NCBI RefSeq assembly: GCF_002257665.1
Contig: NZ_MQWB01000001.1
Span: forward strand, 742,502-806,501
Direction: 5' to 3'
DNA from: Rubricoccus marinus
Lineage (GTDB): Bacteria; Bacteroidota; Rhodothermia; Rhodothermales; Rubricoccaceae
DNA: 64,000 bases
The number at the start of each line of letters is the position of its first letter. Position 1 is the stretch's first letter. Both the position numbers and the translations under genes were made by a program. The notes under the pieces are model-generated. The model was not told where the DNA came from. It worked only from the letters and a program-made list of their open reading frames with translations, and made no database searches. This document shows positions 1 through 64,000 of the stretch, piece by piece.

Positions 1-408
1 CAGCCGGGTTCTGCCGATGCGCCGGCCCACGAGCGCCGCCGCCGCGTCGCCGATCATCTGCATCGCCATCGCCGAGGCCGCCACCACGGGCGAGAACAGC
101 GCCACGCACAACGCCGCCGCCACGCACATCATCGTCGCGCCGTTGAACACGATGCGCTCGCCGAACGGCGGGATCTCCTCCGGCCGCATCAGCGACGCGA
201 ACGCCTTGAGCAGGAAGTCCCGCGCCCAGCGGATCCTCTGGCGGCTCCAGTCCGCCGCGAGCGCGATCACCGCCAGAGGCACCAGCACCCACAGCGAGAC
301 CTCGCGCCCGAACAGCAGGATCCCGACCGGGATGACGAGCGCGCCGAGGTGGAGGGCCTTGCGGCGGACCTCGGCGGCGTACGAGATGACGGGGACGTGG
401 TCGCTCAT
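1..408 (-). CDS. Diacylglycerol/polyprenol kinase-like membrane protein (cut by window edge)
   Basis: Only the N-terminal 136 residues are visible, because the frame is still open at base 1. The start is the ATG at 408, giving MSDHVPVISYAAE. An N-terminal RRKALHLGALVIP segment and a later GDAAAALVGRRIG segment match the conserved features of the SEC59/DGK1/VTE5 family, CTP-dependent kinases of dolichol, phytol or diacylglycerol in membranes. Hydrophobic stretches at roughly residues 20-35, 40-55 and 90-110 fit membrane helices. The gene is divergent from the hydrolase lipoprotein at 461. The substrate cannot be read from the sequence; a phosphatidate cytidylyltransferase-like role is the alternative. 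Confidence 0.75.
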   Translation of the reverse strand, partial: MSDHVPVISYAAEVRRKALHLGALVIPVGILLFGREVSLWVLVPLAVIALAADWSRQRIRWARDFLLKAFASLMRPEEIPPFGERIVFNGATMMCVAAALCVALFSPVVAASAMAMQMIGDAAAALVGRRIGRTRL

Positions 409-460
409 GGAACGCGGGGGGACGGCGGAAGGTAGCCGCCCCTCACTCGCCTCTGGCGCC

Positions 461-1846
461 ATGCGCACGCTCCTCGCCCTGCTCCTCACCGTCTTTCTCA
501 CCGCCTGCGGCTCCGACACCGACTACGCCGGCGACATGCGCGAGCAGCACGACGGCGAGACGCCAGAGGCCTCTGGCGCGGGTGCGGACGCCGCGGCGCT
601 CGACGTGACGCGCGAGGAGGTGGTCTACGCCACGGTCGATGGCGAGAGCGTAACCGGGACGCTCGTCCGGCCTGCCGGCGTGACGGGCCCGCTGCCCGCC
701 GTCATCGTCATCCACGAGTGGTGGGGGCTCAACGACAACGTGCGCGACATGGCCGCCAAGCTCGCCGCCGAAGGCTACGCCGCGCTCGCCGTCGACCTCT
801 ACCAGGGCGAGTCTGCCGACACACCCGACGCCGCGACGGGCCTCATGCGCGGCGCGATGGACCGCTCCGCCGCGCTCACCGATAACCTGGAGCAGGCCTA
901 CGCGTACCTCAAGACGGTGCAACAGGCGCCCAGCGTCGCCTCTCTAGGCTGGTGCTTTGGCGGCGCGTGGTCCCTGCGGGCCGCCCTCGCAATGCCGACG
1001 GAACTGGACGCCGCGGTGATCTACTACGGCCAGCCCGTAACCGAGTCCGACGAGCTAGCGCCTCTGGCGATGCCCATCCTCGCCCACTTCGGCGAGGCCG
1101 ACGACTCCATCCCGATGAGCGCCGTGGAGCAGTTCGACAGCGCGCTGGAGGCCGCGGGCGTGGACTACGAGGTGTTTGTCTACACCGACGCTGCGCACGC
1201 CTTTGCCAACCCCTCTGGGCAGGCCTACGACCCTGAAGCCGCCGAGACCGCCTGGGCGCGCACGACGGCGTTCCTCGCGGCAAACCTGCAGGCAACGGAG
1301 ACGACTAAAGCGCCTCTGGCGCCAGAGGCCGTGCACCCGCTCCACCTCCGCCTCGCTGAGGGCTCCCACCGCGGCGCCATGCGCATCGCGGAAGAGGCCG
1401 CTGGCGATCCCGAACTCACGGCCGTTCTGGTCGATGGCCTCGCTAGTACAGACCCGGCTCTGCGCAACCACGCCGCCTCCGCGCTCGACCTCGCCACGCG
1501 GCGGCACCCCGGTCTGCTCGCTCTGCACGCGGACGCCCTCCTAAGCGCTGCCCGCGCTGACGCCAGAGGCTCCGCGCTCCGCCGAACGCTGCCGCTGCTC
1601 CTCGCGAGGATCGCTCTAACCTCTCAGCAGGCAGAGACGGTCCTCGCGCTCGCCCGGCGCCGGCTCCGCGATACGCCGGCCAACGGCACGCGCGCGAACG
1701 CGCTCACCGCGCTCGCATCCGTCGCCGAACAGCACCCGGCTCAGCGTGCAGGCCTCATCGCCGAACTCGACGCTTGGTTGGACGCGCCCGAGCCGTCTCT
1801 CCGCGCATGCGCGCGGCTCCTCCTCGCCCGTCTGGACCAGCTGTAG
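461..1846 (+). CDS. Dienelactone hydrolase family lipoprotein with C-terminal helical repeat extension
   Basis: This is a 461-residue secreted hydrolase. The ATG at 461 starts a lipoprotein signal (MRTLLALLLTVFLTAC) with lipobox Cys16; the same frame is open further upstream but there it is antisense to the kinase gene. Residues about 55-270 are a dienelactone hydrolase domain: EWWGLND, the GWCFGG nucleophile elbow (Cys165), Asp214 in GEADDS and His246 in DAAHAF form the Cys-Asp-His triad. The last 180 or so residues are Ala/Leu-rich repeated helices like HEAT repeats, which the usual 230-260-residue family lacks. It converges on thiE across an inverted motif pair. The true substrate is unknown. 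Confidence 0.85.
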   Translation: MRTLLALLLTVFLTACGSDTDYAGDMREQHDGETPEASGAGADAAALDVTREEVVYATVDGESVTGTLVRPAGVTGPLPAVIVIHEWWGLNDNVRDMAAKLAAEGYAALAVDLYQGESADTPDAATGLMRGAMDRSAALTDNLEQAYAYLKTVQQAPSVASLGWCFGGAWSLRAALAMPTELDAAVIYYGQPVTESDELAPLAMPILAHFGEADDSIPMSAVEQFDSALEAAGVDYEVFVYTDAAHAFANPSGQAYDPEAAETAWARTTAFLAANLQATETTKAPLAPEAVHPLHLRLAEGSHRGAMRIAEEAAGDPELTAVLVDGLASTDPALRNHAASALDLATRRHPGLLALHADALLSAARADARGSALRRTLPLLLARIALTSQQAETVLALARRRLRDTPANGTRANALTALASVAEQHPAQRAGLIAELDAWLDAPEPSLRACARLLLARLDQL

Positions 1847-1847
1847 C

Positions 1848-1865
1848 CGCCAGAGGCCTCTGGCG
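1848..1865. repeat. Inverted motif pair between convergent genes
   Basis: CGCCAGAGGCCTCTGGCG is a perfect 18-base palindrome filling the gap between the hydrolase stop (1846) and the thiE stop (1866). It could act as a two-way terminator hairpin, but there is no T-tract on either side. Confidence 0.8.
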
Positions 1866-2507
1866 TTAGCCCCAGCGCTCAATGGCCTCGCGGAAGGCCG
1901 CCGCCGCCGCTTGCGGGTCCGGCGCGCACGAGACCGCCGTCATCACCGCCACGCCCATCGCGCCCGCGTCCAGGCAGGGCGCCACGCGCTCGGGCGTGAT
2001 CCCCGCGATGGCGATGACCGGGATGGACACCGCCGCGCACGCCTCGGCCAGGCCGTCGAGGCCCTTGACGCGCGCCGGGTTGGCCTTCGAGCCCGTCGGA
2101 AACACGGGGCCGAAGCCGATGTAGTCCGCGCCAGAGGCTTCGGCCTCTTGCGCCTGCGCCGCCGTTGTCGCGGTCGCGCCAATGATGCCGCCCCGCGCGC
2201 CGAAGGCGGTCCGAGCCGCCTCAAGGGGCAGATCCGTTTGCCCTAGATGCACCCCGTCGGCGCCCGCGCCGAGCGCGAGGCCAAGGCGGTCGTCTACGAG
2301 GCTCGTGGCCCCCGCGTCGCGGCAGGCCGCGATTACGGGGCGCACGTTGACCCAGGCATCGCGTGGAGAGCCCACCTTCTGGCGGAATTGGATGGTCTCA
2401 GCGCCACCCGCGAGCGCGAGCCGGGCGAGCGCACCGTGGCTGTAGCGCTGCTGGAAGTGGAAATCCGTCAGGACGTGGAGCCGGCCGATCACAGGGGGAG
2501 CAGTCAT
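1866..2507 (-). CDS. thiE: Thiamine-phosphate synthase
   Basis: ThiE condenses HMP pyrophosphate with the thiazole phosphate to give thiamine monophosphate in the cytoplasm. The 213-residue protein has the family's usual length and a complete TIM-barrel pattern: ETIQFRQK near residue 40, DDRLGLALGAGADGVHLGQ near 70-90, GATATTAAQAQEAEASGADY near 110-130, and the FGPVFPTGSK loop followed by IAIAGI and a C-terminal GAMGVAVMTA phosphate-binding turn. It stands alone without other thi genes, and I saw no TPP riboswitch in the short divergent gap to the response regulator. Confidence 0.95.
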   Translation of the reverse strand: MTAPPVIGRLHVLTDFHFQQRYSHGALARLALAGGAETIQFRQKVGSPRDAWVNVRPVIAACRDAGATSLVDDRLGLALGAGADGVHLGQTDLPLEAARTAFGARGGIIGATATTAAQAQEAEASGADYIGFGPVFPTGSKANPARVKGLDGLAEACAAVSIPVIAIAGITPERVAPCLDAGAMGVAVMTAVSCAPDPQAAAAAFREAIERWG

Positions 2508-2575
2508 AGCGTGAAGTTCGCCTGTGCAACGGAATGATGGGGCGGGCGTTCACTCCTTCCCTGGTACCTTCTCTC

Positions 2576-2971
2576 ATGTTCGAGTCCATGCCCAAGCCTC
2601 TCCGCGCGCTCGTCGTAGACGACGAGTCCGACGTCCAGATCCTTTTTCAGCAGCGGTTCCGCCGCGAGATCCGGAAGGGCGACATCGAGCTTCAGTTCGC
2701 TCTGAGTGGTCAGGAAGCCCTCGAGATCCTTAAGGGCGGCGCCGCGGCCGACGTCGTGGTAGTGCTTTCGGACGTGAACATGCCCGGCATGAACGGGCTC
2801 GAACTCCTCGGGCGCATCAAGGAGGAGTTCCCCGAACTGGAGGTGTACATGGTGACCGCCTACGACGACGGCGAGCTCAAGACGACCGCCCTCGCAAAGG
2901 GCGCTCGCGGCTACCTCACCAAGCCCATCGACTTCGGCACGCTCAAGGAGGAGGTTTTCGGCCTCGCCTAA
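2576..2971 (+). CDS. Stand-alone response regulator receiver protein
   Basis: This is a single receiver domain with no output domain. The acidic patch is VVDDES, the phosphoacceptor Asp sits in VVLSDVNMPGMNG, the conserved Thr in YMVTAYDD and the conserved Lys in GYLTKPIDF, so all key residues are present. I placed the start at the ATG at 2576 (MFESMPKPL); the ATG at 2588 would start directly before the domain and is equally plausible. No Shine-Dalgarno sequence decides it. No partner histidine kinase is adjacent, so the output is probably protein-protein, as in CheY-like proteins. Confidence 0.9.
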   Translation: MFESMPKPLRALVVDDESDVQILFQQRFRREIRKGDIELQFALSGQEALEILKGGAAADVVVVLSDVNMPGMNGLELLGRIKEEFPELEVYMVTAYDDGELKTTALAKGARGYLTKPIDFGTLKEEVFGLA

Positions 2972-2985
2972 GCGAGGCGCCGTTT

Positions 2986-3003
2986 GCCTCTGGCGCCAGA
3001 GGC
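2986..3003. repeat. Inverted motif pair after response regulator
   Basis: GCCTCTGGCGCCAGAGGC is an exact palindrome 14 bases after the response-regulator stop and about 50 bases before gnd. It may act as a terminator hairpin, without a T-tract. Confidence 0.8.
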
Positions 3004-3055
3004 GGAACCGAGAGCGGCGCGAGGTGTGACTCCACCCTCGCAACCGCTTCTCACA

Positions 3056-4090
3056 ATGGATATCGGCATCGTCGGCCTCGGCCGGATGGGACTCAACATG
3101 GCCATCCGCCTCTCGCGCGGCGGCCACCGCGTCCTCGTGAGCAACCGCTCCCAGGGGCCGATCGACACCGCCGTCGAAGCGGGCGCCGAGGGGACCGAAA
3201 GCGTGGGGGACCTGATCGGCAAGCTGGAGAGCCCGCGCGTGGTGTGGCTCATGCTCCCCGCCGGGCAGGTCACCGATGACCACGTAGACGAGGCGCTGGA
3301 ATACTTGGAAGACGGCGACATCCTCGTCGAGGGCGGCAACACGCGCTGGACCGACACCCTCGCGCGCGCCGAACGCGCCAGAGGCCGGGGCGTCCACTAC
3401 GTCGATGCCGGCGTTTCGGGCGGCGTCTGGGGCCTCGAAAACGGATACTCCATCATGTTCGGCGCGAGCGACCACGCCGCCGAACGGATCACGCCCGTTA
3501 TCCAGACCCTCGCGCCGTCGCCAGAGGCCGGGTGGGGCCACGTCGGCCCGACGGGCGCGGGGCACTTTACCAAGATGGTCCACAACGGCATCGAGTACGG
3601 CATGATGCAGGCCTTCGCCGAGGGCTTCGCGATCCTCGATGCCAAGAAAGACTGGGGCACCAACGAAGCGGGCGACGAGATCACGGCCGACCTCGACCTC
3701 GGCCAGATCGCGAGCCTCTGGCGCGAGGGGTCCGTCGTGCAGAGTTGGCTGCTGGACTTGATCGCCGAAGCGCTCGTGGAGCGGCCCGGACTCAAAGCCG
3801 TTGCGCCCCACGTACCGGATTCCGGCGAGGGGCGCTGGACCGTTGAGGCCGCCATCGACCTCGGCGTGCCCGCAACCGTTATCGCGGCGAGCCTGTTCGC
3901 GCGCTTCAGCAGCCGCGACGAGACGCAGTTCGCCAGCCGCGTCCTTTCGGCTATGCGCGGCCAGTTCGGCGGCCACCCCGTCAAAGGCGACTCTGGCGTG
4001 GACGGTGAGTACGCCGACCAGATCTCCGATGCCGGCACGGTCGAGATCATCCCCGGCGGCGTGCGCACCGAGGGCGCCGCCTCCCGCTAG
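3056..4090 (+). CDS. gnd: 6-phosphogluconate dehydrogenase, decarboxylating (short type)
   Basis: The enzyme oxidatively decarboxylates 6-phosphogluconate to ribulose 5-phosphate in the pentose phosphate pathway. The ATG at 3056 gives MDIGIVGLGRMGLNMA, so the Rossmann motif begins immediately. DAGVSGGVWGLENGYSIMFG is the substrate-binding signature, and the catalytic Lys lies in HFTKMVHNGIEYG. The 344 residues match the short bacterial form (about 300-340) rather than the 470-residue E. coli form. The coenzyme preference cannot be called confidently. A motif hairpin follows the stop. Confidence 0.92.
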   Translation: MDIGIVGLGRMGLNMAIRLSRGGHRVLVSNRSQGPIDTAVEAGAEGTESVGDLIGKLESPRVVWLMLPAGQVTDDHVDEALEYLEDGDILVEGGNTRWTDTLARAERARGRGVHYVDAGVSGGVWGLENGYSIMFGASDHAAERITPVIQTLAPSPEAGWGHVGPTGAGHFTKMVHNGIEYGMMQAFAEGFAILDAKKDWGTNEAGDEITADLDLGQIASLWREGSVVQSWLLDLIAEALVERPGLKAVAPHVPDSGEGRWTVEAAIDLGVPATVIAASLFARFSSRDETQFASRVLSAMRGQFGGHPVKGDSGVDGEYADQISDAGTVEIIPGGVRTEGAASR

Positions 4091-4097
4091 CCGCTTC

Positions 4098-4121
4098 GCC
4101 TCTGGCGCTACCGCCAGAGGC
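4098..4121 (+). terminator. Motif-pair hairpin after gnd
   Basis: GCCTCTGGCG and CGCCAGAGGC are separated by a four-base loop (ctac), giving a 10-bp stem eight bases after the gnd stop. It is followed by a T-containing stretch (ccgttgttctc). This is the best hairpin-shaped copy of the repeated motif and a plausible intrinsic terminator. Confidence 0.6.
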
Positions 4122-4143
4122 CCGTTGTTCTCCCGCGAGTCTC

Positions 4144-5493
4144 ATGTTTTTGCGCTCCCGTTTCGTCTGTGTTCTCCTCCTCGCCCTCGCGGCCTCTGGC
4201 GCATCGGCGCAGCCGTTCGAGTCGTCTGACCTCCCGCTCGTGATCGTGGACGTAGGGCGAGAGATCCCAAACGAGCCGAAGGTGGAGGGCCGGATGCGGA
4301 TCGTGGACAACGGCCCGGGTGAGCGCAACCGGCCGGACGATGCCGCGACGGGCTACGACGGCCCGATTGGGATTGAGCTTCGGGGCGCGACCTCGCGCAC
4401 GAAGTACGCCAAAAAGCAGTACGCCGTGGAGACCCGCGACGAAGCGGGCGCCAACCTCAACGTGCCGCTGCTCGGCTTCCCGGAGGAGAACGACTGGATC
4501 CTGCACGCGCCGTACTCGGACAAGACGCTCATGCGCAACGTGCTCGCCTACCGCCTCGCGCGCGAGATGGGCCAGTACGCCAGCCGCACGCGCTACGTGG
4601 AGCTGATCCTCGACGGAGAGTACCAGGGCGTCTACGTGCTCATGGAAAAGATCAAGCGCGACGACGGGCGCGTGGACATCGCGACGCTCAACCCCGACGA
4701 GACCTCTGGCGACGACCTCACGGGCGGCTACATCGTCAAGATCGACAAGCGCTCCGGCGGCGAGCGCGGCGGGTGGCTCTCGCCGGTCCGCGCCCCGGGC
4801 TGGGGTGGCTCTGGTCGCCCGCTCTACCAGTTCCACGACCCGAAGCCGTCCGAGATCGCGCCCGAGCAAGCGGCCTACATCGAGAACTGGATCTCGGACT
4901 TTGAGCGCGCGCTCATGGCCGAGACCATCGAGGACCCCGCCAGAGGCTACCCGGCCTTTATTGACCTCGCCTCGTTCGTGGACTACTTCCTGCTCGTGGA
5001 GCTCAGCAAAAACGTAGACGGCTACCGCTTGAGCGCCTACTTCCACAAGGACAAAGACTCCAATGGCGGCCTCTTGCGCGCCGGTCCGGTCTGGGACGTC
5101 AACATCGGCTTCGGCAACGCGGACTACTACAGCGGTGCCGATCCCGAGGGCTGGCAGGTGCTGATGACGCAGGCCGAGGACCCGTTCCAGATTCCGGCGT
5201 GGTGGCCTCGCCTGGTCCAGACCGAGAGTTTCCAGAGCGCGGCTCGCGCCCGGTGGGCAGAACTCCGTGCCGGGCCTCTGGCGACGGATTCGCTCGTGGC
5301 GCGCGTGGATGGCATCGCGGACCAGCTGGACGAGGCGCAGGCGCGCAACTTCCAGCGCTGGCCAGTCCTGGGCCGCCGGATCTGGCCCAACGAGTTTGTC
5401 GGCGAGACGTACGCCGAGGAGGTGGACTTCCTCCGATCCTGGCTCCGCCAGAGGCTCGCGTGGATGGACGGCGAGCTCCTCGCGGAGCCCTAG
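4144..5493 (+). CDS. CotH-type secreted protein kinase (first paralogue)
   Basis: The protein has 449 residues. A signal peptide (MFLRSRFVCVLLLALAASGA, cleaved near SAQ) precedes a CotH kinase domain: IGIELRGATS, KKQYAVETRD, ENDWILHAPYSDKTLMRN, EYQGVYVLMEKIKRD, GGYIVKIDK and PVWDVNIGFGNADYY. CotH proteins are atypical secreted protein kinases, known from Bacillus spore coat phosphorylation. It is a close relative of the CotH at 26099 but ends at the kinase domain and has no T9SS tail. Its stop codon overlaps that of the convergent small gene (CTAG at 5490-5493). Its target protein is unknown. Confidence 0.88.
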   Translation: MFLRSRFVCVLLLALAASGASAQPFESSDLPLVIVDVGREIPNEPKVEGRMRIVDNGPGERNRPDDAATGYDGPIGIELRGATSRTKYAKKQYAVETRDEAGANLNVPLLGFPEENDWILHAPYSDKTLMRNVLAYRLAREMGQYASRTRYVELILDGEYQGVYVLMEKIKRDDGRVDIATLNPDETSGDDLTGGYIVKIDKRSGGERGGWLSPVRAPGWGGSGRPLYQFHDPKPSEIAPEQAAYIENWISDFERALMAETIEDPARGYPAFIDLASFVDYFLLVELSKNVDGYRLSAYFHKDKDSNGGLLRAGPVWDVNIGFGNADYYSGADPEGWQVLMTQAEDPFQIPAWWPRLVQTESFQSAARARWAELRAGPLATDSLVARVDGIADQLDEAQARNFQRWPVLGRRIWPNEFVGETYAEEVDFLRSWLRQRLAWMDGELLAEP

Positions 5494-5777
5494 GCCTCTG
5501 GCGGCGCGGGAGTGGTCGGCGGCGCTGGAGGCGTAGTGCTGGAAGCCGCCTCGCGGAGCTCCTCTTCTGTCGGCAGCCGCGGGTTTTTGGGAATGCCGAT
5601 GCTGCCCGAGAGCAGCACGATCCCGACGAGCGTGGACGCCACGAGCACGACCGGGATAAACGGCCGCGCCGCCTGCGGCAGCACGAGCCAGTCCAGCGCG
5701 TCTGCGATGGCGAGCGCGAGGCTGAGCGCGAAGACGACGCCAGAGGCGATCAGGAGGCGGTAGAAACCAGAGGACAT
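5490..5777 (-). CDS. Small two-helix membrane protein with proline-rich tail
   Basis: I do not recognise this 95-residue protein. The ATG at 5777 gives MSSGFYRLLIASGVVFALSL. Two hydrophobic segments (about residues 6-25 and 38-58) suggest two membrane helices, followed by a short charged linker (PTEEELREAAS) and a Pro/Thr-rich C-terminus. The frame is open further upstream, but there it would overlap the divergent transpeptidase start. Its last four bases overlap the CotH stop. Confidence 0.6.
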   Translation of the reverse strand: MSSGFYRLLIASGVVFALSLALAIADALDWLVLPQAARPFIPVVLVASTLVGIVLLSGSIGIPKNPRLPTEEELREAASSTTPPAPPTTPAPPEA

Positions 5778-5847
5778 GGCCCACGCACGCGCGAGACCCG
5801 GCCCGCGTTCTCGCGCGGCTAGCTTTCGTCTGCCCTCCGCCCGACTC

Positions 5848-6645
5848 ATGCGTCTGCTCGTCCTCCTCGCCCTCGCCCTTCTGCCTCTGGCGGGCTGCGC
5901 CGCTCAGTCAGTCTCCCTGGCCTCTGGCGTCTCTCCGATCCCAACTGAGAGCCGCCAGCTCGTCTTTGTGACGACGCCGAATTGGAGCGCGACCGACGGC
6001 ACGCTGCGCACGTTCGAGCGCGATGTCAGCAACTCTGGCGAGCCTGGTCCCTGGCGAGAAGTCGGCGCGGCGACGCCAACCGTGGTGGGACGTAGCGGAC
6101 TGGGGTGGGGGAGAGGGCTCCACGCGCCAGAGGCCGGAGTGCAGAAGGCCGAGGGCGATGGGCGCGCGCCCGCCGGCGCGTTCGCGCTGAGCGCCGCCTT
6201 CGGTTACGCCGACGCCGAGCCGACCGGCCTCCCATACGTCCAGGCCACGCCGACGCTGGCGTGTGTGGACGATGCGGCCTCGGCCTTCTACAACCTCGTC
6301 GTGGACGGGGCGGAAGTATCGAAGGACTGGGACTCGCGCGAGCAGATGCGGCGCCCGGACAACCTCTACAGCCTGGGCGTGGTCGTGGCGCACAACGGGC
6401 CGGGCATCGCGCCGGACCTGGCGCCAGCGGCCTCTGGCGCGTCGCCCGCTCCGGGCGCAGGCTCGTGCATCTTTCTCCACGTGTGGCGTGGGCCGGGCTC
6501 CTCGACCGCCGGCTGCACCGCCATGCCGAGCGCGGCGCTCCAGCGTGTGATGGGGTGGCTGGACGCGCGCGAGCGCCCGGTCCTGGTACAACTCCCCGCG
6601 CCAGAGGCGGCGCGGCTGCGCGAGGCCTGGGGCCTTCCGGAGTAG
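5848..6645 (+). CDS. L,D-transpeptidase-like lipoprotein
   Basis: The protein has 265 residues. The ATG at 5848 starts a lipoprotein signal (MRLLVLLALALLPLAGC, lipobox Cys17). The C-terminal half contains FLHVWRGPGSSTAGCTAM, whose His and Cys correspond to the catalytic His/Cys of the YkuD/ErfK L,D-transpeptidase fold (3-3 cross-links or lipoprotein attachment in peptidoglycan). The form with STAGCTAM, rather than SHGCIR, is typical of a divergent subfamily. DGRAPAGAFALSAAFGYA resembles the D-G-x-T-P-x-G entry motif. It could be a hydrolase or chaperone rather than a cross-linker. Confidence 0.72.
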   Translation: MRLLVLLALALLPLAGCAAQSVSLASGVSPIPTESRQLVFVTTPNWSATDGTLRTFERDVSNSGEPGPWREVGAATPTVVGRSGLGWGRGLHAPEAGVQKAEGDGRAPAGAFALSAAFGYADAEPTGLPYVQATPTLACVDDAASAFYNLVVDGAEVSKDWDSREQMRRPDNLYSLGVVVAHNGPGIAPDLAPAASGASPAPGAGSCIFLHVWRGPGSSTAGCTAMPSAALQRVMGWLDARERPVLVQLPAPEAARLREAWGLPE

Positions 6646-6771
6646 CCTCTGGCGGGATCGCGCAGGAGACGCGCAGTGCGAGACACTGGGCGCCAGAGGC
6701 GGAATCCACGCGCGGTGCACGTCCGCACGCGGCGTGTGCGCGTAGCCTCTGGCGAAACACCGCGCTCTGCT

Positions 6772-7869
6772 ATGCCGCTCACGAAAGACGCCGTCCTCGC
6801 GGCCCTCTCCACCGTCGAAGAACCCGACCTCAAGGACGACCTGGTCTCGCTCGGGATGATCCGAGACCTCGTCGTTGAGGGCAACGCGGTCGCATTCACG
6901 GTCATCCTGACCACGCCCGCGTGCCCGCTCAAGGAGCTTATCCGCCAGCGCTGCGAGACGGCCATCCACCGCGACTGCGGCGACGAGGTGACCGTCGAGG
7001 TCCAGATGGAGGCGGAGACGACCACGCCAGAGGCCCAGATCGCGCAGGGCGGCGCCTCTGGCGTCAAGAACTTTATCGCGGTCGCCAGCGGCAAGGGCGG
7101 CGTGGGCAAGAGCACCGTCGCGGCCAACCTTGCGGTCGCGCTGGCCGAGACCGGCGCGCGCGTCGGCCTGCTCGACATCGACGTGTACGGCCCGAGCGTG
7201 CCGGTCATGTTCGGCATCCCGATCGACGAGAAGCCGCGCGTCAACGAGGAGCGCAAGATCATCCCCCTCGTCCGCTATGGCGTCAAGCTGCTCTCGATGG
7301 GCTTCCTGGTGGATCCCAACAACGCCGTCGTGTGGCGCGGCCCGATGGCGTCCAGCGCCGTCAAGCAGTTCGTCAACGACGCCGTCTGGGGCGAGCTGGA
7401 TTACCTCATTCTGGACCTCCCGCCGGGCACGGGCGACATCCAGCTCACGCTCGTGCAAACGGTCCCGGTGACCGGGACGGTGATCGTGAGCACGCCGCAA
7501 GAGGTCGCGCTCGCGGACGCGCGCAAGGGCATCAAGATGTTCGAGAAGACGGGCGTGCCCGTTCTCGGCATCGTGGAGAACATGGCGTACTTCACCCCGC
7601 CGGATCTGCCCGACCGGAAGTACTACCTCTTCGGCCAGGCGGGCGCTCAGAAGCTCGCCGCCGAGATGGAGGTCCCGCTCCTGGCGGAGATCCCGCTGGA
7701 GCAGGCCACGCGAGAGGCCGGCGACCTCGGCGCTCCCGTCACGGTCCGCGAGCCGGACTCCGTCGCCGCTGGCGTCTTCCGCGAACTCGCGGGCCGCGTC
7801 GCGCGCGAGGTGTCCATCCGCAACGCCGAGGCCCCCGCCACGCAACCCATCGAGATCCTGCACCGCTAG
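6772..7869 (+). CDS. apbC: Mrp/ApbC-family Fe-S cluster carrier ATPase
   Basis: The protein has 365 residues, starting at ATG 6772 (MPLTKDAVLAALS). Residues about 1-85 are a MIP18/DUF59-type domain (TTPACPLKEL). Residues 100 onwards are the ParA-like P-loop ATPase: GKGGVGKST Walker A, DIDVYGPSVP, DLPPGTGDIQLTL and STPQEVALADARKG. Mrp/NBP35 proteins bind and transfer Fe-S clusters in the cytosol. The CxxC cluster ligands are not obvious in the C-terminal part (GIVENMAYFTPPDLPD has no Cys), so the usual metal site may be altered. The NifU-type gene 145 bases downstream supports an Fe-S role. Confidence 0.88.
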   Translation: MPLTKDAVLAALSTVEEPDLKDDLVSLGMIRDLVVEGNAVAFTVILTTPACPLKELIRQRCETAIHRDCGDEVTVEVQMEAETTTPEAQIAQGGASGVKNFIAVASGKGGVGKSTVAANLAVALAETGARVGLLDIDVYGPSVPVMFGIPIDEKPRVNEERKIIPLVRYGVKLLSMGFLVDPNNAVVWRGPMASSAVKQFVNDAVWGELDYLILDLPPGTGDIQLTLVQTVPVTGTVIVSTPQEVALADARKGIKMFEKTGVPVLGIVENMAYFTPPDLPDRKYYLFGQAGAQKLAAEMEVPLLAEIPLEQATREAGDLGAPVTVREPDSVAAGVFRELAGRVAREVSIRNAEAPATQPIEILHR

Positions 7870-7879
7870 GCGCGGCGTT

Positions 7880-7903
7880 CCGGCCTCTGGCGCTAGAGGC
7901 CGG
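7880..7903. repeat. Near-palindromic motif pair after apbC
   Basis: Two motif copies in inverted orientation, extended by CCGG/CCGG flanks to 24 bases, with one mismatch (CGCTAGAGGC instead of CGCCAGAGGC). It lies 11 bases after the apbC stop and is a possible terminator. Confidence 0.7.
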
Positions 7904-8014
7904 TCCGTCCGCGTTGGTGCGTCAGAACCCCCTCGCGCCTCTGGCGCGTTCACGGAACGGCACCCGCGCCAGAGGCCGCCGCCCCTGCGTATCATCCGAC
8001 AGCCCCCCAGACCG

Positions 8015-8278
8015 ATGGCCGACGACTCGACCTATTCCGACCTCCTGGAACGCATCGAGACCGCGCTCGACGCCATCCGCCCTTACCTGATGGCGGACGG
8101 CGGCTCGACGCGTGTCCACCGCATCACGCCCGATATGGTCGTGGAGCTGGAATTGCTGGGCGCCTGCGGCACGTGCCCCCTGAGCATGATGACGCTGCGC
8201 GGAGGCATCGAGCAGACCATCAAGCGCGCCGTGCCCGAGGTGTCCCGCGTCGAAGTGGTCGTGCCCGAGCACGCCTAG
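8015..8278 (+). CDS. NifU C-terminal domain Fe-S scaffold protein
   Basis: This 87-residue protein consists only of the NifU-like C-terminal (Nfu) domain: IRPYLMADGGSTRVHRI followed by LLGACGTCPLSMMTLRGGIEQ with the CxxC cluster-binding pair. Nfu proteins hold a bridging 4Fe-4S cluster and deliver it to client enzymes. The ATG at 8015 (MADDSTYSDLLER) is the only sensible start. It lies downstream of the Mrp-type carrier in the same direction, so the two probably work together, although a motif pair and 145 bases separate them. Confidence 0.92.
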   Translation: MADDSTYSDLLERIETALDAIRPYLMADGGSTRVHRITPDMVVELELLGACGTCPLSMMTLRGGIEQTIKRAVPEVSRVEVVVPEHA

Positions 8279-8367
8279 CCCACCGGTCCTTCCCTCTAGC
8301 GGCGCCTCTGGCGCCGCGTTCGTTTTCCGATCCGCGCAGTCCGCGCGGTCGCCCCCTGACCCACCCG

Positions 8368-9078
8368 ATGGCCGACAGCCCTTCCCGCGCGAGCGGGGAG
8401 CCGACCACCGCCGACGACTCGTCCGAGTCGCCGCAGCGAGAGCTCCACCACATCACCCGCATCGACATCGAGCCTTCGGAGGCTTACCCCAACCGGCATC
8501 CCACCCATGGATGGCAGGTCCGCGCCCGGCGCGAGGGGAAACGGCTCTCCAAGTTCTTCGCCGATGCCAAGAACGACGGCCGCGACGGCGCCCTGGACGC
8601 TGCCAAGGCATACCGAGATCAGCTTCTTTCTGATATGCCAGACACTCCCCAGAAGCCCCGCAAGGCCTGGAGCAACACCGGCGTCGTGGGCCTCTCGGTC
8701 CGCGAAAAGGACGAGGGCGCCAAGCCGCGCCTTTACGTCCAGCTCAACTGGATCGACTCGACCGGCAAGCGCAAAGCGGCCTCCTACTCCGTCGAGAAGT
8801 GGGGCCTGCGCCGCGCGCTCTGGAACGGGTGCCTGCGCCTCTACCGCGAGCGCCAGGAGGCGGGATACCCCGTCGAGGAGCCGCACGTGATGTTCGCCCG
8901 CTCGCAAGAGCCGTTCGCGGACCAGATCCGGGCCGAGCAAAAAGAGGAGGCCCGCTTGGAGGCCATCGCCGAGGCCGAGCGCAAAGCCGCCGAGTACGCC
9001 GAGACGCCCGAGGGCAAAATGGAGGCCGACGCGAAACAGCTTAAGAGCGTCGAGGAGGCGCTGTTCGGCAAGGTCTAG
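8368..9078 (+). CDS. AP2-like DNA-binding domain protein
   Basis: The protein has 236 residues from ATG 8368 (MADSPSRASGEPTT). Residues about 28-75 (ITRID ... HGWQVRARREGKRLSKFFAD) and 105-155 (NTGVVGLSVREK ... SVEKWGLRRAL) each resemble the three-strand-plus-helix AP2/integrase-type module of bacterial AP2 proteins, where a GWQVR strand pair is followed by a helix with AKAYRDQLL. The C-terminal 60 residues are a charged, probably helical or coiled-coil region (EEARLEAIAEAERKAAEYAE). It may bind DNA. No recombinase or endonuclease domain is attached. The family assignment comes from recall of the pattern, not from a search. Confidence 0.6.
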   Translation: MADSPSRASGEPTTADDSSESPQRELHHITRIDIEPSEAYPNRHPTHGWQVRARREGKRLSKFFADAKNDGRDGALDAAKAYRDQLLSDMPDTPQKPRKAWSNTGVVGLSVREKDEGAKPRLYVQLNWIDSTGKRKAASYSVEKWGLRRALWNGCLRLYRERQEAGYPVEEPHVMFARSQEPFADQIRAEQKEEARLEAIAEAERKAAEYAETPEGKMEADAKQLKSVEEALFGKV

Positions 9079-9144
9079 CCTCTGGCGGGATCGCTCTGGC
9101 GCCAGGGGCCGCACCCAGCTTCTGACGCCAGAGGCTCGGCGTTC

Positions 9145-9514
9145 TCACGTGTACTCGGTCCCGCCCTTGCGCGTGAGGTAGTTGTCGCTGACCGATTTGA
9201 GCTGCACGCGCCCGAGTCCGGGGTCTGTGCACTCAGTCGCAGAGCGCACCAAGACGCCCCCGCGGATGTGCGTCTCGCGCCCTCTCACGGCCTCGCGGCC
9301 CGACGTGTACTCGCCCAGCGTGGCGTCAGAGTACGGCCCGCGATACGAGAGAGCCCTCAGGGATGTACACCACGAGGTCGCCTGTTTGATAGCGGCCTTT
9401 CACAACGACCGCGCGGTAGCCGCCTACGGCGGCGAGTTCAAGAGCGTCGGCATTCTCGTGCGGCTCAATGGTGAGCCGCGCGATGGGACATTCGGTTCGG
9501 GGTATCCCAGACAC
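9145..9514 (-). pseudogene. RNA ligase (Rnl2/DRB0094-like) remnant with a large internal deletion
   Basis: From 9514 downward one frame reads an N-terminal OB-like segment (LTIEPHENADALELAAVGGY, then VVVKGRYQTGDLVVYIPEGS) and stops after SRAVL. A second frame then continues as YRGPYSDATLGEYTSGRE ... HIRGGVLVRSA ... GRVQLKSVSDNYLTRKGGTE and stops at 9145. These are the two ends of an ATP-dependent RNA ligase of the DRB0094/Rnl2 type. The middle, including the KxDG nucleotidyl-lysine region, is missing, and the joint near 9335 also shifts frame. A full protein of about 330 residues is thus reduced to about 120 codons and cannot be active. Confidence 0.75.
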
Positions 9515-9619
9515 AACGAAGTAGGAAACGGGACGCCAAACCTCGCGCCGTTTCTCACGCCTTGCCTCTAGCGTGCCGCCAACGGCTCAAAGTGGAAGCC
9601 GAATAGACCGACATCGCAA

Positions 9620-9637
9620 GCCTCTGGCGCCAGAGGC
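9620..9637. repeat. Inverted motif pair before SecD-head gene end
   Basis: An exact GCCTCTGGCGCCAGAGGC palindrome eight bases beyond the stop of the minus-strand gene that ends at 9646. It is a possible terminator hairpin. Confidence 0.75.
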
Positions 9638-9645
9638 TTGCCAAA

Positions 9646-10632
9646 TTATGGGAGCGAGAACAAAACAACCCACCGGTGCCCCTCTGGACTATCGAGGCGC
9701 TCTAGAGCGATGACGGTTGCGGAGGTCAAGCCGTCTGCCTCCAGAAAGGTGTCACCTTGGACGACGTAGGCGCGATCGCCGAGCGTTGTGATACCCAGGG
9801 TTTCGCCTCTTATTGGAGATGACCACATCGGAGTGCCGGCGGCTGTCGTGAGCGCGAACGCCAGGGCTAGGGCATCCGTGTCGGAGAGGTCTCCGAAGCT
9901 TCTGCCGGGCGGAACGCTCCCAAGTACCTCCGCCAAAGGCAACCGGAGGCCGTCGATCGTGCCTGCAATCCCTTCGGCCTCATCCCCAACGAGACGAATC
10001 GCAGCCGAGCCTATCGCTCCGCGAAGGTCTGTGACCGCGTCTGGATGTAACGGGCGGGTGGCACTTTGCCAGTCACCGAGACGGAGCACGCGTTCCAGCG
10101 ACACAACTGTAGCCTCAGGCGTCGATGTGTCAATTGTCCGACGTGCGTATTCCCATGGAGTAAGACCCCCAACAGCTTCACGGATCGATGCCGCGATGTC
10201 CTCTGCTTCCTCAAGCGTCGTGCCTTCGATGCTCATACGGCCTCCTGTGATACGACCGTTGATTCGGGGCGCGGAGAGCACCCGATCCTCAAACACGACC
10301 GCCAATGGTTGACCAATCCGATCCCCTGTAATCTCCGCTAGCGTCTTCGACGCCTCTGGCGCGAACGCGAGCGAGACTAGCGGGACCGATGTTAAAGGGT
10401 CAGACGTGACGCCAACAGACTCCACGTCGCCAAAGGACAGTTCTAGCAGTAGCTCTCCGACGTATATCGTCTCACCGTCCGGGCCAGGCAACCCTGTCAT
10501 CCCGGTCGTTTCAGCTAGGTCAGCCCTGAGGGGGTACCACGAGGGAACCACTGCCTCGCGAAGCTCCACTGTGCCGGTTTGAGCACTCGCGCCAGAGACT
10601 AGACAGAGCAGAAGAAGAGTGAGAGCGCGCAT
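9646..10632 (-). CDS. Secreted protein with SecD P1-head-like domain
   Basis: The protein has 328 residues. The ATG at 10632 begins a signal peptide (MRALTLLLLCLVSGASAQ). Residues about 80-150 (VSLAFAPEASKTLAEITGDR, then LAVVFEDRVLSAPRINGRIT and MSIEGTTLEEAEDIAASI) match the P1 head subdomain of SecD. The transmembrane channel and the rest of SecD are absent. The C-terminal half is unrecognised and may be a second globular domain. It has only one copy of the window's iterated motif (near 10350), fewer than its neighbours. The function is unknown; a periplasmic substrate-binding role borrowed from SecD is a guess. Confidence 0.7.
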   Translation of the reverse strand: MRALTLLLLCLVSGASAQTGTVELREAVVPSWYPLRADLAETTGMTGLPGPDGETIYVGELLLELSFGDVESVGVTSDPLTSVPLVSLAFAPEASKTLAEITGDRIGQPLAVVFEDRVLSAPRINGRITGGRMSIEGTTLEEAEDIAASIREAVGGLTPWEYARRTIDTSTPEATVVSLERVLRLGDWQSATRPLHPDAVTDLRGAIGSAAIRLVGDEAEGIAGTIDGLRLPLAEVLGSVPPGRSFGDLSDTDALALAFALTTAAGTPMWSSPIRGETLGITTLGDRAYVVQGDTFLEADGLTSATVIALERLDSPEGHRWVVLFSLP

Positions 10633-10692
10633 TGAGTAGGATAAAGACCGGTATCGGGACTTATCTGTGCCCGTAGACTCCGGCGCCAGAGG

Positions 10693-13581
10693 CTACCGGG
10701 ACAGGTACAGATTCCGCATCTCGAACGGCCGCGCGATGTGCTCGTCCGTGATGTCGTCCACGAACGCAATCGCCTCACCGGTGGACTTCATCTCTGGGCC
10801 GAGCTCCTTGCTCACCTCGGGGAACTTGTCCCACGAGAAGACGGGCTCCTTGACGGCATAGCCTTCGAGCGAGGACTCCAACTCGCCGCTGGCGCGGAAG
10901 TCGGCAATCTTGGCGCCGAGCATGATCTTCGAGCCGATGGTCGCGATAGGCACGCCCGTCGCCTTGGCAACGAACGGGACCGTCCGGGACGCGCGAGGGT
11001 TGGCCTCGATCACGAACACGTGGTCCACAGGCGCGCCAGAGGCGTCGGGCCGCTTCTGCACCGCGAGCTGCGCGTTCATCATGCCGACGACGCCCAACTC
11101 GGTCGCGATCTTGGTCACGGTCTCTTTGAGCACCTCGACGGTCTCGTCGGAAAGTGAGAACGGCGGGATCACGGCCGTGGAGTCGCCGCTGTGGACGCCC
11201 GCGGGCTCGATGTGCTGCATCACGCCCGCGATGTGCACCTCGTCGCCGTCGGCCAAGCAATCCACGTCGACCTCGATGGCGTTCTCCAGGAAGAGGTCCA
11301 GCAGGATCTCGTTCTTGGGGAAGCGCTCCAGCACGTCGGCCACGTAGCTCGCCACCTCGTCCTTGTTGATCGCGATGTGCATGCCCTGGCCTCCGAGGAC
11401 GTACGAGGGCCGCACGAGAATCGGGTAGCCGATCTTTTCCGCCGTCTCGACCGCCTCTTCCACGCTCCGCGCCATGCCGTAGGGTGGGAACGGGATCTCC
11501 AGCTTTTTGAGCACCTCGGAAAACTTGCCGCGGTCCTCCGCGAGGTCCATCCGCTCGTACGGCGTCCCCATGATGGGCAGGCCTCTGGCAACGAACTGCC
11601 GCGCGAGCTTGAGCGCCGTCTGGCCACCCAACTGGAGGATCACGCCGTCCGGGTCCTCGTGGTCCAGGATGTCGGCCACGCGCTCCCAGAAGACCGGCTC
11701 GAAGTAGAGCTTGTCGGCCACGTCGAAGTCGGTCGAGACCGTCTCCGGGTTGCAGTTGATCATGATGGCCTCGTAGCCCATCTCTTTGGCTGCGAGTACG
11801 CCGTGGACGCACGAGTAGTCGAACTCGATGCCCTGCCCGATCCGGTTGGGGCCCGAGCCCAGGATGACCACCTTTTTGCGGTCGCTGCGCGTGCTCTCCG
11901 TCTCGCCCTGGTCGTACGTGCTATAGAAGTACGGCGTCTCGGCGGGGAACTCGCCCGCGCACGTGTCCACGACGCGGTAGGTCGGCTTGAGGCCGAGCCT
12001 CTGGCGATGCTCGCGCACGTGCTCCTCGGTCGCGTCGTCCTTGACGAGGTAGGCGATCTGCACGTCGCTAAAGCCGTGCTGCTTGAGCTCTAGCATGGCC
12101 TCGTGGCTGATCTCCGCCAGAGGCTGCTTCTCGGTCTTGCGCTCCAGTTCCACGAGCCCGTGGATGGCATCTAGGAACCACGGGTCCACGCGCGTGATGT
12201 CGTGGATCTCCTCCACGCTCGTGCCGAGGCGGAAGGCGTTGCGGATCTGGTAGAGGCGGTCCCAGTAGCTCTTCGAGAGCCTCTGGCGGATAACGTTCCG
12301 GTCGGGGAGCGGGCGGTCGGCGCCAAGGCCTGAGAAGCCGATTTCGAGCCCCTGCCACGCTTTCTGAAGGCTCTCGCTGAACGTGCGGCCGATCGCCATC
12401 GTCTCGCCGACGGCCTTCATCTGGGTCGTCAGCTCCTCGTCGGCGCCCTCGAACTTGTCGAAGTTGAAGCGCGGCACCTTGACGACGACGTAGTCCAGCG
12501 CAGGCTCGAAGCAGGCGCTCGTCGTCCCGGTGATCTCGTTGGGCAGCTCGTCCAGCGTGTAGCCGACCGCGAGGCGCGCGGCGACCTTCGCAATCGGGTA
12601 GCCTGTGGCCTTGGATGCGAGCGCCGAGGACCGCGAGACGCGGGGGTTGATCTCGATCACGATCATCCGCCCGTCGGCCGGGTTGACCGCGAACTGGATG
12701 TTGCAGCCGCCCGCAAAGGTCCCGATGGAGCGCATCGCCCGAATCGCGGCGTCGCGCAGGCGCTGGTACTGCGGGTCCGTGAGGGTCTGCTGCGGCGCGA
12801 CGGTCACGCTGTCGCCGGTGTGGACGCCCATCGGGTCCACGTTCTCGATGGAGCAGATGATGACGACGTTGTCGTTGGCGTCGCGCAAGAGCTCCAACTC
12901 GTACTCCTTCCAGCCGACCAAGCACTCCTCGATCAGCACTTCGTGAACGGGTGACAGCTCCAAGCCGCGCGTCACCTTGTAGTCGAAGTCCTCCGCCTTC
13001 CACACGATGCCGCCGCCCATGCCGCCCATCGTGAACGAGGGCCGGATGACGACCGGCTCAAAGCCGAGCCCGAGCCCGCCGTCCTCGCTTCTGGCGAGGT
13101 CCTGCGCGATCTCCTTCGCCTCCAAAAGGGACTTCGCGACTTTGGACCGCGCCTGGTCGATGCCGACCGTGTCCATCAGGTCGCGGAAGGCTTGGCGGTC
13201 CTCCGTAATGTGGATCGCGTCGATGTCCACGCCGATCACGTGGATGCCCTGCTCCTCCCAGTAGCCCTCTTGGTGCAGCGTGTCGGCGAGGTTGAGCGCG
13301 GTCTGGCCGCCCATCGTGGGCAGGACCGCGTCGGGCTTCTCCTTCGCGACGATCTCTTTGATGCTCTTGGGCGTCAGCTCCTGGAGGTAGACCACGTCCG
13401 CCGTCATCGGGTCGGTCATGATCGTGGCCGGGTTGGAGTTGACCAGGATCACGCGGTAGCCCTCGTCGCGAAGTGCGCGGGCGGCCTGGGTGCCGGAGTA
13501 GTCGAACTCGCAGGCCTGCCCGATCACGATGGGGCCGCTGCCGATGAGGAGGATGGACTGGATGTCGGTGCGCTTGGGCAT
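10693..13581 (-). CDS. carB: Carbamoyl-phosphate synthase large subunit, lacking the MGS domain
   Basis: CarB makes carbamoyl phosphate from bicarbonate, ammonia (from CarA) and 2 ATP, for arginine and pyrimidines. It has 962 residues from ATG 13581 ([20 protein letters not shown]). Two ATP-grasp halves are complete: [11 protein letters not shown], then [20 protein letters not shown]; and [17 protein letters not shown], then [10 protein letters not shown] and [20 protein letters not shown]. It stops after [19 protein letters not shown], so the roughly 130-residue MGS domain that carries UMP/ornithine control in E. coli (about 1073 residues) is missing. Bacteroidota commonly have this short form. 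carA lies downstream on the same strand after a small gene. Confidence 0.96.
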
Positions 13582-13720
13582 CGGTGAGGCAGTGGGGAGT
13601 GGCCAGTGGCGAGTGGGGCCTCTGGCGAGGGATCTGAATCAGGAAGCGGCGTCGAGGACCGTCCGGGCGCGGGTGCCGCCAGAGGTCGGGGCGTTTCTGC
13701 CACTGGCCGCTGGCTCGTTC

Positions 13721-13948
13721 CTACTGGCCCGTAAACCCGCCGACGGTTTTCTGCTCCTCGCGCTCCAGGATCACGAGCGCGGCGAACTGGACCGGTCCGT
13801 CGTAGCCGCCGACGCCGCCCATGGCGGTCGTGGAGACCAGGCGCCAGCCCTCATTGAGGTGGCGCGTGAGGTCGGCGACGTTGCCGTTCTGGCCGTCGGC
13901 CTGACAGGTGACGACGAGGGCTTTTTTCTTGGTGGTCGGATCGGTCAT
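13721..13948 (-). CDS. DUF4177-like small protein between carA and carB
   Basis: A 75-residue protein from ATG 13948 (MTDPTTKKKALVVTCQADG). The order strand - helix (VADLTRHLNEGWRLVST) - strand (VQFAALVILERE) resembles the small DUF4177 fold, in which a GW-L-V motif follows the helix. It lies 139 bases after carB's start and 71 bases before the carA stop, all on the minus strand, so it probably sits within one carA-orf-carB transcription unit. Its function is unknown. The antisense frames here are long because of the high GC content, but this frame has the coherent protein. Confidence 0.65.
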   Translation of the reverse strand: MTDPTTKKKALVVTCQADGQNGNVADLTRHLNEGWRLVSTTAMGGVGGYDGPVQFAALVILEREEQKTVGGFTGQ

Positions 13949-14019
13949 AATCGGGGGCTGGCCTCTGGCGGCCGCGGACTGGAGTCCGGGGCGGGCCAGC
14001 CGGCACACGGGGGACGGAG

Positions 14020-15126
14020 CTAGGCCGGGGCGTTCTCGCCAGAGGCGATCAGGCTCAGGAACTCGTCGAAGAGGTAGTGGCTGTCGTGAGGGCCGGGGCA
14101 GGCCTCGGGGTGGTACTGGACGGAGAAGCCGGGGAAGCGCGCAAAGCGCAGGCCCTCCACCGAGCCGTCGTTCAGGTTGCGGTGGTGGACCGCCGCGGCC
14201 TCTGGCGTGACGGACTCGGGATCGACGGCGAAGCCGTGGTTCTGCGTCGTGATCTCGACCTTGCCCGTCTCGGCGTTGAGGACCGGCTGGTTGGCACCGC
14301 GGTGGCCCACTTTCATCTTGAACACCTCGATGCCCTCGGCGAGGGCCATGAGCTGGTGCCCGAGGCAGATGCCGAACAGCGGCAGGCCGCTGGCGATGGC
14401 CTCCTTGACGGTCGCGACGGCGTCCGGCATCGCGCGCGGGTCGCCGGGGCCGTTCGAGAAAAAGATGCCGTCCGGGTTCCACGCCTGGACCGTCGCCAGA
14501 GGCGTGTCGTGCGGGAAGAGGCGGACGCTGGCGCCTCTGGTGGCGAACGAGCGGAGGATGTTGCGCTTGACGCCATAGTCGTAGACGGCGATGCGCGGGC
14601 CGTCTCCCTCGGAGAAGTCCTCCGCTTCGGCGACGCTGACGCGAGAGGCCAGCTCCAGACCGGCCATGCTCGGGACGTTCTTCGCTTTGGCGATCAGGCT
14701 GTCGTCGTCCAGGTCCTCGGACGAGACGACGGCGTTCATCACGCCCTTCTCGCGGATGTGACGCACGAGCTGGCGCGTGTCGATGCCGCTGATCCCCACG
14801 AGGCCGTGGCGCTCCATCCACGCCGCCAGGGTCTCCTCGGAGCGGTGGTTGGAGGGGGAGTGGCAGAACTCGCGGACGACCAGGCCCGCCACCTTCGGCG
14901 TGTCGCTCTCGGTCGCGTCCTCGAACGCGCCGTAGTTGCCGATGTGGGGGTAGGTCATCATCATGAGCTGGCCCACGTAGGAGGGGTCCGTGAGGATCTC
15001 CTGGTAGCCGCTCATGGACGTGTTGAAGCACAGCTCGCCACCGGTCTCGCCTCTGGCGCCGACGGCGGTGCCGGTAAGGACGAGCCCATCTTCGAGGGCG
15101 ATCTTGGCGGGGGCGGTCTCGGTCAT
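14020..15126 (-). CDS. carA: Carbamoyl-phosphate synthase small (glutaminase) subunit
   Basis: CarA hydrolyses glutamine and channels ammonia to CarB. It has 368 residues from ATG 15126 (MTETAPAKIALEDG); the in-frame ATG at 15150 would add eight residues encoded by the repeat motif and is less likely. The N-terminal CPSase domain has GELCFNTSMSGYQEILTDPS. The class I amidotransferase domain has the nucleophile Cys in GICLGHQ and the His-Glu pair in VQYHPEACPGP. It is the first gene of a carA - small gene - carB series, and a hairpin with a T-tract lies about 45 bases upstream. Confidence 0.96.
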   Translation of the reverse strand: MTETAPAKIALEDGLVLTGTAVGARGETGGELCFNTSMSGYQEILTDPSYVGQLMMMTYPHIGNYGAFEDATESDTPKVAGLVVREFCHSPSNHRSEETLAAWMERHGLVGISGIDTRQLVRHIREKGVMNAVVSSEDLDDDSLIAKAKNVPSMAGLELASRVSVAEAEDFSEGDGPRIAVYDYGVKRNILRSFATRGASVRLFPHDTPLATVQAWNPDGIFFSNGPGDPRAMPDAVATVKEAIASGLPLFGICLGHQLMALAEGIEVFKMKVGHRGANQPVLNAETGKVEITTQNHGFAVDPESVTPEAAAVHHRNLNDGSVEGLRFARFPGFSVQYHPEACPGPHDSHYLFDEFLSLIASGENAPA

Positions 15127-15171
15127 CGGTGGCCTCTGGCGGGAGCGCACGGGACGGCGTGCGGGGCGGAT

Positions 15172-15200
15172 ACAAAAACAGCCTCCCCGGGGGAAGGCTG
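15172..15200 (-). terminator. Intrinsic terminator or attenuator upstream of carA
   Basis: Read on the minus strand, CAGCCTtCCCCcgGGGaGGCTG forms a strong stem followed directly by TTTTTGT. It sits about 45 bases before the carA start and about 215 bases after the upstream kinase stop. It could end kinase transcription, or it could be a regulated attenuator in the carA leader. I did not find a convincing anti-terminator partner by eye. Confidence 0.6.
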
Positions 15201-15363
15201 GACGCGGGAACGGCGGAGCCGAGGGGCTGGCTGGCCCCAGTCGGAAATCGGCAAGTGCAGCGGTGTTAGCAGCATCGGGCTCCGTGGTTTTCCCAAGCTA
15301 CGGGCGCGCGCCGCGCGCCGGCAACCGGACGGCGAGGCTCGGCGGGTCTTCACGCGCGGTTCA

Positions 15364-15381
15364 GCCTCTGGCGCCAGAGGC
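15364..15381. repeat. Inverted motif pair after Ser/Thr kinase gene
   Basis: An exact GCCTCTGGCGCCAGAGGC palindrome 36 bases downstream of the kinase stop (minus strand). Confidence 0.75.
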
Positions 15382-15416
15382 CACCGCGCCCGGCGTGGGC
15401 GCGCGCCGCCAGCGGC

Positions 15417-17513
15417 TCAGTCCTGGGGCGCGACGCCGCCCAGGGCCTCGAACTCCTCCAGGCTGCTCCGCGCCGCGTCTACAAACGGGTGGTCCGGTCC
15501 GAAGGCGGCCTCGCCGATGGCGAGCGCCCGGCGCTCGTCGTCCAGCGCCTTCTGGCCGTGCCCCAGTTTGGCGTGGACGCCCGCGCGCCCGTGCAGCGCG
15601 AAGGCGACGTACGGATGTTCGGCGCCGCGTACGTCGGTAGCGAGCGCGATGGACTCGTCCATGATGGGGAGCGCGTCGGTGTAGCGCTCCAACTCGTACA
15701 GGATGAGCCCGAGGTTGTTGAGGTTGACCGAGAGGTCGACGCGCGCGTCCTCGCTCGTCATAGCGCGGCGGCCTTCTACGACCTCTTGCAGGAGGCGGGC
15801 GGCGAGGCCGAGGCTGTCGAGGTCGGAGTAGGAGATCGCGAGCGTGTTGAGGATCTCCAGCCGGTTGCCGATGGAGTCCGGCGACGCGTGGCGCTCGTGG
15901 AGGCGGAGCGCGGCCTGCGCGTGCTGCACCGCAGCGGGGTAGTCGTCGGTGCGGTAGCTGAGGTTCGCGAGTTGGAGCAGGGCGTCCCGGTGCCCGAGCG
16001 GGTCTAGGTCGTTGTCTTCGTAGAGCCGGACGGCGTCGGTGAGCGCGCCAGAGGCCTCGTCGTAGAGCCCAAGCGCGATGTGGACGCGGCCGAGCGTAGC
16101 GAGCACGGGCGCAAGCTGCCGGGGCTGGCCGGCGAGGTTTTCCCGCGCCTGTTCCAGGCCCAGCGCGAGGAGTTCGCGCGAGGAGCGGTCGGCAGGGTCG
16201 GCGCCGGTGGGATCGGCGGCGCCGAAGATGTCTTCGAGGAACGTGGCCGTCGCATCGGCCTCGGCGAGCGCGGCCTCGGCGCGGTCGCGCTCGGCGCGCA
16301 GCCGCGTGGTGTAGAACGCCGCGCTGGCCACGAGCACGAGAAGCGCCAGCGAGGCCACGCCGACCGTCCCGCGGTGGCGCGACATGAACTTGCGGATGCG
16401 GTAGCTGGCCGCTGGCGGCCGGGCCTCCACAGGAAGGTCGTCCAGGTAGCGCCGGAGGTCGGCGGCGAAGGCGTCGGCGTTGGGGTAGCGGCGCTCGGGC
16501 TCCTTCGCGAGCGCCGTCAGGCAGACCGCGTCGAGGTCGCCGCGCACGCGACGGGCGGCGCCAGAGGCCGTGCTGGGCTCGCCTCTGGCGGCGGCTGCGC
16601 TGGGCAGCGTCGGGTCGGTTTCGAGGATGGCCGTCTCCAACCCCTTCTGGTTGTCGGCGCTGAACGGCTTAGTCCCCGCCAGGAGCTGGTAGAGCAGCAC
16701 GCCGAGCGCCCACACGTCGGTCGCGGTCGTGATCTCGCCGCCACGAACCTGCTCGGGCGCGCCGTAGGGGCGCGACATCGGCCGCTGCCCGGTCAGCGTC
16801 AGCGCGTCGTCGGGGTCGCCTTCGAGCAGCCGCGCGATGCCGAAGTCGAGCAGCTTCACCGTCGGCCGGCCGCTGGCGTCAGTCTCGACGAGGATGTTGG
16901 ACGGCTTGAGATCGCGGTGGACCACGAGGTGCCGGTGCGCGTGCGCGACGGCCTCGCAGACCTGGAGCATGAGGCGCACGCGGTCCTGCAGGCCCAGCGA
17001 GTAGCGCTCCACGTACTCGTTGAGCTGCTCGCCGTCCACGAGCTCCATCGCGACGTACGGCCGCCCGTCCTCGGTCTCGCCGCCGCCGACGAGCCGCGCG
17101 ATCCCGGGGTGCCGCAGCCGCGCCAGGATCCGCCGCTCAGCCTCGAAGCGGCGCAACACGGCCGCGGTGTCCATGCCCCTCTTGACCAGTTTCAGCGCCA
17201 CCTGCTGCTGGAACGCGCCGTCGGCGCGGGAGGCCGCGTACACCCGCCCCATGCCGCCCTCGCCAATCAGCTGGTCCAGGCGGAACGCGCCCACCTGCGT
17301 CCCGATCTGCGGGTCGTGGCCCATGATCTCGTTCAGATTCGCCACGGGCTGCATAAACGCGTCGTCGATCTCGGCATCGGCGTCCAGGAGCGCCTGCACG
17401 TCGGCGCGGGCCTCTGGCGCGAGCGCGTCGAGAAAGGCAGCGCGGTCCTCGGGCGAGAGCGACTGTGCCTCGTTGAAGAGGCGTTTGGCTTCGCTGTATC
17501 GGCTGTCGTCCAC
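15417..17513 (-). CDS. Transmembrane Ser/Thr protein kinase with TPR sensor region (first)
   Basis: The protein has 698 residues with a GTG start at 17513 (VDDSRYSEAKRLFNEAQSL), preferred because the longer open frame has an upstream Pro/Arg-rich non-protein-like segment. The kinase domain at about residues 80-350 has GEGGMGRVY, the VALKLVK lysine, VVHRDLKPSN, LLDFGIA and the APEQ segment. A motif-coded insert (AAARGEPSTASGAARR) interrupts its C-lobe. One membrane helix near residue 375 (GTVGVASLALLVLVASAAFY) is followed by about 300 residues of TPR repeats. The architecture is the Pkn type common in this lineage. No ECF sigma gene is adjacent. Confidence 0.9.
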   Translation of the reverse strand: MDDSRYSEAKRLFNEAQSLSPEDRAAFLDALAPEARADVQALLDADAEIDDAFMQPVANLNEIMGHDPQIGTQVGAFRLDQLIGEGGMGRVYAASRADGAFQQQVALKLVKRGMDTAAVLRRFEAERRILARLRHPGIARLVGGGETEDGRPYVAMELVDGEQLNEYVERYSLGLQDRVRLMLQVCEAVAHAHRHLVVHRDLKPSNILVETDASGRPTVKLLDFGIARLLEGDPDDALTLTGQRPMSRPYGAPEQVRGGEITTATDVWALGVLLYQLLAGTKPFSADNQKGLETAILETDPTLPSAAAARGEPSTASGAARRVRGDLDAVCLTALAKEPERRYPNADAFAADLRRYLDDLPVEARPPAASYRIRKFMSRHRGTVGVASLALLVLVASAAFYTTRLRAERDRAEAALAEADATATFLEDIFGAADPTGADPADRSSRELLALGLEQARENLAGQPRQLAPVLATLGRVHIALGLYDEASGALTDAVRLYEDNDLDPLGHRDALLQLANLSYRTDDYPAAVQHAQAALRLHERHASPDSIGNRLEILNTLAISYSDLDSLGLAARLLQEVVEGRRAMTSEDARVDLSVNLNNLGLILYELERYTDALPIMDESIALATDVRGAEHPYVAFALHGRAGVHAKLGHGQKALDDERRALAIGEAAFGPDHPFVDAARSSLEEFEALGGVAPQD

Positions 17514-17684
17514 AGGGTTTAGGCGGCGCGTGGAGAGGGGCGGACAACCTATACGTTTTCGGCTCCCCGGGGGGACCATCGCGCCAGAGGCCGGGCGGAG
17601 GGTGCCGCCGAATGGCCCGACGGGCTCCGGCCGGCTTCGCGTATCCTCTCGCGCGAAAGGTGCCCCTGGCGCGTTCGATCCCCC

Positions 17685-18470
17685 ATGCCGCTCCGCCGCC
17701 CCCGCTTCCCCGACGAGCGCGACCCCCACGTCGCGACGCGCACGCTTGCGTGCCTGGCGGCGAGCATCGGCGTCGCGCTGCTCGCGATCCTGTTGTGGCC
17801 CCCGCGGACGCCGCCAGAGGCCGTCGCGTTTGACACTGACGCGGAGCTGGTGGACCCGATGGAGGTCCTCGAGATCCTGCCCACGTCGCAGCCGCCGCCT
17901 CCCGCGAACCTCCTGCCGCCGCCCCCGCCGCCTCTGGCGGAGGCCGACATCCCACCCATCGAGGTGGAGGACTTCGTCGAGATCGAGGACCTGGACATCG
18001 CGCCGTTCCGCGTGACCACGCCGGCGGAGCGGCCTTCAGCGCCGGGGCCTCCCGCGCCGCCCGCCCCACCGGGTCCGCCCGCTCCGGCACCCAGCCGCCC
18101 CGGCCGCGCGGCGGCCACAGGCTCTACGGGGCCCACGCTCGTGCGTCAGCCAGACGTGGTCCCGCAGACGCGCTTCGCGCCGTTCCCGGAGTACCCGGAC
18201 GAGGCGCGGCGGGCGGGCGTGCGCGCGCGCGCGGTCGTGGAGGTGCTCATCAGCGAGGGCGGGCGCATCCTGGAGGCGGAGATCGTGGAGCGCGTGCTCA
18301 TCGACCGGCGCGGGCGCGAGAGCCCGGTTGCGCAACTCCCGCACGGCATGGACGCCATCGCGCTGGCGACGGCGCGGCGCTATGTCCACAGCCCGGCCAA
18401 GCACGAGGGGCGCACGGTGCGGACGTACACGCGCATCACGCTGGACTTCGGCACGGAGCGAGGGGGCTGA
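17685..18470 (+). CDS. TonB-family energy transducer
   Basis: The protein has 261 residues. An N-terminal membrane helix (LACLAASIGVALLAILLW), a long Pro-rich spacer (PPPPANLLPPPPPPLA, then PPAPPAPPGPPAPAPS) and a C-terminal TonB domain (FAPFPEYPDEARRAGVRARA, VVEVLISEGGRILEAEIVE) show the standard order. TonB couples the inner-membrane proton force to outer-membrane transporters. No ExbB, ExbD or TonB-dependent receptor is adjacent. The start at ATG 17685 puts 18 residues before the helix. It is divergent from the kinase. Confidence 0.85.
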   Translation: MPLRRPRFPDERDPHVATRTLACLAASIGVALLAILLWPPRTPPEAVAFDTDAELVDPMEVLEILPTSQPPPPANLLPPPPPPLAEADIPPIEVEDFVEIEDLDIAPFRVTTPAERPSAPGPPAPPAPPGPPAPAPSRPGRAAATGSTGPTLVRQPDVVPQTRFAPFPEYPDEARRAGVRARAVVEVLISEGGRILEAEIVERVLIDRRGRESPVAQLPHGMDAIALATARRYVHSPAKHEGRTVRTYTRITLDFGTERGG

Positions 18471-18611
18471 AGGCGTGAGAGGCGGTGCCCGCGGCATCCC
18501 GCCAGAGGCCAGGCTTCCCGGTGCGCCTCTGGCGCCCAGAGCTCTGCATTCCACCCGCACGCGCCCACATGCGCCGGGCGCGATCTTGCCGGCCCTCACC
18601 TTTGACCCGCG

Positions 18612-19781
18612 ATGCCTGCTCTGACGCTTCTCCTCAACGCCGAGGTGTTCGCTCCCCAACCGCTCGGGCGGCGTTGCGTCCTCGTCGGAGGCGGGCAGAT
18701 CCTCGCGATCTCGGAGCGGCCTCCGACGCTTGCAGGCGTGGAGGTGGAGACCGTGGATCTGGACGGCGCGCGGCTGGTGCCAGGACTTATCGACCTGCAC
18801 GTGCACGTGACCGGCGGCGGGGGAGAGGCCGGGCCGGAAACGGCGGCGCCTGCCCCGAGCCTCAGCCACTACACCCGCGCGGGCGTCACCAGCGTGGTCG
18901 GCCTGCTGGGCACGGACGACACGACGCGGACGACCGCAGGCCTCTTGCGCCAAGTGCGCGCGCTCCGGCGCGAAGGCCTCGGCGCGTGGGCCTGGACCGG
19001 CGGCTATCACCTGCCCCCGACGACGCTCACCGGCTCGGTCCGCGGCGACATCGCGCACCTCTCCGAAGTCATCGGCTTTGGCGAGCTGGCGCTGAGCGAC
19101 CACCGCTCCTCTCAACCGACGGTCCACGAGGTGGCGCGCGTGGCGGCGGACTGCCATGTGGGCGGGCTGATGACCGGCAAGGCAGGCGTGCTCCACTGCC
19201 ACATGGGCGACGGCGCCAGAGGCCTCGGCCTCTTGCGCGATATCCTGGACACGACCGAGATCCCGCCGCGCACGCTCCACCCCACGCACGTCAACCGCAA
19301 GCGCGCGCTTTGGGAGGAGTCGCTGGTGTTCGCCGAACGCGGGAGCACCATCGACGTGACGGCCTTTCCGCCGGAGTTCGCCGAGACCGACGAGGTCGGC
19401 GCCGCCGAGGCCGTGCGCGCCTACGTCGCGGGTGGCCTGCCTCTAGCGCAACTGACTGTCTCCTCCGACGGCGGCGGCTGCCTGCCGCACTTCGACGCGC
19501 AGGGCGAGATGACGCGCATGGACTTCGCCACGAGCGGCGCGCTCGCGGACCTGCTCGCAGATCTCTTAGACGGCGGCATGGCGCCAGAGGACGCCCTCGC
19601 GCCGCTCACCTCCAACCCCGCGGACCTCTTGCGCCTCCACGCCAAAGGCCGCATCGCGCCGGGCGCCGATGCGGATCTCGTTGTTCTAGGCGATGACCAC
19701 CGCCCGCGCGACGTGATGGCGCGAGGACGCTGGCACGTGCGCGGCGGCGAGCCCGTCGTGCGCGGCACGTTCGAGGCGTAG
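18612..19781 (+). CDS. iadA: Isoaspartyl (beta-aspartyl) dipeptidase
   Basis: An amidohydrolase-fold zinc enzyme that cleaves beta-aspartyl dipeptides. It has 389 residues from ATG 18612 (MPALTLLLNAEVFAPQPLG), the usual length for IadA. VPGLIDLHVHVTGGGGEAGP carries the HxH metal ligands, VLHCHMGDG and HPTHVNR supply further metal/active-site residues, and SSDGGG has the catalytic Asp. It is followed 111 bases later by cyanophycinase, so the likely substrate is beta-Asp-Arg released from cyanophycin; repair of isoaspartyl peptides is the alternative role. Confidence 0.93.
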   Translation: MPALTLLLNAEVFAPQPLGRRCVLVGGGQILAISERPPTLAGVEVETVDLDGARLVPGLIDLHVHVTGGGGEAGPETAAPAPSLSHYTRAGVTSVVGLLGTDDTTRTTAGLLRQVRALRREGLGAWAWTGGYHLPPTTLTGSVRGDIAHLSEVIGFGELALSDHRSSQPTVHEVARVAADCHVGGLMTGKAGVLHCHMGDGARGLGLLRDILDTTEIPPRTLHPTHVNRKRALWEESLVFAERGSTIDVTAFPPEFAETDEVGAAEAVRAYVAGGLPLAQLTVSSDGGGCLPHFDAQGEMTRMDFATSGALADLLADLLDGGMAPEDALAPLTSNPADLLRLHAKGRIAPGADADLVVLGDDHRPRDVMARGRWHVRGGEPVVRGTFEA

Positions 19782-19796
19782 GCCTCTAGGGGACCG

Positions 19797-19814
19797 GCCT
19801 CTGGCGCCAGAGGC
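19797..19814. repeat. Inverted motif pair between iadA and cphB
   Basis: An exact GCCTCTGGCGCCAGAGGC palindrome 15 bases after the iadA stop. If it acts as a terminator, it would separate iadA from cphB. Confidence 0.75.
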
Positions 19815-19892
19815 TTCCCCGGCGCCTCACAAGCGCCTACGCGCGCCAGAGGCGAACTTCCGGCCCCGACTTCTACCCATCGGAACTCTCCC

Positions 19893-20726
19893 ATGCCCTC
19901 TACAGGCACTCCCGGCGTGAGCCGCGGCTACATCGTCCCCGTTGGGGGCGCGGAAAAGAAAACGGCCGAGATGCCGATCCTCAAGCGGTTCGTCAAGATC
20001 GCCGGCGGCGGCGACGCGAGGATCGTGGTGATCCCGACGGCCTCCGAGCTGGAGGACACCGGTGACCGCTACGTAGACCTCTTCGAGGGGCTCTACGTCG
20101 AGGCCGCGCGCTCGCTGCCCATCACCACGCGCGAGCACGCGATGGAGGACGAGTGCGTGGCGGCGATCGAGGACGCGACGGCGGTGTTCCTGACGGGCGG
20201 CAACCAGCTCCGGCTCTCCACCATCCTGGGCGGCTCTCCCGTGGCCAAGGCCATCCGGCGCCGCAACGCGGACGGCATGCACGTCGGCGGCACGAGCGCG
20301 GGCGCGGCGATCCTCCCAGAGCATATGATCGCGGGCGGGCGCAGCGGGCACACGCCACGTGTGGACGGCGTGGTGATGGCGCCGGGCCTCGGCCTTACCA
20401 ACCGGCTCCTGATCGACCAGCACTTCCGCCAGCGCGATCGCCTCGGTCGGCTGCTCACGGCGGTCTCGTTCAACCCCTTCGCCGTGGGTGTGGGCTTGGA
20501 CGAGGACACGGCCATCTTCCTGGGACCGGACGGCTCGTTCGAGGTCGTCGGCAGCGGCGCCGTCACGGTCGTGGACCCGACAGGGCTCACCTACTCCTCG
20601 ATGGACTCGGCCGCGCCGAAGGAGCCGGTCAGCCTTATCGGCCTGCAGCTCCACCTCCTCGCCGAGGGCGCGCGCTACGACGTGGAGACGCGGCAGGCGT
20701 TCGCGCCGGACCCGTCCGCTCAGTAG
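19893..20726 (+). CDS. cphB: Cyanophycinase
   Basis: A serine hydrolase of peptidase family S51 that cuts the Arg-Asp storage polymer cyanophycin to beta-Asp-Arg dipeptides. It has 277 residues, typical of the intracellular enzyme. ARIVVIPTAS, FLTGGNQLRL and the GGTSAGAAI nucleophile segment (Ser), followed by GLGLTNRLLIDQHFRQRDRL, are the family signature. There is no signal peptide, in contrast to secreted forms. Together with iadA it would convert cyanophycin to Asp and Arg. No cyanophycin synthetase is in the window, so the polymer may come from elsewhere in the genome or from outside. Confidence 0.93.
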   Translation: MPSTGTPGVSRGYIVPVGGAEKKTAEMPILKRFVKIAGGGDARIVVIPTASELEDTGDRYVDLFEGLYVEAARSLPITTREHAMEDECVAAIEDATAVFLTGGNQLRLSTILGGSPVAKAIRRRNADGMHVGGTSAGAAILPEHMIAGGRSGHTPRVDGVVMAPGLGLTNRLLIDQHFRQRDRLGRLLTAVSFNPFAVGVGLDEDTAIFLGPDGSFEVVGSGAVTVVDPTGLTYSSMDSAAPKEPVSLIGLQLHLLAEGARYDVETRQAFAPDPSAQ

Positions 20727-20731
20727 CGTGG

Positions 20732-20749
20732 CGCCAGAGGCCTCTGGCG
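20732..20749. repeat. Inverted motif pair after cphB
   Basis: A perfect CGCCAGAGGCCTCTGGCG palindrome six bases after the cphB stop; a further single copy lies at about 20759-20768. Confidence 0.75.
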
Positions 20750-20840
20750 AGACCCCAGGCCTCTGGCGCGAAACGTGATCCGGGCCGCCCTCCGAGGTGG
20801 AGAGCGGCCCGAGAACGTGGCACTGGGTGAGGGCCAGGCG

Positions 20841-21341
20841 TTAGTGCGAGCGCTGCGCGCGGCGCGGCGCGGGCATCTCGCGCGGCATGAGCACGCGGTC
20901 GATCACGTGAATGACGCCGTTGGAGGCCTCGATGTCGGTCGAGAGCAGTTGCGCGTTGTCCACGCGGGAGCCGAGCGAGAGCGCCTCGCCGTTGACGGTC
21001 TTCAGCTCGTCCAGGCGGCCGATGTCGCGCGCCTTGTACTCGCCGGGGACGACGTGGTACGTCAGGATCGCGGTGAGCTGCGCGCGGTTTTCCGGACGCA
21101 AGAGGCGCTCGATGGCATCGTCGCCGAGCAAGGCGAACGCGTCGTTGGTGGGCGCGAAGACGGTGAAGGGGCCGTCACCCTTGAGCGTTTCGACCAGGCC
21201 GGCGGCTTTCACGGCGGCGACGAGCGTCGCGAAGTTGTCGTTGCCGGCGGCAATGTCGACGATGTCGTCGTGGCGCTGGACGGGGCTGGCGGCGAGGAGC
21301 GGAAGCGCGAGGAGCGCGAAAAGAGAGATGCGGAGGCGCAT
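20841..21341 (-). CDS. Secreted fasciclin (FAS1) domain protein
   Basis: The protein has 166 residues. A signal peptide (MRLRISLFALLALPLLAASP) precedes one FAS1 domain: DIVDIAAGNDNFATLVAAVK, DGPFTVFAPTNDAFALL (H1 motif), ILTYHVVPGEY and SNGVIHVIDRVLMP (H2 motif). FAS1 proteins act in adhesion or extracellular matrix. Length and order match the common single-domain bacterial form. It lies between cphB (convergent) and the LytTR regulator, without an evident partner. Confidence 0.93.
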   Translation of the reverse strand: MRLRISLFALLALPLLAASPVQRHDDIVDIAAGNDNFATLVAAVKAAGLVETLKGDGPFTVFAPTNDAFALLGDDAIERLLRPENRAQLTAILTYHVVPGEYKARDIGRLDELKTVNGEALSLGSRVDNAQLLSTDIEASNGVIHVIDRVLMPREMPAPRRAQRSH

Positions 21342-21482
21342 GGCAAGAAAGGCTTGGTGAGAGAGCCGGCGGAGGTGCCGGGCGCTCTCTCAACGGAGCC
21401 TCTGGCGGTTCGCGATCCCTGGATGCGACAAGCGGCGGCTTTGCGCCGCCGAGCGGCGGAGCAGGACGCCGAACGGGGACGA

Positions 21483-21500
21483 GCCTCTGGCGCCAGAGGC
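21483..21500. repeat. Inverted motif pair next to the 7-base tandem repeat
   Basis: An exact GCCTCTGGCGCCAGAGGC palindrome about 20 bases from the tandem repeat at 21521. Confidence 0.75.
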
Positions 21501-21520
21501 TCCAGCCACGCAGCTTCAGT

Positions 21521-21561
21521 CCCCAGTCCCCAGTCCCCAGTCCCCAGTCCCCAGTCCCCAG
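21521..21561 (-). repeat. Seven-base tandem repeat, G-quadruplex-type on the coding strand
   Basis: The unit CCCCAGT is repeated five times plus a partial sixth (CCCCAG), ending directly at the stop codon (21562) of the LytTR regulator. On the minus strand, which is the transcript sense for that gene, this gives six GGGG runs separated by ACT, the classic pattern for a G-quadruplex. It would lie in the 3' untranslated RNA of the regulator. Confidence 0.85.
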
Positions 21562-22350
21562 CTACCGCGCGCCCCCGAACCGGTCGGCCAGGTCGCGCCA
21601 GTAGCGGCGGCTGGCACGCACCTCGGCGCCGTCGTGCATGCGCACGGTGCAGTCGCCAGAGGCCGTCGGGCGGAGGTCGCGCACGCGGTCTAGGTTGACG
21701 ATCGCGGACCGGTGGACGCGCACGAAGCGAGGGCCGAGCTGCTCGGCCAGCCGCGTGAGCGTCTCGCGGACCAGGTGCGTGCGTGGGCCGACGTGGAGCG
21801 CCACGTAGTCCCCATCGGCCTCGGCCCAGTCGATGGCTTCGGTCCGCAGCACGGCCAGGCGCTTGCCCTCGCGCACGAGAAGGCGGTCGAGCGGTGCGGC
21901 GCCAGAGGCCTCTGGCGGGAGGGCCTGCGCCGCGAGGAGGTCGCGGAGTTGGCCGGCGAGGTCCGTGGGGGCGTCGGCGTGGCGACGAGCGGCATCGCGG
22001 GCGCGGTCCAGGGCCTGGAAAAAGCGCGCGTCGTCGTACGGCTTGAGGAGGTAATCCACGGCGGCCACGTCGAACGCGCGCACGGCGTACTGGTCGTAGG
22101 CCGTCACGAAGACGGTCGTCGGCATGGCCTCGGGGCCGACCGCCTGGACCACCTCGAAGCCGTCCAGCGCAGGCATCTGCACGTCCAGAAACACGAGGTC
22201 CGGGCGGTGCTCGCGAACGGCGTCCACGGCTTGCTGACCGTCGGTCGCCTCCCAGCGCACGTCCACGTCGCGCTGCGTCGCCAGAAGCTGGCGGATCGTG
22301 CCTCTGGCGAGAGGCTCGTCGTCGGCGACCAGGACGCGGAGCGGGCTCAT
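21562..22350 (-). CDS. LytTR-family response regulator
   Basis: The protein has 262 residues. The receiver domain (about residues 1-125) has VADDEPLAR, the phosphoacceptor Asp in LVFLDVQMPALDGF, Thr in VFVTAYDQY and Lys in YLLKPYDD. The LytTR DNA-binding domain (about 160-262) has IDWAEADGDYVALH and FVRVHRSAIVNLDRV. The linker LPPEASGAAP is encoded by an inverted motif pair at 21900-21917. The ATG at 22350 overlaps the end of the sensor kinase gene by four bases, so the two are translationally coupled and form a LytS/LytR-type pair. Target genes are unknown. Confidence 0.95.
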   Translation of the reverse strand: MSPLRVLVADDEPLARGTIRQLLATQRDVDVRWEATDGQQAVDAVREHRPDLVFLDVQMPALDGFEVVQAVGPEAMPTTVFVTAYDQYAVRAFDVAAVDYLLKPYDDARFFQALDRARDAARRHADAPTDLAGQLRDLLAAQALPPEASGAAPLDRLLVREGKRLAVLRTEAIDWAEADGDYVALHVGPRTHLVRETLTRLAEQLGPRFVRVHRSAIVNLDRVRDLRPTASGDCTVRMHDGAEVRASRRYWRDLADRFGGAR

Positions 22351-23465
22351 GCCAGACGGTAGGGAAGAGTGAGGGTCGCGAGCGCGCCGGTGCTTTCGCC
22401 AGGGGCCAGCGTGAGCGAGGCGTCAGTGCCGTAGAGCGCGTCCAGCCGGGCGCGGGTGTTCGCCAGCCCGACGCCGGTCCCGGCGGTCCTAGCGCGGGCG
22501 CCAGAGGCCGCGGGCCCGATCCCGTCGTCTTCCACCTCGACGACGAGCGCATCGCCCTCGCGGCGCGCGCGCACGGAGAGCCGCGCCGGTCCGGGCTTGG
22601 GCGCGATGCCGTGCTTGAGCGCGTTCTCGACGAGCGGCTGCAGGCTCCACGCGGGGATGAGGGCGCCTCTGGCGTCGTCGTCGGCCTCTACAGAAACGGT
22701 GAGGCGGTCCGAGAACCGGACCTGCTCCAGCGTGAGGTATCGGTCCAGCACGTCGAGCTCGCGCCGCAGCGGGATCTCATCGGTGCCGTCGGCTTCGAGC
22801 GAGAGGCGCAGGAGATCGCCCAGCGACGAGATCATCGAGACCGCCTTCTCGCTCTCGCCCTGGCGCACCGTCGCGCCGACGGCGTGGAGAGCGTTGAACA
22901 GGAAGTGCGGTCGGAGCTGCATCCGCAGCGCCCCCAGCTCGGTCTCGGCAAGTGTGGCCCGAAGCGCGGCCTCTCGCGCTTCGCGCGCCTGCCTCTGGCG
23001 CGAGGCCGCCCACGCCCACGTCCCCGCTACGACGAGCGCGTAGGCCACGGCATTGACGTGCGCCCGAAGCGCGTAGTGCGTCTGGATGTCCCCAAGCGTC
23101 CACTGCGCGGGCAGGCCGGCGATCTGGAACGCCGCCACGTTGCCCACGGCATGGAAGCCCAGCGCGAGCGCCGCGCCGAGCCCGTGCGCGACTACGAGTT
23201 GCCACACCGGCACGCGCCCCAGCGCGAACCGCAGCGCGAGCCACGCGACGGCCGGCGTCATCAGCGCCCACAGCGCCCAGTTCGGAAGCGTCGTCCACAG
23301 CGCCAGAGGCCAGTCCACGGGCTCGCCGCCGAGCGTCTGCGCGATGTAGATCTGGCCGAGCGCGACTGCGGCGGGGACGGCCCACAACGCGAGGAGCACG
23401 AGACCACGGCCGCGCCTCTGGCGCGGCGCTGGCAGCGGAGCGGGGTAGGAAACAGCGACGGCCAT
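22347..23465 (-). CDS. LytS/YehU-type sensor histidine kinase
   Basis: The protein has 372 residues from ATG 23465 (MAVAVSYPAPLPAP); an ATG at 23513 would add 16 residues overlapping the motif pair. Four hydrophobic segments in the first 170 residues form the membrane sensor part. The His_kinase domain has LRMQLRPHFLFNALHAVGA with the phospho-His, and the ATPase domain has VENALKHGI and VEDDGIGPAASG, then GTGVGLANTRARLDALYG. It shares four bases with the LytTR regulator and is surely its partner. The signal is not evident: there is no extracellular domain of note. Confidence 0.93.
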   Translation of the reverse strand: MAVAVSYPAPLPAPRQRRGRGLVLLALWAVPAAVALGQIYIAQTLGGEPVDWPLALWTTLPNWALWALMTPAVAWLALRFALGRVPVWQLVVAHGLGAALALGFHAVGNVAAFQIAGLPAQWTLGDIQTHYALRAHVNAVAYALVVAGTWAWAASRQRQAREAREAALRATLAETELGALRMQLRPHFLFNALHAVGATVRQGESEKAVSMISSLGDLLRLSLEADGTDEIPLRRELDVLDRYLTLEQVRFSDRLTVSVEADDDARGALIPAWSLQPLVENALKHGIAPKPGPARLSVRARREGDALVVEVEDDGIGPAASGARARTAGTGVGLANTRARLDALYGTDASLTLAPGESTGALATLTLPYRLA

Positions 23466-23513
23466 GCCGCTCCTACCGGCATGCGATTGCAGAGGTTCGC
23501 CCCTTCTCACCAC

Positions 23514-23531
23514 GCCTCTGGCGCCAGAGGC
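23514..23531. repeat. Inverted motif pair upstream of the sensor kinase
   Basis: An exact GCCTCTGGCGCCAGAGGC palindrome between the kinase start and the malic enzyme stop (both minus strand). Confidence 0.75.
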
Positions 23532-23574
23532 GGCCGCTCCCTAAGAGCGATGCGCAACGGCGCGGCGCCAGAGG

Positions 23575-24915
23575 CTAGGCGGCGGCAGAGACGGCCTTGA
23601 TCACGCGTTCGTGGACGCGCGGGTCGAACGGGCTCGGCACGAGCTCTTGGTCCGGCGCGAGGGCCGAGATGGCCTCGGCGGCGGCGATCTTCATCGCGCT
23701 CGTGATAGCCGGGGCGCCCACGTCCAGCGCGGCCTTGAACAGGCCCGGGAAGGCGAGCGCGTTGTTGACGCTGCGGCCGTCGGCGGCAAAGGCCGCGCCC
23801 GCTTCCACGGCGGCCTCTGGCGAGATCTCGGGGATCGGGTTGGACAGTGCGAGGACGACCTGGCCGGGTCGGATCATCTCCGGCGTGATCAGCCCGATCA
23901 CGCCCGTTGTGGCAATCAAGACATCCGCTTCCTCGGCGGCGGCGTGGAGCTCGGCGGTGCGCCCGCCAGAGGCTTCGAGGCGTTCGCGGGCCTCCGCGCC
24001 GGGGTCCACGCCCACCACGTCGAAGCCGGCGTCCATGAGCAGCCGCGCGATGGCGAGCCCGGCGGCGCCCAGGCCGACCTGAGCGCACGTGAGGTCTCGG
24101 CGGCCCTCGCGGTCGGTGTGGCGGAGCGCGCTGAGAACGGCCGCCAGAAGCACCGTCGCGGTCCCGTGCTGGTCGTCGTGCATGACCGGCTGCGGCAGGC
24201 GGCGGATCAATTCGTCCTCGATCCAGAAGCAATCCGGCGTGCGGATGTCTTCGAGGTGGATGCCACCGAAGCCGACCGCCACGCGGCAGACCGTGTCCAC
24301 GAACGCTTCCGGGTCGTCCTCGTCGATCACGAGCGGGACGGCGCTGAGGCCCACGAACCGATCGTAGAGAACGGCCTTGCCTTCCATGACCGGCAGGCTC
24401 GCGAGTGCGCCGATATCGCCCAGCCCGAGCACGCGCGTGCCGTTGCTCACGATCGCGACCGTGTGGCCCATCGACGTGAACTGCCGCGCGAGGGCGGGGT
24501 CCTGCTCAATGGCGCGGCACACGCGCGCGACGCCCGGCGTGTAGATGTACCGGAGGTCCTCTGGCGTGTCGGCGGCAGTCGTGCGGCCGACGCGGATCTT
24601 GCCGCCGGCGTGGCGCTCAAAGACGAGATCGCGGACGTTCTGGATCTCGGTCTCGGTCTCCTCGCGGATGGCCTTGAGCACCTCGTCCAGGTGCGGCTGG
24701 TCGTACGCCGAGACGGTGACGTCGCGGAGGAAGTGATCGCGGCCGACGTAGCGCGTCTCGATGTCGCCGACGAGCGCGCCGTGCTCGCCGATGACGCCGA
24801 GCAGCGCGCCGATCATGCCGGGACGCTGCGCGTTGCGGACGGTGAGGACGACGTCGTAATCGGGGAGGCCGCCGCGTTGGCGGGCGCCCTCTTCGGGCGG
24901 GACGGGAGAGGTCAT
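23575..24915 (-). CDS. NAD(P)-dependent malic enzyme with N-terminal ACT domain
   Basis: The enzyme oxidatively decarboxylates malate to pyruvate. It has 446 residues from ATG 24915. Residues about 18-85 look like an ACT regulatory domain (YDVVLTVRNAQRPGMIGALL, then GALVGDIETRYVG), as in B. subtilis-type malic enzymes. The malic domain has the Tyr in RYIYTPGVARVCRAI, the Lys in VMEGKAVLYDRFVG and the metal ligands in GGIHLEDI and MHDDQHGTA. The NAD domain has QVGLGAAGLAIARLLMDAGF and ALSNPIPEI. The GLGAAG fingerprint with Asp at the end of strand 2 (VGVDPGAEA) suggests NAD preference, which is inference. Confidence 0.93.
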   Translation of the reverse strand: MTSPVPPEEGARQRGGLPDYDVVLTVRNAQRPGMIGALLGVIGEHGALVGDIETRYVGRDHFLRDVTVSAYDQPHLDEVLKAIREETETEIQNVRDLVFERHAGGKIRVGRTTAADTPEDLRYIYTPGVARVCRAIEQDPALARQFTSMGHTVAIVSNGTRVLGLGDIGALASLPVMEGKAVLYDRFVGLSAVPLVIDEDDPEAFVDTVCRVAVGFGGIHLEDIRTPDCFWIEDELIRRLPQPVMHDDQHGTATVLLAAVLSALRHTDREGRRDLTCAQVGLGAAGLAIARLLMDAGFDVVGVDPGAEARERLEASGGRTAELHAAAEEADVLIATTGVIGLITPEMIRPGQVVLALSNPIPEISPEAAVEAGAAFAADGRSVNNALAFPGLFKAALDVGAPAITSAMKIAAAEAISALAPDQELVPSPFDPRVHERVIKAVSAAA

Positions 24916-25024
24916 GGCCCCAAACTAGCGACCTCGTGCAAGCGCTTTCATGCCTCTGGCGAGAAGCGGGGATTGAAGAGCGGCGCAGAGGCGCCTGTTC
25001 AGCCTCTGGCGGCCGCGCTCCACG

Positions 25025-25606
25025 TCAGCCGCCGCGCAGCTTTTTCAGCACCTCCGGATCGAGAAGGTCAGCGAGGCTGCTGCCCGAGGACGGGCGCGCG
25101 TTTCCGCGGGCGTCGTCGCGGCGGTTGCCGCCCCGGGGGGCGCCGCCGGATGGTCCGCTGCCCCGCTTGCCTTTTCCGCCCTTGCCTCGCGATCCGCCTC
25201 TGGCGCCAGAGGCCTTTGCCTGCGCCTTGGCCTGCTCAGCCTGCTCGCGCTCGGCCTTTTCGGCGGCCTTCTGCTCCTCCGTCTTGGGCGTCGAGAGGTT
25301 GATCGTTTTGGTGACCAGCGTGGGCGCTGCGGCGACTTTCCGGGCGCGCCGCGGGCGCGAGCCCGGCGTCACGTCCGAGGCGAGGTTGACGGTGAACACG
25401 CCCTCGTGCCCCCGGCTCTCGCTAGAGGCCGCGGGTGGCACCGGCTTGGGCTTCGGCTCGGGAGGCTTTGGCGGCGGCACCTCGCCGGAGGAGAGGTTGA
25501 TGGTGTGCAGGCCCACGTGCTTTTTCGCCGCGCCAGAGGCCTCTGGCGTCGGGGTGGAGTCGGGCTGTGCGTCGGGGGAGTCGGGCATCGTCGGGGCGTC
25601 GGTCAC
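25025..25606 (-). CDS. Unrecognised basic protein with three NLS-type short repeats
   Basis: I do not recognise this 193-residue protein. It carries three spaced copies of a short hydrophobic motif: LHTINLSSGE (about residue 33), VFTVNLASDV (about 70) and TKTINLSTPK (about 100), separated by Pro/Lys-rich linkers. A helical Glu/Lys/Ala stretch follows, then a Gly/Arg/Lys-rich tail (RGGSRGKGGKGKRGSGPSGG) and a C-terminal SLADLLDPEVLKKLRGG helix. There is no signal peptide. The composition suggests a nucleic-acid-binding or scaffold protein whose repeats dock a partner. It lies between malic enzyme and the HMA protein on the minus strand. Confidence 0.6.
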   Translation of the reverse strand: MTDAPTMPDSPDAQPDSTPTPEASGAAKKHVGLHTINLSSGEVPPPKPPEPKPKPVPPAASSESRGHEGVFTVNLASDVTPGSRPRRARKVAAAPTLVTKTINLSTPKTEEQKAAEKAEREQAEQAKAQAKASGARGGSRGKGGKGKRGSGPSGGAPRGGNRRDDARGNARPSSGSSLADLLDPEVLKKLRGG

Positions 25607-25640
25607 GCGGCAAGATCGCGCGCGCCGGGCGGTGGTGCGT

Positions 25641-25865
25641 TTAGGCCTCGGGCGCGAGGTCGAATCCGGCGTCCTCGACGGCCGCGCGGATCACGTCGCG
25701 GTCGGCCTCTGGCGAGAGATCGACGGTTGCGGAGCCGATGTCGACCGTGCGGACAAGGGCGCCGGGCACGCTTTCGAGCGCGGCACGGACGGCGGCCACG
25801 CAGTGCGTGCAGGTCATCCCTTCGATGGTGAGCGTCTCGGTCTGGGTCTCACGGAGCGGTTCCAT
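25641..25865 (-). CDS. Heavy-metal-associated (HMA) copper-chaperone-like protein
   Basis: The protein has 74 residues from ATG 25865 (MEPLRETQTETLTIEGM). It is a single ferredoxin-like HMA domain with GMTCTHC, whose two Cys bind Cu(I), followed by VAAVRAALESVPGAL and the C-terminal DVIRAAVEDAGFDL. Such proteins carry copper to P-type ATPases or buffer it; the matching ATPase here is copA at 31243-33618, which has its own N-terminal HMA domain. They are 5.4 kb apart and not in one operon. Confidence 0.9.
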   Translation of the reverse strand: MEPLRETQTETLTIEGMTCTHCVAAVRAALESVPGALVRTVDIGSATVDLSPEADRDVIRAAVEDAGFDLAPEA

Positions 25866-26098
25866 ACGGGTGGGGAGAGTGTGTTCAGCGCTCCAACGCC
25901 TGTCCCGGTCCGAGTATCCCGCCAGAGGCCGACCTCCGCGCGCGGCGCTGGCGAGCCCTCGCGCCAGAGGCCCGGGCACGGGGCGCAAGGAGCGCGTGGA
26001 GGGCGCCGCTGGGGGCGTAGCTCCCGTGAATGGTGCCGAGCGCTGAACCTCCGCGTCGCGACGCCTGTACGTCCATACCCGTCTGCAAAGAGCCCCGT

Positions 26099-27748
26099 AT
26101 GGCGCACCGTGTTTCCGTTCGTGAACGCCTCTGGCGCGGGTTGGGCGTGCTCGCGGTTTCTGCACTGATCGCCGGGCCTCTGGCGGGGCAAACGCTTACG
26201 TCCTCCAACCTGCCGATCGTGCTGATCGAGACGGACGAACCGATCCCGGACGAGCCGAAGGTGCCGGGGCGGATGCGCGTGATCGACAACGGCGGCGGGC
26301 GGCGGAACGCCGTCACGGACCCGCCGACGGGCTACGACGGCCACATCGGCATCGAAGTGCGCGGGGCGACCTCGCAGCTGTTCCCCAAGAAGCAGTACGC
26401 GCTCGAAACGCGCGACGCCGACGGCGAGAACCGCAACGTGCCGCTTCTCGGGATGCCGTCTGAGAACGACTGGATCTTGCACGCGCCATACACCGACAAA
26501 ACGCTGGTCCGCAACGCCGTCGCGTACCGGCTGGTGCGGCGGATGGGCCGGTACGCGAGCCGGACGCGGTTCTGCGAGGTCATCGTCAACGGGGAGTACC
26601 AGGGTGTGTACCTCCTCCTGGAGAAGATCAAGCGCGACGGGGACCGCGTGGACATCGCGACGCTCAACCCCGACGAGACCTCTGGCGACGACCTCACGGG
26701 CGGCTACATCGTCAAGGTGGACAAGGCCGCGGGCGGCGAGGTCGGCGGGTGGGACTCGCCGCTGCCGCCGCCGTACCCGTTCGGCCGGCGGGTGCGCTGG
26801 GAGTACCACGAGCCCTCGCCAGAGGAGATCGCGCCGGAGCAGGCGGCCTACATCGAGCGCACCATCACCGCTTTTGAGCAGGCCGTCGCCACGGAGAACT
26901 ACGACGACCCCGCCAGAGGCTTCCTGCCGCTGGTGGACCTGGGCTCGTTCGTGGACGTCGTGATCCTCAACGAGGTGACCAAGAACATCGACGGCTACCG
27001 CGCGAGCACGTACCTCCACAAAGACAAAGACAGCGTGGACGGGCGGCTCAAGGCCGGCCCCGTCTGGGACTTCAACCTCGCGCTGGGCAACGCGAGCTTC
27101 GGTGGCGGTGCGGATCACCGCGGTTTCCAGTTCGACTGGGACGACCGCGCCGACGGCATCCCGATCCCGTTCTGGTGGGCGCGCATGGCCCGGAGCGAGC
27201 CGTTCCAGGCCGCGATGAAGACGCGCTGGACCGAGCTCCGCGCCGGGCCTCTGGCGCCAGACTCGCTGGACGCCCTCGTGGACGAGACCGTGGGCGAGAT
27301 CGCGGAGGCGAGCGCCCGCAACTTCGAGCGGTGGCCGACGGTGGGGAAGCCGGTGTGGGGCAACGCGTACGTGGGGGAGACCTACGCCGAGGACGTGCGC
27401 TACCTCAAGGCGTTCACGCGCCGCCGTGCGGCGTGGATGGACGGCGCCCTCGCCAGAGGCCTCGGCGCGCCCGGGCCGGGCCCGGCGGTCGTGCTCTCGC
27501 GCCCGTGGCCCTCGCCGGCCTCTGGCGACGCGCAGGTCACGCTCACGACGGGCTCTGCCGACCGCATCCGCCTGGACCTTGTGGACGCGCAGGGCCGCCT
27601 CGTGCGGACCGTGTTCGAGGGGCCAGTGGATGGCGGCACCCGGACGGTCACCGTGCAGACGGCGGGCCTCGCGACGGGGACATACTTCCTCGTCGCCAGC
27701 GGAGCGCTCGGCACGTTCTCGCGTCCACTCGTCGTCGTGCGCCGGTAG
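26099..27748 (+). CDS. CotH-type kinase with C-terminal T9SS sorting domain (second paralogue)
   Basis: The protein has 549 residues from ATG 26099 (MAHRVSVRERLWRGLGV). The signal peptide ends near LAGQ. The CotH kinase domain (about residues 35-440) follows the paralogue at 4144 closely: RMRVIDNGGG, GHIGIEVRGATS, KKQYALETRD, ENDWILHAPYTDKTLVRN, YQGVYLLLEKIKRD, GGYIVKVDK and PVWDFNLALGN. The last 80 or so residues (SRPWPSPASGDAQVTL, then RIRLDLVDAQGRLVRTV and GLATGTYFLVASG) are a type A T9SS sorting domain, so this copy should be exported to the outer surface. It leads a series with the adaptor, VTC and DUF4956 genes. Confidence 0.9.
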   Translation: MAHRVSVRERLWRGLGVLAVSALIAGPLAGQTLTSSNLPIVLIETDEPIPDEPKVPGRMRVIDNGGGRRNAVTDPPTGYDGHIGIEVRGATSQLFPKKQYALETRDADGENRNVPLLGMPSENDWILHAPYTDKTLVRNAVAYRLVRRMGRYASRTRFCEVIVNGEYQGVYLLLEKIKRDGDRVDIATLNPDETSGDDLTGGYIVKVDKAAGGEVGGWDSPLPPPYPFGRRVRWEYHEPSPEEIAPEQAAYIERTITAFEQAVATENYDDPARGFLPLVDLGSFVDVVILNEVTKNIDGYRASTYLHKDKDSVDGRLKAGPVWDFNLALGNASFGGGADHRGFQFDWDDRADGIPIPFWWARMARSEPFQAAMKTRWTELRAGPLAPDSLDALVDETVGEIAEASARNFERWPTVGKPVWGNAYVGETYAEDVRYLKAFTRRRAAWMDGALARGLGAPGPGPAVVLSRPWPSPASGDAQVTLTTGSADRIRLDLVDAQGRLVRTVFEGPVDGGTRTVTVQTAGLATGTYFLVASGALGTFSRPLVVVRR

Positions 27749-27799
27749 CGCCAGCGCGCCGTGTCAGAACGCCGGGGAACGCCCTTCGTAACGGTTCCC

Positions 27800-27807
27800 T
27801 AACTTGG
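27800..27807 (+). promoter_or_regulatory. Possible Bacteroidota-type -7 element before the adaptor gene
   Basis: TAACTTGG resembles the Bacteroidota -7 consensus TAnnTTTG with one mismatch, 60 bases before the adaptor start. No clear -33 TTG is at the right distance, so this is weak. Confidence 0.2.
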
Positions 27808-27866
27808 GGCTCCGGCGGATTGCCCCGCGTTTTCCCCGCCAGAGGCCCGCTTTCCGTCCCGACCGC

Positions 27867-29003
27867 ATGAGATCCCGCTCCGTCCCCGGCTTCCGCCAGC
27901 GCGGCCGCGCCGGCGTGCTCGTCGCCAGCGGTCTTGCGGTGGCGGCGATCGCGCTCGTGTTCGCGCCGGTGGAGTTGCCCGACCGGGTCGAGGGCGTCGG
28001 GCGCGTGCTCCCGGCGCAGGAGTGGGTGCTCGTGCGGACAGCCTCTGGCGCCGTGACCGCCACGCTTCGCGACCACCGCACGGGCGCCGTCTCCACGACG
28101 TTTGCCGCCGAGCCCGCGCGCGGCGACGCCGTCCGGTTCGAGCTGGGCCCTGCGGCGTCGCAAGAGGCCGTCGAGGCGGGGGAGAACGTGGGGATGCTGG
28201 CCTCTGGCGAGGCGGCGCTGCGGCTGGCGGCCGTCCGCGGGGAAATCGAGCAGGCGGAGGCCGAGTTGCGGCGGACCGGGGCGGGCGCCAAGCCAGAAGT
28301 GGTGGAGGCAGCACGGCGCGGCGTGCGCGAGGCGGAGGCCGAGAGGGGACAGGCGGAGGCCGAGGTGGCGCGCGCCAAGGCGACAGCCGAGCGCCAGAGG
28401 AACCTCTTTGCAGACGGCCTGACCTCGGCGCAGGCGCTGGATGACGCCGAGGCGGCGGTGCGGCTCGCCGAGGCCCGGCGCGCGAGTGCCCAGGCGCAGA
28501 GGGCGACGGCCGAGGCGCGCGTGCAGGTGGCGACTTCGGGCGAGAGGCCAGAGGAAGCCGGCGTGGTGCGCGCCCGGATCGGGGCGCTGGAGCGCGAGGC
28601 GCGTTCGCTGCTGGAGCGAGAGCAGATGGGCACGCTCGTCTCGCCCATCTCGGGCCGCGTCGGCCGCGTGTTCTCTCCCGACACGCTCTTGCTCGTGGCC
28701 GACACCTCGGCGTACCACGTGCTCCTGCCGGTCCGCTGGACCGACCGCGACCGCGTGCGCGCCGGCCGCACGGTGGTGCTCAAGACGGCCTCTGGCGAGG
28801 CGCCGCCCCTGGCGCGGATCGTGGACGTGCGCGAGGCCGCCGCGCCGCGCGCCGGTCAGGCGTACCTCGTCGCGACCGCCGAGGTCGTCTCGGGCGCCGA
28901 GCACTTGGTTCCAGGCCTGCTCGTGGCGTGTGCTGTGGAGTCCGCGCCGATGACGCCGTTGCAGCACGTGCAACGCGCGCTCCGCGACCTCTTCCGCTGG
29001 TAA
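27867..29003 (+). CDS. HlyD-like membrane fusion (periplasmic adaptor) protein
   Basis: The protein has 378 residues from ATG 27867 (MRSRSVPGFRQRGRAGVL). One membrane helix at about 15-35 (GVLVASGLAVAAIALVF) is followed by a lipoyl-like half (VEGVGRVLPAQEWVLV), a coiled-coil hairpin at about 110-240 rich in Ala/Glu/Arg, the second lipoyl half (LVSPISGRVGRVFSPD) and a beta-barrel region (VLLPVRWTDRDRVRAGRTVVL). Adaptors normally join an inner-membrane transporter to an outer-membrane channel; neither is nearby. It lies 118 bases after CotH and seven bases before the VTC gene, so it belongs with them, probably linking this surface system across the periplasm. Confidence 0.75.
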   Translation: MRSRSVPGFRQRGRAGVLVASGLAVAAIALVFAPVELPDRVEGVGRVLPAQEWVLVRTASGAVTATLRDHRTGAVSTTFAAEPARGDAVRFELGPAASQEAVEAGENVGMLASGEAALRLAAVRGEIEQAEAELRRTGAGAKPEVVEAARRGVREAEAERGQAEAEVARAKATAERQRNLFADGLTSAQALDDAEAAVRLAEARRASAQAQRATAEARVQVATSGERPEEAGVVRARIGALEREARSLLEREQMGTLVSPISGRVGRVFSPDTLLLVADTSAYHVLLPVRWTDRDRVRAGRTVVLKTASGEAPPLARIVDVREAAAPRAGQAYLVATAEVVSGAEHLVPGLLVACAVESAPMTPLQHVQRALRDLFRW

Positions 29004-29010
29004 GCCCCGC

Positions 29011-29766
29011 GTGCGCCGCGAACTGAAATACCTCGTCCGCGAGGCCGACCGCCACCGCCTCGCGGCCCGCATCGCGCCCTACGTGCAGGCCGACGCGCAC
29101 GCCTCGGACCGCGCCTCTGGCGCCAGAGGCTACACCGTGCGGAGCGTGTACTTCGACACGCCCGGCCTGCGCGACTGGGCCGAGAAGGAGTCCGGCGACG
29201 AGATCCGCCGCAAGGTCCGCGTGCGCGCCTACGACGCGCCGGGCTCGGGCCCGGTCTTTCTGGAGGTGAAGCGGAAGGAGAACTCGGCGGTCTGGAAAGA
29301 CCGCGCGCGGATGTCGGCACCAGAGGCCGCGGCGCTGCTCGCGGGCGCCCCGCTGAGTGCGGCGCCAGAGGCCTCGCGCGAGGCGGCCGAGCGGTTCCTG
29401 TTCCGCCTCCGCGCCGAGCACCGCCACCCCGTCCTCCTCGTCGCGTACGACCGCGAGCCGCACGTCGGCCGCGTGGACCCGTCGCTGCGCATCACGTTCG
29501 ACCGCCGCTTGCGCGTGTCCGCCTTCCCCCGCCTCGGCCCCGACCTCGCCGGGCTCTACGCCGAGCGCCAGAGGCCGCTCCTGGCGGGCCACTTCATCCT
29601 GGAGGTCAAGTACGACCGCGCGTTTCCGTCCTGGATGCGCGCCGTGACGGCCTCGCTGGGGCTCCGCCAGCAGGCGCTCTCCAAGTACGGGCTCGGCCTG
29701 GAAGCCGAAGTTGAAGCCGCACCGTGGCGCTTCGGCGCGCCGGCCGTCCGCGCCCTCTCGCGCTAA
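29011..29766 (+). CDS. VTC-domain protein (polyphosphate polymerase-like)
   Basis: The protein has 251 residues with a GTG start at 29011 (MRRELKYLVREADRHRL), seven bases after the adaptor stop. The beta-tunnel pattern of VTC4-type polymerases is visible: RRELKYLV, YTVRSVYFDTPGL, RRKVRVRAYD, PVFLEVKRKENSAVWKDR, LLVAYDREPH, RITFDRRLRV, HFILEVKYDRAFPSWM and LRQQALSKYG. In yeast VTC4 this fold makes polyphosphate from ATP. Bacterial copies next to DUF4956 and CotH genes are common, but their product is not settled. No signal peptide or membrane helix is seen, so the domain is probably cytoplasmic. Confidence 0.9.
   Translation: MRRELKYLVREADRHRLAARIAPYVQADAHASDRASGARGYTVRSVYFDTPGLRDWAEKESGDEIRRKVRVRAYDAPGSGPVFLEVKRKENSAVWKDRARMSAPEAAALLAGAPLSAAPEASREAAERFLFRLRAEHRHPVLLVAYDREPHVGRVDPSLRITFDRRLRVSAFPRLGPDLAGLYAERQRPLLAGHFILEVKYDRAFPSWMRAVTASLGLRQQALSKYGLGLEAEVEAAPWRFGAPAVRALSR
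29113..29130. repeat. Inverted motif pair inside the VTC coding sequence
   Basis: GCCTCTGGCGCCAGAGGC is read in frame as ASGARG, in a loop between the first strand pair and the YTVRSVYFD strand of the VTC protein. This shows that full palindromes are tolerated inside genes. Confidence 0.85.
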
Positions 29767-29791
29767 CCTCCCACCGTTCCCGCCAGAGGCC

Positions 29792-30499
29792 ATGCCCTTC
29801 GATCTCAACGACCCGTTCTCGACGTTGCCTCTGGCGACGAGTCAGATCGTGGCGAACCTCTTGGTGGCGCTCTTGTGCGGCCTGGCCATCTCGCTGATCT
29901 ACCGGTGGTCCTACCGCGGCACGAGCTACTCGACAACGTTCGTGGCCTCGCTGGTGACCCTCGCGATGATCACGTCCATCGTCATCATGGCGATCGGCAA
30001 CAACCTCGCGCGGGCATTCGGCCTCGTCGGCGCGATGTCCATTATCCGCTTCCGGACGGCGGTCAAGGACACGCAGGACCTGGTGTTCATCTTCCTCGTG
30101 CTCGCCATCGGGCTGGCCGCTGGCGTCGGCTTCCACCGCCTCGCCATCCTCGCCACGGTCTTTGTCGGCGCGACGCTGTGGCTGCTCGGGCGCTCCGGCT
30201 TCGGCGCCTCTCGCAAGCTGGAGTACTTGGTCGAGATCGTGGCCTCTAGCGAGTCGGCCTCTGGCGAGGACAGCGGCACCGCGGCGCCAGAGGCCGCGCC
30301 GTGGGACGCCGTGCTCGCGCGCTACGCGCGGCGGCACCGCCTGCTCCACGCCCGCTCCGGCGAGGGCGGGCGCCTGGACCTCGGCTTTCTCGTCACGCTG
30401 CGGCGCACGGAGGACGCGCCCGCGCTAACGGACGCACTCGGCCGCACGGACCGCGTGGAGGAGGTCGCGCTCTACTACGACGAGGAACGCCCGCTGTAG
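29792..30499 (+). CDS. DUF4956 membrane protein
   Basis: The protein has 235 residues from ATG 29792 (MPFDLNDPFSTLPLATS). Residues about 15-135 hold four hydrophobic segments with the DUF4956 signature between them (GLVGAMSIIRFRTAVKDTQD), and VFIFLVLAIGLAAGVG follows. A linker coded by motif copies (ASSESASGEDSG, then AAPEAAP) leads to a cytoplasmic C-terminal domain of about 75 residues. It lies 25 bases after VTC. DUF4956 and VTC genes are recurrent neighbours, so it is the membrane partner of the VTC enzyme by inference. Confidence 0.9.
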   Translation: MPFDLNDPFSTLPLATSQIVANLLVALLCGLAISLIYRWSYRGTSYSTTFVASLVTLAMITSIVIMAIGNNLARAFGLVGAMSIIRFRTAVKDTQDLVFIFLVLAIGLAAGVGFHRLAILATVFVGATLWLLGRSGFGASRKLEYLVEIVASSESASGEDSGTAAPEAAPWDAVLARYARRHRLLHARSGEGGRLDLGFLVTLRRTEDAPALTDALGRTDRVEEVALYYDEERPL

Positions 30500-30508
30500 C
30501 GCCGGAGG

Positions 30509-30524
30509 CCTCTGGCGCCAGAGG
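30509..30524. repeat. Inverted motif pair after the DUF4956 gene
   Basis: CCTCTGGCGCCAGAGG (16 bases, slightly shortened palindrome) ten bases after the stop, closing the CotH-adaptor-VTC-DUF4956 series. Confidence 0.7.
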
Positions 30525-30602
30525 AGTAATCTGAACGCGCCCTACCAGCCCAGCGTGCGCTGCGGCTCAGCGCTCATCCGTTCCGCCCACCTCTGCTCGA
30601 CC

Positions 30603-31082
30603 ATGCTCTGGCGAATAACTACCATAGCGCTGGCCCTCGGAGTCGTGGTCGCGTTTTACCTCTGGTACTGCCGGGCCTTCTGGGACGACTACTACTCCGA
30701 TAGGCAGAAGGACTACTACGACTTCCATCCTGCGGTCTCTCTTCCACCGGACAGCGCGCTCGGCCAGGAGGATCTCCTCCGGTACACGTGGACCCGCACG
30801 ATCCTCGAGCCCCAGCACGGTCAATGGATCAACGAGACTGAACTGCGCTTCCCAAACGACTCGACGATGGAAGTCACGGTCAGACCTGGATACGTCCAGG
30901 ACAACTATTTGCTATACCCAGTCTTCAGGAGACTGATCGTGTCGGACCCTGAGATGCGCGAGACCTACGCGCTCGACAAAGAGCGGTTGGTGTTCCCAAG
31001 CAGATGGAAAGACGGAGGGCCCGATTCGATAGCAGTCGAGTTGAACCGCAGGGCCCTTACGATTGATTACTCATTTCTGTGA
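30603..31082 (+). CDS. Unrecognised membrane-anchored protein
   Basis: I do not recognise this 159-residue protein. The ATG at 30603 starts MLWRITTIALALGVVVAFYL, a single N-terminal membrane helix, followed by an aromatic and acidic stretch (WDDYYSDRQKDYYDFHP) and a globular region of about 100 residues. The base composition is visibly more AT-rich than its neighbours and the iterated motif is absent from the coding sequence, which suggests a different history, perhaps recent acquisition. It could be an immunity-type or assay-specific small protein, but nothing in the sequence supports a function. Confidence 0.6.
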   Translation: MLWRITTIALALGVVVAFYLWYCRAFWDDYYSDRQKDYYDFHPAVSLPPDSALGQEDLLRYTWTRTILEPQHGQWINETELRFPNDSTMEVTVRPGYVQDNYLLYPVFRRLIVSDPEMRETYALDKERLVFPSRWKDGGPDSIAVELNRRALTIDYSFL

Positions 31083-31242
31083 GTGAGTCGCGGCCGTGCC
31101 CTGCAAAAGTGTCGAGGAAGACTGAATCCGCTGGCAAACAGTGTAGGAGGCGATCACATAGTTGACAGGTTCATTCACTGTTATGATCGGTCTATGCGCT
31201 CGCCAGAGAGCACTCCCGTCAGAAGCCTTTGGCGTCAGGTCC

Positions 31243-33618
31243 TCAGGCCGTGCGCAGCCGCAGCGCGTTGCCGATCACGAAGAGGTCCGAGAACACCATC
31301 GCGCCCGCGGCTAGCATGGGCGAGAGCAGCACGCCGAAGGCCGGGAACAGCACGCCTGCCGCGACCGGAATCAGGATCACGTTGTAGGCGAACGCCCAGA
31401 ACAGGTTTTGCTTGATCGTGCGCAGCGTGGCGCGCGCGAGGCCGATGGCGCGGTCCACGCCCGCGATGTCGCCGCGCAACAGCACGATGTCGCCGGCCTC
31501 GATCGCCACGTCGGTCCCGGTCCCGATGGCGACGCCTGCGTCGGCCACCGCGAGGGCGGGCGCGTCGTTGATACCGTCGCCCACGAACGCGACGCGGCGG
31601 GCGGCGCCAGAGGCATCGGCGTTCTCGCCAGAGGCCTGGAGGCGGCGCACCACGTCGGCCTTGTCGGCGGGCAGCGTTTCGGCGTAAACCTCGGTGATGC
31701 CGAGTTGCCGCGCGACGGCCTCGGCCGTGCCTCTGGCGTCGCCGGTGACCATCGCGAGGCGGAGACCTCTGGCGCGGAGCGCGTCCAGTGCCTCGCGCGC
31801 GCCGGGCTTGATGGGGTCCGCCACGGCGATGAGCGCTTCGGCGCGGCCGTCCACGGCGAGCCAGACAGGCGTTTTGCCGTCGCGCGCGAGGGCGTCGGCC
31901 TGCGCCTGTGCCGCCTCTGGCGCGGAGATACCGAGCCGCTCCAACAGCCGCAACGCGCCGATGGCGACGCGCCGGCCGTCCACGTCCGCCTGCACGCCAA
32001 AGCCGGGAATGGCTTCAAAGTTGGTGGCGCTCAGGGTGCCGCGAGGGGCCGCGGGTTGAGAGGGCTCGCCGTCGCCTCTGGCGCCAGAGGCCGGGCCGGG
32101 CATTGCGCGCGCGCCGCTGCCAGCGGCCTCCACGATCGCCCGCGCAATGGGGTGCTCGCTGCCCTGCTCGACGACCGCCGCCAGAGGCAGGAGGTTGGCT
32201 TGTGGCGTCCCCGCGAGCGGGACCACGTCGGTCACGGCGGGGCGGCCTTCGGTGAGGGTGCCGGTCTTGTCGAAGAGGACCACGTCGGCTTCGGCGAGGG
32301 CTTGGAGGCCGGCGCCCTCGCGCACGAATACGCCCGCCTGTGCCGCGCGACCGGTCCCGACGAGGACCGAGATCGGCGTCGCGATGCCCATCGCGCACGG
32401 GCACGCGATGATCAGGACCGAGACGCTGGCGACGAGCGCGTACGTCAAGGAAGGGCTGGGGCCGATGAGGAGCCAGACCGCGAAGGTGAGCAGCCCAATG
32501 CCGAGCACGACGGGCACGAACACGCGCACCACGCGGTCCGCGAGCGCCTGGATGGGCGGCTTCGAGCCCTGCGCGTCCTCCACCATGCGGACGATCTGTG
32601 CCAGCGCCGTCTCCCGCCCGGTGTGGGTCGCGCGGACGAGCAGCGTGCCCGTCCCGTTGATGGTCCCCGCGGCCACGCGGTCGCCCGCTTCTCGTGCGAC
32701 GGGCGTCGGCTCGCCCGTCATCGCCGACTCGTCCACGTAGGAGCGGCCCTCGATGACTTCGCCATCGACCGGGATCTTGCCACCGGGGCGGACGCGGACG
32801 GTCTCGCCGGGCAGCACGCTCGCGGCGGGGATCACGTCCTCCTCCATGCCGCGCACGACGACGGCCTCTGGCGGCTGCAGGTCCAAGAGCGCGCGGATGG
32901 CGCTCCCGGCGCGGCCTTTGGCGCGATGCTCCATAAAGCGGCCCGCGAGGATAAGCGTGATGATCGTCGCCGCGGCCTCGTAATAGACGTGGTCGGCGCC
33001 TGCGGGGAGCACCCCGGGCGCGAACGTGGCGACGACCGAGTACGCGTAGGCCGCACTCGTGCCGATCATGACGAGCGAGTCCATGTCCGGCGAGAGGCCG
33101 CGCAGCGCCGCCCAGCCCTTTTTGTAAAACCCGAGGCCGGGGCCGAACTGCACGGCCGTGCCCAGCGCAAAGAGCAGCAGTCGGATCGTCTGCATGCCCA
33201 GCGTGGCGTCCAGCCATGCCGCCAGAGGCGGGACCATCATCGGCACCATCTCCAGCAGCCAGATGGGAATGGTCAGCGCGACGGCCAGCCACAGGCGCCG
33301 CGCGAGCTTGCGGTCCTCGGCCTCTCGCGCCGCCGCTGCGGCCTGTGCGCTGCCGTCCGTCTGCACCGACGCGCTGTAGCCGGCCTTCTCAATCTTCGCG
33401 ACCAACTCGGCGTCAGTCAGGCCTCTGGCGCGGACCGTAGCGCGCTCGGTCGCGAGGTTGACGTTGGCGGCTTCGACGCCCTCGGCGCGGCTCAGCACGC
33501 GCTCGACGCGCGCTACGCACGAGGCACACGTCATGCCCTCGACGCGGATCGTGTGGGTTTCGGAGGCGTCGGCAGAGGCCTCTGCCGAGGGGGCGGGAGG
33601 GGAAAGAACATCGGTCAT
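31243..33618 (-). CDS. copA: Copper-exporting P1B-type ATPase
   Basis: CopA pumps Cu(I) out of the cytoplasm using ATP. It has 791 residues from ATG 33618. The N-terminal HMA domain has GMTCASC. Membrane helices follow, with the CPC ion-binding motif in [14 protein letters not shown]. The A-domain has [12 protein letters not shown], the P-domain [15 protein letters not shown] with the phosphorylated Asp, and the N-domain [11 protein letters not shown] and GFGVQ; the hinge is [12 protein letters not shown] motif-coded insert ([18 protein letters not shown]) lies in the N-domain, including a full palindrome at 32074-32091. Preference for Cu(I) over Ag or Cu(II) is from CPC, by family. Confidence 0.95.
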
Positions 33619-33632
33619 AGGGGGTGAACGCT

Positions 33633-33648
33633 CTGGACCCCGGTCCAG
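33633..33648. promoter_or_regulatory. Inverted repeat in front of copA, possible operator
   Basis: CTGGAC-CCCG-GTCCAG is a perfect 6-bp stem with a 4-base centre, 15 bases upstream of the copA start. It is unrelated to the iterated motif. Its place would suit a copper-responsive operator (MerR or CsoR type), but no regulator gene is adjacent, so this is inference. Confidence 0.3.
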
Positions 33649-33659
33649 GGTTCCGCGCC

Positions 33660-33677
33660 GCCTCTGGCGCCAGAGGC
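33660..33677. repeat. Inverted motif pair between copA and the glycosyltransferase
   Basis: An exact GCCTCTGGCGCCAGAGGC palindrome in a divergent promoter region, where a terminator role is unlikely. Confidence 0.75.
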
Positions 33678-33745
33678 CGTGAGAGCCTGGAGCCGCGCCA
33701 CGTCCCGGGTGCCCTGGCTAGCTTCGCCTCCCACCTTCCGCCCCT

Positions 33746-35104
33746 GTGATCCCGCGCCCGCCCACGCTCTACCTCCTCCTCGTGGGGCTGTTGCTGGCGG
33801 CGGCGTGGACCTGGGGAGCCCTCGCCGAGCCGAGCGGCTGGGGCGACACCGAGGACTACACGGCGCAGGCCGACAACCTCCTCGCCGGCCGCGGCTGGTC
33901 CACCGACACGCCAGAGGCCACGCGCGACGATCCACGGCTCGCGAGCCGGCGCCTACCGGGCTACGGGGCGCTGTTGGCGCCGATCCGCGCCGTCAGCCGC
34001 GCGCCTGAGCTTCTGGCGCTGGTCCAGAGCCTTCTCGCGCTGGGCCTCGCGTGGGGCCTCTGGCGCGTCGCCGCGCGTCTCGGGCCAGACCGCTGGCGGC
34101 CTCTGGCGCTCGGCATCGCGCTCGCGCCCGCATGGTGGATCGCGGCGCAGGTGCCGCTGGCGGATCTCCCATTCGCGGCGCTCCTGTTCGTCGCGACCGA
34201 GCGCGTTGTCGCGTTTTCGGAGCGCCAGAGGCCGCGCGATCTGGCGCTCGTGCATGTCGTCCTGGCCGCCGCGTTCCTGCTCAAGCCCGTGCTGCTCTAC
34301 TTCTGGCCCGTCGCCGCATCACTGACGGGCTGGATGCTGTGGCGCGCCCAACGCACGGCCTCTGGCGACGCCGCGCTCGCCTCCGGCCTCGCAGCACACG
34401 CTTCCGGCGCCAGAGGCTACTGGCCGGTCGCGCTGGCTTGGTTGATCCCGCTCCTCGCGCTGGGGTTCGCGGCCGCGCACGGCACGCAGACGGGCCACGC
34501 CGAGGTGACGAGCCTGCAAACGCAGAACCTCTGGCAGCAGAACGCCCGCCGCGCGATGCTCCGCACCGGCGACGAGGCCGAGTACGAGGCCACCGACGCG
34601 CGCCTGGCCGTGATCCCGACCTACGCCGAGCGCCAGAGGCGCACCGCGGCCACGGCGAAGGCCGCCGTTTTCGAGCGGCCGCTGGCGTACGCCGCCGTCC
34701 ACATGACCGGCGTCGCCGCGTTCGCGCTCGATCCTGGCCGCTACGACCTCGCGCTGTTCTTCGAACTCCCCGTGGGATCGACCGGGGCAATGGACGCGGC
34801 CTCGCGCGGGGCCGCGCCTCTGGCGAGATTCCTGGGCAACCAGCCGTGGCCTCTGGCGCTCGTGCTCGGGCTCCTCACGCTCTGGAACGCGGCGGTCGCC
34901 GTCGCCTTTCTCGTGTGGTGCTGGCGCGGGCCGGTCTCCCCCGAGGTGCGCGCGTGGTGCTTCCTGCTCGTCGCCTACGTCGCGTTCGTGACCGGGCCGG
35001 TGGGCGCGGCGCGGTACCGGCTGGCCGTCGTCCCGATCCTCCTTCTCGCGCTTCCCTGGGCGTGGGACCAGTTCCGCTCCCGCTTCCGACACCCCGCCGC
35101 ATGA
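33746..35104 (+). CDS. GT-C fold glycosyltransferase-like integral membrane protein
   Basis: The protein has 452 residues with a GTG start at 33746 ([19 protein letters not shown]). About ten hydrophobic segments span it. After the first helix comes [20 protein letters not shown], an Asp-containing loop typical of GT39/ArnT-type enzymes that use polyprenyl-phosphate sugars, and [16 protein letters not shown] follows, as in many dolichyl-phosphate-mannose-like transferases. Its last four bases (ATGA) overlap the flavoprotein start, so the two are coupled. The sugar donor and acceptor are unknown. Confidence 0.72.
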
Positions 35105-36672
35105 GCCAGCCGAAAACCGCCGTCGTGATCGGCGCCGGACCCGCGGGGCTGACGGCCGCGCTCGAACTCTCCCGCCGCACGGACCTGAAGGTGGTCGTGC
35201 TGGAAGCCACCGACGCGATCGGCGGGATCTCGCAGACGGTCGTCCACGAGGGCAACCGCATCGACATCGGCGGGCACCGCTTTTTCAGCAAGTCCGACCG
35301 CGTGATGCACTGGTGGCTGGACGTGCTCCCGCCAGAGGCCTCGGGCGTGGCGGACATCGCGTACCAGGGCAAGTCCCGCGAGATCGCGCTGGAGAGCGCT
35401 GGGCCTCTGGCGCCGGAGGTGCCCGCGATGATGCTCCGCCCACGCCTCTCGCGCATCGTCCACGGTGGGCACTTTTTCGACTACCCGATCTCGCTCTCGC
35501 CCGCCACGCTCCGCAAGCTCGGCGTGCGCCGCACGGCCCGCATCGGCGGCTCTTACGTGCGCCAGAGGCTCCGCCGCAAGAGGCCGGTCGTCACGCTGGA
35601 GGACTTCTTTATCGACCGCTTCGGGCACGAGCTCTACGCCACGTTTTTCCGCGACTACACGGAGAAAGTCTGGGGCGTGCCGTGCGATGAGATCCCGGCC
35701 GAGTGGGGCGCGCAGCGCGTCAAGGGGCTCTCGGTCACGACCGCCATCCTGCACTTCCTCCGCAACATCGTGGGGCGGGACAAGACGGCGGGGCAGAAGG
35801 GGACGGAGACGAGCCTGATCGAGCGTTTCTTGTACCCGCGCCGCGGGCCGGGCGAGATGTGGGAGGAGGTCGCGCGGCAGGTCGAGAACGCGGGCGGCGA
35901 GATCCGCTTCAACACCCGCGTGGACGAACTCGGCCTGGAGGATGGCCGCATCACGCGCGTTTCGGCGACCGCGCAAGAGGCCTCTGGCGGCGAGCGCGTC
36001 ACCTTCGAGGAGCCCGCGCTGGTGGTCTCCACGATGCCGCTCCGTACGCTCGTCAGTTGCGTAGATGGTCCTGTCGCGCCAGAGGCCCGCGAAGTGGCCG
36101 AGGGGCTCGTCTACCGCGACTTTCTCATCGTGGGTCTGCTCATGGACCGCCTCGCGGGCGCCACGCCGCAGGACCCGGACTGGCTGGAGGACAACTGGAT
36201 TTACATCCAGGAGCCCGGCGTGCGCGTCGGCCGCCTGCAGGTGTTCAACAACTGGAGCCCGTACATGGTGGCGGACCCGACCAAGGCGTGGGTCGGCGCC
36301 GAGTACTTCGTCAACGAGGGCGACGACCTCTGGCGCATGTCCGACGCCGACCTCGAAACGTTCGCCTCGGGTGAGCTGGCGGACATCGGCCTCGCCGCCA
36401 GAGGCGACGTGCACGGCAGCGTCGTCGTGCGGATGCCGAAGGCCTACCCGGCCTACTTCGGCACGTACGACCGCATCGGCGAGCTGCAGGCCTGGCTGGA
36501 CGGGATCGAGAACCTCGCGCCGGTCGGGCGCAACGGCATGCACCGCTACAACAACCAGGACCACTCCATGCTGACGGCCATGACGGTCGTGGACCAGTGG
36601 GTGGCGGGCGCGCGCGATCCCGCCGCGGTCTGGCAGATCAACGCCGAGGAGGACTACCACGAGGAGAAGTAG
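35101..36672 (+). CDS. FAD-dependent amine-oxidase/UDP-galactopyranose-mutase-like flavoprotein
   Basis: The protein has 523 residues from ATG 35101 ([20 protein letters not shown]). The N-terminal Rossmann fingerprint [16 protein letters not shown] binds [23 protein letters not shown] is the following conserved loop, and [20 protein letters not shown] with a late [15 protein letters not shown] and QDHSMLTAM complete the fold. The family is known from sugar-nucleotide and cell-wall clusters as protoporphyrinogen-oxidase-like or mutase-like proteins. Coupling to a GT-C transferase suggests a role in lipid-linked sugar or polyprenol chemistry. The exact reaction cannot be read. Confidence 0.78.
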
Positions 36673-36749
36673 GCGCGTCGCCAGAGGCCCGGGACGGCTT
36701 CGTATCGTGCGGCCTCTGGCGACCCGATTCCTGATCCCGAACGCGTCTG

Positions 36750-37169
36750 ATGGACACTTCTCCCCCTGCAGAAGAGCCGACTGCTGAGCCCGAGGTCTCG
36801 GCCGACATGGTGGCGCAGCTGTTCTTCGACTTCCTCCGCCAGCTCTCGACGCTCTCGCTCGCGGCGGCGGGCGGCACGGTGACGCTTATGCAGACCGTGT
36901 TCGCGGACTCGGAGCAGCAGGCCGTCCTTGTCGGCGGCGTGATTGCGCTGTTCCTCGCGGCGCTTTTCGCGCTCCAAACGCAGCAGGTGCTCGTGGAGCG
37001 GCTCGCGCAGGGCACCCAGACGCTCAAGCCTGACGGCGGCTGGCTGGCGAAGCTCAAGATGAACCGCACGTCTGCCAACGAGCAGCGTCTGATGTACCTC
37101 GCGTTTGGCCTGTTCGGCGCTGGCCTCGCTCTCGTCGGCCTTGCTGTCGTCACCGACTTCCTCCTGTAG
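36750..37169 (+). CDS. Unrecognised small membrane protein
   Basis: A 139-residue protein from ATG 36750 (MDTSPPAEEPTAEPEVSADM). After an acidic N-terminus there are three hydrophobic segments, at about 34-50 (STLSLAAAGGTVTLM), 58-75 (VLVGGVIALFLAALFAL) and 115-135 (AFGLFGAGLALVGLAVV). A basic, hydrophilic stretch (LKPDGGWLAKLKMNR) lies between the second and third. I do not recognise the family. It is followed by a motif palindrome, then the 255-residue protein. Confidence 0.65.
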   Translation: MDTSPPAEEPTAEPEVSADMVAQLFFDFLRQLSTLSLAAAGGTVTLMQTVFADSEQQAVLVGGVIALFLAALFALQTQQVLVERLAQGTQTLKPDGGWLAKLKMNRTSANEQRLMYLAFGLFGAGLALVGLAVVTDFLL

Positions 37170-37171
37170 CC

Positions 37172-37189
37172 GCCTCTGGCGCCAGAGGC
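37172..37189. repeat. Inverted motif pair between the two hypothetical genes
   Basis: An exact GCCTCTGGCGCCAGAGGC palindrome two bases after one stop and ten bases before the next start. Confidence 0.75.
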
Positions 37190-37199
37190 CGCCCTCGCG

Positions 37200-37967
37200 A
37201 TGCCCCGTCAACTCACCCTCGTGGCGCTCTACGGCGAGAAGCGGAGCCCGGCGTTCGTGGAACTCGTCGGCACGTGCCAGCGGATCGCTGCGGGCGTTCT
37301 GGGTGAGGCGTTCACGCCCTACGCGATGGAGCAGGTGCACGCGACGATCGTCGGCCTGGAGCGGCACGCGGTGGGCGCGATTGGCAACGCCGCCTTTGCA
37401 CAGCTTCGCGGGCGCGACGAGCCGATGGACATTGCCGGGTTCGTCCGCCACCTGCGGGCGAGCGCGCACCTCCCGATGCGCATCCAACTCGGAGGCTTCC
37501 GGGAGGGCGAGCTGCCCCACCTCAGCCGCGGTCCCTCGCCGTATGAAGGCTCCGTGGCCGTCCGAGGCGAGACCGCCGTCCTCGTCGGTTGGCCCGTTCC
37601 GCGCCAGAAGCCGGCGCGCGCTACGCAGGAAGTCTCTGGCGTCCGGCCGCTCGACTCTATCCGCCGCGAGGCGCAGCGCTTCGGCATCCTTCACCGATAC
37701 CACCCCACGCCTGCGAGCACCGACGATGACTTCTTTTTCCGCATTGGTCTCGTCGCCTCTGGCGCGCCAGAGGCCCGGATGGCGCTCGCCGAGAGGCGCA
37801 TCCGTGCGGCCATGAGTGAGCAGGCGCCGGTTACGTTCAGCGTCGGGCTCCACGATCTCTCGCTTGTCGCCTACACCGATACCACGTTGCCGCCAGGCTC
37901 CACGGAGTCCTGGCCGCTGACGGACCCCGGGCTCGACGCCGCGTTCCTCGCGGGCCTCTACGCGTAA
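37200..37967 (+). CDS. Unrecognised 255-residue protein, possibly 2H-phosphoesterase-like
   Basis: The ATG at 37200 starts MPRQLTLVALYGEKRSPAFV. The pattern MEQVHATIVGLE in the first quarter resembles the HxT motif that begins 2H phosphoesterases, and a second part ends with TFSVGLHDLSLVAYTD, where a matching H-x-T would be expected but is not clean. Two similar halves are possible. There is no signal peptide or membrane helix. I rate the 2H idea low; the coding assignment itself is better supported, because the frame is coherent and motif copies sit only in loop-like regions. Confidence 0.55.
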   Translation: MPRQLTLVALYGEKRSPAFVELVGTCQRIAAGVLGEAFTPYAMEQVHATIVGLERHAVGAIGNAAFAQLRGRDEPMDIAGFVRHLRASAHLPMRIQLGGFREGELPHLSRGPSPYEGSVAVRGETAVLVGWPVPRQKPARATQEVSGVRPLDSIRREAQRFGILHRYHPTPASTDDDFFFRIGLVASGAPEARMALAERRIRAAMSEQAPVTFSVGLHDLSLVAYTDTTLPPGSTESWPLTDPGLDAAFLAGLYA

Positions 37968-37975
37968 CCCGCCTG

Positions 37976-37993
37976 GCCTCTGGCGCCAGAGGC
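37976..37993. repeat. Inverted motif pair between convergent genes
   Basis: An exact GCCTCTGGCGCCAGAGGC palindrome in the 35-base gap between the stop at 37967 and the thioesterase stop at 38003. Confidence 0.8.
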
Positions 37994-38002
37994 CAGGGCG
38001 CG

Positions 38003-38404
38003 TCAGGGCGCGCCCGTGGCCGCGGCCCGGATCGGCTCCGGCAGCGAAACCGGCCGGCCCGTCTCGCGCGAGACCCACACGATCACGCCGGTCATCTCGC
38101 ACATGACCTCGCCGTCCACGAGCAAGCGGTACGGCTGCTTGAGCGAGGACCGGCCGGGCTCGCCGCCGAGCACCTGCACCTCGACCGTCGCCGGGTGCAC
38201 GATGGGCCGCTTGAAGTCGGCGGAGATGGAGGCCAGGATGGGGCCGGACTCCGACCAGTCGCCGTCGAGCGCGCTGTGCATCCACTCGATGCGGGCCTGC
38301 TCGGCGTAGGTGAAGTAGCGCGCGTTGTTGACGTGGCCGAGGGCGTCCATGTCGCCCCAGCGGACGGGGATGCGGGACGTGTGGAGGATGGGGAGGTCTG
38401 TCAT
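38003..38404 (-). CDS. 4HBT-family acyl-CoA thioesterase
   Basis: The protein has 133 residues from ATG 38404 (MTDLPILHTSRIPVRWGDMD), the typical size of a hot-dog thioesterase. The active-site segment is RWGDMDALGHVNNARYFTYAEQARIEWM, in which the Asp of GDMDALGHVNN is the catalytic residue; DFKRPIVHPATVEVQV and ETGRPVSLPEPIR follow. It hydrolyses an acyl-CoA or acyl-ACP thioester; the chain preference is unknown. It is divergent from trkA, with 183 bases between. Confidence 0.92.
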   Translation of the reverse strand: MTDLPILHTSRIPVRWGDMDALGHVNNARYFTYAEQARIEWMHSALDGDWSESGPILASISADFKRPIVHPATVEVQVLGGEPGRSSLKQPYRLLVDGEVMCEMTGVIVWVSRETGRPVSLPEPIRAAATGAP

Positions 38405-38524
38405 GGGATGGGGGAGAGGGCGCCGCCTACGCGGCTCGTGCGCCAGAGGCTCCGGGCGCGCGCCGTGGCCCTCCGGGCGGGCCGCTGGCGCCCGAGGCCC
38501 GGCGTGGGACCGCACGGCGAATCC

Positions 38525-38542
38525 CGCCAGAGGCCTCTGGCG
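38525..38542. repeat. Inverted motif pair upstream of trkA
   Basis: CGCCAGAGGCCTCTGGCG palindrome 46 bases before the trkA start, in a divergent promoter region shared with the thioesterase. Confidence 0.75.
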
Positions 38543-38587
38543 CCCCGCGTCCGCGCGAGTAGCTTCCGGCCGCTCCCCATAGCCCCC

Positions 38588-39970
38588 ATGCGCGCCATCA
38601 TCGTCGGCGCCGGAGACGTCGGCTACGACGTTGCCCGGATGCTCTCCCTCCAGCGTCACGACGTGACGGTTATCGACACCAACGCGGAGCGGGTCGCGAA
38701 CGTCCGCGAAACGCTCGACGTGCTCGCCATCGAGGGGTCCGGCACGAGCGTGGCCACGCTGCACGAGGCGCGGATCCTGGACGCGGACCTCTTGGTGGCC
38801 GTGACCGACGTGGACGAGGTGAACATCATCGCCTCGATGATGGCCGAGCGCGTGGGGAAGTCCCCCGACGCGACCGTCACGATTGCGCGCGTCCGCTCCG
38901 GCGAGTTCACCGGCGACGACGCCGTGATGAAGCTCGCCGACTTCGGGATCGACCACATCATCCACCCGGAGCAGTCCACGGCCAACGAGGTCATCTCGCT
39001 GCTCCGCCGCGCCTCGGCGACCGACGTGGTGGACTTCTGCGGCGATCGCGTCCAACTCGTGGGCCTGCGCGTGGACCCGGAGTCGCAGGTGATCGGCATG
39101 ACGCTGGCCCAGCTGGCGCAGGTGGGCAGCCACCTCGCGTTCCGCGTCATGGGCATCGCCAGAGGCGTCCGCACCATCGTGCCGAGCGGCAAGGCGACCA
39201 TCCAGCGCAACGATCAGGTGTTCGTCCTCGTCCCGAGCGGGCAGGTCGGCCAGGTGGCACACCTGCTGGGCAAGGAAGCTGGCAAGCTCCGCAGCGCGAT
39301 GATCCTCGGCGGCACGAACGTCGGCGCGCGCGTCGCCGCCGGGCTCGCCGTGCGGACGGGCCGAGGGCGCGACGCTTTTGAGATGCAGGTCAAGCTCGTC
39401 GAGTCCAGCCGTAGCCGCGCTGAGGCGTTGGCCGAAAAGCTGGAGGGCGTGCTCGTGCTCCACGGAGACCCCGCCGACATCGACTTCCTGGCGCGCGAAG
39501 GCCTCGCCGAAACCGACGCCGTGGTGGCCGTGACGGCGGACGAGGAGTCCAACCTCGTCTCGTGCCTCATGGCCAAGCACCTCGGCGTCAAGAAAACCGT
39601 CGCGCTGCTCTCCAAGAGCTCCTACATCCCCGTCGCGCAGACGATTGGCCTGGACGCGGCCGTAAGCCAGAAGCTGGCCGTCAGCCGCGAGGTGCTGCGC
39701 TTCTTGCGCGGCGCCCACGTCCGCTCCGTCGCCACCGTGCAGGGCCTCGACGCCGAGATCCTCGAACTCGTGGCCGACCCCGGCTCTCGCATTACGCGCG
39801 GGCCGCTGATGACGCTCAAGCTGCCCTCTGGCGTCCTCGTGGGCGCCGTGGTCGGCGACCGCGTCGAGATCGCGACGGGCCAGACCGTGGTGCAGCCCGG
39901 CACCCGCGTGATCGTTTTCGCCACGCCCGAGCGCGTGGGCGACGTCGAGGCGCTGTTCGCGGGCCGGTGA
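38588..39970 (+). CDS. trkA: Trk system potassium uptake regulatory subunit
   Basis: TrkA is the cytoplasmic NAD(H)-binding gating ring of the Trk potassium channel. It has 460 residues from ATG 38588 (MRAIIVGAGDVGYDVARMLS), with two RCK units. Each unit has a Rossmann domain (AIIVGAGDVGYDVARML with VIDTNAERV; MILGGTNVGARVAAGLA with LVLHGDPADI) followed by a TrkA-C domain (LVGLRVDPESQVIGMTLAQL; EILELVADPGSRITRGPLM). The length matches E. coli TrkA (458). trkH follows after 394 bases. Confidence 0.95.
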   Translation: MRAIIVGAGDVGYDVARMLSLQRHDVTVIDTNAERVANVRETLDVLAIEGSGTSVATLHEARILDADLLVAVTDVDEVNIIASMMAERVGKSPDATVTIARVRSGEFTGDDAVMKLADFGIDHIIHPEQSTANEVISLLRRASATDVVDFCGDRVQLVGLRVDPESQVIGMTLAQLAQVGSHLAFRVMGIARGVRTIVPSGKATIQRNDQVFVLVPSGQVGQVAHLLGKEAGKLRSAMILGGTNVGARVAAGLAVRTGRGRDAFEMQVKLVESSRSRAEALAEKLEGVLVLHGDPADIDFLAREGLAETDAVVAVTADEESNLVSCLMAKHLGVKKTVALLSKSSYIPVAQTIGLDAAVSQKLAVSREVLRFLRGAHVRSVATVQGLDAEILELVADPGSRITRGPLMTLKLPSGVLVGAVVGDRVEIATGQTVVQPGTRVIVFATPERVGDVEALFAGR

Positions 39971-40364
39971 GCGGGGCGCGGCCTCTGGCGCGGTGCAGGG
40001 CGCGGAGTACCGGGTACTCCACAGGTGAGGCACGTGGCGGCGTCAGGGGCCTCCGTCGATTCCCGTCGCCTCGTGTGAAGGCGTCGGCATCGTTGTGGTC
40101 GCCCCTCATTCCCACCCTGAGCGAGCGTAGCGGAACCGGCTCCAGACCGAACGGAGGAATGGGGCCTACATGCCGTGAGCGCCAGAGGTCTGTCCAGCGC
40201 GCGAGCACCTGTCGCATGGATCCCTCGGGTGCGCCGGACGCGCCGACCTCACTCCGCGAGAGGCCTTGGGCGCTCGCGCAGAAGCGTACCCCGTACCCCA
40301 CACTCCGTACCCGCCCGGGTACCCACCCGCCTCTGGCGCAAGAGGCCACCGACTACTCCATTTC
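39971..40364. other. Intergenic region between trkA and trkH with several inverted repeats
   Basis: No gene is seen in these 394 bases. It holds a motif copy just after trkA, an inverted repeat GGAGTACC-G-GGTACTCC at 40004-40020, a possible long-range pair CATTCCC/GGAATGGG, degenerate CGTACCC tandem units near 40286-40325, and one more motif copy before the trkH GTG start. It may hold the trkH promoter and small non-coding repeats; nothing more can be supported. Confidence 0.6.
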
Positions 40365-42017
40365 GTGACTCTCGATTACAAGTCCATCGCGGGCGTGCTC
40401 GGCGCCCTTCTCGGGGCGCTCGGCGTGTCGCTGCTGGCGCCGATGGGCGTGGCGCTGGCCTACGGCGAGGCCGAGTGGTGGGGCTTCGCCGTGACCGCGG
40501 CCGGCTCGGTCGCGCTCGGCGGCGGGCTCTGGGCCGCGTACCGCCCGAAGGGGGAGCTCCGCGTGCGCGAGGGCTTCGCGATCGTGGCGACGGCGTGGTG
40601 GGTGCTCTCCCTCGTCGGCGCGCTGCCGTGGGTGATGACCGGCGTGCTGGACTCGATGTCCGACGCCTTTTTCGAGGTCATGAGCGGCTTTACCACGACG
40701 GGTGCCACGATCCTGGGCGGGGCCGACACGCCCGCCATTGAGGCTGTGCCCAACAGCTTCCTGTTCTGGCGGAGCCTCACGCACTGGCTGGGCGGCATGG
40801 GCGTGGTCGTCCTCGCGATCGCCGTGCTCCCCATGCTGGGCGTGGGCGGCATGCAGCTGTTCAAGGCTGAGGTGCCCGGCCCGAGCGCCGACAAGCTCAC
40901 GCCGCGCGTGACCGAGACGGCGAAGAGGCTGTGGGCCATTTACGTCGGCCTCACCTTTATTCAGGTGCTCCTCCTCCTGCCGGTGATGAGCGTGTTCGAC
41001 GCCGTCAACCACGCGTTCGCAACGCTGGCCACAGGCGGCTTCTCGACGGAGAACGGCAGCGTGGGCCAGTACGGGTCGGCGTACATCGACTGGGTGATCA
41101 CCATTTTCATGCTGCTGGCGGGCATGAACTTCGCCCTCCACTACCAGCTCCTCCACCGCAACGTATCGGTCCTCTGGAAGAACGAGGAGCTCCGCGTCTA
41201 CTTCGCCATCGTGCTGGGCGCGACGGCGCTGCTGACGTTCTCGCTTTGGAGCCCGACGAACAACCTCCTCCCCAGCCCCGTCACGCTCAACGGCCAGGTG
41301 GTCCTGGCCTCTGGCGAGACGGCGCCAGAGGGCGGCGGCGTGGACGTGTCCGAGTCGGTCACGACCGACGCGCCGCGTGCGGGCGGGGATGACATCGGCG
41401 GCGGCGCGGGCACCGAGCCGACTGAGATCCGCGGCCGTGAGGTCATCACCTACGATTCGTTCGCCGACGCGCTGCGCTACTCCGCTTTCCAGGCCGCCGC
41501 CATCATCACCACAACGGGCTTCGGCACGGCCGATTACGAGGTGTGGCCGCCTCTGGCGGTGGGCGTCCTGCTCGCGCTGTTCTTCGTGGGCGGTATGGCC
41601 GGCAGCACCGGCGGCGGCGTCAAGGTGGTCCGCGTGCTGCTGATCCTCAAGAACTCGTTCCGCGAGATGCGCCAGCTTGTGCACCCGCAGGCCATCCTGC
41701 CCATCCGGCTGGACCACCGCGTGGTCCCGGACGGCATTATGCGCAACGTGCTCTCGTTTATCGTGCTCTACATCGGCCTGATCGGGCTGGGCACGCTCGC
41801 GATGGCCTTTCTCGGCCTGGACTGGATGAGCGCCTTTACGTCCACGTTCTCGTGCGTGGGCAACGTGGGACCGGCCTTTGGCACGATGGGGCCGACGGAG
41901 AACTACACGCACGTGCCCGAAGTGGGCAAATGGGTGCTCTCGCTGCTCATGATGGCGGGCCGTCTGGAGATCTTTACGGTCCTGCTCCTCTTCACGCCCG
42001 GCTTCTGGAAGCGATGA
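40365..42017 (+). CDS. trkH: Trk system potassium channel subunit
   Basis: TrkH forms the membrane pore for K+ uptake. It has 550 residues with a GTG start at 40365 (VTLDYKSIAGVLGALLGALG); an ATG at 40266 exists in frame, but its extra residues are encoded by repeat-like DNA. Filter-type segments are visible as GFTTTGATILGG, ATGGFSTENGSVG, TTTGFGTADYE and FSCVGNVGPAFGTMG, with helices between. A hydrophilic insert at about residues 300-355 (SPVTLNGQVV and GGGVDVSESVT, then GGAGTEPTEIRGRE) is longer than usual and contains motif-coded residues. It overlaps the next gene by four bases. Confidence 0.95.
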   Translation: MTLDYKSIAGVLGALLGALGVSLLAPMGVALAYGEAEWWGFAVTAAGSVALGGGLWAAYRPKGELRVREGFAIVATAWWVLSLVGALPWVMTGVLDSMSDAFFEVMSGFTTTGATILGGADTPAIEAVPNSFLFWRSLTHWLGGMGVVVLAIAVLPMLGVGGMQLFKAEVPGPSADKLTPRVTETAKRLWAIYVGLTFIQVLLLLPVMSVFDAVNHAFATLATGGFSTENGSVGQYGSAYIDWVITIFMLLAGMNFALHYQLLHRNVSVLWKNEELRVYFAIVLGATALLTFSLWSPTNNLLPSPVTLNGQVVLASGETAPEGGGVDVSESVTTDAPRAGGDDIGGGAGTEPTEIRGREVITYDSFADALRYSAFQAAAIITTTGFGTADYEVWPPLAVGVLLALFFVGGMAGSTGGGVKVVRVLLILKNSFREMRQLVHPQAILPIRLDHRVVPDGIMRNVLSFIVLYIGLIGLGTLAMAFLGLDWMSAFTSTFSCVGNVGPAFGTMGPTENYTHVPEVGKWVLSLLMMAGRLEIFTVLLLFTPGFWKR

Positions 42018-42490
42018 AACACCTGGTCCTCTTCCTCGCGCTCTTCGCGCCTCTGGCGCCCTTTGCTCAGACCTCCGAAGCCACTGAGGAAGCCGTCCGC
42101 GAGTTGCTCGCTCTTACCGGAGCGGAAGAGACGCATGAGCGCGTTCTGGTGATGTTGACCGACGCCATTGCAGAAAACAACGCCGCCATTCGAGAGCACC
42201 GTGCCGTCGTGGACGAGTTCTACGCCCGGTATTACCCCTGGGCGGAGGTGGAGGCCGCGCAGATCGCGATCTACTCGGACGTGTACACCGAGGCCGAGAT
42301 ACGGGAGCTCATCGCGTGGTACCGCACGCCAATCGGGCAGAAGTCGCTCCGTCTGATGCCTGAGCTGCAGCGCCGGCTGATGGAGGCCGGCCAAGACATC
42401 ATTCGCCCGCATATCCCGGAGTTGGAGACCATGCTGCTAGAGGCCATCTCGCCACCGCCGCTCGCGTTGCCCGCTCCTAAAAAGGGATGA
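42014..42490 (+). CDS. Secreted DUF2059-type protein coupled to trkH
   Basis: The protein has 158 residues. The ATG at 42014 overlaps the trkH stop (ATGA). The signal peptide MKHLVLFLALFAPLAPFAQ is followed by the DUF2059-like helical core: AVRELLALTGAEETHERVL, IAIYSDVYTEAEIRELIAWY and RTPIGQKSLRLMPEL. The function of DUF2059 is unknown, and many copies are periplasmic. Coupling to trkH may only reflect compact packing; a link to potassium uptake is not otherwise supported. Confidence 0.85.
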   Translation: MKHLVLFLALFAPLAPFAQTSEATEEAVRELLALTGAEETHERVLVMLTDAIAENNAAIREHRAVVDEFYARYYPWAEVEAAQIAIYSDVYTEAEIRELIAWYRTPIGQKSLRLMPELQRRLMEAGQDIIRPHIPELETMLLEAISPPPLALPAPKKG

Positions 42491-42497
42491 GTGTCCG

Positions 42498-42515
42498 GCC
42501 TCTGGCGCCAGAGGC
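42498..42515. repeat. Inverted motif pair with extended flanks
   Basis: GCCTCTGGCGCCAGAGGC, extended by CCG/CGG flanks to a 24-base palindrome, between the DUF2059 stop (42490) and the dehydrogenase stop (42536). Confidence 0.8.
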
Positions 42516-42535
42516 CGGACGCGGCGCGTGAGCGT

Positions 42536-43528
42536 CTACGCCAGAGGCGAAACGGCGGCGGCGGGGAGGTCCAGCATGGTCCGGAGGCCCGGCCGCGAGG
42601 CCGCCACGCGCGGGACGCTGTTCACGACGGCCGCGACGGTCGCGGTGTCGCCGAACGTGCCGCCTTCCACGACGACTTCCATGGGCGGGTCGCCGGCGAT
42701 GCTCACGCGGTCCTCGTCCTTGGCGCCGACGGCCATCGTGAGCGTGAGGGTGGCGCGGAGCACGCCGCCGGTGCGGACCTCGGCGGTCTGGTGGATGCCC
42801 GCCACCTGGCCGGGCTCGACCGTCGCGTGCTCAGTCGTGTGGGCCGTCATCGCCATGTGAGGGCCAAAGGTCTCGGAGAACTCGGCGTCGTTCCAGCCCA
42901 TGCCGGCCGCGAGGGCGCGCGCGCTCTCGATCATGCCGATGTGACCAAAGCCGCCGGCCTCTTCCTTGGCGCGGAACTCGGACTCGGTCAGCCCGGCGCC
43001 GACCTTTTTCTGCAGCGGCCCGCGGCGGCGGCCGGCGTCGACCGAGCGCGACACGTCCACGCGGTCCACGCTGGCACACACGCCGCTGAGCACGACGGGC
43101 AGCAGGTCCATCACGAAACCGGGGTTGACGCCCGTGCCGACCACGGCGACGCCTCTGGCGCGTGCGGCCTCGTCGATCCGGCGCGAGAACGCCTCGTCGC
43201 GCGCGAAGGGCCAGAACAGCTCCTCGGACGACGAGACGACGTGCGCGCCGGCCTCGATGCACGTCATAAGCTGCTCCTCGATCGCGGGCAGGAACGAGAT
43301 CGTGGTGTGGAGGACCACGTCCGGCTTGAGCTCCGCAAGCGCCTCCGACGCGTCATCGCGCACGGTCACGCCAGAGGCGTCTTGGCCGAGCACGTCGCCG
43401 ATGTCGCGGCCGACGCGGTCGGGGTGGAGGTCGAGGGCGCCGACGAGCTGGAGGTCGGAGCGTTGGAGGACGAGGCGGGCGCAGGCCTGGCCGATGGGGC
43501 CGAGGCCGAACTGGACGACGCGGAGCAT
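42536..43528 (-). CDS. DapB-like / 2,4-diaminopentanoate-dehydrogenase-like oxidoreductase
   Basis: The protein has 330 residues from ATG 43528 (MLRVVQFGLGPIGQACARLV). The GLGPIGQACARLVLQRSDL Rossmann start, SDLQLVGALDLHPDRVGRDI and VLHTTISFLPAIEEQLM match the NAD(P)-binding half of dihydrodipicolinate reductase-like proteins, such as 2,4-diaminopentanoate dehydrogenase. GTGVNPGFVMDLLPVVLSG has the GTG-N-P-G motif of that subfamily. The C-terminal half carries GMIESARALAAGMGWNDAEF. True DapB lacks this C-terminal form, so a lysine-synthesis role is unlikely. The substrate is unknown. Confidence 0.72.
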   Translation of the reverse strand: MLRVVQFGLGPIGQACARLVLQRSDLQLVGALDLHPDRVGRDIGDVLGQDASGVTVRDDASEALAELKPDVVLHTTISFLPAIEEQLMTCIEAGAHVVSSSEELFWPFARDEAFSRRIDEAARARGVAVVGTGVNPGFVMDLLPVVLSGVCASVDRVDVSRSVDAGRRRGPLQKKVGAGLTESEFRAKEEAGGFGHIGMIESARALAAGMGWNDAEFSETFGPHMAMTAHTTEHATVEPGQVAGIHQTAEVRTGGVLRATLTLTMAVGAKDEDRVSIAGDPPMEVVVEGGTFGDTATVAAVVNSVPRVAASRPGLRTMLDLPAAAVSPLA

Positions 43529-43635
43529 AACGGGGTGTAAGGAGAAGCGCGAAGGTCCCGCCCGGGGCCTGCTGGCGCAAGCCGAGTTGAGCCTCTCGCG
43601 AGCCCGCTTGCGTCTTTGGTGATAATCTTGGGGCC

Positions 43636-45855
43636 ATGCCCGATCCCACCGCTCTGCCGCTTTGGCTTCAGACCGCCCTCTCGGATCACCGGGAGGATTT
43701 CGACGCCGTCGACCTCGCCTCTGGCGACGCGCTATTCGCGCAAAACGACGCCCCTGACGCGCTTTACGTTGTCCGCGAGGGCACACTGGACGTGCTCGTG
43801 CAAGGGGCTGCCGGCCCCAAAGTGGTAGCGCAGGTGGAGGCCGGTGGCGTGGTCGGAGAGATGGGACTCCTAACTGGCCAGCCGCGCACAGCGGGCGTCC
43901 GCGCCGCCGCCCCCACGCGCCTCTGGCGCCTGCCGCGCGAGGCCTTCGAGCGGCTCCGCCACGAGTCGCCGGCGTTGGACCGCGCGCTCGCGCAAGAGGC
44001 CGTCCCGCGGTGGCAACGTGTGCTCCTGACCACCGCGTTCCAGCGCCTCTTCGGCTCGTCGATCGACGTGAGCGCGTTGCACGACTTGCAGCAGCGCGTC
44101 CTCTGGCGGACGCTGGAGAGCGGCGAGGCCGTCTGCCGCCAGGGCGACGAGGGGAACTCGATGTACATCATTGTGAGCGGGCGCGTGCTATTCGAGGTGG
44201 AGCGGCCCGATGGGAGCACGTTCGTCGTGGGTGAGGCGGGCGCAGGCGAAGCCGTCGGCGAGTTCGCCCTGATGACCGACGCGCCGCGCTCGGCGTCGGT
44301 CGTGGCCGTGCGGCAGACCTCCTACGTCGAGATCGGACGCGAGCTGTTTACCGAGCTCGTGGCCGCGCACCCCGCCATCCTGTTCTCGCTCACGCGCCAG
44401 CTCGCCGAGCGCCAGAGGCGCGCCCACACGCACGGCTCCGCCTCGCTCGCGCCGCCCACGCTGACGGTGACGCTGATGCCCACACACGACGGGCTGGACG
44501 TCCGGCCTCTGGCGGAGGCTCTGGTCGCGGAGCTGAACCGGACAGGCCGGGCGCGGCTGATCTGCAAGGAGGCCGCAGAGCGGGCGCTCGGGGAGGGGAC
44601 TGCCGAAACGCGGCAGGGCGACCCGTTGCATGCCGTCATGGTGCAGTGGCTCAACGAGCAGGAAGCGGAAGCCGAGACGCTCGTCTTCCTCGCCGACGCC
44701 GACTGGAGCCCGTGGAGCGCCCGCTGCATTAGCCGCTCCGATAGCGTCTTCTTCGTCGCGAGGACCGACGCCGACCCCGCGCCGAGTGCCGCCGAGCGCC
44801 GATTGGCCGACTCCGGCTCGCGCGCAGACCGCCGCTTGGTGCTGTGGCATCCGCCGTCCACGGAGGCGCCATCTCACACGCTTCGCTGGCTAGAGCCGCG
44901 GCCCGGCTACACGCACTATCACGTCCGCGAGGGCGACGGCGCCCACGTCGCACGCCTCGCGCGGCACATCACGGGGACGGCCGTCGGCCTCGTGCTCGGC
45001 GGCGGCGGCGCCAGAGGCTACGCGCACGTCGGGCTGTTCCGCGTCCTGGAGGAAGCCGGGGTGCCGGTGGACTACGTCGGGGGGGCCAGCTTCGGCGCCT
45101 TGATCGGCGCCAAGCGCGCGACAGAGATGCCCACGAGCCAGCTCCTGTTGGAGTGCGCGGACTTCGCGGACAACCGCCGGCTCTTCGACCGGACGCTTCC
45201 CGTCGTGGCTATGAACGCCTCCCACAGGCTGACGGCGGCTTGCCAGGCGCTCTACGGCGATCAGCAGATCGAGGACCTCTGGGTGCCGTACTTCGCGATG
45301 GCGGTCAACCTCACGCGCGGCGAGTCGGTCGTGATCGAGCGCGGGCCGGTGTGGCTGGCCGTCCGGAAGTCCATCGCCGTGCCGGGCATCTTTTCGCCCG
45401 TGGTGGAGGACGGGGAGCTGTTCGTGGACGGCGGCGTGCTCAACAACTTCCCCGTGGACGTGATGGTGCGCAAGAGCGGCAGCGACCGCGTCATCGGCGC
45501 GCGGATCGCCGCTGGCGGCACCACACCCCGCGAGTACGACATGCTGACGGGGCACTCCGGCTGGCGTGGCCTCTGGCGGCAGATCAACCCGTTCGCGCGC
45601 TCGCTCCGCCTCCCGACCCTGAGCCGGGTGCTCACGCGTACACTTTTCGTGGGCAGCGCCCCGCTGAGCGACCTCAACTCGACGCGCACGGACGTGACCG
45701 TGGTGCTCGACATCCACGCAGGTCTCCTCGATTTCGAGCCGTACGAAGAGATCGCAGCCACGGGCTACGAGCAATCCCGCGAGCCCATTCTGGAATGGGT
45801 CGCTCGGCAACCGGATTTGGCGCGGACGCCTTCGGCGAGGCGAGCCGCCGCCTAA
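43636..45855 (+). CDS. Patatin-like phospholipase with two cyclic-nucleotide-binding domains
   Basis: The protein has 739 residues from ATG 43636 (MPDPTALPLWLQTALSDHRE). Two CAP_ED domains at about 12-130 (GDALFAQNDAPDALYVVREG) and 140-250 (GEAVCRQGDEGNSMYIIVSG, GEFALMTDAPRSASVVAV) could bind cAMP or similar. After a middle region, the patatin domain at about 450-640 has the oxyanion loop GGGGARGYAHVGLFRVL, nucleophile GGASFGALIG and catalytic Asp in DGGVLNNFPVDVM. The order matches the NTE/YchK-like phospholipase family. A TAATCTTG element lies just before the ATG (43623-43630), so the transcript may be nearly leaderless. It probably acts as a lipid hydrolase controlled by a nucleotide. Confidence 0.9.
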   Translation: MPDPTALPLWLQTALSDHREDFDAVDLASGDALFAQNDAPDALYVVREGTLDVLVQGAAGPKVVAQVEAGGVVGEMGLLTGQPRTAGVRAAAPTRLWRLPREAFERLRHESPALDRALAQEAVPRWQRVLLTTAFQRLFGSSIDVSALHDLQQRVLWRTLESGEAVCRQGDEGNSMYIIVSGRVLFEVERPDGSTFVVGEAGAGEAVGEFALMTDAPRSASVVAVRQTSYVEIGRELFTELVAAHPAILFSLTRQLAERQRRAHTHGSASLAPPTLTVTLMPTHDGLDVRPLAEALVAELNRTGRARLICKEAAERALGEGTAETRQGDPLHAVMVQWLNEQEAEAETLVFLADADWSPWSARCISRSDSVFFVARTDADPAPSAAERRLADSGSRADRRLVLWHPPSTEAPSHTLRWLEPRPGYTHYHVREGDGAHVARLARHITGTAVGLVLGGGGARGYAHVGLFRVLEEAGVPVDYVGGASFGALIGAKRATEMPTSQLLLECADFADNRRLFDRTLPVVAMNASHRLTAACQALYGDQQIEDLWVPYFAMAVNLTRGESVVIERGPVWLAVRKSIAVPGIFSPVVEDGELFVDGGVLNNFPVDVMVRKSGSDRVIGARIAAGGTTPREYDMLTGHSGWRGLWRQINPFARSLRLPTLSRVLTRTLFVGSAPLSDLNSTRTDVTVVLDIHAGLLDFEPYEEIAATGYEQSREPILEWVARQPDLARTPSARRAAA

Positions 45856-45875
45856 AGCATGCGCCAGGAGGCCGG

Positions 45876-45893
45876 GCCTCTGGCGCCAGAGGC
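45876..45893. repeat. Inverted motif pair between convergent genes
   Basis: An exact GCCTCTGGCGCCAGAGGC palindrome between the patatin stop (45855) and the lipoprotein stop (45905). Confidence 0.8.
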
Positions 45894-45904
45894 CCGCGCG
45901 GCCA

Positions 45905-46243
45905 TCAGCCGGGGATCACGTAGTCCAGCCGCGCGCCCCGGGCGTCCACGTCCAGGCGGCGGCGGAACCGGGCGGAATCGCCAGGGGCCACGTTGTTGAC
46001 CGTGAACCGCTCTAGGTCGCCGATCGGCAGGTTCTCGGAGCCGAGCAGGCGCACGCCCAGGTCGGCCACGATCGCGCGATCCGTCCCGTTGACGACGAGG
46101 CCGGAAAGCTCGGGGTACCCGACTTGTTGGCGGATAAGGCGGAGGTCGGTGACCTGGATCTGGCCGGTCGGCTCGTCTTCGCCGCAGCCCGCCAGAGGCA
46201 GGAGCGCGAGAGTGAGGCACAGGGCAGCGAAGTACTTCAGCAT
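45905..46243 (-). CDS. FxLYD-like lipoprotein
   Basis: The protein has 112 residues from ATG 46243 (MLKYFAALCLTLALLPLAGC), with lipobox Cys20. The rest is one small beta-sandwich-like domain, with IQVTDLRLIRQQVGYPELSG, VVNGTDRAIVADLGVRLL and VAPGDSARFRRRLDV, the pattern of FxLYD domains (an internal conserved GxVxN and late V/F rows). The start at 46243 was chosen because the longer frame has no signal peptide. Its function is unknown. Likely exported to a membrane surface. Confidence 0.7.
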   Translation of the reverse strand: MLKYFAALCLTLALLPLAGCGEDEPTGQIQVTDLRLIRQQVGYPELSGLVVNGTDRAIVADLGVRLLGSENLPIGDLERFTVNNVAPGDSARFRRRLDVDARGARLDYVIPG

Positions 46244-46399
46244 CGGAGGGGGTGAGATTCCGGGAGCGACAACGGGGGACCCCCCCGGCGCGGTGCCCGG
46301 GACCTGAAACAGGCCCCTCGCGAGGGAACGAGCCGAATCTAGAGGCCGGCAGCGTGGGTAGATGGCGAAAACCGGGCGCAACCGCAGGCCCCGAAGGGC

Positions 46400-46825
46400 T
46401 TACCGCAGCATTACGTCCGTCACGGTGTAGCCCACTTCCTCGTCGGCGATCATCTCGTTCCGGTCGATGTAGAGCGTGGCAGGGAAGCCCAACTCGGGGT
46501 CGTAGGTCACGTCTACGCGGGCGGCGCCGCTGGCGTACGCCTCCGCGAGCAGCTCGAAAAGCGCGTCGATCGTCACCACGCGGTCCGTCGGGAGCGCCTG
46601 GTCCTGGAACTGGACGGACGCGACCGCATCGTCCTCGACGCGGACATCGAACGGGCCGCGGTAGTCCTCCGGGCAGAAGCACGACCGGTGGAGCGTCATC
46701 GTGTACGTGTCGGCGCCAGAGGCCTCCCAGCGCGCACGCGCCTGGGCGAGATTGGTGGCGGGGCCGACGCGCGTCTGGGCGCAGCCGGCAAGCGTGAGGG
46801 CGACGAGGAGCAGGAGAGAGCGCAT
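46400..46825 (-). CDS. DUF6174-type lipoprotein
   Basis: The protein has 141 residues from ATG 46825 (MRSLLLLVALTLAGCAQTRV), with lipobox Cys15. The region RARWEASGADTYTMTLHRSC, FCPEDYRGPFDVRVEDDAVA and VTYDPELGFPATLYIDRNEM matches the DUF6174 family of small lipoproteins, including the Cys-x-Cys (CFC) and the closing YDPELGFP-TLYID segment. Function unknown. It lies 156 bases upstream of the FxLYD lipoprotein on the same strand; whether they form an operon is unclear. Confidence 0.85.
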   Translation of the reverse strand: MRSLLLLVALTLAGCAQTRVGPATNLAQARARWEASGADTYTMTLHRSCFCPEDYRGPFDVRVEDDAVASVQFQDQALPTDRVVTIDALFELLAEAYASGAARVDVTYDPELGFPATLYIDRNEMIADEEVGYTVTDVMLR

Positions 46826-46897
46826 GGATAGACGGGTGGGGAGAGGGGAAACGCAGGGGACAGCCGCAGGCGTGCGCGGCCGTCCGAGAGAGGCGAG

Positions 46898-46915
46898 GCC
46901 TCTGGCGCCAGAGGC
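46898..46915. repeat. Inverted motif pair between valS and the DUF6174 gene
   Basis: An exact GCCTCTGGCGCCAGAGGC palindrome in the 219-base gap downstream of valS. Confidence 0.75.
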
Positions 46916-47006
46916 TACCCGCCAGTACGGACCGCGCTCGGCAACCGCTGCAGGGCCACGCGCGGCTCCACGCGCTTTCTGATCTGGAGCACCGACGAGC
47001 CGAGCC

Positions 47007-47039
47007 CGTCCGGTCCGGTCCGATAGGGGGAACCGGACG
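47007..47039 (-). terminator. Possible hairpin downstream of valS
   Basis: CGTCCGGT and ACCGGACG form an 8-bp stem with a 17-base loop just after the valS stop (47045). There is no T-tract, so a terminator role is weakly supported. Confidence 0.3.
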
Positions 47040-47044
47040 AGGCG

Positions 47045-49819
47045 CTACCCGAGATCTGCCAGGTTGGCCTCGAGTGCTGCGATTTCGGCCTTCGCGTCGG
47101 CGGCCTTCTGCTTCTCCTTCGCCACGACCGCCTCTGGCGCGCGCGCGACGAAGGCCTCGTTGCGCAGCTTGCCCTCCACGGAGCCCAGGAACTTCCGCTT
47201 GTTCGAGATCTCGCCCGCGAGGCGTTCGCGCTCGGCGTCCAGGTCGATCATGCCCGCCAGAGGCACGAACACCTGGTGGCGCTCCACGACGACCGCCGCG
47301 CTGGCGGCCGGCTTCTCGGCCTCTGGCGCGATCGTGAGCCGGTCCACGCGCGCGAGCCGCTCGATGTAGCCGCGCACGGTTTCGAGCGCTTCGGCCGTAG
47401 CCGCCGCGTCCTCACCGCCGACGGAGATCGTCGCCGCCAGAGGCTTGCTGGGGGAGACGCCGTACTGCGCGCGCACTTGGCGGACGGCGGTGGTCAGGTC
47501 CTGCACCATCGCGAACAGCGCGACGGCGTCCTCGTCCTGCTCGCCGGCCTCTGGCGTGGGCCAGCTCGCAGCGATCAGCGCGTCGGCGTTTTCGCGCGGG
47601 CGCTGCTTCCACCACAGCTCCTCGGTCAGGAACGGCATGAACGGGTGGAGCAACTTCAGCGCGCCCTCAAAGACCTCGACGGCCAGCGCCAGAGGCTCCG
47701 CCTCCATGTCTTGCACCTCGCCCGCTTCGTCGCGCTCGGGCTTGATGAGCTCCAGGTACCAGTCGCAGAAGTCGTTCCAGACGAAGTCGTAGACGGTCTG
47801 CGCGGCCTCGCTGATGCGGAAGCGCGCGAGGCTCTCGTCCACGCTCGCCACGGTCTGCGCGAAGCGCGTCACGATCCAACGCTCCACCAGGTCGAGGTCC
47901 GCGAACGGCCTCTGGCGGCCCGGCGTGGCCGTCGGGCGGCCCGCGTCGTCGGTCGGGATAAAGCGGCCGAAGACGCGGCTGGCGTTCCAGACCTTGTTGG
48001 CGAAGTTGCGCCCGCCCTCAAACTTGGCGGGGTCCAGCTTGATGTCCTGGCCCTGGGCGCAGAGGACCGAAAGCGTGAAGCGGACCGCGTCGGCGCCGTA
48101 CTGCTCGATCATGTCCAGCGGGTCGATGCCGTTGCCGAGCGACTTCGACATCCAGCGGCCTTGCTTGTCCTTGATCATGCCCGTGATGAACACGTCCGTG
48201 AACGGGGCCTCGTCCGTGAAGTGGACGCCGGCCATCACCATCCGCGCGATCCAGAAGAACAGGATGTCGTAGCCGCTTACGAGCACGCTCGCGGGATAGA
48301 ACGCCTTGAGCGCCTCTGGCGAGGCCATCGCGGCGCCCTCGGTCGGCACGTCGGCGTCGGGCCATCCCAGCGTGGCGAAGGGCCAGAGCCAGGACGAGAA
48401 CCACGTGTCCAGCACGTCCTCGTCCTGCACCATCCCGGGCTCGGGGCAGTCCACGCTGACCACGAAGTCGCGGCTTTCGTCGATCTCGCCCGCTTCGTCG
48501 GTGTAGTACCAGACGGGGATGCGGTGGCCCCACCAGAGCTGGCGCGAGATCGGCCAGTCGCGGATGTCCTCCATCCAGCGCCGGTACTCGTTGGCCCAGC
48601 GCGGCGGGTGGAAGCTGACGGTCCCGTCGTTGACGACGGCGAGCGCCTTCTCCGCCAGAGGCGCCATGCTCACGTACCACTGCGGCGAGAGCAGCGGCTC
48701 GATGACGGCCTTGCTCCGGTTCGAGATGGGCGTCGTAACGGTGTAGTCCTCGGTCTTGACGAGGTAGCCGCCGGCGTCCAGATCCGAGACGATGCGCTTT
48801 TTGGCCTCGGCGCGGTCCATGCCCGCATAGGTGCCGGCGAGCTCGTTGAGCGTGCCGTCGAGGTTCATGATGGAGAGCACCTCCACGTCGTGCCGCTTGC
48901 CGATCTCCCAGTCGACCTCGGAGTGGCCGGGGGTGACCTTGAGCGCGCCCGCGCCGAAGTCCATCTTGATGGCCTCGTCCGCGATGATGGGCACGAGCCG
49001 GTTGCCGACGGGCACGCGCACGCGCTGGCCCACAAGGTGCTGGAAGCGCTCGTCGTCCGGGTGGACCGCGATGGCCGTATCGGCCGGGATCGTCTCGGGC
49101 CGCGTCGTCGCGATCATCACGTGCTCGCCCGTATCGGCGCCAGAGGCGTCTACGAGCGGGTAGCGGATCGTCCAGAGGTGGCCGGGGCGCTCCACGTTGT
49201 CCACCTCCTCGTTGGAGATCACGGTCTGGTTCTCCGGGTCCCAGTTGACGAGGTACTCGCCTTTGTAGACCAGCCCCTGCTCGTGGAGCCGCACGAACAC
49301 CTCCTGCACGGCGCGGCTGAGTCCCTCGTCCATCGTGAAGCGGGAGTAGCGCCAGTCGCAGGAGTCGCCCATGCGGCGCTTCTGCTGCAGGATGATGTCG
49401 CCGTACTCCTCGCGCCAGTCCCAGACCTTTTCGAGGAAGGCCTCGCGGCCCATCTCCTTGCGGTCCATCCCCTCTTTTTTCAGCGTCCGCTCCACGACGT
49501 TCTGCGTCGCGATGCCGGCGTGGTCCTGCCCGGGGATCCACAGCGCCTCGAAGCCCTGCATCCGCTTCATGCGGATCAGGAGGTCCTGGACGGTGTCCTG
49601 CAGCGCGTGGCCCATGTGCAACCGCCCGGTCACGTTGGGCGGCGGCATGGGGATCACGAACGGCTCTTTCTCTCCGCTCGTGACCTTCTCCGGGTCGGCG
49701 TGGAAGAACCCACCGTCTTCCCAGAAGGGGTACCACTTCGCCTCGACGGCGGTGGGCTCGTAGGCGGCGCCAGAGGCCTCTGGCGCGGGCGGGGTGGGCG
49801 TGTTCTTCGGGTCGGACAT
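47045..49819 (-). CDS. valS: Valyl-tRNA synthetase
   Basis: ValRS charges tRNA-Val and edits threonine. It has 924 residues from ATG 49819 (MSDPKNTPTPPAPEASGAAY); the first 15 or so are partly encoded by an inverted motif pair at 49768-49785. The class I catalytic core has PPPNVTGRLHMGHALQDTVQ (HMGH), the editing domain has MIATTRPETIPADTAIAVHP, and GRWMSKSLGNGIDP carries KMSKS-like MSKS. The C-terminal coiled coil (AGMIDLDAERERLAGEISNK, VEGKLRNEAFVARAPEAVV) contacts the tRNA arm. The length is normal. It is a solitary gene. Confidence 0.97.
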   Translation of the reverse strand: MSDPKNTPTPPAPEASGAAYEPTAVEAKWYPFWEDGGFFHADPEKVTSGEKEPFVIPMPPPNVTGRLHMGHALQDTVQDLLIRMKRMQGFEALWIPGQDHAGIATQNVVERTLKKEGMDRKEMGREAFLEKVWDWREEYGDIILQQKRRMGDSCDWRYSRFTMDEGLSRAVQEVFVRLHEQGLVYKGEYLVNWDPENQTVISNEEVDNVERPGHLWTIRYPLVDASGADTGEHVMIATTRPETIPADTAIAVHPDDERFQHLVGQRVRVPVGNRLVPIIADEAIKMDFGAGALKVTPGHSEVDWEIGKRHDVEVLSIMNLDGTLNELAGTYAGMDRAEAKKRIVSDLDAGGYLVKTEDYTVTTPISNRSKAVIEPLLSPQWYVSMAPLAEKALAVVNDGTVSFHPPRWANEYRRWMEDIRDWPISRQLWWGHRIPVWYYTDEAGEIDESRDFVVSVDCPEPGMVQDEDVLDTWFSSWLWPFATLGWPDADVPTEGAAMASPEALKAFYPASVLVSGYDILFFWIARMVMAGVHFTDEAPFTDVFITGMIKDKQGRWMSKSLGNGIDPLDMIEQYGADAVRFTLSVLCAQGQDIKLDPAKFEGGRNFANKVWNASRVFGRFIPTDDAGRPTATPGRQRPFADLDLVERWIVTRFAQTVASVDESLARFRISEAAQTVYDFVWNDFCDWYLELIKPERDEAGEVQDMEAEPLALAVEVFEGALKLLHPFMPFLTEELWWKQRPRENADALIAASWPTPEAGEQDEDAVALFAMVQDLTTAVRQVRAQYGVSPSKPLAATISVGGEDAAATAEALETVRGYIERLARVDRLTIAPEAEKPAASAAVVVERHQVFVPLAGMIDLDAERERLAGEISNKRKFLGSVEGKLRNEAFVARAPEAVVAKEKQKAADAKAEIAALEANLADLG

Positions 49820-49999
49820 ACGTGCGGCGTCAGGGGAGGGCCGAAGCTAGCGCGCGAGCGGGTGGAGCCGGGGTGAAAGGGCGAAGCCGCCAGAGGCCTC
49901 TGGTGGCAATGGAAGCGGGCTCGCGTTCGGTTAAGCCGTTCCCCGACCGTGCCGATATCAGGCTTGCCCCTCCATAATGCCGTTACTTCTCATCCAGCT

Positions 50000-52300
50000 A
50001 TGCGATTCCTCTTTCTGTTCCTAGCTGCCTTGCTCTTCACGGCTCCCGTTTCTGCCCAGAGCGTAGCTCCCTTTGCGAACGGATTCAGCCGTGCCGCCGG
50101 CCTCGTGCAACTCAGCGATGGTCGCGTTCTCATCACAGACCGCGGCGCCGGGACGATCCTCGCCTATGCCTCCGACGGTGCCTTTCTCGGCACCTTTGCT
50201 TCGATCGCAAATCCGTGGGGCATCACGCAACTCGCGGACGGGAGGGTGCTGGTAACCCGCTCCTTTGAGGGAGACGTTGTCTCCTTTGGTGCGGATGGCT
50301 CGTCTCTAGGAACGTTCGCTTCGGGGTCCGTCGGGTTCAGCATTACGCAACTGTCGGACGGCCGTGTGCTGTTCGGTTCTGGAACAGGTAGCGTCCGTGC
50401 GTTCGATCCAAACGGAACCGAACTCGCCTCATTCGTAACCGGCCTGCCTAGTTCAACCCTGGCCCCGTATCAACTCGCAGATGGACGCGTGCTCATCTCG
50501 GACTACAGTGGAACACGCATTCTAGCGTACGCTGCAGACGGAGCACCGTTGGGTACGTTTGCCACAACCTCAAGCGCGTTACCACCTTGGAACGTGATTG
50601 AACTTGCGGACGGCCGGATCGTGTATTTCGGTGAAACCACCACCAACCTTCCGATTGCGTTATCTCAGAAAGGTCAGGAACTCGGACCCGCTCTAGAACA
50701 GGGGTTCAGCGACGCGGCGATTCGGCTCCAAGACGGGCGGGTCCTGGCATTATTCCCCGGGGGGACCCAAGCGTTCACCCAGATTCCAGCAGTGGCTGAT
50801 CTGGAAGGCGTGCAGGGCTTTCGGATGTTGGCTCACCCATTCGCAGGCCCAGTCTCTGACCTCATGCGTGGCACCCGCACCCAGGGATTCCTGGGATCAG
50901 ACGATCCGACTCCCGCCGATGGATTCTGCTCGGTCTACACCTACAACGAGACCGCCGCATCTTTCGGGGAGGGATACGAGTGCGTGACCGATGCGACCGT
51001 CGGCCAGCCCGTGCTTGGGGGTGTGATGGCGTACGTCTACAACGACGACGACCCCACGACGCCAGGGGTTCAAGGCGGCTTTCCGAAGACGCTGACCGCC
51101 CATGGATTTACAGGCAGCATTCCAAGTCGTTACATCCTCACGTACACGGACGATCCTGATCGCCCCGCATACCAGGAAGGATGGCACCTGGTAGGGAATC
51201 CACATCCATCACCGATGGATTGGGATGCCGTCGGAAAGGCGGGTGCTTCAGATGTAGCGTACGTGTACGATCCAAACTATCTCGGTGGCGACTACCGTTC
51301 GTGGAGCTCAGGGACGTCTAGTGGGGATTTGTCCGATGGCATCATTCCGTACATGCAGAGTTTCTTCGTCAAGATGAATGCGGCGGGCTTTTTGTCCAAC
51401 TTCCGATCAGCACGCGTCGATGGCGATCAGACGGGTACCTACGGAAAGACCGAGCCTGCTACGGCCTCGTCGCTGCGGCTGGGGCTGGCGGTTGCAGCGG
51501 ATGGCGTCGAAACGCCGATGTCCGCAGCGTTCGTCGCGCCCACCGAAGGCGCCGCGCTCGGCGAGGACGACAGTGACGCCTACCGCCTGACGCCCGGTGC
51601 CTGGCCCCGCGCGACCGTTTCCACGATGACGCTCGGCGCCGACCCCGTCCCGCTCGCCATCAACGCCCTCCCCGCCGACGCCTCTGGCGAGATCACGCTC
51701 CCCGTCGAGATTGCCGCCGAGGGCTACGCCGCGGGCGACCTGGAGGTGGTCCTCACCTGGACCGGCGCGCTTCCCGAAGGCTGGAGCGCCACGCTCACGG
51801 ACCGCCACACCGGCGAGCAGCACGTCATCGAACCCGGAGGCGAGGTCCGCCTCACGCTGGGCGTGCCATCGGCCGCCAAGTCTGCGGTCCGGCCTCGCGG
51901 CCTGGGCCTTGACATGCTGCCCCCGCAGGCACGTTCTCTTGAGAAGGCGTCCAGCGGAGGCGCCATTTCCTCTGGCGACCGCCTCGCGCTGGTCCTCACG
52001 CCCGCGAACGCCGTAAGCACGAGCGAGACGCCAGAGGCCTCTTTCGGCCTCGGCGCTCCGGCGCCGAACCCTGCCAGAGGCCTCGTACGGGTTCCGTACA
52101 CGCTCTCGGCCTCTGGCGAGGCGCGGGTCTCGGTCTACGACGCGCTGGGCCGCGAGGTCGCAACGTTGGCCTCTGGCGCCCACGCAGCTGGTGCGCACAC
52201 GGCGACGCTGGACGCGGGCGCGCTCGCGCCGGGCGTGTACGTGGTGCGTCTCTCGACGCCAGAGGCGGCCTCGGTGCAGCGCATCACTGTGGTGCGGTAG
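50000..52300 (+). CDS. T9SS cargo protein: six-bladed repeat, shared module, sorting domain
   Basis: The protein has 766 residues from ATG 50000 (MRFLFLFLAALLFTAPVSAQ, signal peptide). Residues about 25-270 contain six repeats of a [Q/E]L-DGRVL unit of roughly 40 residues (such as GLVQLSDGRVLITDRGAG), resembling an NHL-type beta-propeller. Residues about 275-480 form a module shared with the subtilase at 52492 (DDPTTPGVQGGFPKTL, AYQEGWHLVGNPHPSPMDWD, YDPNYLGGDYRSWSSG). The end (PNPARGLVRVPYTLSASG, then ALAPGVYVVRLSTPE) is a type A sorting domain. The first 1.6 kb lacks the iterated motif. Cargo function unknown. Confidence 0.82.
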   Translation: MRFLFLFLAALLFTAPVSAQSVAPFANGFSRAAGLVQLSDGRVLITDRGAGTILAYASDGAFLGTFASIANPWGITQLADGRVLVTRSFEGDVVSFGADGSSLGTFASGSVGFSITQLSDGRVLFGSGTGSVRAFDPNGTELASFVTGLPSSTLAPYQLADGRVLISDYSGTRILAYAADGAPLGTFATTSSALPPWNVIELADGRIVYFGETTTNLPIALSQKGQELGPALEQGFSDAAIRLQDGRVLALFPGGTQAFTQIPAVADLEGVQGFRMLAHPFAGPVSDLMRGTRTQGFLGSDDPTPADGFCSVYTYNETAASFGEGYECVTDATVGQPVLGGVMAYVYNDDDPTTPGVQGGFPKTLTAHGFTGSIPSRYILTYTDDPDRPAYQEGWHLVGNPHPSPMDWDAVGKAGASDVAYVYDPNYLGGDYRSWSSGTSSGDLSDGIIPYMQSFFVKMNAAGFLSNFRSARVDGDQTGTYGKTEPATASSLRLGLAVAADGVETPMSAAFVAPTEGAALGEDDSDAYRLTPGAWPRATVSTMTLGADPVPLAINALPADASGEITLPVEIAAEGYAAGDLEVVLTWTGALPEGWSATLTDRHTGEQHVIEPGGEVRLTLGVPSAAKSAVRPRGLGLDMLPPQARSLEKASSGGAISSGDRLALVLTPANAVSTSETPEASFGLGAPAPNPARGLVRVPYTLSASGEARVSVYDALGREVATLASGAHAAGAHTATLDAGALAPGVYVVRLSTPEAASVQRITVVR

Positions 52301-52326
52301 CGCCAGAGGCCCGGCCCTTCGGCTCG

Positions 52327-52358
52327 CGCCCCGTCGGCTTCGGCTGGCGGGGCGTTTT
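52327..52358 (+). terminator. Intrinsic terminator after the first T9SS cargo gene
   Basis: CGCCCCG and CGGGGCG enclose an internal GGC/GCC-type loop, followed by TTTTCT. It is related in sequence to the hairpins at 55290 and 57503. Confidence 0.75.
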
Positions 52359-52491
52359 CTGTGGTGCCCGCGTCGGGGCGTAACAGGAATGATTGGTCCC
52401 CTTCGCCTGGGATTCACGGTGGGGCGCTCTCATTCCATCGCCGAGTCCTACTCTACCTGGGCTCTCACCTTGCGGACTCGTTCCCGGACCC

Positions 52492-55245
52492 ATGCCCCGA
52501 TACCTCCTTGCGCCACTGGCGCTACTCTTCGCTTTCGCCGTCACGCCAGAGGCTCAGACAAATGTGGTTTCGGCAGAGATCGCCCAGGCATTTCAGGCCA
52601 GGGGCGAGGCTCGTGTGGTCATCATGTTGGAGTCGCCAGCCGTCAAGCGCGTTGACCTCACGGATCTTGCCGCCGTGAAGCGTGAGGTTGACGCCGTGCA
52701 AGAGAGCGTCCTCGCAACTCTCGGCGCCAGCAGCTATGTCACTCACCACCAGTACGAGACGGTCCCCGCGCTCGTGCTCACCCTGACCTCAAAGAAAGCC
52801 CTTGACCAGTTGCTGGCACACCCACACGTGCGCAAGGTCGACCTGGATGTGGGCGGTTCGGGAGGCCTTGACGACAGCGTCGCGCTCATCCGCGCCGACG
52901 AGCGCCAGACGAAGGGCAACAGCGGCAGTGGCATCGTCGTGGCGGTTATCGATAGTGGCATCGACACCGACCACGCGGACTTCTCAGGGCGCATTGCGCA
53001 CCAAGAGTGCTTTCTAGATACCGACGGCACCATCAACGGGGTGGGACAGTGCCCCGACGGCAGTGACCGGCAGACGGGTGCGGGTTCAGCCGAAGACGAC
53101 CACGGTCACGGGACGCACGTGGCAGGTATCGTGGCCTCTGGCGGGACGGTTTCCTCTGTGGGCGTGGCTCCCGGAGCGGACATTGTGGCCATCAAGGTCC
53201 TCAACAGCAACAACAGCTTTTTCTACTTCTCCGAAATCGTGGCGGCTCTCGATTTTGTGAGCGCGAACCCAGCGCTGGGTGTTCAGGTCATCAACATGAG
53301 CCTGGGAACGAACGCGCAGTACGCAGGCGATTGTGACGACGCAGCGGCCTTTACCATGGCAGGCGCAGCGGCCATCAACTCGCTCCGCGCCAATGGCGTG
53401 ATTGCGATGGCGAGTGCCGGAAACAATGGGTCCGGAACGACGATGGGAGCACCGGCCTGCATCAGCAACGTGATCTCGGTTGGGGCGACGGACGACAACG
53501 ACAGTGTCACCGGCTTCTCGCAGAGCAACTCGACGACCGATGTCTTTGCCCCGGGCAACGCCATCGTTGCTCCGTGGTTCGATGGTGCAACGGCGGTGCT
53601 CTCTGGTACCAGCATGGCAAGCCCGCACGTGGCGGGCTGCGCGGCTCTGCTTATCGAGTCTGGTGATGCCACGACGCCCGATGCCATTGAGGCTTTCCTT
53701 GAGGCCTCGCCGGTCCTCGTGACAGACGTTACCAATGGACTCTCTTTCCCCCGTCTGGACTGCGCGCCCACATTAACAGCCACGCTGACGGGCGTGCGCG
53801 ATTACCGCGTGCTTGCGCTCCCCACCGGCGGCACCTACGACGACCTCCTCGGCCCGCTCTGGACGCAAGGTTTCCAGAACTCAGACGACGCCTCTGGCGG
53901 CTGTTCCGCCTACAGCTACGACGAGACCGCCGCGAGCTTCGAGGGCGGATATACGTGCCTCACCGACCAGGGCGCTACGTTCGCCAGAGGCCGCGGTGCC
54001 TACGTCTACGTTTATGCCGACGATGACCTCGACGCCTCTGGCGTGCAGGGCGGCTTCCCCAAAACGCTGAGCGTGCCCGATCCCGGGTTCACGAATAGTG
54101 GCGCCCCGTTCACCTTTGCGCCGACGTACACCAACAACCTCGGCGTGCCCAGCTACCAGGAAGGTTGGAATCTCCTCGGTAACCCGCTCACGGCCGGCAT
54201 GGACTGGGACGAGACGATCCGTGGCGGCGGTCTCACGCCGACGATCTACGTCCTCGACCCGAACTACTTCGGCGGCGACTACCGGACGTGGACGGCTGGA
54301 ATTGGCGGGGACCTGCCCGGAGGCGTCGTTCCGGCGTTCCAGGGCTTTTTTGCCAAGGCCGTCGCTGCGTCTCCAACGCTGGAAGCGCCTCTGGCGTCGG
54401 TCGTGGACCCCGGGCCGGGTGTATACGGCAAGACGGAACGGACACCGCTGCGCCTAGAGCTCTCGACCGCTGCCGGTCCGGTTTCCGCCGCGTTCGTAGC
54501 CGTGGCGCCAGAGGCCGCGCTGGGTGAGGACGTACTAGACGCCTACCGTCTCACGCCAGCGGCCTACCCGCGCACGGTGCTCAGCACGAGCAGCATCGGC
54601 GCAGAGCCCGTGCCTCTGGCGCTGAACGCGCTGCCGCAAGAGGCCTCTGGCGAGATGGAGGTTCCGCTGACGGTCGCCGCTGAAGGCCACACCGCCGGGC
54701 CTCTGGCGCTGAGCCTCGCGTGGAGCGGCGCGCTCCCCGAGGGGTGGACGGCCACGCTCGTGGACCGCACGCTCGGTACCGCGACGCCTCTGGCGGAGAG
54801 CGGTACCTACGCCTTCACGCTCGACGTGAGCGAGACCGCTAAGCGCTCCGCCGCACTCGGCCTCGACCTGATGTCGTTCACGGCGCCAGAGGCCAAGACC
54901 GGCGGCACGGCAGACTCCGGTGATCGCTTCGTGCTCCGCATCGCGCCCGCAAGCGCCGTGAGCACAGACGCGACGCCAGAGGCCGGGTTCGCGCTCGGTG
55001 CTCCGTCGCCCAACCCCGCGCGGGGCATGATCCGCGTGCCGTACGCGCTCGCGTCCTCTGGCGAGGCGGAGGTCTCAGTAGTGGACGCACTCGGCCGCGA
55101 GGTGGCCGTCCTGGCCTCTGGCGCGCACAGCGCGGGAAGCCACGAGGCGGCGCTGGACGCGAGCACACTCGCGCCGGGCGTGTACGTCGTGCGGCTGAGC
55201 ACGCCGGAGGCGTCGGCCGTCCGCCGCGTCACCGTCGTGCGGTAA
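52492..55245 (+). CDS. Subtilisin-like serine protease with T9SS sorting domain
   Basis: The protein has 917 residues from ATG 52492 (MPRYLLAPLALLFAFAVTPE, signal peptide). An inhibitor-I9-like propeptide spans about 30-120 (VVIMLESPAVKRVD, then VPALVLTLTSKKALDQLL). The S8 domain has the Asp in AVIDSGIDTDHADF, His in DDHGHGTHVAGIVA, Asn in ASAGNNGSG and the Ser in SGTSMASPHVAG. The shared module follows at about 430-640 (ASGVQGGFPKTLSVPD, SYQEGWNLLGNPLTAGMDWD, LDPNYFGGDYRTWTAG), then beta domains and a type A sorting domain (PNPARGMIRVPYAL, LAPGVYVVRLSTPEAS). It is an exported extracellular protease; its substrate is unknown. Confidence 0.94.
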   Translation: MPRYLLAPLALLFAFAVTPEAQTNVVSAEIAQAFQARGEARVVIMLESPAVKRVDLTDLAAVKREVDAVQESVLATLGASSYVTHHQYETVPALVLTLTSKKALDQLLAHPHVRKVDLDVGGSGGLDDSVALIRADERQTKGNSGSGIVVAVIDSGIDTDHADFSGRIAHQECFLDTDGTINGVGQCPDGSDRQTGAGSAEDDHGHGTHVAGIVASGGTVSSVGVAPGADIVAIKVLNSNNSFFYFSEIVAALDFVSANPALGVQVINMSLGTNAQYAGDCDDAAAFTMAGAAAINSLRANGVIAMASAGNNGSGTTMGAPACISNVISVGATDDNDSVTGFSQSNSTTDVFAPGNAIVAPWFDGATAVLSGTSMASPHVAGCAALLIESGDATTPDAIEAFLEASPVLVTDVTNGLSFPRLDCAPTLTATLTGVRDYRVLALPTGGTYDDLLGPLWTQGFQNSDDASGGCSAYSYDETAASFEGGYTCLTDQGATFARGRGAYVYVYADDDLDASGVQGGFPKTLSVPDPGFTNSGAPFTFAPTYTNNLGVPSYQEGWNLLGNPLTAGMDWDETIRGGGLTPTIYVLDPNYFGGDYRTWTAGIGGDLPGGVVPAFQGFFAKAVAASPTLEAPLASVVDPGPGVYGKTERTPLRLELSTAAGPVSAAFVAVAPEAALGEDVLDAYRLTPAAYPRTVLSTSSIGAEPVPLALNALPQEASGEMEVPLTVAAEGHTAGPLALSLAWSGALPEGWTATLVDRTLGTATPLAESGTYAFTLDVSETAKRSAALGLDLMSFTAPEAKTGGTADSGDRFVLRIAPASAVSTDATPEAGFALGAPSPNPARGMIRVPYALASSGEAEVSVVDALGREVAVLASGAHSAGSHEAALDASTLAPGVYVVRLSTPEASAVRRVTVVR

Positions 55246-55289
55246 CCTGTTCGCCTGAGGTCCTGTCGTGGGAGCCTCTGACGATTCTC

Positions 55290-55318
55290 GCGCCCCGTCG
55301 GCTCTGCTGACGGGGCGC
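55290..55318 (+). terminator. Hairpin after the subtilase gene
   Basis: GCGCCCCGTC and GACGGGGCGC form a 10-bp stem 45 bases after the subtilase stop, without a clean T-tract. The preceding bases (GTGGGAGCCTCTGACGATTC) match the sequence before the 57503 hairpin, so the two descend from one repeated 3' region. Confidence 0.65.
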
Positions 55319-55341
55319 GCTGCGTTGGGCGCCAGAGGCCG

Positions 55342-56409
55342 CTACAACGGGCGGATCGCGCGGCCGACCTCGACGCGGGGGACGCCCAGCCGCTCCAGCA
55401 CGGCCTCGACGTGGTGCCGCGCCGTGTGCACGCTAATGGCGAGCGCGGCGGCGATCTCGCGGTTGGTCCAGCGCTCCGCCAGCAGCACGGCGACCTCGGC
55501 CTGGCGTGGCGTGAGGCCGAGGCGGGCGGCGGCCTCTGGCGCCAGAGGCCCGCTCCGGCGCTCGCGGCGCTCCGAGACCGCGACGACGCAGTACGCGTCG
55601 CGCCCGTCGTGGACCTCGGTGGCCGAGAGGGCATATGTGGCCGCTGAGCCGTCGAGCGCGGCGCGCGGCGTGGGCGCCTCGCTCCAGAACGAGAGGGCGA
55701 GCCGGCTCGCGAGGGCGAGGAGCGCCTCGCGCTTGGGCTCGCGCGAGCACAAGGCGACAAGGCCCGGCGTGCGATGGACGATGCGGCCTGCGCGATCGGC
55801 GACGAGGCAGGCGAGGCCAGTTGCGTCCAGCGTGGCGCAGAGGCGAGAGCGCGTGCTTCGCATCGCCGTGCACGCGTCGATCCCGGCCGTGAGCGCGGGG
55901 TAGAGAAGGTGTCCGAGTTGGCGCTGCTTCTCCGCGACCGACCGGCCGCGCTCGGTCACGCTGAGCGTGAGCTGAACCACGTCGGCGAGGGCGCGGGGGC
56001 GCGAGACGAGCGGGACGATAAACGAGAGGGCGTCGTACGAGCGGATCGAGGGGAGGAAGTCCTGCGTGTACGCGGTCCGCGCGAGGCGCTCGTAGGCGGG
56101 TCCGTAGATCTCGCGGCGGGTGCAGACGCCCAGGTGGAGGCCTCTGGCGAGAACGCCGCACCTCTCCAGAAGCGGGAAGAACTGCGCGTAGGCGGCCAAC
56201 CGGCTGGGATCGACGCCGTCCGTGGACGCTTCCAGGCCCCGCTCGTCGGCCATGGTGAGCACACCGGAGCCCAGGCCCGTCGCGCTGCGCGCGTGCTCGG
56301 TGGCGAGGCCGCGCCACTCCTCTTCGGAGGCGCACGCCAGAGGCGAGGCGAGAACGCGGATGGCGTCGGCCACGCGGCGCTGCTCGGCGGAGGTGAGAGA
56401 AAGAGCCAC
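55342..56409 (-). CDS. LuxR-type transcriptional regulator with PAS-like region
   Basis: The protein has 355 residues with a GTG start at 56409 (MALSLTSAEQRRVADAIRVL). The long middle part includes DATGLACLVADRAGRIVHRT, a PAS-like strand, helix and strand pattern. The C-terminal HTH (ARLGLTPRQAEVAVLLAERW, TNREIAAALAISVHTARHHV, EAVLERLGV) is typical LuxR/FixJ DNA-binding. There is no receiver domain, so its signal is probably sensed by the N-terminal or PAS region. The linker SERRERRSGPLAPEAAA carries a motif palindrome at 55532-55549. It lies 12 bases after the alpha/beta hydrolase gene, which may be its operon partner. Confidence 0.85.
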   Translation of the reverse strand: MALSLTSAEQRRVADAIRVLASPLACASEEEWRGLATEHARSATGLGSGVLTMADERGLEASTDGVDPSRLAAYAQFFPLLERCGVLARGLHLGVCTRREIYGPAYERLARTAYTQDFLPSIRSYDALSFIVPLVSRPRALADVVQLTLSVTERGRSVAEKQRQLGHLLYPALTAGIDACTAMRSTRSRLCATLDATGLACLVADRAGRIVHRTPGLVALCSREPKREALLALASRLALSFWSEAPTPRAALDGSAATYALSATEVHDGRDAYCVVAVSERRERRSGPLAPEAAARLGLTPRQAEVAVLLAERWTNREIAAALAISVHTARHHVEAVLERLGVPRVEVGRAIRPL

Positions 56410-56420
56410 AGGCGAACGGT

Positions 56421-57266
56421 TTAGTCGGCAGCGCCAGAGGCTTGGCGCTCCAGCCACTCGCCGGCGACGCGCACGAACGCCTCGGGCTCTTCCAGGAACG
56501 GGAGGTGTCCGCTGTGCTCGAACACGTGGCCCTCCGCCAGAGGCAGACCTGCCAGGAAGTCGGCGTGGGCGTCGGCGGGCGCGGCGACCCAATCGTGGCG
56601 CCCGGAGAGAACGAGCGTGGGCGCGGCGATCTCCGCAAGCCTCTGGCGGGCGTCGTAATCGCCGAGGAGTTCGTAGAACGAGCGCCGGCACGGAGCGGCG
56701 CGGAAGCGGATGCCCGCGGCGTAGGCCGCGAAGTCGTGCGCGTCGGGAGCGTGCGCGTAGAGCGGGAGCAGCGCTGGCATCAACGCCGCGAACTCAGCGT
56801 CGGAGGTGGGGGGCGCGGAAAGGACGGCGTTCAACGCGGCGCGCACATCTGCAGAGAGATCCCGCGCCTGCGCGCGCTCGACCGCTGCGGGGATGTGGGC
56901 CGCCGCGCTCGGCGTGGCGCACAGGATGAGGCCCGCTACGCGCTCGGGGTAGGCCAGCGCCGCCTCTAGCGCGATGATGCCGCCGTAGGAATGCCCGAAC
57001 AAAATCACCCGCTCGTGCCCGCCACGAGCCTCGTCCAACCTCTGGCGCACGTCCTCGACGCCAGCGGCCCACGTGCCGTGCGCAACGGTGCTCCAGTCGT
57101 CGGGGTCGGGGGCGCTGCCGCATCCCAGCAGGTCCACATACGTGAGCCGCGCGTGCTCCGCCAGAGGGTCCAGCCAGGGGCGGAGGGCGGCGCTATCCCA
57201 GCCGAGGCCGCCGTGGAGCGCGAGCAGAGCGGGGCCGGCGGTGCCTATGGAGTGGGTAGCGAGCAG
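56421..57266 (-). CDS. Alpha/beta-fold hydrolase (prolyl-aminopeptidase-like), start uncertain
   Basis: The core hydrolase pattern is complete only if translation begins upstream of the GTG at 57137: from about 57225 the same frame encodes ALLALHGGLGWDSAALRPWL, the oxyanion HGG loop and first helices. The nucleophile is in VILFGHSYGGIIALEAAL, the Asp in VLSGRHDWVAAP and the His in FEHSGHLPFLEEPEAF. No ATG, GTG or TTG lies in the frame between 57137 and the stop codon at 57294-57296, so I tentatively used a CTG at 57266. A non-standard start, or a small sequence error or mutation upstream, are the alternatives. The substrate is unknown. Confidence 0.75.
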   Translation of the reverse strand: MLATHSIGTAGPALLALHGGLGWDSAALRPWLDPLAEHARLTYVDLLGCGSAPDPDDWSTVAHGTWAAGVEDVRQRLDEARGGHERVILFGHSYGGIIALEAALAYPERVAGLILCATPSAAAHIPAAVERAQARDLSADVRAALNAVLSAPPTSDAEFAALMPALLPLYAHAPDAHDFAAYAAGIRFRAAPCRRSFYELLGDYDARQRLAEIAAPTLVLSGRHDWVAAPADAHADFLAGLPLAEGHVFEHSGHLPFLEEPEAFVRVAGEWLERQASGAAD

Positions 57267-57502
57267 GAGTTTGTGGGGAAAGCGTGGGGGAAACTAGGGC
57301 CTGGCGCGCAAACGGCAGGCTGACGGAGGCTGGGCAAAATGGGCAGTCTGTGCCCATGTGCGGGGAGGGGCGTCGCGCGTAGGCTACGAGTGCGGCATCT
57401 GACGGCCTCTGGCGCGAGCCGCGGCGTCGTCAGAGTGGTGATAGGCCGTGTGAAGCACAACGACTCGCCAGAGGCCCTGTGGTGGGAGTCTCTGGCGAAC
57501 CA

Positions 57503-57532
57503 GCGCCCCGTCGGCCTCGGCTGGCGGGGCGC
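57503..57532. repeat. Third copy of the T9SS-gene terminator hairpin
   Basis: GCGCCCCG and CGGGGCGC enclose a 14-base loop. It is like those at 52327 and 55290 and lies beside the decayed T9SS tail at 57547, pointing to a vanished third cargo gene. Confidence 0.65.
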
Positions 57533-57546
57533 TTGCTGTCGCGTCA

Positions 57547-57656
57547 GAGGCCTCGGGCAGGTTCTGTACGCGCTCTCGGCCTCTGGCGCTCGCGCCGCGG
57601 GCTTGTCCGTCGCAACGCTGGAGGCGTCGGTCGGACACCGCATTACCGTCGTGCGG
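57547..57656 (+). pseudogene. Remnant of a T9SS sorting-domain C-terminus
   Basis: This stretch encodes RGLGQVLYALSASG, then LSVATLEASVGHRITVVR. It matches the sorting domains of the two T9SS cargo genes (RGLVRVPYTLSASG at 52.1 kb and SVQRITVVR at the end), but the middle of the domain has been lost. Bases 57549-57589 are nearly identical to those around 52080. No start, body or stop survives. With the hairpin at 57503 it shows that a third, tandem cargo gene was deleted here. The rest of the gap 57300-57642 holds motif copies and no gene. Confidence 0.75.
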
Positions 57657-60096
57657 GGAGGATCTGCTGCGCCCGGCGGGCGGCCTCTGGCGGGCGGCCG
57701 CCCGTGGCTGCAGCGAGGTGGCGCCGGGCGCGGTCGGCCGCAGCGGTATCGCCGTGCGCCTCCGCGATGGCGAGGGCGGCTCTCGCATCTCGCTCCGCTT
57801 GCGCGAACGCGCCGAACCCGAGGCCCGCCTCCGCCTTGAGCGCGTACCACTCCCCGAGGTCCGGGTGATCCGCAGGCATGCGCCTTTCCGCGACCGCGAC
57901 GGCGGACGCGAACGTGGACGCGGCGCGGCGGTACTGGCCCGCGTAAAGCCGCGCCTCACCGAGGTACGCGATCGGGTAGATAACGTGATCAGCCCCGTAC
58001 CTCTCCGTGTCGAACGCGATGGCCTCTTGGAGAAGGACCTCCGCCTCCGTGATCTGGCCAAGGTGGCCTCTGGCGCGGCCGAGCGCCATGAGTGCGCGCG
58101 TGGCGCGGCTGTTACGCCGGCCGGCTTCGGCTACCGCAACTCCCAGAGAGGTTTCAAGTGGCTCGATGGACTCTTCCACCCGACCCGCAAGGAAGAGCGC
58201 CTCGCCGAGCCGCGACCACGCTCGCTCTTGCCGCGCGCCGCTGGCTCCGGGACGGAGCATCGTTAAGGTCCGCTCCGCGGTGGCGATGGCCTTTTCGTGC
58301 TCGCCGAGATCGGAATACGCGCGTGAGATCCAGTGCAGGCCGATAAACTCGTATTCCGAGTCCTCGCCGCGGTGATCGCGGTAGAGGCGCTGACCGAGCG
58401 ATAGAACGCTCTCAAAATCAGCCATCGCGTCCCGGGTCGAGGCCAGGCGACGACGGACGCCAGAGGCCTCTTCGCCAGTCGCATCGCTACCGAGAAGCCC
58501 GAGCGACACGGTAAGGAGGGAATCCGCCGTCTGCGGCTCGCCGATCTGGATGTAGGTCTCCGCCAGCACACGGTTGAGGTACGCCCGGAGCGCAGGGGCC
58601 TCCACGCGGCCGACGCGCGCAACGCCTTCGGCGAGCGCCTCTCGCGTCGTAAACTCGCGGCCCTCGGCGTAGTCCGGGCTCGCGGTCTGGAACATTCCGG
58701 CCAGGAGGTTCGCGGCTTCGGTGGCGCGTTGTGCGGAGCGTTCCGCTTCTGAACGGGCGGTCTCGGCAACGGCCACCGCCTCGCGTTCGTTCGCGAGCGA
58801 GACGAGGGAGAATGCGAGTCCGAGCACGAGCGCCAGAAGCGCAACGGCGCTCGCTCCGACCGCCGCCCGGTGCCGCTTCGCAAAGCGGCCGAACACGTAC
58901 GCCACCGAGTCCGGCCGGGCCTTTACGGGCCGTCCCGTGAGGTAGCGGTCCAAGTCGTCTGCGAGGTCCGCCGCCGTGCTGTAGCGCCGAGCGGGATTGA
59001 GGTGGAGCGCCTTGAGACAGATCGTGTCGAGGTCCCCGCGGAGCGTGCGGGCGTTTAGAGCCTGCGGCGAAGTCTCTGACGGGGCGCTCCCGTCGCCAGA
59101 GGCGCGCCGTGGGTGGGACGCCGGGACGAGCCTGGACGGGCGCACGGGCTCCACCGTCGGGGCGCCAGAGGCTAGGGTGTCCTCATGCGGCCGTGCGCCC
59201 GTCAGGATCTCGTAGAGCAACGCGCCCAGGCCGTACACGTCGGCCGAGGTCGTCACCGCAGCCGAGGCGTCGTACAGCTCTGGCGCGGCGTAGGCAGGCG
59301 TGAGCACCCGCAGACCCGTCCGCGTCAACGGGTACGTGTCTCCGCCAGAGGCCGCGTTTGCGCCCTCTTCTAAGAGCTTCGCGATGCCGAAGTCCAGCAC
59401 GACGGGCCGGGCCTCTGGCGAGCCGTCCGGGCCGTCGCGCTCGGTGACGAGCACGTTCGACGGCTTGAGGTCGCGGTGGACGACGAAGCGGCGGTGCGCG
59501 TGGTCCACCGCGCGGGCGACGGCGGCAATGAGGCGGACCCGGGCCTGCACGTCCAGGCCTCTGGCGTGGGCCCAGGCCGTGATGGGCGCGCCGTCTACGA
59601 ACTCGGTGACGAGGTAGGGCACGCCGTCCTCGGTCTCGCCGCCGTCGATGAGCCGCGCGATGCCGGGGTGGTCCAGTGCAGCCAGGAGGACGCGCTCACG
59701 TCGGAGGCGGGCGGCGACGTCGGAGCCGGCGAGGGCGAGTGTCGTGCGGACGACCTTGAGCGCGACGGTCTGTTCGAAGGCGCCATCGGCGCGGTGGGCG
59801 CGGTAGACGCGGCCCATCCCGCCCTCGCCGACGAGCGCGCTGATACGGTACGGGCCGACGCGCGCGCCCTCATGCACGCTCGCGCTCGCATCCTCTGGCG
59901 CCAGAAGCTCGACGAGGGCGCCGGGGTTGTCCAAAATCGGATGGTCCGCCAGGGCTGCGTCGAGGAGCGGTCCGAGCTGCTTGCAAAGAGCGGGCGGGAG
60001 CGCTGCGAGGTACGCCGCGCGATCTTCTGCGCCGAGTTCGAGCGCGGCTTTCAGCGCCGCGTCGAGTTCGGCCCACGTCGGGGGAGTGAGGGTCAC
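57643..60096 (-). CDS. Transmembrane Ser/Thr protein kinase with TPR region (second)
   Basis: The protein has 817 residues from ATG 60096 (MTLTPPTWAELDAALKAALE). The kinase domain at about 85-370 has GEGGMGRVYRAHRADG, the VALKVVR lysine, FVVHRDLKPSNVLV, LDFGIAKLL and YAAPELYD. Motif-coded inserts lie in the C-lobe (RRASGDGSAPSETSPQ). A membrane helix near 415 (AVGASAVALLALVLGLAFSL) is followed by TPR repeats up to about 790. The architecture repeats that of the kinase at 15417, with about 120 more residues. It is divergent from the propeller sensor at 60571. Signal and substrates unknown. Confidence 0.92.
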   Translation of the reverse strand: MTLTPPTWAELDAALKAALELGAEDRAAYLAALPPALCKQLGPLLDAALADHPILDNPGALVELLAPEDASASVHEGARVGPYRISALVGEGGMGRVYRAHRADGAFEQTVALKVVRTTLALAGSDVAARLRRERVLLAALDHPGIARLIDGGETEDGVPYLVTEFVDGAPITAWAHARGLDVQARVRLIAAVARAVDHAHRRFVVHRDLKPSNVLVTERDGPDGSPEARPVVLDFGIAKLLEEGANAASGGDTYPLTRTGLRVLTPAYAAPELYDASAAVTTSADVYGLGALLYEILTGARPHEDTLASGAPTVEPVRPSRLVPASHPRRASGDGSAPSETSPQALNARTLRGDLDTICLKALHLNPARRYSTAADLADDLDRYLTGRPVKARPDSVAYVFGRFAKRHRAAVGASAVALLALVLGLAFSLVSLANEREAVAVAETARSEAERSAQRATEAANLLAGMFQTASPDYAEGREFTTREALAEGVARVGRVEAPALRAYLNRVLAETYIQIGEPQTADSLLTVSLGLLGSDATGEEASGVRRRLASTRDAMADFESVLSLGQRLYRDHRGEDSEYEFIGLHWISRAYSDLGEHEKAIATAERTLTMLRPGASGARQERAWSRLGEALFLAGRVEESIEPLETSLGVAVAEAGRRNSRATRALMALGRARGHLGQITEAEVLLQEAIAFDTERYGADHVIYPIAYLGEARLYAGQYRRAASTFASAVAVAERRMPADHPDLGEWYALKAEAGLGFGAFAQAERDARAALAIAEAHGDTAAADRARRHLAAATGGRPPEAARRAQQILPARR

Positions 60097-60570
60097 GGCG
60101 CTTCGTCCAGCGGCGAGAAGGGGTGGAGGGAGACGCGCGAGCTCATCCGCCGGTCATGAGAAACGTGGGTGCAGAGGGGACGGAATATCAGACGTTTGCG
60201 CACCAGAGGCCGCGAGGGCGCGCGGCCGTTCGAGTCCGAACCCTCCACCCGCACGGCCTGGAAAGATTGGCAGCGTTCGTAGCGCCGTAGTAGGCCAACT
60301 CGTGCCGTGGTTGCGAAGCGCGGTTTGTGGCGGAAACCCCTCAACATACATCGCACAGTTTCCGATAGGACAGCGAAACGATCGGGCGGAGCTCGCGCGT
60401 GACTTCTGGCGCGCGCCTCGTCCTCGGGCACAGCCTCTGGCGTCGAAGCCAGATGTGTGGACATAGATGCCCACGTCTGCCGAGCAGGAGGGTAACGCCC
60501 TGCTTCGTAGCAGCCTGTGGCGAAAGCGGAGGCCGGCGGGCTACATTTTTCAAACCCTTCCCACCACGCC
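60097..60570. other. Divergent regulatory region between the kinase and the propeller sensor
   Basis: No gene is seen in these 474 bases; short frames on both strands lack homology-like features. A TACATTTTT stretch at 60542-60550, resembling the Bacteroidota -7 element (TAnnTTTG), lies about 22 bases before the GTG start of the sensor and is a weak promoter candidate. Only a few single motif copies or variants occur. The promoter of the kinase should also lie here. Confidence 0.5.
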
Positions 60571-63500
60571 GTGCCCCGTCGCGCCCGCCTGAGCCTCGCG
60601 TTCTGCGGCCTCGCCCTGCTCCTGTGCGCCGCTGGCGCGCGCGCGCAGGCGCCAGAGGCCGAGGTCCGCATTGACCGGCTGAGCGTCGAGGACGGCCTCG
60701 CGCAGTCCATCGTGACCGCGCTCGTGCAGGACCGCCACGGCTTCCTGTGGATCGGGACCGAGGGCGGGCTGGACCGCTACGACGGCTACACGTTCACGCC
60801 GTACCGCAACGTGCCCGGCGAGTTGGGCTCGCTCTCGTCGTCGTTCGTGAACGCCCTCGTGGAGACGCCGGACGGCGCGATCTGGGTGGGCACGCACGGC
60901 GCGGGCCTGAACCGGCTGGACCCGGCCTCTGGCGTCGCGCGGCGGTTGCGGCACGTGGCGGAGGACCCGGCGACGATCAGCGCCGACCGCATCAGCGCGC
61001 TGTTCGCAGACCGCGACGGGCGGCTGTGGGCCGGGACCGAACGAGGCCTCGACCTCGTGGACCTCACGACAGCCCGCGTCCGCCGCGTCGCCGAGGCCCA
61101 GGAGGTGACCGACATCGCGCAGGACCCCGCCTCTGGCGATCTCTGGGTGGCCACGCACGAGGGCCTCTTGCGCGTCTCGCCCGCCAGCGGCCGGATCCTC
61201 CGCCGCTACGGCGCCGAGACGCTGGGCGGCGAGCAGGTGGCTGCGGTCTGGACCGACGCCGACGGGACGCTCTGGATCGGGACGGACACGTCCGGGCTGA
61301 CGCGCCTGGACCCCCGCACGGGACGGACCGTGCGCTTTGCGGACGTGGGGACCGGCACCCCTGGCGTGGCGGTGCAGGACATCCTGCGCGACGCCAGAGG
61401 CGCGCTCTGGGTGGCGACGATGAGCGGCCTCGTCCGCATGGATGTGCGGCCGCCCCAAACCGAGCGGTGGACCGTTTTCCGCCCGTCGGAGACCGACCCG
61501 GGCTCGATCTCGGCCGAGAGGGTCCGCACGCTCGCGGAAGACCGCACCGGGCTCGTGTGGGCGGGGACGTGGGGCGCGGGGCTCAACAAGGTGCGGCAGA
61601 CGCCGTTCCAGCGCTTCGCCGCCGATCCCGGCCGGGTGGGGGCGCTGTCCTCCAACGACGTGATGGGCATGGCCCAAGACCGCGACGGCACGCTCTGGGT
61701 GGGCACCTACGACCGTGGCCTGAACCGCTTGGACCTCGCTACTGGCGCCGCGAGCCAGGACCCCGGGTGGCCGGTGGAGCTGAGGCAGAACGGCGTCCGC
61801 GCCGTCGCGGTGGACGGCCTGGGCGCAATCTGGGCGACCGGCGACGCCCGAGGCCTCTGGCGCCGGGACCCCGGCACGGAGCGCTGGGCGCGCGTCCCGT
61901 TCGAGGACGGCGCAGGCGTGGAGAGCGTGACGCACGTCGCCGCCGCGCCGGACGGCAGCATCTGGGCCGCGACGTACGGCGGCGGGCCGTGCCACGCCGA
62001 GCCTCTGGCGCAAGAGGTCGTGTGCCCCGCGCGGAACTGGACCGGCGCCCGCGCGCTCCGGTCCGACCTCGCCTACACCGTGTTCGCCGAGGCCGACGGC
62101 CGCCTCTGGGTCAGCCTCTGGGGCTCGGGCGCCGACCTCGTGGACCCCGCCAGAGGCCGCGTCGCGTCGTTCGAGAACCGACCCGAGGACCCCGCTTCGC
62201 TCACGGACAACAACGTCACCTCGTTCTACCGCGACGCCCGCGGAGAGCTCTGGCTCACTACCTACGGCGGCGGCCTCAACCGCTTGCTCAGCACGGCCGG
62301 CGGCGGCCGCTTCGCGCACATTACCGAGGCCGACGGCCTGCCCAATGGCACTACCTACGGCATCCTCCCCGACGCCAGAGGCGATTTCTGGGTCTCCACC
62401 AACCGCGGCCTCGCCAGGATGGACCCGGCCTCTGGCGAGATGGACACCTTCGGCCCGGACGACGGCCTGCCAGGTGAGGAACTCAACGGCTACTCCTTTC
62501 TCAAGCTCCGCGACGGCCGCATGGCGTTCGGCGGCCTGAGCGGCCTCGCCGTGTTCAACCCGGACGCGATCACGGGCGACGCCCGGCCACCCCAGGCCGT
62601 TGTCACAGCGGTGCGCGTGCTCGGGCGCGAGATCGACGTGCCCGCCACGGGCGCGCCGGCTCCGATCGTGCTGACGCACCAGCAGTCCGCCATCGCGTTC
62701 GACGTCGCGGCGATGGACTTTACCGCCCCGGACCGCAACCGCTACGCGTTTCAGCTAGAAGGGCTGGAGAGCGCGTGGAGCCCGCCCAGCACACGCCGGA
62801 CCGCCGCCTACACCAACCTCCGCCCGGGCCGCTACACCTTCCGCGTCCGCGCCTCTGGCGCCGACGGGGCATGGAACCCGGCAGCGCTCACGATCCCCGT
62901 CGAAGTCCGGCCCGCGTGGTGGCAGACGTGGGCGTTCCGGCTCGCCGCGGGCGCGGGGCTCCTGGCCCTCGTCGTGCTCGGCGTGCGCGAGGCCAGCCAG
63001 CGCCGCCTCCGAGCCGAGGTGCAGCGGCTCGAAACAGAGCAGCGCCTCCAGGCCGAGCGCGAGCGGATCTCGCGCGACCTCCACGACCACGTCGGCGGCC
63101 AGCTCTCTGGCCTCATCGCCAGCGCCGAGCTGGCGCGCCTGCAGCGCCGCCGGGCGTCTCGCGCCAGAGGCCAGGACGAGCGAGCAGAGGTCGGGGCCTC
63201 TGGCGAGAGGGGGAGAGCAGGCGAGTCCGCCCCGTTCCCACCAGAGGCCGACGCCATCGACCGCATTGAGGAGGACGCGCGCGAGACCATGCGGCAACTC
63301 CGCGAGACCGTTTGGGCGCTTCACCACGAGTCCGTCACGCTCGCCGACTTCCGCAGCCGCCTCGACGCCGACCTCCGCCAGAGGCTCCGCGGCCACGAGC
63401 GGCCCGTGGCAACCGTCACGCTCGACGGCGACGCCACGCACGTGCTCTCGCCGCTCCAGGCGCTGCACCTCTACCGTATCGCGCGCGAGGCCATCACCAA

Positions 63501-63750
63501 CAGCCTCAAGCACGCCGACGCCGCCCACATCGCCGTCACGATCCGCCACAGCGCGGGCGCGGTAACGGTCGAGATCCGCGATGATGGCACGTTCCGCGCG
63601 CCGGGCGAGGAGGCCTCTGGCGACGGAGCCGCTGCCGAGGTCTCCGGCTTCGGCATGGGCTCGATGCGCGCGCGGACGGAAGCGATCGGCGGGCGCTTCG
63701 ACGTAGAGACGGAGGCCGGGACCGTTGTGCGCGTCAGCGTCCCGGTATAG
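60571..63750 (+). CDS. Two-component-regulator-propeller sensor histidine kinase
   Basis: The protein has 1059 residues with a GTG start at 60571 (VPRRARLSLAFCGLALLLCA, signal peptide). Residues about 25-680 are repeated ggI-LW-GT blade motifs (GFLWIGTEGGLDRYDG, GAIWVGTHGAGLNRLD) that form two beta-propellers; a Y_Y_Y domain follows (YAFQLEGLESAWSPPSTRRT, YTNLRPGRYTFRVRASGADG). One membrane helix at about 790-810 leads to a HisKA_3 domain (ERISRDLHDHVGGQLSGLIA, phospho-His) and an ATPase domain (REAITNSLKHADA, then GFGMGSMRARTEAIGG). A motif-coded insert splits the HisKA_3 helices. The partner regulator is not in the window. Confidence 0.93.
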   Translation: MPRRARLSLAFCGLALLLCAAGARAQAPEAEVRIDRLSVEDGLAQSIVTALVQDRHGFLWIGTEGGLDRYDGYTFTPYRNVPGELGSLSSSFVNALVETPDGAIWVGTHGAGLNRLDPASGVARRLRHVAEDPATISADRISALFADRDGRLWAGTERGLDLVDLTTARVRRVAEAQEVTDIAQDPASGDLWVATHEGLLRVSPASGRILRRYGAETLGGEQVAAVWTDADGTLWIGTDTSGLTRLDPRTGRTVRFADVGTGTPGVAVQDILRDARGALWVATMSGLVRMDVRPPQTERWTVFRPSETDPGSISAERVRTLAEDRTGLVWAGTWGAGLNKVRQTPFQRFAADPGRVGALSSNDVMGMAQDRDGTLWVGTYDRGLNRLDLATGAASQDPGWPVELRQNGVRAVAVDGLGAIWATGDARGLWRRDPGTERWARVPFEDGAGVESVTHVAAAPDGSIWAATYGGGPCHAEPLAQEVVCPARNWTGARALRSDLAYTVFAEADGRLWVSLWGSGADLVDPARGRVASFENRPEDPASLTDNNVTSFYRDARGELWLTTYGGGLNRLLSTAGGGRFAHITEADGLPNGTTYGILPDARGDFWVSTNRGLARMDPASGEMDTFGPDDGLPGEELNGYSFLKLRDGRMAFGGLSGLAVFNPDAITGDARPPQAVVTAVRVLGREIDVPATGAPAPIVLTHQQSAIAFDVAAMDFTAPDRNRYAFQLEGLESAWSPPSTRRTAAYTNLRPGRYTFRVRASGADGAWNPAALTIPVEVRPAWWQTWAFRLAAGAGLLALVVLGVREASQRRLRAEVQRLETEQRLQAERERISRDLHDHVGGQLSGLIASAELARLQRRRASRARGQDERAEVGASGERGRAGESAPFPPEADAIDRIEEDARETMRQLRETVWALHHESVTLADFRSRLDADLRQRLRGHERPVATVTLDGDATHVLSPLQALHLYRIAREAITNSLKHADAAHIAVTIRHSAGAVTVEIRDDGTFRAPGEEASGDGAAAEVSGFGMGSMRARTEAIGGRFDVETEAGTVVRVSVPV

Positions 63751-64000
63751 AGGACCCGGGCGCACACGGAAGGCCTCTGGCGCAATGCGCCCGCTTCGGC
63801 CCGCCAGGGAGAACCGTGGGTTCGGGAGAACTGCGCGGGACCTCTTCACCCGCTGCGGGCACGAGCTCGCAATGTGTAGCACGAGTGAACATGGCGTATT
63901 TCAGATCGGATACAATCTCTGGAAGGGCGTTATCCCTTTGGAAACGGACTTTCTAAGGCGATACTCCCAGCGCTCCCCATCGCGGGGCAGCAATGAGCGG
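63751..64000. other. Right-edge region without a recognisable gene
   Basis: These 250 bases hold one motif copy just after the sensor stop and then a visibly more AT-rich stretch from about 63880. No convincing start codon with a coding frame can be followed to the edge, so the next gene probably begins beyond the window. Confidence 0.4.

Follow-up and report, generated by a model that had tools for sequence, protein, structure and literature searches.

In the window analysed here, a stretch of 64,000 nucleotides from Rubricoccus marinus, four open reading frames follow one another on the + strand and encode a CotH-family kinase, a periplasmic adaptor, a VTC-domain enzyme, and a DUF4956 membrane protein, with gaps of 118, 7, and 25 bases between them. 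Positions and spacing are as the first-pass annotation had given them. That annotation had also treated the four genes as one unit, a view that holds for the adaptor (27867-29003), VTC (29011-29766), and DUF4956 (29792-30499) but not for CotH (26099-27748) as a fixed member. CotH is a frequent, optional neighbour of the other three, and a genome of the same genus (G135, locus L056) keeps adaptor, VTC, and DUF4956 without an upstream CotH. That these three genes represent a conserved module is well supported and leaves little room for doubt.

Conservation and recruitment of the adaptor

Absence of the adaptor from orthologous loci had been named in advance as grounds for abandoning the unit. 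The loci show the opposite: the adaptor directly adjoins VTC-DUF4956 at 36 of the 41 resolvable VTC loci of the class, and all 17 loci fetched by an adaptor match adjoin DUF4956. Dozens of loci spread over several phyla, the Bacteroidota and their relatives, have the three genes side by side. Moreover, they are co-inherited, with a Mantel r of 0.57-0.86 that was equalled in 0 of 2000 permutations. A chance neighbourhood or an annotation artefact, for which the weak Pfam score of the adaptor itself could be quoted (HlyD_3 E=0.009, below the cut-off), is refuted by adjacency kept across phyla, by the occurrence of two gene orders, and by this correlated divergence, and is given practically no weight.

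In the first of these orders, the adaptor lies upstream of VTC and belongs with one DUF4956 clade (branch support 98), while in the second it lies downstream of DUF4956 and belongs with another (100). The adaptors of the two orders likewise fall into distinct clades (99 each), and a third DUF4956-adaptor pairing is found in L203 and L211. At the level of sequence comparison, DUF4956 has demonstrably acquired adaptors independently, at least twice. An apparent fused adaptor-VTC gene in L052 was rejected, as its two parts lie in different frames.

VTC-DUF4956 does not everywhere come with this linkage, which is missing in Gram-positives and most other phyla and was probably added in the FCB group. 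Gram-positive, Proteobacterial, Planctomycete, Poribacterial, and Chloroflexi loci, together with a separate Bacteroidia clade, carry VTC-DUF4956 without this adaptor. The notion that an adaptor is present merely because the cell has two membranes was discarded, since Proteobacteria, Planctomycetes, and the Bacteroidia clade have the pair without it. No description of the linkage was found in the searchable literature, where DUF4956 itself is mentioned in just three papers.

The VTC enzyme and its membrane partner

The VTC-domain (triphosphate tunnel) enzyme is a Vtc4-like protein of 251 aa with a GTG start (Pfam VTC E=7.8e-35), and the VTC family profile matches yeast Vtc4 itself at 1e-22. 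Its residues K6, R70, R72, K87, and K96 align with Vtc4 K200, R264, R266, K281, and K294, while R148, E198, K200, S224, and K225 align with R361, E426, K428, S457, and K458. Vtc4 K200, R264, R266, K281, R361, E426, S457, and K458 are all matched, and are invariant or near-invariant among 25 sequences. Basic character at Vtc4 R196, K294, and K428 sets Vtc4 apart from tripolyphosphatases (PMC4641920), and the corresponding positions are basic here as well. The position of Vtc4 T198 is occupied by Glu in the source enzyme (E4) and in most relatives, so that the likeness of the basic exit path to that of Vtc4 is incomplete. Taken together, polymerase features such as the Vtc4 catalytic residues outweigh tripolyphosphatase ones, in agreement with the initial description of the protein as polyphosphate-polymerase-like, and its sequence features predict a Vtc4-type polyphosphate polymerase. 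According to Pfam, the protein consists of the tunnel domain only, with neither an SPX domain nor a VTC transmembrane domain. A PPK1 gene lies at another locus of the same genome, and the cell therefore does not depend on VTC for its ordinary polyphosphate in the cytosol. PPK1 would share polyphosphate synthesis with VTC, if VTC does so, but it is an unrelated enzyme.

The DUF4956 protein (235 aa; Pfam DUF4956 E=2.3e-14) features five N-terminal helices, four or five of them membrane-spanning, followed by a C-terminal ferredoxin/ACT-like domain (AlphaFold2 model, pLDDT 86). In a fold search, the C-terminal domain matched ACT and ribosomal S6-like folds, with the C-terminal domain of M. tuberculosis MgtC among the hits. 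The MgtC match of the protein is weak and below the Pfam cut-off (22.3 vs 31.4 bits, E=1.8e-4). For the membrane part, the fold search with the model matched no solved transporter and gave nothing useful, and a sequence search of the PDB returned only a weak C-terminal match. To our knowledge, MgtC is not an established exporter. Sequence conservation further points to a basic patch of R86, R88, and K92 (30047-30067, + strand), located where helix 3 ends and beyond it. R86 and R88 do not vary in either of two sets, of 17 and of 42 diverse DUF4956 sequences, and K92 is near-invariant in the larger one. The protein is proposed to be the inner-membrane partner of the adaptor.

The adaptor and its outer-membrane partner

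The AlphaFold2 model of the 378-aa adaptor (pLDDT 87) has a full periplasmic adaptor fold of the HlyD/MFP type, comprising an N-terminal membrane anchor (helix 14-31), a long alpha-hairpin (helices 114-182 and 188-254, each broken once), and beta domains, namely a barrel-sandwich and a beta-barrel. The top Foldseek matches of this model are MacA and EmrA (E 1e-12), and HlyD is also matched. Judged by its predicted fold, the protein appears to be a MacA/EmrA/HlyD-type periplasmic adaptor. The adaptors linked to DUF4956 form a monophyletic family of their own. A search of the neighbours for a cognate ABC, MFS, or RND transporter found none at the locus, the immediate neighbours being VTC, DUF4956, and CotH, and no further family recurs among the neighbours of the 41 loci. 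Where the first-pass annotation had spoken of an adaptor without any transporter, DUF4956 is better read as a replacement of the inner-membrane partner.

A motif scan located the TolC-docking RLS motif, as defined in PMC3391258, at R176-x3-L180-x6-S187 (RQRNLFADGLTS; 28392-28427, + strand), and helices 143-182 and 188-224 of the predicted model place it at the hairpin tip. The pattern R-x3-L-x6-S occurs in 45 of the 61 linked adaptors, compared with 8.5 expected from shuffled sequences. Furthermore, TolC is encoded within the operon in some relatives: L104 has MFP-VTC-DUF4956-TolC with overlapping genes, and L042 and L080 have MFP-DUF4956-TolC without VTC. In the source stretch no TolC gene lies beside the module, and several OEP/TolC genes are present elsewhere in the genome. 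The missing TolC gene beside the source module, together with the VTC-DUF4956 pairs of Gram-positives, Proteobacteria, and a Bacteroidia clade that have no such adaptor, would suit delivery to the periplasm only, in which VTC-DUF4956 feeds polyphosphate or phosphate to that compartment and the adaptor acts in scaffolding or regulation without engaging TolC. The excess of the RLS motif and the same-operon TolC at three loci favour outer-membrane docking instead, and delivery to the periplasm only is considered unlikely.

The adaptor-DUF4956-TolC arrangement without VTC is found in a complete genome (G321) as well as in L080, and the cargo of this conduit may therefore be a different one. Such loci, along with the MgtC similarity and the ACT-like C-terminal domain of DUF4956, could indicate efflux of a small molecule or ion. 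A small solute would then leave the cell by way of an MgtC-like DUF4956, the adaptor, and TolC, and the role of VTC would be limited to sensing or regulation by means of triphosphates. However, VTC accompanies DUF4956 at 58 of the 61 adaptor-linked loci and, unlike a degenerate sensor, retains the polymerase catalytic residues, which makes such efflux quite improbable. The third genes of L203 (397 aa) and L211 (416 aa), which follow a DUF4956-adaptor pair, are at most TolC candidates, being silent in Pfam and not significant in profile alignment. As a single weak case, a Porin_O_P gene adjoins DUF4956 at the deltaproteobacterial locus L132.

A possible route to the cell surface

We put at roughly one in two the probability that a phosphate polymer, probably polyphosphate, is brought to the cell surface by a chain of polymerase, DUF4956, adaptor, and TolC. 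The adaptor, VTC, and DUF4956 would then form one machine, in which VTC would polymerise phosphate from ATP at the cytoplasmic face. DUF4956 would keep VTC at the inner membrane and let the polyanion through, by analogy with the membrane-spanning portion of the VTC complex in eukaryotes. In the FCB group, the HlyD-type adaptor would dock a TolC-type outer-membrane channel, and with TolC docked the chain would reach the cell surface rather than end in the periplasm. There, CotH kinases exported by the T9SS may often be clients of the product or make use of it. The three genes suggest a so far undescribed route for polyphosphate or a related phosphate polymer onto the surface. A path from the cytoplasm to the outer surface had been envisaged earlier, and it gains support from the conserved adaptor, the RLS motif, TolC in some relatives' operons, and the T9SS tails on most linked CotH proteins.

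In yeast, the synthesis of polyphosphate in the cytosol and its passage across the membrane are coupled by VTC (PMC9911596). Like the module, the eukaryotic complex (Vtc1/Vtc3/Vtc4, yeast vacuole) combines a tunnel-domain polymerase, whose catalytic residues are the same, with a small membrane part made of several helices. The module, however, has no SPX domain, its membrane part is the separate and unrelated-looking DUF4956, and it adds a periplasmic adaptor and, at some loci, TolC; its target would be outside the cell. With tripartite efflux pumps and type I secretion (MacAB-TolC, EmrAB-TolC, HlyBD-TolC) it shares the fold and membrane anchor of the adaptor, the RLS docking motif, and, at some loci, a TolC partner, whereas DUF4956 would stand in place of an ABC, MFS, or RND component and the polymerase would supply both cargo and drive. 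More tentatively, and with the odds against it, this could be a new exporter class in which VTC and a small MgtC-like DUF4956 replace the ABC, MFS, or RND transporter and push polyphosphate through adaptor-TolC, with surface CotH using the polymer instead of ATP. If true, tripartite exporters would gain a non-ABC, non-MFS, non-RND inner-membrane partner. As a concrete, deletable gene set, the module gives a handle on two questions: by what means bacteria bring polyphosphate to the outside of the cell, and which phosphate donor could serve secreted kinases where ATP is lacking.

In Gram-positives (streptococci, clostridia, and bifidobacteria), accessory genes of the same VTC, DUF4956, and CotH families are neighbours and immediately adjoin pel operons; this pel context sets them apart, and no adaptor is reported there (PMC7112168). 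This Gram-positive trio and Proteobacterial loci with CotH-beta-helix fusions point to a polysaccharide link, and glycosyltransferase or polysaccharide genes lie by VTC-DUF4956 in L081, L082, and L130. Accordingly, the exported material might be a phosphate-modified exopolysaccharide, with VTC-DUF4956 and CotH phosphorylating or regulating a surface polysaccharide and adaptor-TolC exporting or scaffolding that polymer rather than free polyphosphate. Against this, no polysaccharide gene family recurs around the adaptor-linked loci, neighbour clusters other than CotH and the module are each limited to at most 5 of 41 loci, and the source module itself contains no polysaccharide gene; we regard an exopolysaccharide product as a minority prospect.

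The CotH-family kinase (549 aa; Pfam CotH E=1.2e-58) exceeds the Pfam cut-off of 23.8 with 199.6 bits, and a sorting domain of T9SS type A lies at its C-terminus (residues about 471-546). By score, the tail behind the earlier call of a T9SS-exported kinase is marginal: it narrowly passes NCBIfam TIGR04183 (23.2 bits, cut-off 23) and falls short in Pfam (22.4 bits, cut-off 27). A T9SS domain is present in 19 of the 22 CotH proteins adjoining the module, and SprA is encoded in the R. marinus genome (SprA_N 3e-37), both of which back the tail of this probable T9SS cargo. That an exported polymer serves CotH as phosphate donor is speculation. Alignment with the solved spore coat CotH spans 55 residues only, and D298 (NIDGYR) and D324 (VWDFN) were picked by inspection as candidate active-site residues.

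A conserved adaptor, VTC and DUF4956 unit

The cluster comprises four open reading frames on the plus strand, namely CotH (26099-27748), a periplasmic adaptor of the HlyD/MFP type (27867-29003), VTC (29011-29766, GTG start) and DUF4956 (29792-30499). CotH, VTC and DUF4956 match their Pfam families over cut-off, and the Pfam and NCBIfam scores of the adaptor are weak. The layout described in the first-pass annotation was borne out by an ORF check, with intergenic gaps of 118, 7 and 25 bases. A 159-aa protein (30603-31082) lies immediately after DUF4956, and a Pfam search with it returned no match.

The neighbourhood search for adaptors beside VTC, as suggested earlier, was run with fetched surroundings annotated by profiles made from the window proteins. 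The VTC family was searched in 196 genomes of the class Rhodothermia and found in 48, at 51 places, 36 of which carry the adaptor beside VTC-DUF4956. At five places it is missing despite room, namely in three genomes belonging to a single genus, in G126 and at a third copy in G051, and the VTCs there are all divergent; seven further places are cut off by contig ends and three were not fetched. The adaptor search covered 198 genomes of the phylum Bacteroidota, and in this reverse approach 17 loci were fetched by adaptor match (16 at E < 1e-14, one at 6.5e-10). DUF4956 adjoins the adaptor in all 17, and VTC is present too in 16. Moreover, a same-genus genome (G135) has kept the three genes, with an adaptor 61% identical, and CotH is not upstream of them. 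Since adaptor adjacency holds both ways and CotH is not upstream in G135, the unit consists of adaptor, VTC and DUF4956. CotH is an optional neighbour, which lies within 3 kb in 31 of 61 adaptor-linked loci and is directly adjacent in 23. Distances among the three proteins are strongly correlated (Mantel r 0.57-0.86, 0 of 2000 permutations as high), partly through shared species history. From linkage and trees, the three genes form one functional module, with a probability of about 95%.

Repeated recruitment and spread of the adaptors

On a tree of 155 DUF4956 proteins, adaptor linkage needs seven changes, compared with 49 in shuffles. One clade of 49 (support 98) places its adaptor upstream of VTC, and a separate clade of 16 (support 100) places it downstream of DUF4956; in a further pair of loci, L203 and L211, an adaptor comes after DUF4956 and VTC is not next to them. 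In the adaptor tree, upstream and downstream adaptors each form one clade (support 99 each), and those of the pair cluster with the downstream ones. Ordinary efflux adaptors cluster with the upstream clade (support 96) and so separate the two. Therefore, DUF4956 has been paired with an adaptor independently at least twice. In L203 (6476-9425) and L211 (4213-7311), the row runs from DUF4956 through a different HlyD-type adaptor to a third gene, whose product of 397-416 aa looks secreted and is possibly a TolC-like component.

A collection scan with the DUF4956 alignment yielded 80 named loci. Among them, VTC-DUF4956 comes with the adaptor in Zixibacteria, Melioribacteraceae, Ignavibacteria, Neomarinimicrobiota, KSB1, Chlorobi and Bacteroidales MAGs. 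It was not found in the loci of Bacillota, Proteobacteria, Campylobacterota, Planctomycetes, Poribacteria, Chloroflexi, Actinomycetes or Aminicenantes. Plasmid-borne Gram-positive loci have VTC-DUF4956, some with CotH, and no adaptor. Additionally, typical Bacteroidia possess a second, canonical and separate DUF4956 clade beside VTC (L168-L197), and none of its 30 loci has an adaptor within about 1.5 kb. Because of its absence from these phyla and from the canonical clade, the adaptor is an addition of the FCB group and no general need of two-membrane cells.

A candidate conduit and its possible cargo

The VTC family profile matches yeast Vtc4 at 1e-22. Vtc4 is inactivated by mutating R264, R266 and E426 (PMC9911596); in the profile alignment the counterparts of these residues, and likewise of K200, K281, K294, R361, K428, S457 and K458, are present and invariant or nearly so. 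Tripolyphosphatases have glutamates in place of the basic exit residues of Vtc4 (PMC4641920), and at three such positions the residue here is basic and at one it is Glu, which makes an active polymerase likely, though not proven. The genome encodes PPK1 at another locus. DUF4956 is predicted to have five helices in its N-terminal part and a C-terminal domain of ferredoxin/ACT-like fold. Among highly diverse sequences, its R86 and R88 never vary and K92 hardly does. We infer that it may provide a path for a polyanion; its weak similarity to MgtC is no proof of transport.

In the AlphaFold2 model of the adaptor (pLDDT 87), residues 14-31 make up a membrane anchor, and there is a long hairpin of two helices besides the beta domains typical of periplasmic adaptors. 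MacA, EmrA and HlyD are the best solved relatives. The hairpin tip carries R176-x3-L180-x6-S187, the RLS motif by which MacA, AcrA and MexA bind TolC, the HlyD version being RLT (PMC3391258). Of 61 linked adaptors, 45 carry this motif, versus 8.5 from shuffled sequences. Compared with its relatives, the window adaptor has a seven-residue insertion in each hairpin helix, as would be expected if the hairpin were lengthened by one matched heptad. Furthermore, a Cytophagaceae locus (L104) has adaptor, VTC, DUF4956 and TolC (OEP match 6e-39) in one run, the last two overlapping. No TolC gene adjoins the module in the window, and several OEP genes lie elsewhere in the genome. The module probably reaches the outer membrane through TolC.

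VTC would act as a cytoplasmic polymerase, and an inner-membrane DUF4956 together with the adaptor and TolC would complete a conduit for a phosphate polymer. Export of polyphosphate has about even odds, and its use by CotH is unlikely. The main point against is that in L042 and a Hymenobacter record (L080) the adaptor stands with DUF4956 and TolC but lacks VTC, and the complete genome of the former (G321) has no VTC anywhere; this conduit may carry something else. The trio of CotH, polyphosphate polymerase and DUF4956 is already known as a pel neighbour. In the literature searched, with subscription papers and preprints outside coverage, no report of adaptor or TolC linkage was found. The module joins an adaptor of the tripartite kind to VTC and may represent a new class.

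CotH kinases and a dispersed repeat

The T9SS tail previously assigned to the window CotH scores just above the NCBIfam cut-off and below that of Pfam. A T9SS sorting domain is present in 19 of 22 module-adjacent CotH proteins of adaptor-linked loci, and SprA is present in the genome; predicted surface placement of these kinases is thus a general feature of the linkage. A second CotH of the same subfamily (4144-5493, 449 aa) is without this tail, and the genome has four CotH genes. In Proteobacteria and Aminicenantes (L107, L113, L117), CotH is fused to a right-handed beta-helix, the fusion gene lying immediately upstream of VTC-DUF4956 or near it, and TPR proteins lie further upstream in L107, L111 and L113. 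The Gram-positive trio sits at pel operons (PMC7112168). Both the fusions and the pel context point to a broader connection with surface polymers.

A dispersed palindromic repeat (CGCCAGAGGC / GCCTCTGGCG) spans the whole window and runs through coding sequence, with copies at, for example, 26128, 28042, 28789, 29114 and 30509. It is similar to the HIP1 repeat of cyanobacteria. There are 267 copies of CCTCTGGCG in 64 kb, versus about 2 expected. The 18-base palindrome CGCCAGAGGCCTCTGGCG has 517 copies in the Rubricoccus marinus genome, but only 3 in a genome of the same genus and 0-2 in each of the other relatives.
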